Assembly: GCA_002840555.1 (NCBI GenBank)
Contig: PHBJ01000005.1
Location: 1 to 33,607, forward strand
Reading direction: 5' to 3'
Length of the DNA: 33,607 bases
From: Deltaproteobacteria bacterium HGW-Deltaproteobacteria-13
Lineage (GTDB): Bacteria; Desulfobacterota; Syntrophia; Syntrophales; Smithellaceae
The first letter of the stretch is position 1. The number at the start of each line of letters is the position of its first letter. Position numbers and translations under genes: made by a program. Below are positions 1 to 33,607 of the stretch, one piece after another. The notes beneath the pieces were generated by a model. That model did not search any database. It saw nothing but the letters and a program-made list of their open reading frames with translations, and had not been told where the DNA came from.

Positions 1-1570
1 TCCCCGCCGGTTTGGACGTAAAATAAGGATCGTAAATCCGGGGCAGATCCTTTTCGTCAATGCCCGTACCGGAATCGGAAACAGCCACTTCCAGGACATC
101 CTGGCTTTGTGAAAGTTCAATGGACAACCGGCCGCCGCCGGACATGGCTGCCAGAGCATTCAAAAAAAGATTCAAAAACACCTGTTTGATTTTATCGGGA
201 TCAACCTCCACCTCCGGCAGGTTCTCCGGCGCCCGCACATTAATTTGTACGGCATTTTTCCGCGCCTCGGCTTCAATCAGTTTCACTGTTTGCGCAATCA
301 GAGCAGTCATCGCGGTTTTTTCTTTTTTCAGCGCGAGCGGCCGGGCAAACTCGAGGAGCTGGCTGATGACGCGGTTGAGCCTTTCGGTCTCCGCGATCAT
401 AATATCCGCGGTCTCTTCATCGTCGGGATTTCCGGACAACCTTTGCTTGAAATAGACGGCAAAGCCCTTGATGGAACTGAGCGGATTTCTGATTTCATGC
501 GCCACGCCCGCCGCCAGCGATCCGATGGCGTTCAAATGACGGCTGCGCGCAATTTCCTTTTCCATCCCCCTGATGGCCGTTACGTTGCGCGCCAAAAGGA
601 TTTTCCCTTCAGGAACGTCTTCATCGGCAAAAGCAGCCGCGACGACTTCCCACGTTTCTTCCCCGTTTTGTCCGGAGGGAAGCAATATATCCTGCTCGAT
701 CAAATCCGACGGCGCATTAACCTTCTTGAGCAACGCAGCAAATACATCCGGGAGAATTCGACCGGCGTCCTGACCCAAAACCTCCGGGATGTCTCCGGTA
801 AGCAGACTGCGGGCGTGTTCATTGCAGGTAATAATCCGGTTGTCTTTGTCCACCGCCAGAAGTCCGATGGGCATATGCCGCACCAGCGCTTCCGAAAAAA
901 TTCTCACGCGCGAAAGTGATGCGCGCGCCGAGCGGTAAGCCTGCACCAGAAACAGAGAGACAATGGCCAGCGACCCGGTCAGAATCAAAACAATCGCCGT
1001 TATTATTGTCCGGTATACATCTTCACGCGACGCTTTTTCAATTTTATCCATGTTAAACCCGACAAAAACAATCAACTGACGCTGATTGCCCGCCGCAGTT
1101 TCGTTGCGCCACGGAGAGAACCCGCGATAAACTTCAAAAGTTCCCGCGCCGCCGGGATTTGCTGTCTGCCGCCAGCGAATCTCCCGGCTTCGGGCAATAT
1201 TCTTCGTATCCAAATCCCGTCCATATTGCAGTCCCAGCATGGAAGGATCGCTGTCCGCCAGAATATCGCCCCCGCCGTCCGTCACGACAATGTAGTCGAT
1301 GTCCGGCTGCTGGGCCGTTTCCATCAACAGCTTCTGGAAATAAAAAATATTCTTTTCCCCATCCGTGCGGTCCCGCAGCCCCGCTTCAAAAGACCGGATC
1401 AGGGTTGCTCCCTTTTCAATGAAAATCGTCTGGGCTTGTGTTTCTCTCTGCCGAAACTGCATAAAGATCATCATGCCCAGAATTACGGCTAAAACAGCAA
1501 TCGCACTGGCAGCCGCCCAAATGGAAAGGTCTAAACGGATTTTTTTCTTTTTCCCCTGCATCATTTCCAT
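1..1570 (-). CDS. ZraS/HydH-like sensor histidine kinase (3' end outside window)
   Basis: This is a membrane-bound two-component sensor kinase; 523 codons are inside the window and the C-terminal end of the ATPase domain is cut off by the left edge. A first membrane helix (about residues 15-37) and a second (about 188-209) enclose a periplasmic sensor region. A PAS-like domain follows (about 225-335), then the HisKA phosphoacceptor motif AAGVAHEIRNPL with His358, and the HATPase_c N box (NLFLNALAAM, about 467-476) and G1 box (DSGTGI, 499-504). It is divergent from a ZraP-like gene that carries a sigma-54 promoter. In enterobacteria ZraS works with ZraR, an NtrC-family sigma-54 activator, so the partner regulator is expected just beyond position 1 (inference). 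The start at 1570 is the first of three clustered ATGs (residues 1, 3 and 4); the ribosome binding site is weak, so a start a few codons later is possible. Confidence 0.9.
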   Translation of the reverse strand, partial: MEMMQGKKKKIRLDLSIWAAASAIAVLAVILGMMIFMQFRQRETQAQTIFIEKGATLIRSFEAGLRDRTDGEKNIFYFQKLLMETAQQPDIDYIVVTDGGGDILADSDPSMLGLQYGRDLDTKNIARSREIRWRQTANPGGAGTFEVYRGFSPWRNETAAGNQRQLIVFVGFNMDKIEKASREDVYRTIITAIVLILTGSLAIVSLFLVQAYRSARASLSRVRIFSEALVRHMPIGLLAVDKDNRIITCNEHARSLLTGDIPEVLGQDAGRILPDVFAALLKKVNAPSDLIEQDILLPSGQNGEETWEVVAAAFADEDVPEGKILLARNVTAIRGMEKEIARSRHLNAIGSLAAGVAHEIRNPLSSIKGFAVYFKQRLSGNPDDEETADIMIAETERLNRVISQLLEFARPLALKKEKTAMTALIAQTVKLIEAEARKNAVQINVRAPENLPEVEVDPDKIKQVFLNLFLNALAAMSGGGRLSIELSQSQDVLEVAVSDSGTGIDEKDLPRIYDPYFTSKPAG

Positions 1571-1593
1571 GCCCTGTTGTTTTCCCGGATCCA

Positions 1594-1634
1594 GTATACC
1601 CACCTGGATACCTAAATTGGATACTTATTATCCA
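1594..1634. promoter_or_regulatory. Dyad cluster, probable upstream activating sequence of the sigma-54 promoter
   Basis: TGGATAC occurs twice, 13 bases apart (1605-1611 and 1618-1624). The second copy forms a perfect inverted repeat TGGATA-N5-TATCCA (1618-1634), and GTATAC lies at 1594-1599. The cluster is about 80-115 bases upstream of the -24 element at 1711, the usual distance for NtrC-family enhancer sites. Binding by a ZraR-like regulator is inferred. Confidence 0.55.
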
Positions 1635-1710
1635 TCCGTTATTGATAAAAGGCAAACGAAAATAGCTCCTTTATCAATCTTCTTTAATTATTACAAAGCC
1701 TTATCATTCA

Positions 1711-1726
1711 TGGCACGGGCTTTGCT
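1711..1726 (+). promoter_or_regulatory. Sigma-54 (-24/-12) promoter
   Basis: TGGCACG-N4-TTGCT matches the RpoN promoter consensus (TGGCACG-N4-TTGCW) at every defined position. Transcription would start near 1737, about 40 bases before the ZraP-like start codon at 1776. Confidence 0.85.
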
Positions 1727-1775
1727 CTATAATCAGGTAACTGATCAGCAAGAAACGTACAAAAGGAGAAATTTT

Positions 1776-2288
1776 ATGAAAAAAATTACTTTGACATTAT
1801 TGGCTGTAATCACAGGCCTGTTTTTAACTTCTCAGGTATTTGCCTGGGGGCCCGGTGCGGGAAAAGGGTTTGGACCCTGCCGGGGAGCAGCCCTGGAACA
1901 ACTTAATTTAACCGACAACCAGAAAACAAAAATTGAAAATCTGCAAGATGAACACTTTAAGGCAACAAAGCCTCTGCAAGAAAAGATTTTTGACAAATCC
2001 GTTGAACTGCAACGGTTGTGGCTGCAAGCGAATCCCGATAAGAATAAAATAACCGCGGCTCAAAAAGAATTAAGAGGCCTGCGCGACCAGATGGAGGATA
2101 AAGCCACGGCATTGAGACTGAACATTAACAGCGTGCTCACGCCGGAACAAAAAGAAAAATTGGCCAACTCCGGTTGGGGTAGAGGCCACGGCTTCGGACC
2201 CCGCGGCGCCATGAGACACCACGGTGAATCCGGCCCCGCTTACGGAGCCGGCATGGGACCAGGTTTAGGAATGGGTATGTGTCAATAG
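1776..2288 (+). CDS. ZraP-like periplasmic zinc/stress-responsive protein
   Basis: This is a secreted 170-residue protein of the ZraP/Spy/CpxP superfamily, periplasmic proteins that bind metal or act as chaperones in envelope stress. The first 22 or so residues form a signal peptide ending in a VFA-type cleavage site. The central region is charged and helical, with two family-type elements: LTDNQKTKIE near the start and LTPEQKEKL near the end. The C-terminal tail is rich in Gly, His and Met (HGFG, RHHGE, GMGMCQ), typical of a metal-binding tail. The start is set by AAAAGGAG ten bases before the ATG; longer upstream in-frame sequence includes the promoter and is not coding. Sigma-54 promoter, upstream dyads and a divergent ZraS-like kinase together support a Zra-type circuit. 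Confidence 0.88.
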   Translation: MKKITLTLLAVITGLFLTSQVFAWGPGAGKGFGPCRGAALEQLNLTDNQKTKIENLQDEHFKATKPLQEKIFDKSVELQRLWLQANPDKNKITAAQKELRGLRDQMEDKATALRLNINSVLTPEQKEKLANSGWGRGHGFGPRGAMRHHGESGPAYGAGMGPGLGMGMCQ

Positions 2289-2312
2289 CCAAAGCGCAAC
2301 ATCCCTCCTTGT

Positions 2313-2341
2313 AAAGGGGAGCAACTGCTCCCCTTTTTTTT
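2313..2341 (+). terminator. Rho-independent terminator of the ZraP-like gene
   Basis: A ten-base stem (AAAGGGGAGC / GCTCCCCTTT) with loop AACT is followed directly by a run of T. It lies 24 bases after the stop codon. Confidence 0.9.
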
Positions 2342-2405
2342 CAGTTTGGACATCCCTATCACCATTCAATCCAATTTCACCCCGCATCCTGCGGCTAAGA
2401 TTCGC

Positions 2406-2433
2406 TTGACATGCGAACAGCATCTCCTATAGC
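2406..2433 (+). promoter_or_regulatory. Sigma-70-type promoter for the STAS/SEC14-like gene
   Basis: TTGACA, a 16-base spacer and TATAGC lie about 47 bases upstream of the start codon at 2480. Confidence 0.5.
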
Positions 2434-2479
2434 ATTCCGGACAAATGAAAATTAAAAGCTGCTTTCAAAGGAGACGATT

Positions 2480-2842
2480 ATGAAATCCAAATGGATAATC
2501 TATAAAGGAGCAAAAATCATTTATGCCGATTACTCGGGCTTCAAAAACGACGTACAAGCATTGCAGATGGAGAATGACGCAGCCGATGCCGTCATCTGTC
2601 AGCAGGCGGAAGGCTCTGTGCTGTGCTTAGTGGATGTTCGGGAATCCGTGGGCTCGTCCGATGCGGTGGCCGTCATGAAGAATAGCGCTAAACGCACAAA
2701 GCCCTATGTACGTAAGATGGCGGTCGTTGGCGTAACAGGCGTGAAACGCATTCTGGCGGATGCAATCGTCCGTTTTTCGGGCCGGGATATCTTGATCTTC
2801 GATGATGTGAAGTCAGCTCAGGATTGGCTGGTGTCAGACTAA
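2480..2842 (+). CDS. STAS/SEC14-like (SpoIIAA-like) small cytoplasmic protein
   Basis: This 120-residue protein has no signal peptide or membrane helix. The segment KPYVRKMAVVGVTGVKRIL followed by FSGRDILIFDDVKSAQDWL is typical of the SpoIIAA-like / STAS-SEC14 family: an alpha/beta fold ending in a helix that carries AxxWL. Members of this family have no well-defined activity; some STAS relatives act as anti-anti-sigma or lipid-binding modules. The start is supported by AAAGGAG nine bases before the ATG, and the gene has its own candidate promoter. A second protein with a similar C-terminal helix is encoded at 5154-5564 on the other strand. Function unknown. Confidence 0.8.
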   Translation: MKSKWIIYKGAKIIYADYSGFKNDVQALQMENDAADAVICQQAEGSVLCLVDVRESVGSSDAVAVMKNSAKRTKPYVRKMAVVGVTGVKRILADAIVRFSGRDILIFDDVKSAQDWLVSD

Positions 2843-2858
2843 AATACCAGTTAATACT

Positions 2859-4943
2859 CTAAGGCTGTTTGCGGATTATGCCGCGGTATCGCGCGTATTC
2901 CACCATGCGTCCAAACGCGAACATGGCGCGCTCCGGAGTGGGATAACATGGCACGCGAAGCTTCGCAAAGCCTTCGTGGATGTGGGCAATTTCCCTGGCC
3001 GTGCCTCCATAGTAGCTGGCAAAGACCGGCTTGTCCGGATGATGGCTGAAAATTTCAGCAAACGCTTCTGAAATGTCGAACATGCTTTCCGGCATGAGAA
3101 CTAAAATAATCAATAAAGCGTCTATATCCTTCTGATCCAGCAGGCACCGGGCGATATGGACTGCGGTCTTCTTTGAACCATGCTGCTCGATGGCAGACCA
3201 TGTGTCGATGGGATTGCGCACCGGAGCCCATGCAGGCATGACCTCGCCGAGTTTCTTGAGCGTGGCGGGGCTTAGTTCGGGCAGAGCAATGCCGTATTCC
3301 TCCGCGGCATCCGTGGTGGCAACACAGCCCATGCCCGTGATGGAAAACACGCCCATACGATTTCCCCGCGGCAAAGGGAGCTTTTCAAAGGCCGATAAGG
3401 TATCGAAGAATGCCTCCGGATTATGTGTCCGCACGAGACCTGTTCTGCGGCAAACCGCATCAAATACCGCGTCCGATCCGGCAAGCGAGCCTGTATGCGA
3501 AGCGATGGCAGCCGCTCCGGCCTCACTGCGGCCTGCTTTCATGACCACCACCGGTTTTCTTTTGCAGGCCCTGTCGGCGGCTCTGATGAAACGCTGTCCG
3601 TCAACGACGCCTTCCAGATACATGCCAACGGTTAAGGTCGCGGAATCTCCGGTCAGGTATTCCAGAAGATCACTTTCGTTGATGTCTCCTTTGTTGCCGA
3701 TGCAGGCCACCTTGGCCAGCCCGAAGGGCCTGGTGTCTGCTATCCAACGTGCCCAGCCTGACGAGAAAACGCCTGACTGGCCGATGATCGACACACCGCC
3801 GACCTTGATCGGTTCAAGGCCTACGATGGAAGTCGCCATGCCGGCGGATGGGTTGAGCGTGCCGATGCTGTTGGGGCCCATGATCCGGATGCCCGCACGG
3901 CGTGCCTGTTCGATAATGATTTTCTGCTCGCGGGCGCCCGCTTCACCCATGTCTGAATAACCGCCCGTGCTCAGGATGATGTTCGTAACTCCCTTGGCTT
4001 CGCAATCCTGCAAGGCTTCTGACACCGCTGTTTTAGGAATTACAATCATGGCCAATTCCACCGGCGTTGGCACGTCGCAGACTCGTGCGTAAGAACGCAT
4101 ACCCAGGATTTCTTTAACCGTGGGATTGATGGGATGAATGGCGCCTCTGAAACCGGCCTTCTGCAGATTGCGCAGAATGATGTTGCCGCCTTTGCCCGGA
4201 CTTCGTGACGCGCCGATAACGGCGATGGATGCCGGATTGAAAAACGGAGCTGCCGTTTCGGGGGCCGGATTTTTCCGGGTAGACCTGGAAGGGCCGCCGT
4301 CCAACCGTACCAGAGCGTCCACGGCCACGGCCCCATCCGGATAAGCGATAAAGGGATTCACATCGATTTCGAGAATGTCCGGACGTTCGGATATGAGCCG
4401 GGAGAGCGCCGAAACGGCATCGGCGATAGCGGCAATATCCAGAGGCTTTTGAGAGCGGTAGCCCTCGAGAAGAGCTGATCCTTTAAGGCGCCGGAGCATC
4501 GCGCGGGCGATGGTGCTGTTCACCGGAGCAAGATCGATGGCCGTGTCGCGGAAAATTTCCGTGAATATGCCGCCGATACCGGCGAGAACCACTGGCCCGA
4601 ATACCGGATCGCGCCTGGCTCCCAGAATGAGTTCAGTGCCCGGCCGGGCCATCTTCTGTATCAGGAACGCATGAGAAACATCAGAAAACCTGTTGTCCAT
4701 CTCCCGGAAAGCCTTGCCCAGAGAAGACATATCCGCGATATTCAGGGTAACGCCGCCCCGGTCCGTTTTATGGGGTACGGCTTCCGAACAAATCTTCAGT
4801 GCGACCGGAAATCCCAGCTGATTGGCGGCCACTTCAACCTCCCGGTAGTTATCAGCCAAAACACCGTCGATGACGGGTATCCCTCCCTGTTTGAGCAGGG
4901 CTGTCCCGTCAAACTCGTTGAGCGTTGTGATGTTATTTTTCAA
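2859..4943 (-). CDS. ADP-forming acyl-CoA synthetase, fused beta-alpha form
   Basis: This 694-residue enzyme converts acyl-CoA + ADP + phosphate to the free acid + CoA + ATP, or runs in reverse; acetate is the classical substrate but relatives vary. Residues about 1-215 are the ATP-grasp (beta) domain, with the HKTDRGGV motif (His58). Residues about 233-690 are the alpha part: CoA-binding domain (FFNPASIAVIGASRSPGKGG), succinyl-CoA-synthetase-like domain, and phosphohistidine motif SHTGSLAG with His483. The order is the reverse of the more common alpha-beta fusion. The start codon is TTG, fixed by GGAGG at 4954-4958, ten bases upstream; there is no better ATG. It overlaps no neighbour and seems monocistronic. 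A split version of the same enzyme lies at 21587-23769, so this genome has at least two. Confidence 0.9.
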   Translation of the reverse strand: MKNNITTLNEFDGTALLKQGGIPVIDGVLADNYREVEVAANQLGFPVALKICSEAVPHKTDRGGVTLNIADMSSLGKAFREMDNRFSDVSHAFLIQKMARPGTELILGARRDPVFGPVVLAGIGGIFTEIFRDTAIDLAPVNSTIARAMLRRLKGSALLEGYRSQKPLDIAAIADAVSALSRLISERPDILEIDVNPFIAYPDGAVAVDALVRLDGGPSRSTRKNPAPETAAPFFNPASIAVIGASRSPGKGGNIILRNLQKAGFRGAIHPINPTVKEILGMRSYARVCDVPTPVELAMIVIPKTAVSEALQDCEAKGVTNIILSTGGYSDMGEAGAREQKIIIEQARRAGIRIMGPNSIGTLNPSAGMATSIVGLEPIKVGGVSIIGQSGVFSSGWARWIADTRPFGLAKVACIGNKGDINESDLLEYLTGDSATLTVGMYLEGVVDGQRFIRAADRACKRKPVVVMKAGRSEAGAAAIASHTGSLAGSDAVFDAVCRRTGLVRTHNPEAFFDTLSAFEKLPLPRGNRMGVFSITGMGCVATTDAAEEYGIALPELSPATLKKLGEVMPAWAPVRNPIDTWSAIEQHGSKKTAVHIARCLLDQKDIDALLIILVLMPESMFDISEAFAEIFSHHPDKPVFASYYGGTAREIAHIHEGFAKLRVPCYPTPERAMFAFGRMVEYARYRGIIRKQP

Positions 4944-5153
4944 AAAGAAAATACCTCCGTTTACACATGAATAATATAAAGCACACCGCCATTAACATGC
5001 CGCACGATCTCTACCACATGTTAAGACAGAGTTCAGCCATTTTTTGATTATTTCCAGATGAAATGCCGCATGAGCAGGCAGAATAAGAAAAACAATTCAG
5101 GGCGTTAGTCTGATTATTTCTTTTACCGATGATTCCACGGCAGCGGGCAGTTA

Positions 5154-5564
5154 TTAGAATTGAGGATTACCATTTGAATGGTGGTACCGATTTGACCGGT
5201 CATTGTTCTTAATCCACTTTCTGGCTGCATCCATATCGGTAAACCACATTAATGAATGTAGACCTGCATTGATTGCCGCAGTCTTATATTGAACGTTTTC
5301 CGGAAGGTCGACGATGGCGTATTGAATATCAAAAAGATTGGATTCATAATTTCTGAAATAACGATACATTTCTGAAGGCTCTATCCGTCTTTCAAGGGCA
5401 CGGAAATCAGCTATCGCTTTTTTCGCGTTATTTTCTTTGATGATAGCGTTCACTTCATCGGTCACATTCTTATAGGTTTTCTCTGTTATTTCACCTTTAA
5501 CGACAATTTCAAGCACCCCTTCATTGGCGAATGAGGAAACTTGATATTCTGCTTTCTTTTCCAT
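5154..5564 (-). CDS. STAS/SpoIIAA-like small protein
   Basis: This 136-residue soluble protein has an opening strand pattern (LEIVVKGEITEKTY), a central FDIQYAIVDLPE segment and a closing helix WFTDMDAARKWI, consistent with the STAS/SpoIIAA-like fold. The last 15 or so residues (RSNRYHHSNGNPQF) form a polar tail. It is about as long as the protein at 2480-2842 and shares the final aromatic-tryptophan helix, but overall similarity by eye is low. AGAGG lies eight or nine bases before the ATG. Its role cannot be told from the sequence; no sigma or anti-sigma partner is adjacent. Confidence 0.7.
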   Translation of the reverse strand: MEKKAEYQVSSFANEGVLEIVVKGEITEKTYKNVTDEVNAIIKENNAKKAIADFRALERRIEPSEMYRYFRNYESNLFDIQYAIVDLPENVQYKTAAINAGLHSLMWFTDMDAARKWIKNNDRSNRYHHSNGNPQF

Positions 5565-5684
5565 GGATGAACCTCTTGAAAATGAATGTGCTGTTTACAC
5601 TTATTCTAACAACCTTTCAATAACTATTTTTACGCTTTTCTCTGTAGTTTATGTATTTAATCCGTTCGTGTTGAGAAGGAATTA

Positions 5685-7028
5685 CTACCCGGTTGACAGT
5701 TTGGTATTCAACCGTTTTAAGCGGTGCAGCAGCGATTTTTTTTCATCTTCCGAAAACAGATTGTCGTGATGAAGCACTTTTTCGATCAATATTTTCGCCG
5801 CGGAATAATCCCGAACGCGATGCTCCAGCCATTTGGCCAGTTCGGAGACGGTATAAAATTCCACCGGATCGCATGCGGCCATTTCCCGCCAGATTTGCGC
5901 GGCCTCGTTCAGCCTGCCGGTTCGTTTGTATAACTGGGCCAGCTTCTTTTTAGACTGCTGGGAGAAATCCGAACAGCTGTTTTCCTGAAAGATGTTCAGA
6001 ATCTTTTCAACGCCCCTCGTGTCGGAACGTTTTAAGAGGAGACGGGCGGCGGCCAGATAATCATCTTTTTCCACGTATTTTGCAATGGCCTGGGCATCCA
6101 ATACCTCGACCAGATGAGCAGTAAGTGTCGCCATGGAAATCACGTCAAGACGATTGTGCTCAAAGATGCCGGCAAGCAGCGCCGGATCACGTCTGCGCAG
6201 CCAGTCGAAATAACGCTGCGGAATTTCCCAGCCGGGAATATCGCCTTCGCGCTGAACACCAAGCACATCAATTTCCAGAGTGGCGAGACGGCAGTTTTCC
6301 AGCCGGTGTCCCAGAATACGGCGCGACGGATGCAGCAAGTCCAGATGCGGAAGACTCGCCAGGTCAGATGGTATCCTGTTTAAAATAAAGCGGGTGGTCA
6401 GAAGATTAATATCAAATGCTTTACCGTTGAAGGTGACCAGAAATTTTTTTCTTCCGGCAATCTCTTTAAGGTAAGCAAGCGCCGCTTTCTCTTCGCCAAA
6501 GTCGCGGGCCAGAATTTGGCGGATATGAAAGTGGCCTTCTTCAAACCATCCCAGCCCGATTAAAAAAGCCATTGTTCCGGTGCCGCCGGCCAAACCCGTT
6601 GTTTCCGTATCCAGAAAAAGGGCGTCGGAAGAGCAATACTCACTGATCAGGGGATTGTTGGCGAGCATGGCCGCCGCACTCATGTTAAAATCAAACGCTT
6701 CACGGATGTTGCGATGACCGTGGCGGCCGGTGCCGGGCACAATTTCGCTGACCAGGAAGAATCTGCCGTGTTCGTTTTCAATCTCTTCACCGGAAAGTAT
6801 TTCGATGAGTCCCCGATTGCCGCGGGCCTGTGCCTCGGAAGCGGCGGCTTTGCCGTGAGACTGAGCACGCGACACGACCGTATCAATGCGACGGCGTAAA
6901 TCATCGAGCCGGTTTTGTCTTTCCGATACCGGGCGGCTGCCTTGTGATTCGTCCGCGCTACTATCCGCGGGAGGAGGCTTTACTATATTTTCGCCGGTCA
7001 GACGCTTTAATTTATCAATCGATTTCAT
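5685..7028 (-). CDS. mrfB: MrfB-like (YprB) 3'-5' exonuclease with TPR tail
   Basis: This 447-residue protein has an RNase-H-like DEDDh exonuclease core. Visible catalytic residues are D140 and E142 (FLDTETTGL), D206 (TFNGKAFDINLL) and the H291-x3-D295 pair (EHNRLDVISM). The first 80 residues are polar and poorly ordered. The C-terminal part (about 315-447) is made of helical TPR-like repeats (AAARLLLKR, LAQLYKRTGRLNEAAQIW). In Bacillus subtilis MrfB works with the helicase MrfA in repair of mitomycin-C-type DNA damage. Here it lies 48 bases downstream of the MrfA-like gene on the same strand, which strongly supports the pairing. No clear ribosome binding site precedes the ATG. Confidence 0.88.
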   Translation of the reverse strand: MKSIDKLKRLTGENIVKPPPADSSADESQGSRPVSERQNRLDDLRRRIDTVVSRAQSHGKAAASEAQARGNRGLIEILSGEEIENEHGRFFLVSEIVPGTGRHGHRNIREAFDFNMSAAAMLANNPLISEYCSSDALFLDTETTGLAGGTGTMAFLIGLGWFEEGHFHIRQILARDFGEEKAALAYLKEIAGRKKFLVTFNGKAFDINLLTTRFILNRIPSDLASLPHLDLLHPSRRILGHRLENCRLATLEIDVLGVQREGDIPGWEIPQRYFDWLRRRDPALLAGIFEHNRLDVISMATLTAHLVEVLDAQAIAKYVEKDDYLAAARLLLKRSDTRGVEKILNIFQENSCSDFSQQSKKKLAQLYKRTGRLNEAAQIWREMAACDPVEFYTVSELAKWLEHRVRDYSAAKILIEKVLHHDNLFSEDEKKSLLHRLKRLNTKLSTG

Positions 7029-7076
7029 ACATTTTACTTATTTGGATTATGGGGCAGAGTCCCATGATTTTTCCGT

Positions 7077-9458
7077 CTATTTTCCCAAAATCAGTTCCAC
7101 AATCTTCGGAACAATTTCCTTGGCGGTTTTGCCCACTTCCAATGTAGGTCCCACGCAGGATGGACAACCGTATGCGCACGGACATTTTTCGATAAGGCTC
7201 AACGCCGCTGAAAGGAGATTGGCGTGTTCCCGGTAGAGCAATTCGGAAAAGCCGATGCCGCCGGGATAGGAATCAAAAATAAAAATGGTCGGATCGAACT
7301 CATCAATGCGGGCGGCTTCTTTGTTATCCGTTATAGCCGGTTTACCGTCATTGAAAGATGCGATGACGCGCCCGGTTTTCCCCTGGCTGACAAACCATTC
7401 ACCGCTTTTATCTCCTAAAGACCGGTCAATGTCATGCGTATCGGCCATGAGAAACATGGCGGACAAATGCTGCAGCGTATAAGCCAGCGCCGAAAGGCCG
7501 TCAATAATTTCCGCGGCGGTGAAGTTAAGTTTGCGCAGACGGTCGCGGGGAATGGTAAACCAGTAGCTCGTGGTGTGCATATCTTTTTCCGGCAGATTGA
7601 CATCACCGTAACCCAGATTCTCCGACGTGTAGAATTTTATCTTTTTATAGCCGACCACCTTGCGCACGACCTGAACTTCGCCATGCTCCACAATCGCTCC
7701 GGCATCCCGATGATTTTCAAAAGAGTCGATGACCCGCACGTTCGTATAGGTCATGGCGTCGGTGTAATAATCCGTATCGACCTTGCGCACGTAAGCTTTC
7801 TTCCTTTCCAGATCGAGTTTGTCCACATGATACTGCTCGGAGGCCAGCATATAAATGGCTCCATCGTGCACAGCGGTGAAGGCGCTGTCCCAATCGACTT
7901 CGGCAATAACCTTGTGGTTGCCCGCGTCGGTGGTATCGACCACGACAACATTTTCGGGATTGATCGCCCGGAGGCTTACCTCATCCGCCGGATAACTTTC
8001 CGCCGCCCAGTGCCAGCGGTCGTTCGAGCGGTGCAGCACGCCTTTTTCTTCCAGATACACCAGGAATTCTTCCAGATTCTCGCCGCCGAATTCCTCTCCT
8101 TTTTCAAAAGGCAGTTCAAAAGCCGCGCTCTTAATGTGATGCAGCAGGATCAGCAGATTGTCGGGATTGATGCGGCAGTGCTCCGGCGACAGCGCGAAGA
8201 AGTAATCGGGGTTTTCCATGATGAACTGATCCAGCGGATTGCTCCGCGCGATAAGAATTGCTAAAGAATGCCCCGAACGCCTGCCCGCGCGTCCGGCCTG
8301 CTGCCAGGTGCTGGCAATCGAACCGGGATAGCCGGCCATGATACAGGCTTCCAGATTGCCGATATCAATGCCCAGTTCCAGAGCATTGGTGCTGATCACG
8401 CCCATGACGTCGCGCGAGCGCAGGCCGCTTTCGATTTCGCGGCGCAGATTCGGAAGATAGCCGCCGCGATAGCCGGTAACAAAATGATCATCGACCGGTC
8501 TTGTTTTTACAAATTTATCTTTCAGGTATTTGGTCAGAACCTCAACATTCAGGCGGCTGGTGGCAAAAACAATGGTCTGAATATTGTTTTCGATCAGGTC
8601 GGAAGCGATCTTGCGCGCGGGTGTCATCGCGCTCTGGCGGATACCCAATTCGCGGTTGACGATAGGCGGGTTATAAAGAATAAATGTTTTGGCCGCCGTG
8701 GGTGCGCCGCTCTTATCCAGCAGGGCCACGGGCCGTTCCAGAATTTTTTCCGCATGTTCGCGCGGATTGGCGACCGTTGCCGAACAGCAGACAAAAACGG
8801 GATTGGCGCCATAAAAACGGCAGATCCGAATGAGTCTGCGAATGACATTGGCAAAGTGTGAACCGAAAATCCCGCGGTAAATATGCAGTTCGTCAATGAC
8901 AATGTATTTTAAATTCATAAAGAGCTTTTGCCACTTGGTGTGATGCGGCAAAATACCGGCGTGCAGCATGTCAGGGTTCGTTACCACAATGTGTCCCTGC
9001 CTGCGTATCGCCTGACGGGCATCGTCGGGCGTGTCGCCGTCATAGGTAAATGTTTTGATATCAGCTTTGAGGTCGCTAATCAGGCTGTGGACTTCATGCA
9101 TCTGATCCTGGGCCAGCGCCTTGGTGGGAAAAAGATAGAGGGCACGTGTTTCCGGTTCCTCCAGAATACTTTGCAGCACGGGCAGATTATAACAAAGGGT
9201 CTTGCCGCTCGCGGTGGGCGTCACCAGCACGACATCCTGGCCATTGCGGACAAATCGCACCGCCTGTGCCTGATGCTTGTAGAGCCTTTCCATGCCGCGC
9301 TTTTGTAAAACCGAAACCAACCGGGGATCCACCCATGAGGGGTAGTCTTCCCAGTCCCCCGCCCTGGCGGCAATTTCAACAACCGCCGCAGCGTTGTTAT
9401 TGAAACTTTTATTTTTCTTTAAGCGGGCGATCCATTCATCTAATGTCAGTTTAGCCAT
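7077..9458 (-). CDS. mrfA: MrfA-like (YprA) DEAD/DEAH-box DNA helicase with DUF1998 zinc-binding domain
   Basis: This 793-residue superfamily-2 helicase has Walker A TPTASGKT (80-87), DEAH-type box DELH (189-192), motif III SAT, and motif VI QQAGRAGRR in the second RecA domain. The C-terminal MrfA/DUF1998 region ends with four cysteines, C759, C761, C765 and C768 (CPCAYGCPSC), matching the metal-binding cysteines of B. subtilis MrfA. The family unwinds DNA 3'-5' in a UvrA-independent excision repair pathway for mitomycin adducts. The start is supported by AAGGGGAATT before the ATG. The long open frames on the opposite strand are shadows of this gene. Transcription probably continues into the mrfB-like gene. 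Confidence 0.92.
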   Translation of the reverse strand: MAKLTLDEWIARLKKNKSFNNNAAAVVEIAARAGDWEDYPSWVDPRLVSVLQKRGMERLYKHQAQAVRFVRNGQDVVLVTPTASGKTLCYNLPVLQSILEEPETRALYLFPTKALAQDQMHEVHSLISDLKADIKTFTYDGDTPDDARQAIRRQGHIVVTNPDMLHAGILPHHTKWQKLFMNLKYIVIDELHIYRGIFGSHFANVIRRLIRICRFYGANPVFVCCSATVANPREHAEKILERPVALLDKSGAPTAAKTFILYNPPIVNRELGIRQSAMTPARKIASDLIENNIQTIVFATSRLNVEVLTKYLKDKFVKTRPVDDHFVTGYRGGYLPNLRREIESGLRSRDVMGVISTNALELGIDIGNLEACIMAGYPGSIASTWQQAGRAGRRSGHSLAILIARSNPLDQFIMENPDYFFALSPEHCRINPDNLLILLHHIKSAAFELPFEKGEEFGGENLEEFLVYLEEKGVLHRSNDRWHWAAESYPADEVSLRAINPENVVVVDTTDAGNHKVIAEVDWDSAFTAVHDGAIYMLASEQYHVDKLDLERKKAYVRKVDTDYYTDAMTYTNVRVIDSFENHRDAGAIVEHGEVQVVRKVVGYKKIKFYTSENLGYGDVNLPEKDMHTTSYWFTIPRDRLRKLNFTAAEIIDGLSALAYTLQHLSAMFLMADTHDIDRSLGDKSGEWFVSQGKTGRVIASFNDGKPAITDNKEAARIDEFDPTIFIFDSYPGGIGFSELLYREHANLLSAALSLIEKCPCAYGCPSCVGPTLEVGKTAKEIVPKIVELILGK

Positions 9459-9807
9459 AATTCCCCTTATATCTTGTCATCCGGGAATGCATTATAGATA
9501 AAAAAAGAAATATCACAACAGAGAATTATAAAGAGCCTTTCAACAATTATATTGATGAGTTACTTCCTTGCGGTATCGATCTGTAAAAAAGATCGCCCTT
9601 TCTGCCCTTGCTTGACATGCAGGATCATTTCAATAAGAAAAAATATTACGGAAGTTATCTATTATTTTGAAACGCAAAGACGGCTCTCTTGAAAACCGCG
9701 AAACGATGATTAGTTTATAATTAAGGGACCATGACATTGCGGGGTCAAGCAGCGATTGGATATGATTAAAACAGCAAAGTCAGGAAGACGAAAGGAGGAA
9801 ATGAATT
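9459..9807. other. Intergenic region between mrfA-like and atpI-like genes
   Basis: This 349-base divergent region has no convincing gene. It holds a small hairpin (CGATCT-N7-AGATCG, 9575-9593), an isolated TTGACA near 9610 with only a poor -10 partner, and the AAAGGAGG ribosome binding site for the gene starting at 9808. No riboswitch could be matched. Confidence 0.5.
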
Positions 9808-10038
9808 ATGTCAATCATCGTCCGTAAGAGACGCCCGTTAACCTCCGATTCCTTCCGTGTAATAATCATGTTATCGGCCTGGGGCTTCGCGCTTGTCATT
9901 ACTTCTTTTCTGTTTCTCTGGCTGGGCCATCTTCTGGACGAATGGCTGGGCACCGGCCCGAAATTCATGCTGGGTTTGTTTTTGCTGGGCATCATAGGCA
10001 ACTTTATAGCAATATATCTTGAGAAGCGTAGGGAATAA
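9808..10038 (+). CDS. AtpI/AtpZ-like ATP synthase accessory membrane protein
   Basis: This 76-residue protein has two transmembrane helices (about 20-41 and 51-70). The connecting segment WLGHLLDEWLGTGPKFMLGLF is typical of the AtpI/AtpZ family: glycine-rich turns and an acidic residue between helices. Family members help assemble the F0 c-ring or carry Mg2+/Ca2+ near the ATP synthase. AAAGGAGG lies ten bases before the ATG. No atp structural gene follows within the window, so it is an orphan copy here. A 5'-truncated, nearly identical copy lies at 11198-11347. Confidence 0.8.
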   Translation: MSIIVRKRRPLTSDSFRVIIMLSAWGFALVITSFLFLWLGHLLDEWLGTGPKFMLGLFLLGIIGNFIAIYLEKRRE

Positions 10039-10217
10039 CCTAAGATCATTTACGACTGAATTTCGTTAGTTTTTATTTCCCATTGAGTTCGGCCGCGACC
10101 GCACCCGAACCCAATTGAAACATGCAAATAGCCATTCCCGGAATTCCGGCACGAGAACGCTCTTCCTAACCCGCCTGGACTGAAAGATAGTAACGCTATG
10201 TATAAACGCATTAAAGT

Positions 10218-10255
10218 AAAGCCAGAAGAAATTAATGTCATCTGCCTCTGGCTTT
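10218..10255 (-). terminator. Possible terminator after the outer-membrane barrel gene
   Basis: A nine-base perfect stem (AAAGCCAGA / TCTGGCTTT) with a 20-base loop lies 23 bases past the leftward stop codon and is followed on that strand by TTTACTTTAA. The long loop and broken T tract make it a moderate candidate. Confidence 0.45.
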
Positions 10256-10277
10256 ATTTAATACTTTTTCTATTCGT

Positions 10278-10907
10278 CTAAAAAGTGTATCTCAACCCGA
10301 AATAGACATTATGCGAACCGAATGTAGCCTTGGAACCTTCTAAATCGAGTTCTGGTGTAGCAAAGTACCTGTATTTTAAATCTAAGCTCAAATTTTGATT
10401 AATGGCATATGCCAAGCCAGCTCCCACCTGATAAGCAAAGATTGTGTCATTGAAACTATCAGTACCGCTGCCATTTCGTTGGTCAACATCCACTTTAACA
10501 TAGGCTACGCCAATTCCACCACTTATATACGGTGTCACTGGACTACTGTTTACAAAATCAATGTATCCGTTTACCAAGCCCGACAAGGCTGATGTGTTGC
10601 CTGATATAGAACCACCTCCGCAGCCACCTCCGTCACAAACGGTAGCCTTATCCATACTATTCCTCTGATATCCGATTTCTCCTTCCATCCTGAACATTCC
10701 AAAGTTGTACCCGCCGGCAAGAACACTTGCAATGCCAACAGTGTATTCTATTTTTCCTTTTACGCCATTATCTGTCAAATCACTCTCCGTCAAGTATGTG
10801 CCACCCAAGAGAGCGCTCATGTATGGCCCTTTTGTCGCACCGAAAGAAATCACTGGAATCATCAACAACATGAATAAACCGACAGAAACTGAAAAAGTCT
10901 TTTTCAT
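10278..10907 (-). CDS. Outer-membrane beta-barrel protein (OmpA/OmpW-like)
   Basis: This 209-residue protein begins with a signal peptide (MKKTFSVSVGLFMLLMIPVISFG, cleaved near ATKG). The rest has alternating amphipathic strands separated by Gly/Asn/Asp loops, including ISGGIGVAYVKVDV, YQVGAGLAYAINQ and LSLDLKYRYF, and ends in YFGLRYTF with the terminal Phe that the BAM machinery recognises. This predicts an eight-stranded barrel in the outer membrane. A loop contains CDGGGCGGGS, possibly disulphide-linked. The start at 10907 is preferred because GGAGG (10913-10917) lies five bases before it; an in-frame ATG four codons upstream overlaps that site. Ligand and function are unknown. Confidence 0.85.
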   Translation of the reverse strand: MKKTFSVSVGLFMLLMIPVISFGATKGPYMSALLGGTYLTESDLTDNGVKGKIEYTVGIASVLAGGYNFGMFRMEGEIGYQRNSMDKATVCDGGGCGGGSISGNTSALSGLVNGYIDFVNSSPVTPYISGGIGVAYVKVDVDQRNGSGTDSFNDTIFAYQVGAGLAYAINQNLSLDLKYRYFATPELDLEGSKATFGSHNVYFGLRYTF

Positions 10908-11197
10908 AACTACCTCCATTGTTTAGTTTGATTTTATAAAGATGATTCTGAAACGTTTATGACCATACACTTTTAATTTTGAATTTCAATAACTATTTCA
11001 CAATCGAATTTTATCATAAAAAAATATTACCCAAGAGGCAGGTAAAAAAGTAATCGTTGCCAATTTAAATATTGCATGAACGGATATAATTAGAAAAAAT
11101 ATGTTACAGGAAGTTAGCTATGATCCTGACTCTCATTGCAATGAAGTGTCAGGCCCCCGGAATTCCGATATTATGGTAATAAATATTAACGGTCTTT

Positions 11198-11347
11198 TTC
11201 ATATCGGCCTGGGGATTCGCGCTGGTGATTACTTCCTTTTTGTTTCTCTGGCTGGGTCACCTTCTGGATGAATGGCTGGGCACCGGCCCGAAATTCATGC
11301 TGGGTTTGTTTTTGCTGGGCATCATAGGCAACTTTATAGCAATATAT
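11198..11347 (+). pseudogene. 5'-truncated duplicate of the AtpI-like gene
   Basis: These 150 bases repeat the stretch at about 9877-10020. The last 78 or so bases (from GAATGGCTGGGCACC to GCAATATAT) are identical, and earlier ones differ mostly at third codon positions. The frame stays open (SAWGFALVITSFLF...) and runs on into unrelated residues to a stop near 11395, but the first 20 or so codons are missing: going upstream the frame meets TAA without an ATG/GTG/TTG start and ribosome binding site. It is read as a remnant of a tandem or ectopic partial duplication. Confidence 0.8.
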
Positions 11348-11429
11348 CGCCGGCCGAATTATCCCAAAAGCGAAGCGACATGGGAATATCCCTGATCGTC
11401 TCAATAATTAAGTCTTAGGCTCCCTGACT

Positions 11430-11536
11430 TCACAAAAGAAGTATCTCCACCTCTTCCCGTATTTTCTTCGCGATATTTTCCACAGTCTTCAATTCCTTCG
11501 TATGCTGTTGTTTGCGATGCCGTAACCCGTTTTCAT
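11430..11536 (-). pseudogene. Decayed short reading frame downstream of mvhD-like gene
   Basis: An ATG overlaps the mvhD-like stop (TAGGATGAAA), as expected for a coupled next gene, but this frame stops after 15 codons. A one-base shift near the fourth codon would open a 30-plus-residue helical frame (RHRKQQHTKELKTVENIAKKI) to a TGA at 11430. It may be a frameshifted remnant of the gene that once followed mvhD. Family not recognised. Confidence 0.3.
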
Positions 11537-11537
11537 C

Positions 11538-11975
11538 CTAAAGTTTCTTCACCAGCTTGCCGGCAGGCCCCAGCGCCTTGACCTTGGCCGTCACGCCTTT
11601 GATGACCTTTGCGAATCTGTCGCCTTCGGAGGCGGAAACCCAGGTAAACATGGTTCTGTCGCCTTCCACACCGATGTAATTCAGGAAACTTTTTAACACC
11701 GCAAACTTGCGGCGCGCAACTAAATTTCCGGATATATAGTGGCATTCACCCGGATGACAACCGGAAACCAGAACGCCGTCGGCTCCTTCCTGAAGGGCCT
11801 TGACGATATAAAAAGGATTTATTCTGCCCGTGCAGGGAACACGGATAATGCGCACATTCGGCGGATACTGAATTCTGCTGATACCCGCCAGATCCGCTCC
11901 CGCGTAAGTACACCAGTTACAAACGACGGCGACAATTTTCGGTTCCCATTCTTTATTTGCTAAATTTTCAATCAT
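11538..11975 (-). CDS. mvhD: MvhD-like hydrogenase/heterodisulfide-reductase iron-sulfur subunit
   Basis: This 145-residue protein belongs to the F420-non-reducing hydrogenase delta-subunit family, a [2Fe-2S] protein that passes electrons from a hydrogenase or formate dehydrogenase to HdrA in flavin-based bifurcation. Conserved cysteines are visible: C19-x2-C22 (VVCNWCTYAGADLAG), C48 (RVPCTGR), and C73 and C78 (SGCHPGECHY). The start at 11975 is chosen because GGAG (11981-11984) lies six bases upstream; an ATG five codons earlier overlaps that site. MvhD normally sits next to hdrA; none is adjacent here, so it is an orphan in this window. A promoter lies at 12016-12044. Confidence 0.88.
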   Translation of the reverse strand: MIENLANKEWEPKIVAVVCNWCTYAGADLAGISRIQYPPNVRIIRVPCTGRINPFYIVKALQEGADGVLVSGCHPGECHYISGNLVARRKFAVLKSFLNYIGVEGDRTMFTWVSASEGDRFAKVIKGVTAKVKALGPAGKLVKKL

Positions 11976-12015
11976 ATATTCTCCTTCCATTGGATAATCA
12001 TCATCCTGCTGTGGC

Positions 12016-12044
12016 GCTAATATATGATCAAAATGAATATGTCA
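12016..12044 (-). promoter_or_regulatory. Sigma-70-type promoter for the mvhD-like gene
   Basis: On the minus strand TTGACA (12044-12039), a 17-base spacer and TATTAG (12021-12016) lie about 40 bases upstream of the start at 11975. Confidence 0.6.
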
Positions 12045-12170
12045 AATTACTAAAAGGAATACTTTCCGATGTATTATTCCAAGCCCGGCCTGCCCCAAAT
12101 AATTGTATTATATGTTATTTTAGCGTTTAGCTTTTTTGATTATTACGAGAAATATTGAATTAGCTCATAG

Positions 12171-13331
12171 TTACAAAACGAATATAGAAATAGCGGCCCC
12201 TATTGGCACTATATACAAAATATTTACTTTGCGAAGCAAAGCGGTTAACGCAGCAAGGCATAAAAGAATCCTTACAATGTCCCACGGAACGGCTATTGTG
12301 AATTTGATACAAACATATAAGAGTAATCCTACGAAGGAAGCGAATATCCCCTCTATAGCTTTTTTGAAATATATCGAATTTTTCAGCCTATCAAAGAAAG
12401 GTGCGACTGTGATCACCATAAAAAATGAAGGCGTAAATATAGCTATTGTTGCCACAAGTGCACCTAGTATTCCAGAAACCATATAGCCTACAAAGGTTGC
12501 CGTAATGATAATAGGGCCTGGTGTTATCTGACCAAGGGCTATCCCGTCCATAAAAGTCTTACTGTCCAGCCATCCCCTGTTATTGACAACTTCGTGAAGC
12601 ATGAGTGGAAGAGACGCAAATCCTCCTCCAAAGGCAAAGAGGTCTATCTTGAGCATGACAACCGCCAAATTAAAAAGAATAGAACTTAGTAAATAGAGAC
12701 CTGTAAGGCAGATAAGAAAAGAGACTAAGAGACCAATGATTTGCATGGTGTTCTGTGGTGTTTCTTTTGTTTCGGAAGTAAATGTGGTGCTTGTTGAAGC
12801 TGCTACTTTTAAAAATAACATACCGATGATGCCAGCCCCAATAATAACCATAAACGGGCTTAAACCGAACCATAATGAAATGGCAGCGAGCAGAGCAATG
12901 AGAATGTTCTTATAATTGTTTACGATGTCCTTTCCAAATAAATATGTTGCGTTAATAATGATTGCAACGACTATTACCTGAAGGCCATTAAACAAAGAGA
13001 TGAACTTGGGAAGGTTGTTGAATCGGGCATATAAGACAGAGAGAAGCAACATGAAAATAAAAGCTGGCAATCCAAAACCAATATAGGCAGTCAATGCTCC
13101 GGATATTCCCCGAACTCTGAGCCCCACATAGGCAGCCGTCTGGATGGCTGTAGCGCCTGGTATGGACTGGCAGAGAGCGACACCATTTTTAAAATCGTTT
13201 TTATCAAGCCATTGATTGCGCTCGGTGGAAAGTTCTCTGATATGCGCAATCATTGCGGGACCGCCAAAAGCCGTTAATCCAAGCCTGAAGAAGGAACCGA
13301 AAAGATCTTTTATTGCCAATGTCCTATTCAT
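12171..13331 (-). CDS. chrA: ChrA-type chromate/anion transporter (CHR family)
   Basis: This 386-residue inner-membrane protein is a full-length two-domain CHR transporter. Each half starts with the family signature: FGGPAMIAH near residue 22 and FGGGFASLPLM near 233, and each has the QSIPGA / QITPGP motif (ALCQSIPGATA and ALGQITPGPII). About ten membrane helices are visible. Family members export chromate, but many homologues have other or unknown anion substrates. The start is 10 bases after the stop of the ABC permease gene, so it is probably the last gene of the ECF sigma-factor operon. That context points to envelope or metal stress rather than chromate alone (inference). Confidence 0.88.
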   Translation of the reverse strand: MNRTLAIKDLFGSFFRLGLTAFGGPAMIAHIRELSTERNQWLDKNDFKNGVALCQSIPGATAIQTAAYVGLRVRGISGALTAYIGFGLPAFIFMLLLSVLYARFNNLPKFISLFNGLQVIVVAIIINATYLFGKDIVNNYKNILIALLAAISLWFGLSPFMVIIGAGIIGMLFLKVAASTSTTFTSETKETPQNTMQIIGLLVSFLICLTGLYLLSSILFNLAVVMLKIDLFAFGGGFASLPLMLHEVVNNRGWLDSKTFMDGIALGQITPGPIIITATFVGYMVSGILGALVATIAIFTPSFFMVITVAPFFDRLKNSIYFKKAIEGIFASFVGLLLYVCIKFTIAVPWDIVRILLCLAALTALLRKVNILYIVPIGAAISIFVL

Positions 13332-13341
13332 AAATAAGTTT

Positions 13342-14580
13342 CTACAGACGCCTTAATATATCTACCGGTTTCATTTTAGACATTCGTCTGCCCATGAAAT
13401 AGCTTGCCAGTCCTCCCGCAAAAAGAGACAAGACCAGCGCCGCCGCCATCAAACCTGCGGAAAAACTTACCGGCAGTCGAATCGTTTTGACTGCTGTTGC
13501 CGCATCCTTGGCAAAAGCCGGTGTTAGATTAAGTTCCCACGGCGTTGATACAGGAATGGAAAGATAGCCCAGCAAATAAGAAATCAAGTATCCAGCAGCA
13601 ATGCCGGCAACACCTCCCATTACGGATTGCAAAAAAGTCTCGCCCATTAATTGTTTTTGCACGTCAGAGTTCGTCCAGCCGACAGCCTTCAGAATACCGA
13701 TTTCGCGGGAGCGTTCCACCAGATTTCCGATCATGGTTTTGATAATCAGAAAAAAAGCTCCGGCTAAGGCAACCAAAGATACTACTAAGGAAAACTGGCT
13801 GGAAATTTGTGACATTCCGCCCATGAGTTCGAGGAAAGAGTCAGAACTTGTAACAGTTATGCCAGAAAGTGTTTTGGATATTTGTCTTTTGATTTCGTCA
13901 ATCTGGGCTGGATTTTTCATATGGAGATAGACGGTATTTATATTTCCGGTGGTTCCTGCTAAAAGGGATTGTGCATCTGCCAGAGGAAGATAGATATTAG
14001 CGGAAGCAACCTGTGATCCTTCCTTAATCTCCAAGAGGCCAACAACATTAAAAGAGTGTCCGCCTATCATAATTGTGTCTTTAAGTTTAACCTTATGAAA
14101 TTTGGCAAAATGCTTTTCGAGAACGGCTTCTCCTGTTTTTGCAGGGAAACGTCCTTGCGCCAGCCAATCTTTAACTTTAATCGGCCCCAAGCTGGGCGCA
14201 GTCAGGTCAACTCCCATTATAGTTTTAAAGCCGCCCTTCTCAAATTCCCAGAGCAGCAGAGAGGTGGCCATAGCATCTATGCCGGAAATGGTTTTTAACT
14301 TCTCCATGTCTTGCGAAGAAAGAATTTGATTGGAGAAAGGCAAGCGGATACCGCGCATAGATGCTGGTGCCTGTGCCGCATCCAAAGAGCGTTTTTCTGC
14401 TCGCTGAACAACAATATCTGCTCCGATGTTTTTGAAAGGCAAACTTATTGCCTTCTGATAGGCATCAGACACCGCATTAATAGAAACGAACAGGGCAATA
14501 CCCACGGCAATCCCTAAAACATTCACCAATGTGCGGTGGCGATGATGGCGAATTTCCTTCCATATGTAGATATAATTCAT
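13342..14580 (-). CDS. MacB/FtsX-type ABC transporter permease (second of two)
   Basis: This 412-residue permease has the FtsX layout: an N-terminal helix (about 18-37), a large periplasmic MacB-like domain (about 40-260), then three helices in the C-terminal half. The segment GNLVERSREIGILKAVGWTNSDV is the cytoplasmic coupling region of this family. Such permeases drive mechanotransmission or lipoprotein/peptide export rather than classical import. The ATG at 14580 overlaps the preceding stop (ATGA), so translation is coupled; a longer frame starting 21 codons upstream is unlikely. It resembles the permease at 15651-16901, suggesting that the two form a heterodimer with the ATPase between them. 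Confidence 0.87.
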   Translation of the reverse strand: MNYIYIWKEIRHHRHRTLVNVLGIAVGIALFVSINAVSDAYQKAISLPFKNIGADIVVQRAEKRSLDAAQAPASMRGIRLPFSNQILSSQDMEKLKTISGIDAMATSLLLWEFEKGGFKTIMGVDLTAPSLGPIKVKDWLAQGRFPAKTGEAVLEKHFAKFHKVKLKDTIMIGGHSFNVVGLLEIKEGSQVASANIYLPLADAQSLLAGTTGNINTVYLHMKNPAQIDEIKRQISKTLSGITVTSSDSFLELMGGMSQISSQFSLVVSLVALAGAFFLIIKTMIGNLVERSREIGILKAVGWTNSDVQKQLMGETFLQSVMGGVAGIAAGYLISYLLGYLSIPVSTPWELNLTPAFAKDAATAVKTIRLPVSFSAGLMAAALVLSLFAGGLASYFMGRRMSKMKPVDILRRL

Positions 14581-14993
14581 ATGCCCCTCATTTGTTTTTG
14601 TGTCACTTGATTCAATGCAGCACGCAAATCGTCCATCTTCCATTTTCCTTGAAAAAACTCAGGACCCGATCCGGTAGGAAAACCGCTAAACAAGATTTCT
14701 TTTCCTTTAATCGAAACAGTGTTTTTCCCTGCGATCCAGATCATCAACGGAATATGCTGATGAATCCCTTTTTTGGACATGAACCGTTCTCCTTCAGGAC
14801 TGTCAAAATCGTATCGGAAAACAGTGATCTTGTCCTTGTATTGGGCACAGATTGTGTCAATTTCTTTCAGCGTAGACTGAAGTGGCCCGTGGTTCATATA
14901 AAGGATTTCCACGGAAACCTTCTGCGCGGCAAATGCGGTAAGAACAAATGTGAAAATTATTAAAACTATAAAACTAATGACAATCTTTTTCAT
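14577..14993 (-). CDS. Exported thioredoxin-fold protein without CXXC
   Basis: This 138-residue protein has a signal peptide (about residues 1-22, ending TAFAAQ). The mature part looks like a thioredoxin fold: strand VSVEILYMN, then HGPLQSTLKEIDTIC where an active-site CXXC would be, strand KITVFRYDFDS, a cis-proline-like segment IHQHIPLMIWIAGK, and a C-terminal helix KMDDLRAALNQ. The usual redox pair is absent (NHGP in its place), so a thiol-disulphide activity is unlikely; a binding or substrate-presenting role for the flanking ABC system is possible. It overlaps both neighbours by 4 bases. Family assignment is by pattern only. Confidence 0.65.
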   Translation of the reverse strand: MKKIVISFIVLIIFTFVLTAFAAQKVSVEILYMNHGPLQSTLKEIDTICAQYKDKITVFRYDFDSPEGERFMSKKGIHQHIPLMIWIAGKNTVSIKGKEILFSGFPTGSGPEFFQGKWKMDDLRAALNQVTQKQMRGI

Positions 14994-15658
14994 TTCATTA
15001 CCTCCCCGTCCTGCATACGGATAACTCTATCGGCTGTTTTGGCTAATTCCGGTTCATGTGTAACCATTAGCATGGTCATACCCTGTTTTTTATGCAATTC
15101 ACTTAGAATTGCCATAATGGCATCACCTGTGGCGGAATCCAGATTGCCGGTCGGCTCATCGGCAAAAACTATTTTGGGATGATTGGCCAGGGCTCTGGCA
15201 ATGGCTACGCGCTGTTTTTCCCCGCCGGAGAGTGCCGCAGGCAAATGTTCAATCCTAGGTCCCATCTCCATTTGTTCGAGTAGCTCAATGGCTCGTTTGC
15301 GGCGCTGATCATTCGACATCTTAATGGGAAAGAGCGGCAGCGCTACGTTTTCCCATGCCGAAAGTGTCGGTATCAGATTAAAGGATTGAAAGATAAAACC
15401 TACATACTCCCTGCGGAATAAAGCCAATTCTTCTTCTGTTGCGCCGGTAATATCTTTACTGTTAAGCGTAACCTGTCCTTTGGTTGGCTTCTCCAGCCCT
15501 GATAACAAAGAGAGTAGTGTTGTCTTCCCGCACCCTGATTTACCGACAAGGGAAACAAATTCACCTTCCTTAACATTCAAAGATACGTCTTTAACGACTT
15601 CTAAGTTGCTATATTTTTTGGATAGGTTAACACCCATCAAAATATCACCATTATTCAT
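14990..15658 (-). CDS. ABC transporter ATPase, LolD/MacB type
   Basis: This 222-residue ATPase has Walker A GKSGCGKTT (39-47), Q-loop in FIFQSFNLIP, signature LSGGEKQR (143-150), Walker B IVFADEPTGNLDS with D167/E168, and H-loop H201. The TGNLD and FQSFNL motifs place it in the MacB/LolD/FtsE branch that pairs with FtsX-type permeases, which flank it on both sides. The ATG at 15658 follows GGAGG and overlaps the end of the upstream permease by 8 bases. An upstream in-frame extension to 15724 lies inside that permease gene and is rejected as the start. Confidence 0.92.
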   Translation of the reverse strand: MNNGDILMGVNLSKKYSNLEVVKDVSLNVKEGEFVSLVGKSGCGKTTLLSLLSGLEKPTKGQVTLNSKDITGATEEELALFRREYVGFIFQSFNLIPTLSAWENVALPLFPIKMSNDQRRKRAIELLEQMEMGPRIEHLPAALSGGEKQRVAIARALANHPKIVFADEPTGNLDSATGDAIMAILSELHKKQGMTMLMVTHEPELAKTADRVIRMQDGEVMK

Positions 15659-16901
15659 GTCTAAGAACCTCCGAAGGTTTGATTTTGGAAATATGCCTGC
15701 CCAGTAATGCGCCGGTAAAACCACCGATTAATACGGAAAGTAGCAGTGCAAAGGTAGCCAGCTTAAAAGGGATATGAACTGGTAGCTGTAGCGTTTTGTA
15801 TAGTTGTTTCCCGCCGCCGGGGAGAAAATGAGGAGTGGGGCTCATTTCCCACGGTATTGGTATATTAACGGTCATAAAACTTAAGCCGTAGGAAACAATA
15901 ACAGCGATGAGTATTCCCAAAATTCCAGCGGCAAAACATTGAAGAACAGACTCCATCAAAAATTGCATTGTTACATTTTGTTGAGTCCAGCCGACAGCTT
16001 TCATTACGCCGATTTCCTTCGCTCGTTCGGAAATATTTCCAGCCATTGTTTTAAAGGCAATCAGGATTGCAATAAGCATAGCAATCAATGAGGCGGCCAA
16101 TGTAAATTTATCGGATAGGGCAAATAGATTGCCCAGAAGTTTCAGAAATGATTCCGGTGTAGCAATTACGGCCTTTGCCCCCAGAATGTTTTTTAGAGCG
16201 GCAGCAACAGGCATAATTTTTTCTTGCTCCGCTTTAATGAAAAGTAAATTTACATCACCCGGAGCAAAGGGAGACACTGACTGTAAAGGTTTAGATGATA
16301 CAGCGATAGACTGTGCGTCTTTCAGTGGCAGATAAAGATTGGCAACGGCTATTTTAGGGGCGCGTGAGGCATCGACCAAACCCACAACCGGAAATGACCT
16401 TCCTGCCACAGCGATATTACTTCCCACTTTGATTCCAAATTGTTGAGCATAGCCTGCTTCTATCAACGCTTCGGATTTTCCGTTTTCCAGAAACCGGCCT
16501 TCGGTTACAAAGGCACGAAGGATCGCCGGCCCGATGGAGTTTTCTCTTTCAATCCCGAGAACGATCCATGCCTGGTGGGGATCAAACACCCAAACTAAAA
16601 CGGCTTTGCCGATTCCTATGACTCCGGGAATCTTTTCGATTTTGGTTATTTCTTCCTGACGAATAGTTACGGCGGAACAAGGAAATACTGCGCCGGTAAG
16701 TTCTTGCGGGACATTACCCGGTCGTTGCACAGTTATATCTGCCCCGATTTCCTTCAGGGGCGCACGGGCAGCTTCACGGTAAGCCAGAGAAAGAGCATTG
16801 AGAATAATAAAAAGAGCAATACCTACAGAAAGACCGACAACAGAAATTATTGTTCTTCGCCGCTGATAGTAAAGTTCTTTCACAACGTAATTTAAGTTCA
16901 T
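15651..16901 (-). CDS. MacB/FtsX-type ABC transporter permease (first of two)
   Basis: This 416-residue permease has the same layout as the one at 13342-14580: N-terminal helix RRTIISVVGLSVGIALFIIL, periplasmic domain (about 40-255), coupling segment GNISERAKEIGVMKAVGWTQQ and three C-terminal helices. The pair share the pattern IGADI.VQR after the first helix and the KIKPSEVLRH / KMKPVDILRR end. It starts one base into the stop of the Spy-like gene (ATGA overlap). Two different permeases around one ATPase suggest a heteromeric transporter. Confidence 0.88.
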   Translation of the reverse strand: MNLNYVVKELYYQRRRTIISVVGLSVGIALFIILNALSLAYREAARAPLKEIGADITVQRPGNVPQELTGAVFPCSAVTIRQEEITKIEKIPGVIGIGKAVLVWVFDPHQAWIVLGIERENSIGPAILRAFVTEGRFLENGKSEALIEAGYAQQFGIKVGSNIAVAGRSFPVVGLVDASRAPKIAVANLYLPLKDAQSIAVSSKPLQSVSPFAPGDVNLLFIKAEQEKIMPVAAALKNILGAKAVIATPESFLKLLGNLFALSDKFTLAASLIAMLIAILIAFKTMAGNISERAKEIGVMKAVGWTQQNVTMQFLMESVLQCFAAGILGILIAVIVSYGLSFMTVNIPIPWEMSPTPHFLPGGGKQLYKTLQLPVHIPFKLATFALLLSVLIGGFTGALLGRHISKIKPSEVLRHE

Positions 16902-17389
16902 TATTTGTCTCCGGCAATGGGAAAAGCAGAATTAAATGGTGCGTGGGCAACGCTATCTTGCAGCATCTCAATAAACCGCTTCTTCTGTTCAGGATTCAGT
17001 ATCTCTTTAGTTTTGGTAATGTGAACCACCACCTCTCGTTGGATTTCATCCTGAATAGCCGCTATTTCTTTCCTTGTTTCTTCAATGCGGCCATGATCAA
17101 TTTCATCACTTCCCAAAAGCCTGATCAGAAGATCTCGTTTAACCATGACCTGAGATTTCAATGCTGTCAGCCGTGTGTGAAACTCTTTGGATAAGGGTTC
17201 CATTTTTGTCAATTGCGCTTCCGAGAGCCTAAGAGACTGGTACAAGTGATGGTTTCCTTGATTAAGGGGACATCGAATGGCAGGAGTCATGCAAAAGTTG
17301 CGGTAGTAGTGGTAACCTACCGTTGAAAAAACCGCTATATTGACGGACAACGATAAAATCAGGATGGAAAATAATAATTTTGTTTTCAT
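16901..17389 (-). CDS. Spy/CpxP/ZraP-like periplasmic protein (membrane-anchored or secreted)
   Basis: This 162-residue protein has an N-terminal hydrophobic segment (about 5-27) that may be a signal anchor. The helical core is typical of the Spy/CpxP superfamily: LRLSEAQLTKMEPLSKEF in the first half and LNPEQKKRFIEML near the end, with a long charged helix between. Often annotated as periplasmic heavy-metal sensor. It lies directly after the anti-sigma gene with a 4-base overlap, so it may present a stress signal to that protein (inference). It is the second member of this superfamily in the window; the ZraP-like one at 1776 is under different (sigma-54) control. Confidence 0.82.
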   Translation of the reverse strand: MKTKLLFSILILSLSVNIAVFSTVGYHYYRNFCMTPAIRCPLNQGNHHLYQSLRLSEAQLTKMEPLSKEFHTRLTALKSQVMVKRDLLIRLLGSDEIDHGRIEETRKEIAAIQDEIQREVVVHITKTKEILNPEQKKRFIEMLQDSVAHAPFNSAFPIAGDK

Positions 17390-17880
17390 TTCGGATATTC
17401 CTCTGTTGTACTTGTCATTTTAAGATAACTATTCCCCAATGTGTCTGGTGGTGTGGAGTCAAAGGCTTTAAAGAAATCAAAATCTCTTAGTGTTTGAGAA
17501 TAACTTGTTTGATTCCTAATAGACGATGGTTCCAATGTTACGATGGAATTTCCCAGAAAAGCCCCCAACGACACGCCTATCAACAAGATCGCAATAGTGA
17601 CGGCGGGAGTAGGAAATAATTGCAAAAACCATGGAAACTTCTGCCGCTGATGTTGGTTAGTGGACGAGTGAATCTTCCAGTAAAGATCTCGGTTAAACCT
17701 TGGAGATGGTTCGATATCATCAATCATGTTAAGAGATTGCCAGACTTCTTCCATATCATTATAAACGCTACGACAGGACGGACAGCTTTGAAGATGCGTT
17801 GATACCAATATCCGCTCATCAGCATTTAATTCCCCGTCTTGGAACGCGGTAAGTTTTTTCTGAATGTTCCGACAACTCAT
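17386..17880 (-). CDS. Zinc-finger (zf-HC2) transmembrane anti-sigma factor
   Basis: This 164-residue protein starts with a ZAS-type zinc-binding domain: C3, then H29-x3-C33-x2-C36 (HLQSCPSC). A single membrane helix follows (about 92-112), then a periplasmic tail of about 50 residues. This is the standard form of an anti-sigma factor that holds an ECF sigma factor at the membrane. The ECF sigma gene lies 162 bases upstream on the same strand, and the stress-protein/ABC genes follow with overlaps. The 162-base gap could hold an extra promoter for the lower part of the operon. Confidence 0.88.
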   Translation of the reverse strand: MSCRNIQKKLTAFQDGELNADERILVSTHLQSCPSCRSVYNDMEEVWQSLNMIDDIEPSPRFNRDLYWKIHSSTNQHQRQKFPWFLQLFPTPAVTIAILLIGVSLGAFLGNSIVTLEPSSIRNQTSYSQTLRDFDFFKAFDSTPPDTLGNSYLKMTSTTEEYPK

Positions 17881-18042
17881 AAGTATTTTTGCCTTCTCAT
17901 TCCTTTGTTTACCTAGTTAGACGATTCATTAATTAAAACCCTGCGGTTTTTTTCGCCTATATTTACATTATGGATTAAATTTGATGAAGAAAATGTCTAT
18001 TCTAATGTAATTACAAAGGATTGTATGAACCCTAAATAAAAG

Positions 18043-18606
18043 TTAGCGAGATAATTTTTCCCGAAGATTTTTTTTAGCCCGGACAAGCAATGACTCTACT
18101 GCCGATATGGAACACTCCAGCACATTACTAATTTCATCATATGACAAACCATCAAATCTGTTGAGAATGACGGCCAGTCGCTGATTGGTTGGCAGTTCCA
18201 GTAGTGCGGCAAATATCCTGTTGCTTTCTTCGGTGGCTATCAGTGTGTCTTCCGGGGATAGTGTGATGTTGGCAAAAGAAGACCATTCATTTTTTCCATT
18301 TGTGCCTTCATCAATATCATCTCGATACACAAATGATTGTTTATGATATGCTGATTTAAGTGTATCAAAACACAAATTGGTCGCAATGCGATAGACCCAT
18401 GTTGTAAATTTTGCACCTGCTTTATATTCTTTTGCAGCACGCCACACCTTCAGAAAAACTTCCTGGGCTACGTCTTCTGCCCGTATACGATCTCCGATAA
18501 AACGGTAGATTAGATTCAGGATACGCTTTTGATGACGATGCACCAGGATTTCAAAGGCCTGTTCATCACCCTGGGCGATCCTGCTCATAAGTTCTTCATC
18601 GGACAT
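18043..18606 (-). CDS. ECF-family RNA polymerase sigma factor
   Basis: This 187-residue sigma-70-family protein has region 2 (about 18-85; LNLIYRFIGDRIRAEDVAQEVFLKVWRA, then TTWVYRIATNLCFD) and region 4 (about 128-185; LPTNQRLAVILNRFDGLSYDEISNVLECSISAVESLLVRAKKNLREKL). There is no region 3, as in ECF factors. The ATG at 18606 is chosen because GAGAGG lies seven or eight bases upstream; a TTG five codons earlier overlaps that site. With the zf-HC2 anti-sigma gene it should control the operon running to chrA at 12171. A clear autoregulated ECF promoter was not identified by eye. Confidence 0.92.
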   Translation of the reverse strand: MSDEELMSRIAQGDEQAFEILVHRHQKRILNLIYRFIGDRIRAEDVAQEVFLKVWRAAKEYKAGAKFTTWVYRIATNLCFDTLKSAYHKQSFVYRDDIDEGTNGKNEWSSFANITLSPEDTLIATEESNRIFAALLELPTNQRLAVILNRFDGLSYDEISNVLECSISAVESLLVRAKKNLREKLSR

Positions 18607-18814
18607 TAAAGTTCCTCTCAAAAGAAGAAAACTAGCTTTTCCTCACCCATATCATAATCGTCGAGAAAATAGCATCAGTGATTACGAATGGAAATGTTGA
18701 ATCAAATGAGAAAATAAGGAAAACAACCCTACAGGAAGAAACAAATATAAACCGGTTTTAGAACAGGCAGCGTTGTTTTTTGCAACAATAATCTTTACAA
18801 ACTATTGTTAAGCA

Positions 18815-19588
18815 TCAATTGGATAAGAATAAATAATTATTTTGAACGTTCACATGATTGATAGAATATCGTAAGGGAAAGAGAACGGGAACGCGATCAA
18901 ACGGGTTCAATGTATTCAGCAGCTCCTGGCGGACGGCGCCGGGGATTAGAAAATGGTTCACAATAGCCTTTGAAGACAGAGCCGAAAGCGCATTATTCTT
19001 TGCGCTCATCTGTATGGCTGCATAGCCTTCGAGATTTTTGCCCTTCACATACTTCGCAAGAATCTTCAGAGTTTTAGGAGGGATTGCAGAAACCGGGATA
19101 TCAAAAAAACATTCGGCATAAGGCGGTGAAAACCGGACCGAGACGCGAACCTGTTTTTTCAGAAGTTGTTTTGCTTTAGCGGCAATATAATTATCAATAG
19201 CTTTGACCGAAATCAGAATACCCACTTTGTTTGAAGAAGATGAAAGGATTTTAAACTTTTTTGCTTTTGTCAGCTGGTTGACGTCGATGACCGGTTTTTC
19301 GTATAAGACGGTCATATAATCCGCCGCCATATCTCCGACCATAACACTTTCAAACTTCACAGCGAGAGTTTTTATTTCATTTGGTTTCTCTTTGGAGGTC
19401 ATGATCTGAACAATAATTTTTTTGCACTTAATATTCTTACCCAAAGTTTTCATGATCTCATTCTCTAAATATTTGGTGTTCAGCTGCGGCGTTTCCGCGA
19501 ATGAGGGAAAGGGGAAGATCAGGCCGATGAAAATCAAAAAGAAATAAAACAGTAATCGAATCGTCTTAATTTTGTGTGATTTTTCCAT
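18815..19588 (-). CDS. LmeA-like (DUF2993) exported lipid-binding protein
   Basis: This 257-residue protein has a strong signal peptide (HKIKTIRLLFYFFLIFIGLIF, cleaved near FAETPQ). The mature part fits the LmeA/DUF2993 pattern: an N-terminal helix (LNTKYLENEIMKTLGK), repeated strands such as KTLAVKFESVMVGDMAADY, a later strand-rich half (VSVRFSPPYAECFFDIP), and the ending NPFDRVPVLFPLRYSINHVNVQNNYLFL. LmeA of mycobacteria binds phospholipid in the periplasm. The start at 19588 is chosen for the signal peptide; it overlaps the upstream gene by 23 bases. An in-frame ATG five codons earlier is possible. Function here is unknown. Confidence 0.7.
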   Translation of the reverse strand: MEKSHKIKTIRLLFYFFLIFIGLIFPFPSFAETPQLNTKYLENEIMKTLGKNIKCKKIIVQIMTSKEKPNEIKTLAVKFESVMVGDMAADYMTVLYEKPVIDVNQLTKAKKFKILSSSSNKVGILISVKAIDNYIAAKAKQLLKKQVRVSVRFSPPYAECFFDIPVSAIPPKTLKILAKYVKGKNLEGYAAIQMSAKNNALSALSSKAIVNHFLIPGAVRQELLNTLNPFDRVPVLFPLRYSINHVNVQNNYLFLSN

Positions 19589-19982
19589 TTTCAATAAAGA
19601 GTTCCTTAAATCCATAGCGGGACGGTTCTGAAACTGTAATCCGATAACGATCAGACTCATTCGACTCATAAATGAATGTTTTTTCCGTACCTGCATCCGA
19701 TGGTATTTTCTCAATAAATTCCGGTATTAATTGTTCGAGCTTATCAGGGTATTTCAGATTCTTCGCCCAATAGGCTTCAACAGCCCCGGATAGGACAGTC
19801 ATGTCACTGACAATCTGTTTCCGGGGAACATCTTTTTCCTGCACCGGCGGATTGTAGTGTTCGGTTCCTCCTTGTTGATAGAGGTAAAAAACATAAGCCG
19901 CGATAACAATTATTACCAGTAATATGATGCCCGGCAGGAATTTCAATTTTCCGCGAAACATATTAAGAGATGTCATACTCAT
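19566..19982 (-). CDS. Pseudopilin-like (GspG C-terminal type) membrane protein
   Basis: This 138-residue protein has one N-terminal membrane helix (about 14-36, FLPGIILLVIIVIAAYVFYLY) and a soluble domain outside. The region VLSGAVEAYWAKNLKYPDKLEQLIP and YRITVSEPSRYGF resembles the globular part of GspG-type pseudopilins, but no clear prepilin-peptidase site (G followed by FTLxE) precedes the helix, so it may be only a structural relative. It lies between the 45-residue gene and the LmeA-like gene, with overlap to the latter, in an apparent three-gene operon. Confidence 0.65.
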   Translation of the reverse strand: MSMTSLNMFRGKLKFLPGIILLVIIVIAAYVFYLYQQGGTEHYNPPVQEKDVPRKQIVSDMTVLSGAVEAYWAKNLKYPDKLEQLIPEFIEKIPSDAGTEKTFIYESNESDRYRITVSEPSRYGFKELFIENGKITQN

Positions 19983-20006
19983 TTACTTTCTCATCTGATT
20001 CTTCTG

Positions 20007-20144
20007 TCATTCTTTACAAATTATTTTTATTCTCTCTTCTTTTACTTTGAGTGTTTTATTTATTTCTTTTAGAGCCTCTATGATTTCCTCATCAGAGTTA
20101 ACGATGATTCTTCTTGGTTCTTTTCTCTCTTCCTGTTCAGCCAT
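20007..20144 (-). CDS. Small 45-residue charged protein
   Basis: A short frame begins at 20144 with AAAAGGAG nine bases upstream and encodes a 45-residue, highly charged protein (MAEQEERKEPRRIIVNSDEE...). After a short disordered start comes a predicted helix, EEIIEALKEINKTLKVKEERIKII. Its stop overlaps an ATG (ATGA), and the pseudopilin-like gene starts 25 bases further on. It is supported by its ribosome binding site, the promoter at 20272-20300 and its place at the head of the operon. No family is recognised. Confidence 0.6.
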   Translation of the reverse strand: MAEQEERKEPRRIIVNSDEEIIEALKEINKTLKVKEERIKIICKE

Positions 20145-20271
20145 TGTTGTAACTCTCCTTTTAAAGTTTGCCTTGTCTGGTCAGAGTTTTTACCTGTTTC
20201 AATTCATCACCAACTGAAGTCCGGCATTTTTGTCTATTTATCGACGATGTGAGGACTACAGGAGGTTATCT

Positions 20272-20300
20272 ATTATCTTGACCTTTATCATAAGGTCAAG
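20272..20300 (-). promoter_or_regulatory. Promoter with overlapping perfect palindrome (operator) for the small-protein operon
   Basis: CTTGACCTT-TATCAT-AAGGTCAAG (20277-20300) is a perfect inverted repeat with 9-base arms. On the minus strand it contains a -35 (TTGACC, 20299-20294) followed after 16 bases by GATAAT (20277-20272). It lies about 130 bases upstream of the start at 20144. The position fits an operator that a dimeric repressor would use. A terminator is less likely because no T run follows on the minus strand. Confidence 0.55.
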
Positions 20301-20355
20301 TTCTGTTTTTGGAAATTAAGTTCTTTGTCACCTGAATTCACCCGAAGATTAAACA

Positions 20356-21252
20356 TTAGTGCGGTTTCTGGCCGTCCTTCTTCATATTCTGCATTTCCCT
20401 CATCAGCTCATCGATTTTCACTTCCGGGTTATCACTGTATTCCTTAAAAATCGATGCATCATACATTTCTTCCAGTTTCCGCAGTTGTGCCAGAGCGGTT
20501 TTATTCTGGAGAAAGTCATTGTCCATCAGCTTGGCCACGGCGTCCCCGGTTTTTTTAAGATCACTTAAATCGATCTTCAGGGACGTAAAAGCAAATACTT
20601 TTTTCAAATATTCATAGCCTATTTTCGCATTAAAAATATCAATGTACGGCGGGACCCTGGCCACGATGCTGGCCGCCTCAATACCTTCCCTGCCGGCATG
20701 ATTCACAAGAAGTGTGGAGAAGCTGCATGGTCCCGTGTAATTCAGGAGGGGAAATGCTTTAAATTCGCTCTTCATTTCCGGACGGCTCAGCACGGCATAC
20801 ACGCTTGTTTCGCGGGTATGGGGAACCTGGTCAAATACGCCGCCCAGAACATAGATCCGGCAAGCCTTATAACGTTTGGCAATGTTTATAATGGCCGATG
20901 CGTATTCCGGCCACGCAACATTTGGTTCATAGCCTGTAAACAGGATCAGGTCGTTTTCGGCGCCGCTCTTCCAGAAAAAGAATTCATTGGAGGGCTCCTC
21001 GAGAGACTTGATCAGACCTCCTTCGACAACCGCGTGGGGCCGCATGACCTGCGCCGAATCAAATCCCGGGACCTGCCAGAGATAGAAATGCCGGGAATCA
21101 AGGGAAGCGAACTTCCGGGCATTGAGCTTGCGGCGCAGGAAGTCGATGCTTCCGGTCGCAATATCACCGGCATTCAGCCAGCCGTGGTAGGCGACCAGAA
21201 TATATGGATTGACAAGTTCGGGCGTATCCTGAAAAATGAGACTGTCGTTCAT
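20356..21252 (-). CDS. PAC2-family protein
   Basis: This 298-residue soluble protein matches the PAC2 (proteasome-assembly-chaperone-like) family of bacteria and archaea: LVNPYILVAYHGWLNAGDIATGSIDFLRRKL at the start, DLILFTGYEPNVAWPEYASAII in the middle, and VLGGVFDQVPHTRET. Bacterial members have no proven activity. The C-terminal 60 residues form a helical extension with a charged end. The start at 21252 is chosen because GGATGG lies just upstream and the conserved fold begins directly after it; the longer in-frame extension to 21339 contains no family sequence. Confidence 0.82.
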   Translation of the reverse strand: MNDSLIFQDTPELVNPYILVAYHGWLNAGDIATGSIDFLRRKLNARKFASLDSRHFYLWQVPGFDSAQVMRPHAVVEGGLIKSLEEPSNEFFFWKSGAENDLILFTGYEPNVAWPEYASAIINIAKRYKACRIYVLGGVFDQVPHTRETSVYAVLSRPEMKSEFKAFPLLNYTGPCSFSTLLVNHAGREGIEAASIVARVPPYIDIFNAKIGYEYLKKVFAFTSLKIDLSDLKKTGDAVAKLMDNDFLQNKTALAQLRKLEEMYDASIFKEYSDNPEVKIDELMREMQNMKKDGQKPH

Positions 21253-21586
21253 AAACCATCCTGTAATGTCATTAAAGTTGCGATTTATAAAAAAACAAAA
21301 CCGCAGGATGATTATGATTTGTCCGCTCCTTGCAGTCAAGCATTTTGTAGTGAGGCAGGCTACCCTACGTTCTATGTTCTATGTTAAAAAAAATACAGAT
21401 TTAAGATTTAAGGGTTAAGTAGTTAAGCAAAAAGATGTGAAGGGTGAAAAGTGAAAAGAAAAGAGACAAGGACCGAAGTGCGATGTTCTATGTTTATGTT
21501 CAACTTTTTTAGGCAAGCTAACAAATCCTTGACAAGCCCAAACAAAATAAACTAATGACTTAGGGTCATATTATGAGGAGATATTT
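21253..21586. other. Intergenic region with low-complexity repeat
   Basis: This 334-base stretch has no gene. It contains short tandem heptamers (TTCTATG near 21370), an A/G-rich segment, and GTGAAGGGTGAAAAGTG at 21437-21453, which is the exact reverse complement of 28520-28536 at the far side of the glycyl radical enzyme cluster. The promoter of the acdB-like gene lies at its right end. Confidence 0.6.
21529..21569 (+). promoter_or_regulatory. Promoter and inverted repeat upstream of the split acyl-CoA synthetase operon
   Basis: TTGACA (21529-21534) is followed after 18 bases by TAATGA. A perfect inverted repeat ATGAC-N5-GTCAT (21555-21569) overlaps the -10 and the probable transcription start, and AGGAG precedes the ATG at 21587. 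The repeat is a candidate operator; it differs from the TTAACA-type sites near tetR. Confidence 0.5.
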
Positions 21587-22255
21587 ATGTTGGACGTAAT
21601 TAAGAAAGCTGTAAAGAATGGACAAAAGAATTTGTCCGAATACGAATCAAGGCTGGTCATAGAATCAGCAGGCGTTTTTGTCGCGGCGGGGGTGCTTGCA
21701 AAAACCAGGGGTGAAGCGATTCAGGCAGCCGAGACAATGGGTTATCCCGTGGTGATGAAGGGATGCGCAGCCGAACTCGCCCACAAAACAGAAGCAGGCA
21801 TGGTCGCGCTCAACATCACGAATGCCGAAGAAGTGGCGCAGGTTTTTGACGACCTTGCAGGCAGGGCAAAAAATCTTGACGGCATACTTGTGGAAAAAAT
21901 GGTCAAAGGTTCACGCGAGTTTGTCATCGGTCTTACGCGTGATCCGCAGTTCGGACCATGCGTGATGTTCGGACTGGGCGGCATATTCACCGAAGCGTTG
22001 AAAGATGTGACTTTCCGGGTCGCACCGCTCACTCAGGAAGACGCCCTGGAAATGATCGACGAAATCAAGACGAAAAAATTGCTCGGTGCTTTCAGGGGAA
22101 GCCCGGCGGTGGATAGAAACGCCCTGGCCAAGGCTCTTGTCGGAGTGGGTGATTTGGGAATGAAGTACGATTCCATCGCCGAGATAGATATTAATCCGCT
22201 GATCATCTGCGGAGACAAACCGGTCGCCGTTGACGCGCTGGTTGTTTTGAAATAA
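21587..22255 (+). CDS. acdB: ADP-forming acyl-CoA synthetase, beta (ATP-grasp) subunit
   Basis: This 222-residue protein is an ATP-grasp_5 domain, the nucleotide-binding subunit of an ADP-forming acetate/acyl-CoA synthetase. Visible family motifs are MGYPVVMKG (lysine for ATP binding), the phosphohistidine loop AHKTEAGM with His66, DPQFGPCVMFGLGGIFTE, and EIDINPL near the end. It is the same type as the N-terminal domain of the fused enzyme at 2859-4943. AGGAG precedes the ATG. The alpha subunit gene follows after a 122-base gap filled by hairpin repeats. The acyl substrate is not known. Confidence 0.88.
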   Translation: MLDVIKKAVKNGQKNLSEYESRLVIESAGVFVAAGVLAKTRGEAIQAAETMGYPVVMKGCAAELAHKTEAGMVALNITNAEEVAQVFDDLAGRAKNLDGILVEKMVKGSREFVIGLTRDPQFGPCVMFGLGGIFTEALKDVTFRVAPLTQEDALEMIDEIKTKKLLGAFRGSPAVDRNALAKALVGVGDLGMKYDSIAEIDINPLIICGDKPVAVDALVVLK

Positions 22256-22377
22256 ATGGATTTCCCCCTTTTTAAAGGGGGATGAAAGGGGGATTTAAGA
22301 TTAATTCAAATCTCCCCTAACCCCTCTTTAGAAAAGAGGGGCATTATTCAGTGCGAACCCAAGAGGAGTTTTACTAA
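22256..22377. repeat. Hairpin-rich intergenic repeat (MITE/REP-like) between acdB and acdA
   Basis: Nearly the whole gap is made of C/G-run palindromes: TCCCCCTTT-N2-AAAGGGGGA (22263-22282), GGGGGATTT...AAATCTCCCC (about 22288-22316, one mismatch), and CCCCTCTTT-N3-AAAGAGGGG (22321-22341). This is the form of a dispersed intergenic repeat inserted in an operon; it would fold strongly in the mRNA and could uncouple expression of the two subunits. Confidence 0.75.
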
Positions 22378-23769
22378 ATGTTAGATTATTTTTTCAACCC
22401 AAAGAGCGTTGCTATTATCGGAGCGTCCGACAACAAAAACAAGGGCGGATATCAGATTATTAAAAATGTCATGGCTGGATTTCGCGGAAAAATTTATCCG
22501 GTCAATAAAAGTTACACCGAAATACTGGGAATTCCCTGTTACCCCGATGTGGCTTCGATACCCGGCAATATTGATCTTGCCATATACTTTATCCCTTCGA
22601 AGGAACTGCCGCATACGGTCAATGAATGCGCGAAAAAAGGCGTAAAGGGAATCATCATTGAATCCGGCGGATTCAACGAAGCCGGAGCGGAAGGCATAAA
22701 ACTTCAAAAGCATGCGCTGGAAAACGCGGCCAAAGCGGGCATCAGGTTGTGGGGCCCCAACTGCATGGGCTTCATTGACGGCAACAAAACTTATGTCTTT
22801 TCTTTTATCAATTCTCTGGTCTGGCCGGATGTGCTCAGAGGCGGCAACGTCGGTCTCATCGTTCAGAGCGGCATGCTCTCCGCCGGTTTTCTGCTCCATG
22901 CGCTGCAGGAAGGCGTCATGGGCGTGAGCAAGGTTTGCTCCATCGGCAACAAGTGCGACATTGATGAGAGCGATATTCTCGAATACATGATTAAAGACAA
23001 GGATACCGAAGTGATTGCCTGTTATCTCGAATCACTGGTGGACGGAAGAAAATTTGTAAACCTGGCGAAGAAAACAAATAAACCGGTCATCGTTCTGATG
23101 GGCGGCAGAAGTCAGGAAGGAGCAAAGGCGGCGCAAAGCCATACGGCGAGCCTTTCGGGAAATTATCGTGTAACAAGCGGCGCTTTCCGCCAGGCGGGAA
23201 TTATCGAAGTATTCGATCCGGCCGAGCTTACCGATATGGCGAGGGCTTTCGGGAAGAATATGCCTTTTTATCCTCAACCCCAAAAAGGCACGGCCATTCT
23301 CACCTTCTCCGGCGGCGCGGGCACCATTACGGTCGACCTGATGGAAGACTGCGGTCTGCCTCTGGCGAAACTTTCCCAAGGAACGCTTGATTCCGTCGCG
23401 GAACTTTTTCCTCCCTGGAATAAGCCCGACCATCCTCTTGATCTCTGGATTGCCATTGAACGCCACGGTTTTGAAAAAGTATTCCGAAATTCTCTTACCG
23501 CGGTCATCAACGATCCGGCGGTTGATTCGATTATCTTTCACAGTTACGCCACACCGTTAATCGGACAGGAATTTTTCGATGAACTTGCGGCGCTGATCAA
23601 AAAGCATAAAAAACCCGCTGTTTTGTGGGTGGAAGGAAGAAAGGATTTCGCCGAGCATTTAAGAGGCATTGCTGAAAATGCGGGGCTTCCCGCATTCCGC
23701 GAATTGAACCGCTGCGTCACTGTTTTGAATGGAATGAAACGTCATTTCATCAAAAAACCGATGGCCTGA
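22378..23769 (+). CDS. acdA: ADP-forming acyl-CoA synthetase, alpha subunit
   Basis: This 463-residue protein has an N-terminal CoA-binding Rossmann domain (FFNPKSVAIIGASDNKNKGG, residues 5-24), a succinyl-CoA-ligase-like domain with WGPNCMGFI and SIGNKCDIDESD, and the phosphohistidine motif SHTASLSG with His255 (SHTGSLAG in most relatives). With the beta subunit it completes an ADP-forming acyl-CoA synthetase. AGAGGAG lies 11-12 bases before the ATG. It is 12 bases upstream of the next gene on the same strand, so the three form an operon. Confidence 0.88.
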   Translation: MLDYFFNPKSVAIIGASDNKNKGGYQIIKNVMAGFRGKIYPVNKSYTEILGIPCYPDVASIPGNIDLAIYFIPSKELPHTVNECAKKGVKGIIIESGGFNEAGAEGIKLQKHALENAAKAGIRLWGPNCMGFIDGNKTYVFSFINSLVWPDVLRGGNVGLIVQSGMLSAGFLLHALQEGVMGVSKVCSIGNKCDIDESDILEYMIKDKDTEVIACYLESLVDGRKFVNLAKKTNKPVIVLMGGRSQEGAKAAQSHTASLSGNYRVTSGAFRQAGIIEVFDPAELTDMARAFGKNMPFYPQPQKGTAILTFSGGAGTITVDLMEDCGLPLAKLSQGTLDSVAELFPPWNKPDHPLDLWIAIERHGFEKVFRNSLTAVINDPAVDSIIFHSYATPLIGQEFFDELAALIKKHKKPAVLWVEGRKDFAEHLRGIAENAGLPAFRELNRCVTVLNGMKRHFIKKPMA

Positions 23770-23781
23770 AAGGAGAATATC

Positions 23782-24309
23782 TTGGCGCGCATACCCTACT
23801 TTATACCGGAACAAACGGATACGGAAAAAATTCAGTTACAAGGAACTCCGCCTCATGATTTAAATATTTTTAAAATAGTCACTCACGCCCAGATAGACAT
23901 CGCCCGCCAATTCATGAGCCTTCCGGCGGCAGTACTCATGAACGGCAAACTTGATCCGATCCTGAGAGAAATGGCCATCACCCGCACCGGAATTCTGTGC
24001 AATTCGGACTATGAAGTTTATCAGCACCGCCGGTTATGCAAACGGGTGGGCATGCCGAAAGAAAAAATTGATGCGCTGGACGCAGGTTCCGCCTCGCATA
24101 TCTTTTCCGAAATCGAACGATTAGTTCTGCGTTTTACCGAGGAAACCGTGCTCAAACATAATGTCAGCGACGAAACATTTGACGCCATCAGCAAACATTT
24201 CTCTCATGAAGTGCTGGTGGAACTGGCGATCGCGGCGGGATGTTATATGATGGTGAGTACCTTCCTCAACACCTTTAAAGTTGATATCGAGCAAAAAACT
24301 TCCGCGTAA
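23782..24309 (+). CDS. Carboxymuconolactone decarboxylase (CMD/AhpD)-family protein
   Basis: This 175-residue helical protein has the CMD core LREMAITRTGILCNSDYEVYQHRRL with C73, E78 and H82, and a second half EIERLVLRFTEETV...FSHEVLVELAIAAGCYMMVSTFLN. The family includes decarboxylases, hydroperoxidases (AhpD) and many proteins of unknown activity. The usual AhpD CXXC pair is not present, so a peroxidase role is unlikely. The start codon is TTG, fixed by AAAGGAG at 23769-23775; the gap to the acdA stop is 12 bases. Association with an acyl-CoA synthetase suggests a step in small-acid metabolism (inference). Confidence 0.82.
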   Translation: MARIPYFIPEQTDTEKIQLQGTPPHDLNIFKIVTHAQIDIARQFMSLPAAVLMNGKLDPILREMAITRTGILCNSDYEVYQHRRLCKRVGMPKEKIDALDAGSASHIFSEIERLVLRFTEETVLKHNVSDETFDAISKHFSHEVLVELAIAAGCYMMVSTFLNTFKVDIEQKTSA

Positions 24310-24352
24310 AACAATTTAAGTGGATGTGCCGAAAAATCTTTTTACTCAATCA

Positions 24353-25072
24353 TTATTCTTTAAAGGTTAAGCGGTAATCTTGATTCGGCAGGACGTTATC
24401 CAATCCTTTTATAAATTCTTTAATCGGTTCATTGTTTTTCAGATTGCGGATGATTTCAATAAATAGCGAAACGATTTCCCGGACTGTTTCCTCAGGTTTC
24501 GGGTCAATGTTATTTAAAAGTCTGCTGTTATAAAGTGTAATGACGCCGTGCAGAAAGCTCAACAGGATGATGATGGTTCTGTCTGTGTCAATGATCGCGA
24601 TTCCTCCGCTTTCCACATATTCCCGGGTTGTCTTTTGGGCCAATTCAAAAACGCGCATGGATGAATCGTATTCACGCGTAGCCAATTCCTCCATCGGCGT
24701 TCCGATGTAATCGCTGAATTTAGGCGTCGCCATGTTGAACATAAGATCATAGTAGTTGGGATGCGTGATTCCGAAGGAGACAAATTCATAGATAAGAAAA
24801 GCGACTTTCTCTTCCATGTTTTTGGCTCTTTCAAATGATTTGATAATGTTGTCATGAAGAATGATATAGCCGTACCTTCTCATCTCGATATTCAGCTCAT
24901 CCTTATTTGAGTAATAATTGTAGATGTTGGCGGCCGTCATTTTCATCCTGGAGGCAAGCTTTCTCATGGAAAGATTAGCGAATCCCTCTTTGGAAACCAT
25001 CGCAAAGGCAGTATCGAGAATCTTTCTTTTTATCTCTTCAATTTCAGTATCTTTCATCCGTAAACGCGGCAT
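24353..25072 (-). CDS. TetR-family transcriptional regulator
   Basis: This 239-residue protein has a TetR DNA-binding domain (about residues 12-62; FANLSMRKLASRMKMTAANIYNYYSNKDEL) and a helical ligand/dimer domain. It is divergent from the glycyl radical enzyme gene with 147 bases between the start codons. Each promoter in that gap carries one copy of TTAACAkTGTTwAATAAA over its spacer and -10. The ligand is unknown; TetR proteins near acyl-CoA enzymes often respond to acyl-CoA or hydrophobic compounds. GGAGAAG precedes the ATG; a second in-frame ATG five codons later has no better site. Confidence 0.9.
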   Translation of the reverse strand: MPRLRMKDTEIEEIKRKILDTAFAMVSKEGFANLSMRKLASRMKMTAANIYNYYSNKDELNIEMRRYGYIILHDNIIKSFERAKNMEEKVAFLIYEFVSFGITHPNYYDLMFNMATPKFSDYIGTPMEELATREYDSSMRVFELAQKTTREYVESGGIAIIDTDRTIIILLSFLHGVITLYNSRLLNNIDPKPEETVREIVSLFIEIIRNLKNNEPIKEFIKGLDNVLPNQDYRLTFKE

Positions 25073-25112
25073 TTCGCTTCTCCAAGTATCTCAAATATCT
25101 ATTTATTTTGAA

Positions 25113-25141
25113 TAATTAACATTGTTAAATAAATTTGTCAA
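25113..25141 (-). promoter_or_regulatory. tetR promoter with operator copy 1
   Basis: Minus-strand -35 TTGACA (25141-25136), 17-base spacer, -10 TAATTA (25118-25113). The operator candidate TTAACATTGTTAAATAAA (25116-25133) covers the spacer and half of the -10 and contains the perfect inverted repeat TTAAC-N3-GTTAA. This would allow autorepression. Confidence 0.72.
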
Positions 25142-25148
25142 ATTTTCC

Positions 25149-25178
25149 TTGACTTATTTCTTAACAGTGTTTAATAAA
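25149..25178 (+). promoter_or_regulatory. Glycyl radical enzyme promoter with operator copy 2
   Basis: Plus-strand -35 TTGACT (25149-25154), 17-base spacer, -10 TAATAA (25172-25177). The operator candidate TTAACAGTGTTTAATAAA (25161-25178) matches copy 1 at 16 of 18 bases and again covers the spacer and -10. The start codon is at 25220 with AAAGGAG upstream. Confidence 0.75.
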
Positions 25179-25219
25179 CAGCGTTAATAATACAATATCC
25201 ATCAAGTAAAGGAGAATTT

Positions 25220-28200
25220 ATGAGTACCCATTCATCAAATGTTCTATATCGAGAGACTCATTCTATTAATACTCCTGGTTTCACCGCGGCAAAACCTGTC
25301 TTGTTCGACTTTTCCAAGGATAAGACAATTTTTAAATACAATATCATACCGGGAATATTTTTAGGGTTTATTGCCGCATCTTACAATTATATTCCCTGGC
25401 TGAACAAGGAACTTAAAAATAGTGACGGTTATATCAATTACACTGTCGGAGTTGCCACGAAAGGCGGTGAAATCGCCCAGACCGTAGAAATCCATAACGG
25501 CAGGATGAGGGTTTTCCACGGCCTCCAAGAAAGTAACAATGCTAATTTTATTTTTGATAACTTGCAGGCCGCCGCCAGAATGTTGAACGGTGTTCCTTCC
25601 GATATCATGGAGCTGATGACAAAGAATGAAGTAATCATTGACGGCGACAGATCGGCCATGCTGTTTCTCGGATACCTTCTTTTAAAAGTCATATCGCCGG
25701 TCGTCAGAGTGAAGCTGATCTTTCTTGCCATGAAAGAAAAAGCTCAGAAGAAAAAATACACAGGCAAGATTGATATTGATTCGGATGTTTTGTCCGAAGA
25801 AATGAAAAAGAGAAAAAACCATCGAATCAAAGCGAAACAAGGAGAAGACCCCGGTGTTAAATTCCTTGATGATTCCTATCTCTCCGAGTACTCGATTGAA
25901 GACTTTCCCCGGGCAAAGGCCAGACATGATCAACAGATGAGCACACGTCCGGAGATCAGCGCGGAGCGGCCGAAGCTTCTCACCGAATGGTTCAGAAAAA
26001 ACGGATTTTACACCGACAACAAAGGCGACAAGTGGAATCCCATCATGAGGCAGGCTCTGGCTTTCAATTATCTCATGAGCAATAAAAGACCGGTGATTCA
26101 GGACAATAATCCATTACCGGGCTCAACCGGACCGGAAGACGTGCCTGTTCTGCTTTATCCCGATACCGAAGCATCAATATCTTTATGGGCCGAACTGGAC
26201 AGCATCAATAAACGCGTGCTGAATCCGCATGACATCAGCAGGCAAAACAAAAAAATATTAAAAGATATACTCCCCTTCTGGAGAGACAAAACTATCAGAT
26301 ACTGGGTGCTCAAAAATTTCAACTATCCCCTCTGTCTGAAAATGGATGACAGGACCGCGCTTTACTTCAACATGAAACTGGCCACCTTCTCTCATACCAT
26401 CCCGAATATTCCGAAAATCCTGAGCCAGGGTACATCGGGCGTCAAGACGGAGATCTACGACAGGATTGCCGAAGGCGGAAAATTTCTTTCCCCCGATCAG
26501 CTCACCACGCTGAAGGCCATGAAGATTACACTGGAAGGACTGGAGACCTACGCGCTTAATCTTGCCGCCGAAGCCCAAAGACTGGCCGGTATTGAAAAAG
26601 ACAAAACAAGAAAACAGGAACTCATCGAGATGGCCCAAATATGCCGTAAGGTTCCCATGAATCCCGCAGAGACTCTCCGGGAAGCTATAACAGCGGCATG
26701 GATTTTCCTTGTGGGCGTATGGATGGAGAACAATAACATATCCCTGTCACCCGGAAGGCTCGATCAGTATTTTCAGCCCTATTTTGAAATGGACATGGCA
26801 AAGATAACAAGTGACGAACAACGAAAAGTGTACATAAAAAAAGCCATTGAATTATCAGCTTTCCTTTTCCTGAGGATCGGACATCACCACATGGCTCTGC
26901 CCGACCTTGCCAATTATCTTTACAGCGGCACAAGAACAGACGCGGCCGTGACCCTCGGAGGCGTGAAGCCGGATGGTACCGACGCAGTGAACGATATGAC
27001 TTATATCTTTCTGAAGGTTACGGAAATGCTGGCCAATCAGGAGCCGAACATGAACGTCCGGTATCATCCCGGCACCAACAGCGATACTTACCTGAAGCGC
27101 ATCAGTCATGTGAATTACGTGGCATCGGGAACGCCGTCCATGCACAACGATATTCCCGTATTTGAATCTCTGCTGCAGCATGGTTACGATATCAGAGACA
27201 TCCGGGACTGGGGCGCGACGGGCTGCGTGGAACCGACCATGTCCGGAAAGCATACCGGACACACGAACGCTCTGTTCATGAACGCGCTGGCGGGCTTTGA
27301 AATGGCCATGAATAACGGTTACCATTCGCTGTTGAAGTGGCAGTTGGGACCCCAGACAGGCAGTATTGAAAACGGTGATTTTAAATCTTTCGATCAGTTC
27401 CTTGATGCTTATCGGACCCAGATGCAATTCCTGATCGACAATCACTGCGATTTGAATTTCTTCTGCGGCCAGGCTCATGCCGCAATACGGCCGCAGCCAT
27501 TCCTGAGCAGTGTCACCGAAGGCTGTATCGAAAAAGCGCTGGATAATACGCTGGGCGGAGCGAAATACAATTCATCGGGCAGTTCCAACGTCGGTCTGGC
27601 GGATATCACGGACTCCATGACGGCCATCAAGAAAATTGTGTTTGATGAAAAGATCACATCATTTCAGGAACTGAAAAAGGCGGTTGATACCGATTTTGGC
27701 GAAAATCCAAAACTGCATGCCATTGTGAAAAAGAAAATTCCTCTTTTCGGTTCGGGAAATGCCGAGGCGGTTGCAATGGCCAATCAAATGACAAAATTAA
27801 TCTGGAGCTGCTACGCGAAACATACGAATTTCCGGGGAGGCAAATATCTCACGGGCTTTTGGTCAACCTCATGGCACAGCGCCTTTGGAAATCTTTGCGG
27901 GACTCTGCCTTCAGGAAGACTCCGGGGGAAAGCCTTCACGCCCGGCTGTACGCCGCAGCCTCACGCGTCCAGAAGTATTCTCGACAACATGAGAGATGTT
28001 GCCAGGCTTGATCCGAAACAACTGGAAAACAATATTGCTTTCAACGTGAAGTATGTGCCGAACGCGAAGGATTCCGTCGAAAAAACGGTTGATACCATCT
28101 TCTCTTACATCAAGACCTACTTTAACGAAGGAGGGATGCAGCTTCAGTTAAATATGGTGGACTCGACAACTTTAAAGGATGCCATGATTCATCCCGAAAA

Positions 28201-28306
28201 TTACAGAAACCTGCTCGTCAGAATTTCGGGATATAGCGCCTACTTCGTTGAGCTGTCCAAAGAACTTCAGATCGAGCTGATAGAAAGATCTCAATTCCAG
28301 GGGTAG
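25220..28306 (+). CDS. Glycyl radical enzyme with N-terminal SCP2-like lipid-binding domain
   Basis: This 1028-residue protein is an anaerobic radical enzyme of the PFL/dehydratase superfamily. Residues about 220-1028 form the glycyl radical enzyme core: PEISAERPKLLTEWF, ENNNISLSPGRLDQYF, the active-site thiyl motif GCVEP with Cys669 and Glu671, and the radical motif RISGYSAYF with Gly1004. GCVEP is the form seen in glycerol/diol dehydratases and choline lyase rather than PFL (CC) or benzylsuccinate synthase. Residues about 45-165 look like an SCP2 sterol/lipid carrier domain (DGYINYTVGVATKGGEIAQTVEI), absent from characterised members, which are about 750-870 residues. A basic charged linker (170-220) joins the two. 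No activating radical-SAM enzyme is encoded in the window, so activation must occur in trans. Substrate unknown; a hydrophobic molecule is inferred. Confidence 0.9.
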   Translation: MSTHSSNVLYRETHSINTPGFTAAKPVLFDFSKDKTIFKYNIIPGIFLGFIAASYNYIPWLNKELKNSDGYINYTVGVATKGGEIAQTVEIHNGRMRVFHGLQESNNANFIFDNLQAAARMLNGVPSDIMELMTKNEVIIDGDRSAMLFLGYLLLKVISPVVRVKLIFLAMKEKAQKKKYTGKIDIDSDVLSEEMKKRKNHRIKAKQGEDPGVKFLDDSYLSEYSIEDFPRAKARHDQQMSTRPEISAERPKLLTEWFRKNGFYTDNKGDKWNPIMRQALAFNYLMSNKRPVIQDNNPLPGSTGPEDVPVLLYPDTEASISLWAELDSINKRVLNPHDISRQNKKILKDILPFWRDKTIRYWVLKNFNYPLCLKMDDRTALYFNMKLATFSHTIPNIPKILSQGTSGVKTEIYDRIAEGGKFLSPDQLTTLKAMKITLEGLETYALNLAAEAQRLAGIEKDKTRKQELIEMAQICRKVPMNPAETLREAITAAWIFLVGVWMENNNISLSPGRLDQYFQPYFEMDMAKITSDEQRKVYIKKAIELSAFLFLRIGHHHMALPDLANYLYSGTRTDAAVTLGGVKPDGTDAVNDMTYIFLKVTEMLANQEPNMNVRYHPGTNSDTYLKRISHVNYVASGTPSMHNDIPVFESLLQHGYDIRDIRDWGATGCVEPTMSGKHTGHTNALFMNALAGFEMAMNNGYHSLLKWQLGPQTGSIENGDFKSFDQFLDAYRTQMQFLIDNHCDLNFFCGQAHAAIRPQPFLSSVTEGCIEKALDNTLGGAKYNSSGSSNVGLADITDSMTAIKKIVFDEKITSFQELKKAVDTDFGENPKLHAIVKKKIPLFGSGNAEAVAMANQMTKLIWSCYAKHTNFRGGKYLTGFWSTSWHSAFGNLCGTLPSGRLRGKAFTPGCTPQPHASRSILDNMRDVARLDPKQLENNIAFNVKYVPNAKDSVEKTVDTIFSYIKTYFNEGGMQLQLNMVDSTTLKDAMIHPENYRNLLVRISGYSAYFVELSKELQIELIERSQFQG

Positions 28307-28342
28307 AATATTACCCCTTATCAATCTTCCCGCCCGCTTGTC

Positions 28343-28409
28343 TGCCATACCGGCGCAGGCCGGTATCCAGTGTCCGCTGTCATTCCCCGGCTTGACCGGG
28401 GAATCCAGT
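28343..28409. repeat. Two REP-like palindromic units
   Basis: Two related units follow the glycyl radical enzyme gene: ATACCGGC-GCAG-GCCGGTAT (28347-28366) and ATTCCCCGG-CTTGA-CCGGGGAAT (28382-28404), each preceded by TG(C/T)C or GTC and followed by CCAGT. This is the form of common dispersed extragenic palindromes (GTCATTCC...GGAATCCAG) and may also end transcription. Confidence 0.8.
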
Positions 28410-28416
28410 ATTTTTT

Positions 28417-28535
28417 CCATTCACCCTTCACTCTTCACCATTCACCTTTCACCTTTCACATTTCACTTTTCACCATTCACTATCCACTATCCACTATCCA
28501 CTATCCACTATCCACTATTCACTTTTCACCCTTCA
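28417..28535. repeat. Heptamer tandem repeat, 17 copies
   Basis: A strict 7-base period runs for 119 bases without a gap. Units follow the pattern C-N-W/C-T-Y-CA: CCATTCA, CCCTTCA, CTCTTCA, CCTTTCA and CTTTTCA, with five identical CTATCCA units in a row in the centre. The identical core implies recent slippage. Confidence 0.9.
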
Positions 28536-28601
28536 CGTCTTTCTACTTAATTACTTAAATCTTAAAACTTAAAACTTCTTTTCACCTTTCATCATTTTGT
28601 G

Positions 28602-28649
28602 TTGACAAGTCCATAATTAATACTTATAGTAGTACTGAAATTGATACTA
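28602..28649 (+). promoter_or_regulatory. Toxin-antitoxin promoter and operator
   Basis: TTGACA (28602-28607), 17-base spacer and TATAGT (28625-28630) form a near-consensus promoter. Inverted repeats overlap and follow the -10: TACT-TAT-AGTA (28621-28631) and TAGTA-N10-TACTA (28630-28649). These fit autorepression by the antitoxin. AAAAGGAG then precedes the ATG at 28667. Confidence 0.7.
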
Positions 28650-28666
28650 AAAGGAGTTTATCTTTT

Positions 28667-28918
28667 ATGAAAACAATCGCGGCCCAGGAAATTAAGCGCC
28701 GGGGAATTGGCGCCGTCGATGCGGCGCTTGCAGATGGCCCCGTACACATAATTCGTAATAATCAACCCAAGTATGTCGTTCTTTCTGAAAAAGATTATGA
28801 AAGCATTCTTAGCGACTTAGCTGAAGGACGTCTCGCCGCATCCGAAAACGATCTTAAAGCCGGTCGGATAAAACGTGGAAATTCCAAAAAACTAATGGCC
28901 GAACTACTTAAGAGTTAA
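28667..28918 (+). CDS. Phd/YefM-family antitoxin
   Basis: This 83-residue protein has a Phd/YefM-type start (MKTIAAQEIKRRGIGAVDAAL, DGPVHIIRNNQPKYVVLSEKDYESIL), the DNA-binding and dimer part, followed by an acidic/basic helical tail that would wrap the toxin (AEGRLAASENDLKAG). It lies four bases upstream of a RelE/ParE-type toxin gene on the same strand and is preceded by a palindromic promoter. Together they form a type II toxin-antitoxin module. Confidence 0.88.
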   Translation: MKTIAAQEIKRRGIGAVDAALADGPVHIIRNNQPKYVVLSEKDYESILSDLAEGRLAASENDLKAGRIKRGNSKKLMAELLKS

Positions 28919-28922
28919 CAAA

Positions 28923-29225
28923 ATGGTCGCCGGCAAATCGAAATCTGCTTATTCATTAGTCTGGACGGATACTTTTTCCCGAACTGCGCGAAAATTTTTA
29001 CGTCGTCATCCCGAATTAGCAGATTTATTTAAAAACGTATTGCATCTGCTCGAAACAGATCCGCAAACGCCTCAATTACATCTTCATCCCCTTAAGGGAC
29101 GGCATCAAGGAAAGTACGCAGTAAGGATAAACTACGAGTATCGTATAGTTTTACTTCTAAAAATTATTGATAGAGAAGTTATCGTTTTGGATGTTGGTTC
29201 ACACGACGAGGTTTATCATAATTAG
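28923..29225 (+). CDS. RelE/ParE-superfamily toxin
   Basis: This 100-residue basic protein has the RelE-fold pattern: WTDTFSRTARKFLRRHPELADLF, LLETDPQTPQLHLHPLKGRHQGKYAVRINYEYRIVL, and a final strand EVIVLDVGSHDEVY. The LKG...YAVRIN..YRI segment and the GSHDEVY end are typical of RelE/YafQ-like mRNA interferases that cut mRNA on the ribosome. The gene begins four bases after the antitoxin stop; no separate strong ribosome binding site is visible, so coupling is likely. Confidence 0.87.
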   Translation: MVAGKSKSAYSLVWTDTFSRTARKFLRRHPELADLFKNVLHLLETDPQTPQLHLHPLKGRHQGKYAVRINYEYRIVLLLKIIDREVIVLDVGSHDEVYHN

Positions 29226-29245
29226 ACGTCGGATATTCGGGATGG

Positions 29246-29288
29246 CACTTAATTATTTTGAAATGAAAATATTAAGTTAAGTGTTATG
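29246..29288. repeat. Stem-loop, left copy of a repeat flanking the defence gene
   Basis: CACTTAATTATTTT is followed after a short loop by AAAATATTAAGTTAAGTG, giving an imperfect stem. The left arm (CACTTAATTATTTTG, 29246-29260) matches 33546-33560 in the same direction at 14 of 15 bases. The right arm (TTAAGTGTTATG, 29277-29288) is the exact reverse complement of 33541-33552. Confidence 0.55.
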
Positions 29289-29426
29289 CCCCCGAATTCA
29301 CTCCAAGTTGACACTTTCCTTCCTGCAATTGCCAATATGACTTTGCTTATCATGTCGAACCGCTCTCGCAGAACCTGTGAAGCTAACCTTGGTGGGTAAA
29401 TCGAGTTCTCTGATAATAAAGCCTAA

Positions 29427-32400
29427 TTATTCATCAAAGCTCTCCCGATCTCGAATAGATCGCTCTATGTTACGATCAGCTGTTTTTCTGAGATCTTCGT
29501 ATAGTCGATATGCCGGTGAGAATTGAGGGATTTCTTCCATTGCCTTTTCCGTCTCTTTTTTCATCTGGACATCCTGTGGAAATGGTTCTCCAGGAGTTCC
29601 AGAACGTGTTCCTGAAATTGTTGCGCCATATAAAGCACTCCATGCATCTGTTAATAGATCTTTACCGTATTGTTTAGCCTTATCCAAAAACCGGATGACG
29701 AATTGTCTGTTTTTGAAAACGAAATCATGTGGTCCTTCACGAAGGATATGTGAGATTACGCTTATATCGGTAGGTGTTGCTGTTTCTATCCATTCCCCCA
29801 TAAATTCCATTAACTCGGCATCATAGGGGCGAAACATAGCATCAAATAGTTCGCCCGCACGATGATTAAATAGGACATCATCTTCGCGTGACTTCATCCA
29901 TTCCGACACCTGCCTAAGAAGAGTTCTGCATTCTTGTGACTCACGGAATAAAAGTGGGACTTGACAATAAGGACCATAATTACATGGCCGATACTTCCAG
30001 TCATTAGTGCGTGCAGCGTGTTCTACACGATCCATAAAGAATTTAGCTACTTTGCGGGCATGATACTTTGATGCCTTAGATAAAAATTTCTCAATCCAAT
30101 AACCATCAATTTCTGACAAAGACATCAATTTTTTCAGGAAATAGTCAATATCCTCTTCAGTGAGCAATTGGAATGGAATTACACTTTCCTTTTGAAAGAG
30201 CATTAGCAAATCATCAGCAACATTATTTGATATTCCGATATCGACAAATTTGAGAAGATCAATCGCTAGCTGTTGATCTTTTTTTGCCAAAAGTCGTATA
30301 GCGCTAACTGCATTCATAATAACTCTTTGATCATTTGATGAAAGGACTTTTTTGAGAATGGCAATATCTTTTTCACCGTAATTTATAGCCTCAGCATTTA
30401 CGGCGGAATATCCATCACCTATCGCTGAATGCAAGTTATTTAAATTTGTTTCAAGGAGCTGAAAAACAAAATCAATTGCTTCATCGTGATTTTCGTTAAG
30501 AAGTTTTGACAGAGCCGTACCAGCAAAAGGTGCTGTTCTTGATTCATGATTTACAAGAGCATTTTGAATAGTTGCCCGTGCAAGAGGTAATGATGATTGA
30601 ATTAGTTGCCAGTAGAGTTTGTAGGGTGATGGGCTACCAGCAATATCTACCTCTAAAAGATTTTGCTCCAGGAAAATACGTAGTTGTTCTCCATCTGGGT
30701 AAACTGAAATAAGATCATTGGTAAGTTCATCAAGATACTTATCCCATGCTCGATCAGACCGTTTAATATCTCTTCTTATCAAGATTTGTCCATAACCATC
30801 TATGAAGGCTAGTTTCGTGCGAAATTCCAGTGAAGCGGGTAATGATTTGAGTATACGTTTTGCAATCAATGCTGTTTTTTCACCTGCATAATTTGCATGC
30901 CATGATACTGAACGTGCGATTTCGATTAGCACGACATGATTCAGGGTTTCGGATTTTATTTTATTTTCTATTTTTTCAAGTGTCTGAGAAAATTCTTTTG
31001 TCCATTCTTCTCTCGATGCGCCGATTATTGAATACTGAATGCTTTCTCTCAGAAACCGTGCGGCCTGTGTAGCAATCTTTGACTTTTGGTGTGAAAGTAA
31101 GTTTATTGTTTCATTAATGACTTTACAGCGCAGATCAGCAACGAATTTGACATTTACGCCAAATCGCCCAATGGATACAGTCCTGCCATTTGATTCAGTA
31201 GTATGACCTTCCGTTCTAAGGATACCTTCGAGCACATCAAAAGGTGAATATGCATATGTCCATGAATCGTCTTGCTCCAATAGAGAGAGCGCAAAGTTAA
31301 CAACTACTTCATTATATTCTTTTGGCTTATTGGGCTGAACTTCACAAAGTTCCGAGAGAATGCGAATAGCGTGTCCTGGTGTTTGATTGAGTTCTCTTTT
31401 ATCACACTTACCCAATTCCCACAGATATTCGCATGCACGTGGGAGATGCTCGAAGTTATATGCTGCATATTTGATGAGATTTGGTAAATCTTCAAGGTGT
31501 TTCCCTTCAGCGATTAGATGTTGTGCAAAATCCAATGCGCGAGTCGGCTGGTAATAAGCGACTGCAGTTATGGCTCGGATATGAGGGTCGGAATATTTTC
31601 TTTTTGGTTTTAACTTTCGCCATATACCATCTAATAATTGGCTATTGCGCGGATTACCATTGGTCAGTCGCCAATCGAGTTTTCCAAGATTTAGAAGGAC
31701 ATGATCGATTTGTAAATCATCTGCCGCATCGAATATTTTTTCTGCATAGCCGGTTGATTTTCTATTCAATCCGATACATCTGTCCTCGATAATGTAATCG
31801 GCAAGTAAATCTGGTGATAAACGGTACTTTCCACCACGTTTGAATAGTATCCCGGCATCTGCAATTAAGCGAATTAGTCGGTTGACATCGGTTGTACTTA
31901 TACCTTCCACTTTTTCAACGATCGACGCAATTGATTCATCTTCAGGATGAAAGGGTTGTAATAGTGCAAGGATATTTAGGAGCTTTTTAATTGAATCAGC
32001 ATCATTCTTATTTCCAATGTCTCCAGCAATAATATTGCGGAACCTTCCAAGAAGAGTTGAGCGAAAAGCCTCTTCATTCTTTGCAAACTCAAAGTGTATT
32101 TTTTCTTTCGCAACAATCTGCGCACCAATGCAAGTAAAAAGCGGGCAATCGATTGTTAATCGCGCAATATCTCTAGCTACACTTTCCGGACCGCCAAATT
32201 CTTTCAATACCTGAATTGCTAGTTCTGTCGATTGATCAAGGGTTAAAGGATTAAGTATTCTCTCAGAAATCAGATTCCCCATCAATGCAAAATTGCTTGC
32301 CAGTGCTTTGATTTTATCAAGTCCATAGGGTCGAAATGATAATAGAAGTTTTGTTTTATTTGATGGTACCGATACATATTGAAAGAGAAGTTGCAAATCA

Positions 32401-33431
32401 TCGCGATCATGAGCATCATCTACCACAAGCACCTTGTCGCTATCACCAAGATCTTCAAGGCTCTTTTTAGTAACTTCGTCTGTCGGTGATAGGAAGCGAA
32501 CTGTTACCCCTTTATGAATGCATTTAAATGATTCGATCGCATAGTGAAGCACGCGAGATTTACCACTACCGCCTGTTCCGACAAGAAGAACTGCCTGAAT
32601 TTTATTATTCGCTAAGCTATCTACTATCGCATGAGCGTCTTCATTTCTTCCAATGAGACGCCATGCATGACTAAATGCACGACGCACGTCCATAAAGGGC
32701 GCAAAGAATTCCTCTGATGTTTGCCAAGGTCCAGGCTCCGTTTCACCAAGCAAAGCTAAGCGTTGACCGCGAAAAAATATATCAACGAGTTTTTTCTGAT
32801 CATCTTTAGGCAATTGTCTAATATGTAAAGATATGTCCTCTTTGTCCCAGAGGTCCCATCCTTTATGTTTTTGTACTGCCTGACGAGATTTGGGGCTAGC
32901 AACACGACTAAGAAGAATAAATTTCTTTTTTGCTCTTCTCTTGAGATTTACTACTACCTTATCAACCTTATCTGCTCCAAATTTCTCCACACGTTTGCAC
33001 TGGAAAGCATAACAAGTCTTATCTGAAAAGATAGCATCAATATCTACACCATCCTGGGTATGCCCTTGTCCGCCCACACGATGTACATTCGCGTCTGGAT
33101 ATTTTCTTGATAAAAAGTACAGGCAAAAACGTTCGAAGCTTTCTGGATTAAAAGCATCAATCGGAAATGGTTGATCAAATGTTGCTACTGCTATCTTATA
33201 TGCTGTATATCCGGCAACAGTTAACAGTTCTTCTGGACTAGTCTTAAGAGCAGTTGCGAGTATTGATATCTGTTTGTCACGTGGACGAGAAAGGCCCAAT
33301 TCCCAGCGACTCACAGTTTGTTGAGTTGATTTAACTATCTTAGCTAGGTCTGATTGTTGCGTGATACCAGCCTGTTTTCTTAGTTTAACAAGTAAAGTGC
33401 CAAAAGCTTTATATGGTGCTTTTTCTTTCAT
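29427..33431 (-). CDS. HTH + Mrr-like nuclease + STAND NTPase + helical-repeat protein, probable anti-phage defence
   Basis: This protein has 1334 residues. Residues about 10-70 form an XRE-type helix-turn-helix (SDLAKIVKSTQQTVSRWELGLSRP). Residues about 95-200 match a PD-(D/E)XK Mrr-like nuclease: FERF (E100), GVDIDAIF (D130) and QCK (Q144, K146). A STAND-type NTPase follows: Walker A GTGGSGKS (285-292), Walker B KVLVVDDAHD (D338/D339) and an arginine sensor LLLSFRP (R367), then a winged-helix-like segment. From about 560 to the end are helical (HEAT/TPR-like) repeats that would sense a target. This nuclease-STAND-repeat order is that of Avs (AVAST) phage-defence proteins; the N-terminal HTH is unusual. 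The ATG at 33431 is preferred because AAGGA lies eight bases upstream; the one two codons earlier is too close. The gene is more AT-rich than its neighbours to the left and lies by a toxin-antitoxin pair, suggesting horizontal gain. Confidence 0.85.
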   Translation of the reverse strand: MKEKAPYKAFGTLLVKLRKQAGITQQSDLAKIVKSTQQTVSRWELGLSRPRDKQISILATALKTSPEELLTVAGYTAYKIAVATFDQPFPIDAFNPESFERFCLYFLSRKYPDANVHRVGGQGHTQDGVDIDAIFSDKTCYAFQCKRVEKFGADKVDKVVVNLKRRAKKKFILLSRVASPKSRQAVQKHKGWDLWDKEDISLHIRQLPKDDQKKLVDIFFRGQRLALLGETEPGPWQTSEEFFAPFMDVRRAFSHAWRLIGRNEDAHAIVDSLANNKIQAVLLVGTGGSGKSRVLHYAIESFKCIHKGVTVRFLSPTDEVTKKSLEDLGDSDKVLVVDDAHDRDDLQLLFQYVSVPSNKTKLLLSFRPYGLDKIKALASNFALMGNLISERILNPLTLDQSTELAIQVLKEFGGPESVARDIARLTIDCPLFTCIGAQIVAKEKIHFEFAKNEEAFRSTLLGRFRNIIAGDIGNKNDADSIKKLLNILALLQPFHPEDESIASIVEKVEGISTTDVNRLIRLIADAGILFKRGGKYRLSPDLLADYIIEDRCIGLNRKSTGYAEKIFDAADDLQIDHVLLNLGKLDWRLTNGNPRNSQLLDGIWRKLKPKRKYSDPHIRAITAVAYYQPTRALDFAQHLIAEGKHLEDLPNLIKYAAYNFEHLPRACEYLWELGKCDKRELNQTPGHAIRILSELCEVQPNKPKEYNEVVVNFALSLLEQDDSWTYAYSPFDVLEGILRTEGHTTESNGRTVSIGRFGVNVKFVADLRCKVINETINLLSHQKSKIATQAARFLRESIQYSIIGASREEWTKEFSQTLEKIENKIKSETLNHVVLIEIARSVSWHANYAGEKTALIAKRILKSLPASLEFRTKLAFIDGYGQILIRRDIKRSDRAWDKYLDELTNDLISVYPDGEQLRIFLEQNLLEVDIAGSPSPYKLYWQLIQSSLPLARATIQNALVNHESRTAPFAGTALSKLLNENHDEAIDFVFQLLETNLNNLHSAIGDGYSAVNAEAINYGEKDIAILKKVLSSNDQRVIMNAVSAIRLLAKKDQQLAIDLLKFVDIGISNNVADDLLMLFQKESVIPFQLLTEEDIDYFLKKLMSLSEIDGYWIEKFLSKASKYHARKVAKFFMDRVEHAARTNDWKYRPCNYGPYCQVPLLFRESQECRTLLRQVSEWMKSREDDVLFNHRAGELFDAMFRPYDAELMEFMGEWIETATPTDISVISHILREGPHDFVFKNRQFVIRFLDKAKQYGKDLLTDAWSALYGATISGTRSGTPGEPFPQDVQMKKETEKAMEEIPQFSPAYRLYEDLRKTADRNIERSIRDRESFDE

Positions 33432-33460
33432 ACGCATTATCCTTGTATGTATTTTCGCAC

Positions 33461-33489
33461 AATATAAATGTGTATCGTTTTATTGTCAA
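33461..33489 (-). promoter_or_regulatory. Promoter of the HTH-nuclease-STAND gene
   Basis: Minus-strand TTGACA (33489-33484), 17-base spacer and TATATT (33466-33461) lie about 30 bases upstream of the start codon. CACA-N7-TGTG (inverted repeat) overlaps the -10, a possible site for the protein's own HTH. Confidence 0.75.
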
Positions 33490-33540
33490 GTTTTTTTCGT
33501 GAAAAAATCCTAAATTGAAAAATAAAAACAATTAGAGGGA

Positions 33541-33560
33541 CATAACACTTAATTATCTTG
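33541..33560. repeat. Right copy of the repeat flanking the defence gene
   Basis: CATAACACTTAATTATCTTG: bases 33541-33552 are the exact reverse complement of 29277-29288, and 33546-33560 match 29246-29260 directly at 14 of 15. The 47 bases from here to the window end hold no recognisable feature. Confidence 0.5.
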
Positions 33561-33607
33561 GCGAGCGTCATATTCTACGATTGAACCAGAATATTCCCCA
33601 GCAATCA

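Follow-up and report, generated by a model that had tools for sequence, protein, structure and literature searches.

What does a glycyl radical enzyme (GRE) do with a lipid-carrier domain? The question is raised by a gene on contig PHBJ01000005.1 of Deltaproteobacteria bacterium HGW-Deltaproteobacteria-13, a member of the Smithellaceae, in a stretch of 33,607 nucleotides that was analysed as a whole and is called the window below. The first-pass annotation had described its product as a GRE of the dehydratase/lyase type, enlarged by an SCP2-like domain and a basic linker, and had proposed that it performs radical chemistry on a hydrophobic substrate. The gene and its surroundings comprise the following features.

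25220..28306, + strand: SCP2-fused GRE, 1028 aa, ATG start, stop codon counted in
25331..25699, + strand: SCP2-like lipid-carrier domain, residues 38-160 (PF02036 in 13/22 relatives; AlphaFold model and fold matches)
25700..25909, + strand: long helix, mildly basic linker and conserved DPGV-FL-D segment, residues 161-230
25940..27889, + strand: PFL-like core, residues 241-890 (PF02901, E 2.5e-151)
26393..26395, + strand: His392, aligned with His164 of glycerol dehydratase (His in 40/47 long-family cores and 5/5 sisters)
27221..27235, + strand: GCVEP motif, residues 668-672, with Cys669 and Glu671 (Cys and Glu in 52/52 cores)
28217..28237, + strand: glycyl radical motif VRISGYS, Gly1004 codon at 28229-28231 (PF01228; Gly in 52/52 cores)
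24353..25072, - strand: TetR-type regulator, divergent from the GRE gene (PF00440)
25073..25219, no strand: 147-bp intergenic region between the TetR and GRE genes, defined by its coordinates and presumably a shared control region

In a PDB search, the best-aligned stretches of solved relatives start at residue 228 or beyond of the window protein, and about 225 N-terminal residues are thus extra, slightly more than the 200 or so initially estimated. Most of the solved relatives listed are 760-880 aa long; one choline lyase chain in the PDB has 1150 aa and is longer for another reason. The SCP2 character of the extension emerges only from the sequences of relatives and from structure; searches with the single sequence missed it. 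The window sequence alone did not match SCP2 in Pfam at E<=1 and gave only weak unrelated matches in the PDB (best E 0.075). Nor did a PDB search with a profile of the domain bring up any SCP2 chain. Homologues were gathered within the genus and beyond it, and 22 of their 23 N-terminal domains were aligned. PF02036 was matched by 13 of these 22 (best E 1.7e-5, matches counted up to E 10), and an NCBIfam scan of the same 22 returned one weak match to UbiJ.

As for structure, an AlphaFold model of residues 1-232, built from seven sequences, has block pLDDT values of 72-88 over residues 41-120 and 67-80 over residues 121-180; the full-length model, also from seven sequences, was poor (mean pLDDT 49) and was set aside. 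The top Foldseek matches of the N-terminal model are UbiJ-SCP2 and AF1534, an SCP2 protein of Archaeoglobus, at a probability of 1.00 and E values down to 5e-5, and further SCP2 chains were also matched at a probability of 1.00. With VIA, residues ~39-160 align with the SCP2 domain of the alkylsulfatase Pisa1 at Z 12.9 and with that of MFE-2 at Z 11.6, and many SCP2 domains, SCP2-like-2 among them, give Z values of 10-12.9. The fold comparison ranked alkylsulfatases first, tied with SCP2 chains; we read the predicted match to alkylsulfatases as a shared SCP2 fold only. Taken together, the PF02036 matches of the relatives and the predicted structure show, at the level of a model, that residues ~38-160 form an SCP2 domain, close to the limits of 45-165 first proposed. 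The fold is that of SCP2 proteins, of the SCP2 domain of UbiJ and of AF1534, but identity to these is 8-16% in the listed matches, and in the window protein the domain is fused to a GRE. The linker that follows is basic, as had been noted, but only mildly so, with 13 K/R versus 8 D/E in residues 173-215.

The core carries the complete machinery of this oxygen-sensitive type of radical enzyme. GCVEP lies at residues 668-672, with Cys669 and Glu671 as first described, and the radical site at Gly1004 is intact within VRISGY, in a Gly_radical domain that spans residues 906-1010 (Pfam, E 2.8e-23). The equivalents of Cys433, Glu435 and Gly763 of glycerol dehydratase are kept in 47/47 long-family cores (46 long ORFs and one with its SCP2 part in another frame) and in the cores of five unfused sister enzymes, and the His164 equivalent, His392 in the window protein, is His in 45/52 cores overall. 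The B12-independent glycerol and propanediol dehydratases (1r8w, 5i2a) have in common with the window protein the PFL-like barrel, the Cys-X-Glu motif, the glycyl radical and this His, but they are only ~30% identical to it, form a separate clade and lack an SCP2 domain. They also differ in the active site. The positions of His281 and Asp447 of glycerol dehydratase, which we take to be the residues that hold glycerol, are conserved in 0/47 long-family cores, and the window protein has Ile507 and Asn683 there. The Tyr640 position is Trp in 52/52 cores, and the Tyr339 position is also replaced. It appears that the parts for hydrogen abstraction and ketyl formation are intact while the grip on glycerol is gone. 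Position 446 is Thr, as in CutC, in 47/47 long-family cores, and most members have in common with CutC a Thr and a Gly at two active-site positions. The dehydratase label that had been attached to the motif is thus weakened: the motif stands, but with the diol-binding residues missing it does not guarantee a dehydratase reaction. Motifs of the GCVE type are also found in GREs that are not eliminases.

Overall similarity does not assign the core to a described enzyme either. It is 23-31% identical to nine reference GREs, the values for glycerol dehydratase, a Pdu-type GRE, HypD and CutC being 28-31%. The HypD equivalog model NF043068 scores 419.6 bits against an NCBIfam cut-off of 1100, and the choline TMA-lyase equivalog TIGR04394 scores 339.9 bits against a cut-off of 1050; neither cut-off is reached. 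The best PDB scores of the window protein are 368 bits (1r8w) and 343 bits (5i2a), compared with 202 for MasD and 155 for TutD, which are fumarate-adding enzymes.

We found the fused form well beyond the window. A scan of contigs from close relatives, which reaches close relatives only, gave four loci, and in the genus of the window genome a match spanning the N-terminal region is present in 12/17 genomes. A profile across the domain junction, built from 11 sequences, matched 37 of the 395 genomes of the phylum that were searched: 25 with both domains, 11 on the core side only, and G122, whose long ORF has a diverged N terminus that is SCP2-like by profile (E 3.8e-10). The long form is thereby present in 26/395 genomes of the phylum, in eight families and with as many as three copies in one genome; relatives with named records belong to Desulfobacteraceae, Desulfobacterales and Deltaproteobacteria MAGs. 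The fusion is beyond chance, a family and not an accident. The window genome itself encodes two SCP2-fused GREs, the window gene and a paralogue at C6:116136 that comes with its own activase. The genome search for an activase proposed at the outset found TIGR02494, the radical SAM activase model, above its cut-off at three places, none of them inside the window; one activase of the genome is encoded at C6:119252.

A FastTree phylogeny of 72 sequences recovers the long-form cores as monophyletic (support 1.0), with the five unfused enzymes as their sister. The two groups are joined at support 1.0, apart from the nine references, namely glycerol dehydratase, two Pdu-type/glycyl radical proteins, PflD, YbiW, HypD, CutC, PflB and a GRE from an Acinetobacter plasmid. 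The window core does not cluster with the glycerol/propanediol dehydratase clade in this tree, and it lies outside the known small-substrate clades represented there (glycerol, Pdu-type, HypD, CutC). HypD and CutC have GRE lyase cores like that of the window family, but each belongs to a separate clade and is without SCP2. Among outer relatives whose context is known, the closest are GREs of Acinetobacter and Moraxella plasmids, which have no annotated SCP2 gene alongside and whose pathway is uninformative. Distances between SCP2 domains track those between cores (rho 0.776, the best of 500 permutations reaching 0.339), which indicates that the fusion is old and was inherited together with the core. 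As judged from their sequences, the SCP2-fused GREs are shown to form a distinct clade that had no previous name.

The sister clade contains the same two parts in separate genes. We fetched five sister loci (L142-L146) out of the 11 genomes with core-only matches, and in 5/5 a separate SCP2-like ORF of ~145-180 residues lies between the GRE and activase genes. It was found directly in L142, L143 and L146; in L144 and L145 it showed up when overlapping ORFs were included. The cores of these enzymes are the nearest to the fused ones (512-592 bits). In contrast to the fused family, in which a single gene has SCP2 before the core, the sisters use two genes with SCP2 after the GRE. A profile of the fused-family SCP2 domain scores the five sister ORFs at 29.6-42.2 bits, whereas the best of 2600 shuffled sequences reached 7.6 bits. 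The Pfam SCP2 model, run on four of the sister proteins, gave E 0.00096, under its cut-off, for one and 0.13 for another, and did not match the remaining two. Of the two lone SCP2 proteins at another locus (L050), both Pfam-positive, the profile missed one and scored the other at 5.1 bits, the level of shuffled sequences, and it hence detects near kin only. Two neighbour proteins scanned in the sister clade are not recognisable lipid genes. That the two parts are fused in one clade and adjoining in its sister indicates that SCP2 works with the GRE, and these sequence comparisons provide strong evidence for the SCP2 module as a true partner of the core.

What the pair might act on was sought in the gene neighbourhoods, by comparing the 8 kb around 50 long-form GRE genes with 40 control windows, each 16 kb long and taken from those same genomes. 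A related TetR gene is present near 27/50 GRE genes and an activase gene near 25/50, both with 0/40 in the controls. In the window, the GRE gene has neither an adjoining activase gene nor a clear lipid operon. Several relatives have lipid or aldehyde genes nearby. L050 encodes aldehyde oxidoreductase (AOR) and Fe-ADH along with two SCP2 proteins that stand alone; L046 encodes FadB and thiolase, as does L048 by clustering. In L111 the neighbours include MaoC and a regulator of the FadR type, and in L128 the GRE gene is followed by genes for a lipid kinase and a PLP decarboxylase-like protein. Six loci of family f48 share AOR, MlaE and glycerol kinase, and five of these also have an acyl-CoA ligase; a glycerol kinase that is 49% identical is encoded in the unrelated locus L132. 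A polyprenyl-synthetase-like gene, identified by reading the sequence, is found near four loci of one sub-clade. Enrichment over the controls was found for AOR (p 0.013), glycerol kinase (p 0.013) and MlaE (p 0.026), with one sub-clade supplying six of the loci for each (seven, seven and six, respectively) and with marker genes chosen from the same loci as tested, which favours enrichment. SDR neighbours are marginal (p 0.047), and acyl-CoA ligase, epimerase, FadB, thiolase and Fe-ADH show no enrichment against the 40 control windows. Acyl-CoA ligase and SDR neighbours had been considered as strong lipid evidence, which this control removed or weakened. At several loci a lipid gene is absent within 8 kb. 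The neighbourhoods suggest a link to long-chain lipids, with which they are compatible, short of proof.

On balance, we favour the reading that the enzyme is an eliminase for an amphiphilic lipid, with the SCP2 module as lipid carrier, in a distinct GRE clade; the reaction and the substrate are what we infer here. A radical SAM activase, presumed to act in trans as none lies in the window, would install the radical on Gly1004. The SCP2 module would draw the fatty part of the substrate from the membrane or the cytosol and present the polar head to the barrel, where the core would perform a 1,2-elimination. Cys669 would abstract a hydrogen from the hydroxyl-bearing carbon, Glu671 would deprotonate that hydroxyl, and the resulting ketyl radical would expel a leaving group on the adjacent carbon with the help of His392. 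The product, a long-chain aldehyde, ketone or alcohol, might be passed on by the AOR, alcohol dehydrogenase, acyl-CoA ligase and beta-oxidation enzymes encoded beside some relatives. As such genes would suit long-chain aldehydes and alcohols as products, long-chain 1,2-diols or alkylglycerols, with C-O cleavage, may be the first candidate substrates. In its most specific form, in which SCP2 delivers either a long-chain diol or an ether of alkylglycerol and the ketyl radical drives out hydroxide or alkoxide, the proposal is improbable. The type III alkylsulfatases SdsA1, SdsAP and Pisa1 offer a precedent, as they too combine an SCP-2-like domain with an enzyme whose substrates are alkyl chains (PMC5426288). 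Unlike the window protein, they are metallo-beta-lactamase hydrolases with a C-terminal SCP2 domain and no radical.

Alternatively, the substrate might be small and hydrophilic, and SCP2 might serve only for membrane holding, dimerisation or shielding of the radical from oxygen. The loci devoid of a lipid gene within 8 kb and the polar catalytic residues retained in the active site would fit this idea. Against it, proteins with an SCP2 fold usually accommodate acyl chains in a tunnel. Every long-form member moreover keeps the domain, the sister clade has it as a gene of its own, and alkylsulfatases combine the same fold with an alkyl-chain enzyme (PMC5426288); we regard a small substrate as unlikely. 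A different lipid chemistry can also be envisaged. By analogy with choline lyase, the enzyme might be a C-N lyase that releases ammonia from a long-chain amino alcohol resembling a sphingoid base and forms a 3-hydroxy-aldehyde. The CutC-like Thr at position 446 in 47/47 long-family cores, the lipid kinase and PLP decarboxylase-like genes of L128, and FadB and thiolase in L046 and L048, which would suit a 3-hydroxyacyl product, speak for it. Nevertheless, the PLP protein of L128 matches decarboxylases in the PDB search, with no sphingosine-phosphate lyase listed, which lowers the sphingoid degradation reading of that locus, and the SDR does not stand out as a 3-ketosphinganine reductase, a model that ranks only 25th of 196. 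We hold this chemistry to be distinctly improbable.

The same low probability applies to a role in lipid or quinone biosynthesis, in which the enzyme would modify, and not break down, a membrane lipid such as an isoprenoid while SCP2 holds it. This role would agree with UbiJ-SCP2, from a ubiquinone-synthesis protein, as the best Foldseek match and with the polyprenyl-synthetase-like gene near four loci of one sub-clade, but quinone genes are absent beside the window gene and most relatives, and up to three copies per genome under TetR control would better suit an inducible catabolic gene. As for the core itself, it might be no eliminase at all and catalyse fumarate addition or decarboxylation on a hydrophobic substrate, like alkylsuccinate synthases or arylacetate decarboxylases. 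PDB relatives labelled accordingly (8iof, 9o8u, 7e7l, 2y8n) and the poor typing of the enzyme's own relatives leave some room for this, against which stand the best matches to glycerol/diol dehydratases (368 bits, versus 202 for MasD and 155 for TutD) and the retention of the eliminase-type His and Glu. Such a core seems very improbable.

The partnership between SCP2 and the GRE and the separate clade strengthen the earlier interpretation in kind, not in substrate. Neither of the two outcomes named at the start as refuting it, an N terminus unlike SCP2 in structure or a core tightly within a clade of known small hydrophilic substrate, was seen. The case for a hydrophobic substrate is circumstantial, drawn from the SCP2 domain, the SCP2 gene of the sister clade and the lipid and aldehyde neighbours; it points to no particular substrate, and nothing points to the steroids that had been included among the options. 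In the open-access literature on GREs or pyruvate formate-lyase in connection with SCP2, sterol carriers, long-chain diols or ether lipids, we found no paper describing an SCP2-linked GRE, and PMC9172201, which surfaced there, was unrelated; this agrees with the initial view that this use is undescribed for the GCVEP subgroup but is not proof of it. To our knowledge, no GRE has been tied to a lipid-carrier module, and the GREs of known function that we compared or recall act on small soluble substrates, free hydrocarbons or aromatic acids.

Our analysis suggests that the SCP2-linked GREs could offer anaerobic bacteria a hitherto undescribed route to bond cleavage in oily compounds. As both fused and split versions exist, what the SCP2 module contributes can be tested directly. 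If the lipid-eliminase reading is true, anaerobes would have a means of oxygen-free C-O cleavage of membrane-derived lipids, ether bonds included. If the family acts on amphiphilic lipids, it would bring a new substrate class to radical enzymology and provide a gene handle on the breakdown of long-chain diols and ether lipids by anaerobes of the sulfate-reducing type.

Some relatives of the SCP2-fused glycyl radical enzyme (GRE) of the window have unusual arrangements. At one locus, the SCP2 and GRE parts occupy overlapping but different frames:

L059:8346-8936, (+), SCP2 part of the relative
L059:8815-11400, (+), GRE part of the same relative

A frameshift, an assembly error or gene fission might each account for this split. 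Three SCP2-GRE genes are found inside 11 kb in the Desulfobacteraceae MAG BB40 (L036:1-10919), where two of them, in tandem, flank an activase gene. As for the sister clade, whose unfused GREs are accompanied by a separate SCP2-like gene, three of five loci (L144, L145 and L146) harbour members of another protein family, for which no Pfam match was obtained at E<=0.1:

L144:6515-8971, 819-aa protein, with relatives in L145 and L146

The window itself encodes two ADP-forming acyl-CoA synthetases. The two-gene version is located upstream of both the TetR gene and the GRE gene:

2862-4943, (-), single-chain ADP-forming acyl-CoA synthetase
21587-23769, (+), ADP-forming acyl-CoA synthetase split over two genes

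Downstream of the GRE gene are the following candidates:

28667-28915 and 28923-29222, (+), two small ORFs, candidate antitoxin/RelE-type toxin pair
29427-33437, (-), candidate defence gene, 1336 aa

By their sequences, the two small ORFs resemble a pairing of antitoxin with RelE-type toxin. Read from its sequence, the putative defence protein appears to begin with an HTH and to contain a P-loop (GGSGKS) as well as a stretch resembling a restriction nuclease.

Elsewhere in the same genome, the GRE of contig C8 shares a tree group with plasmid-borne GREs of Acinetobacter and Moraxella (L196, L197). Both plasmids also encode an activase, and both genera are mostly aerobic. Contig C3 harbours a different type of fusion:

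L043:9159-12461 (contig C3, near 39665-42904), (-), activase-GRE fusion ORF, 1101 aa

Its N-terminal part is a radical SAM GRE activase and its C-terminal part a GRE, in a single frame. In relatives, the positions of corresponding hits have open frames of 1067-1139 aa. This fusion is possibly a self-activating enzyme.
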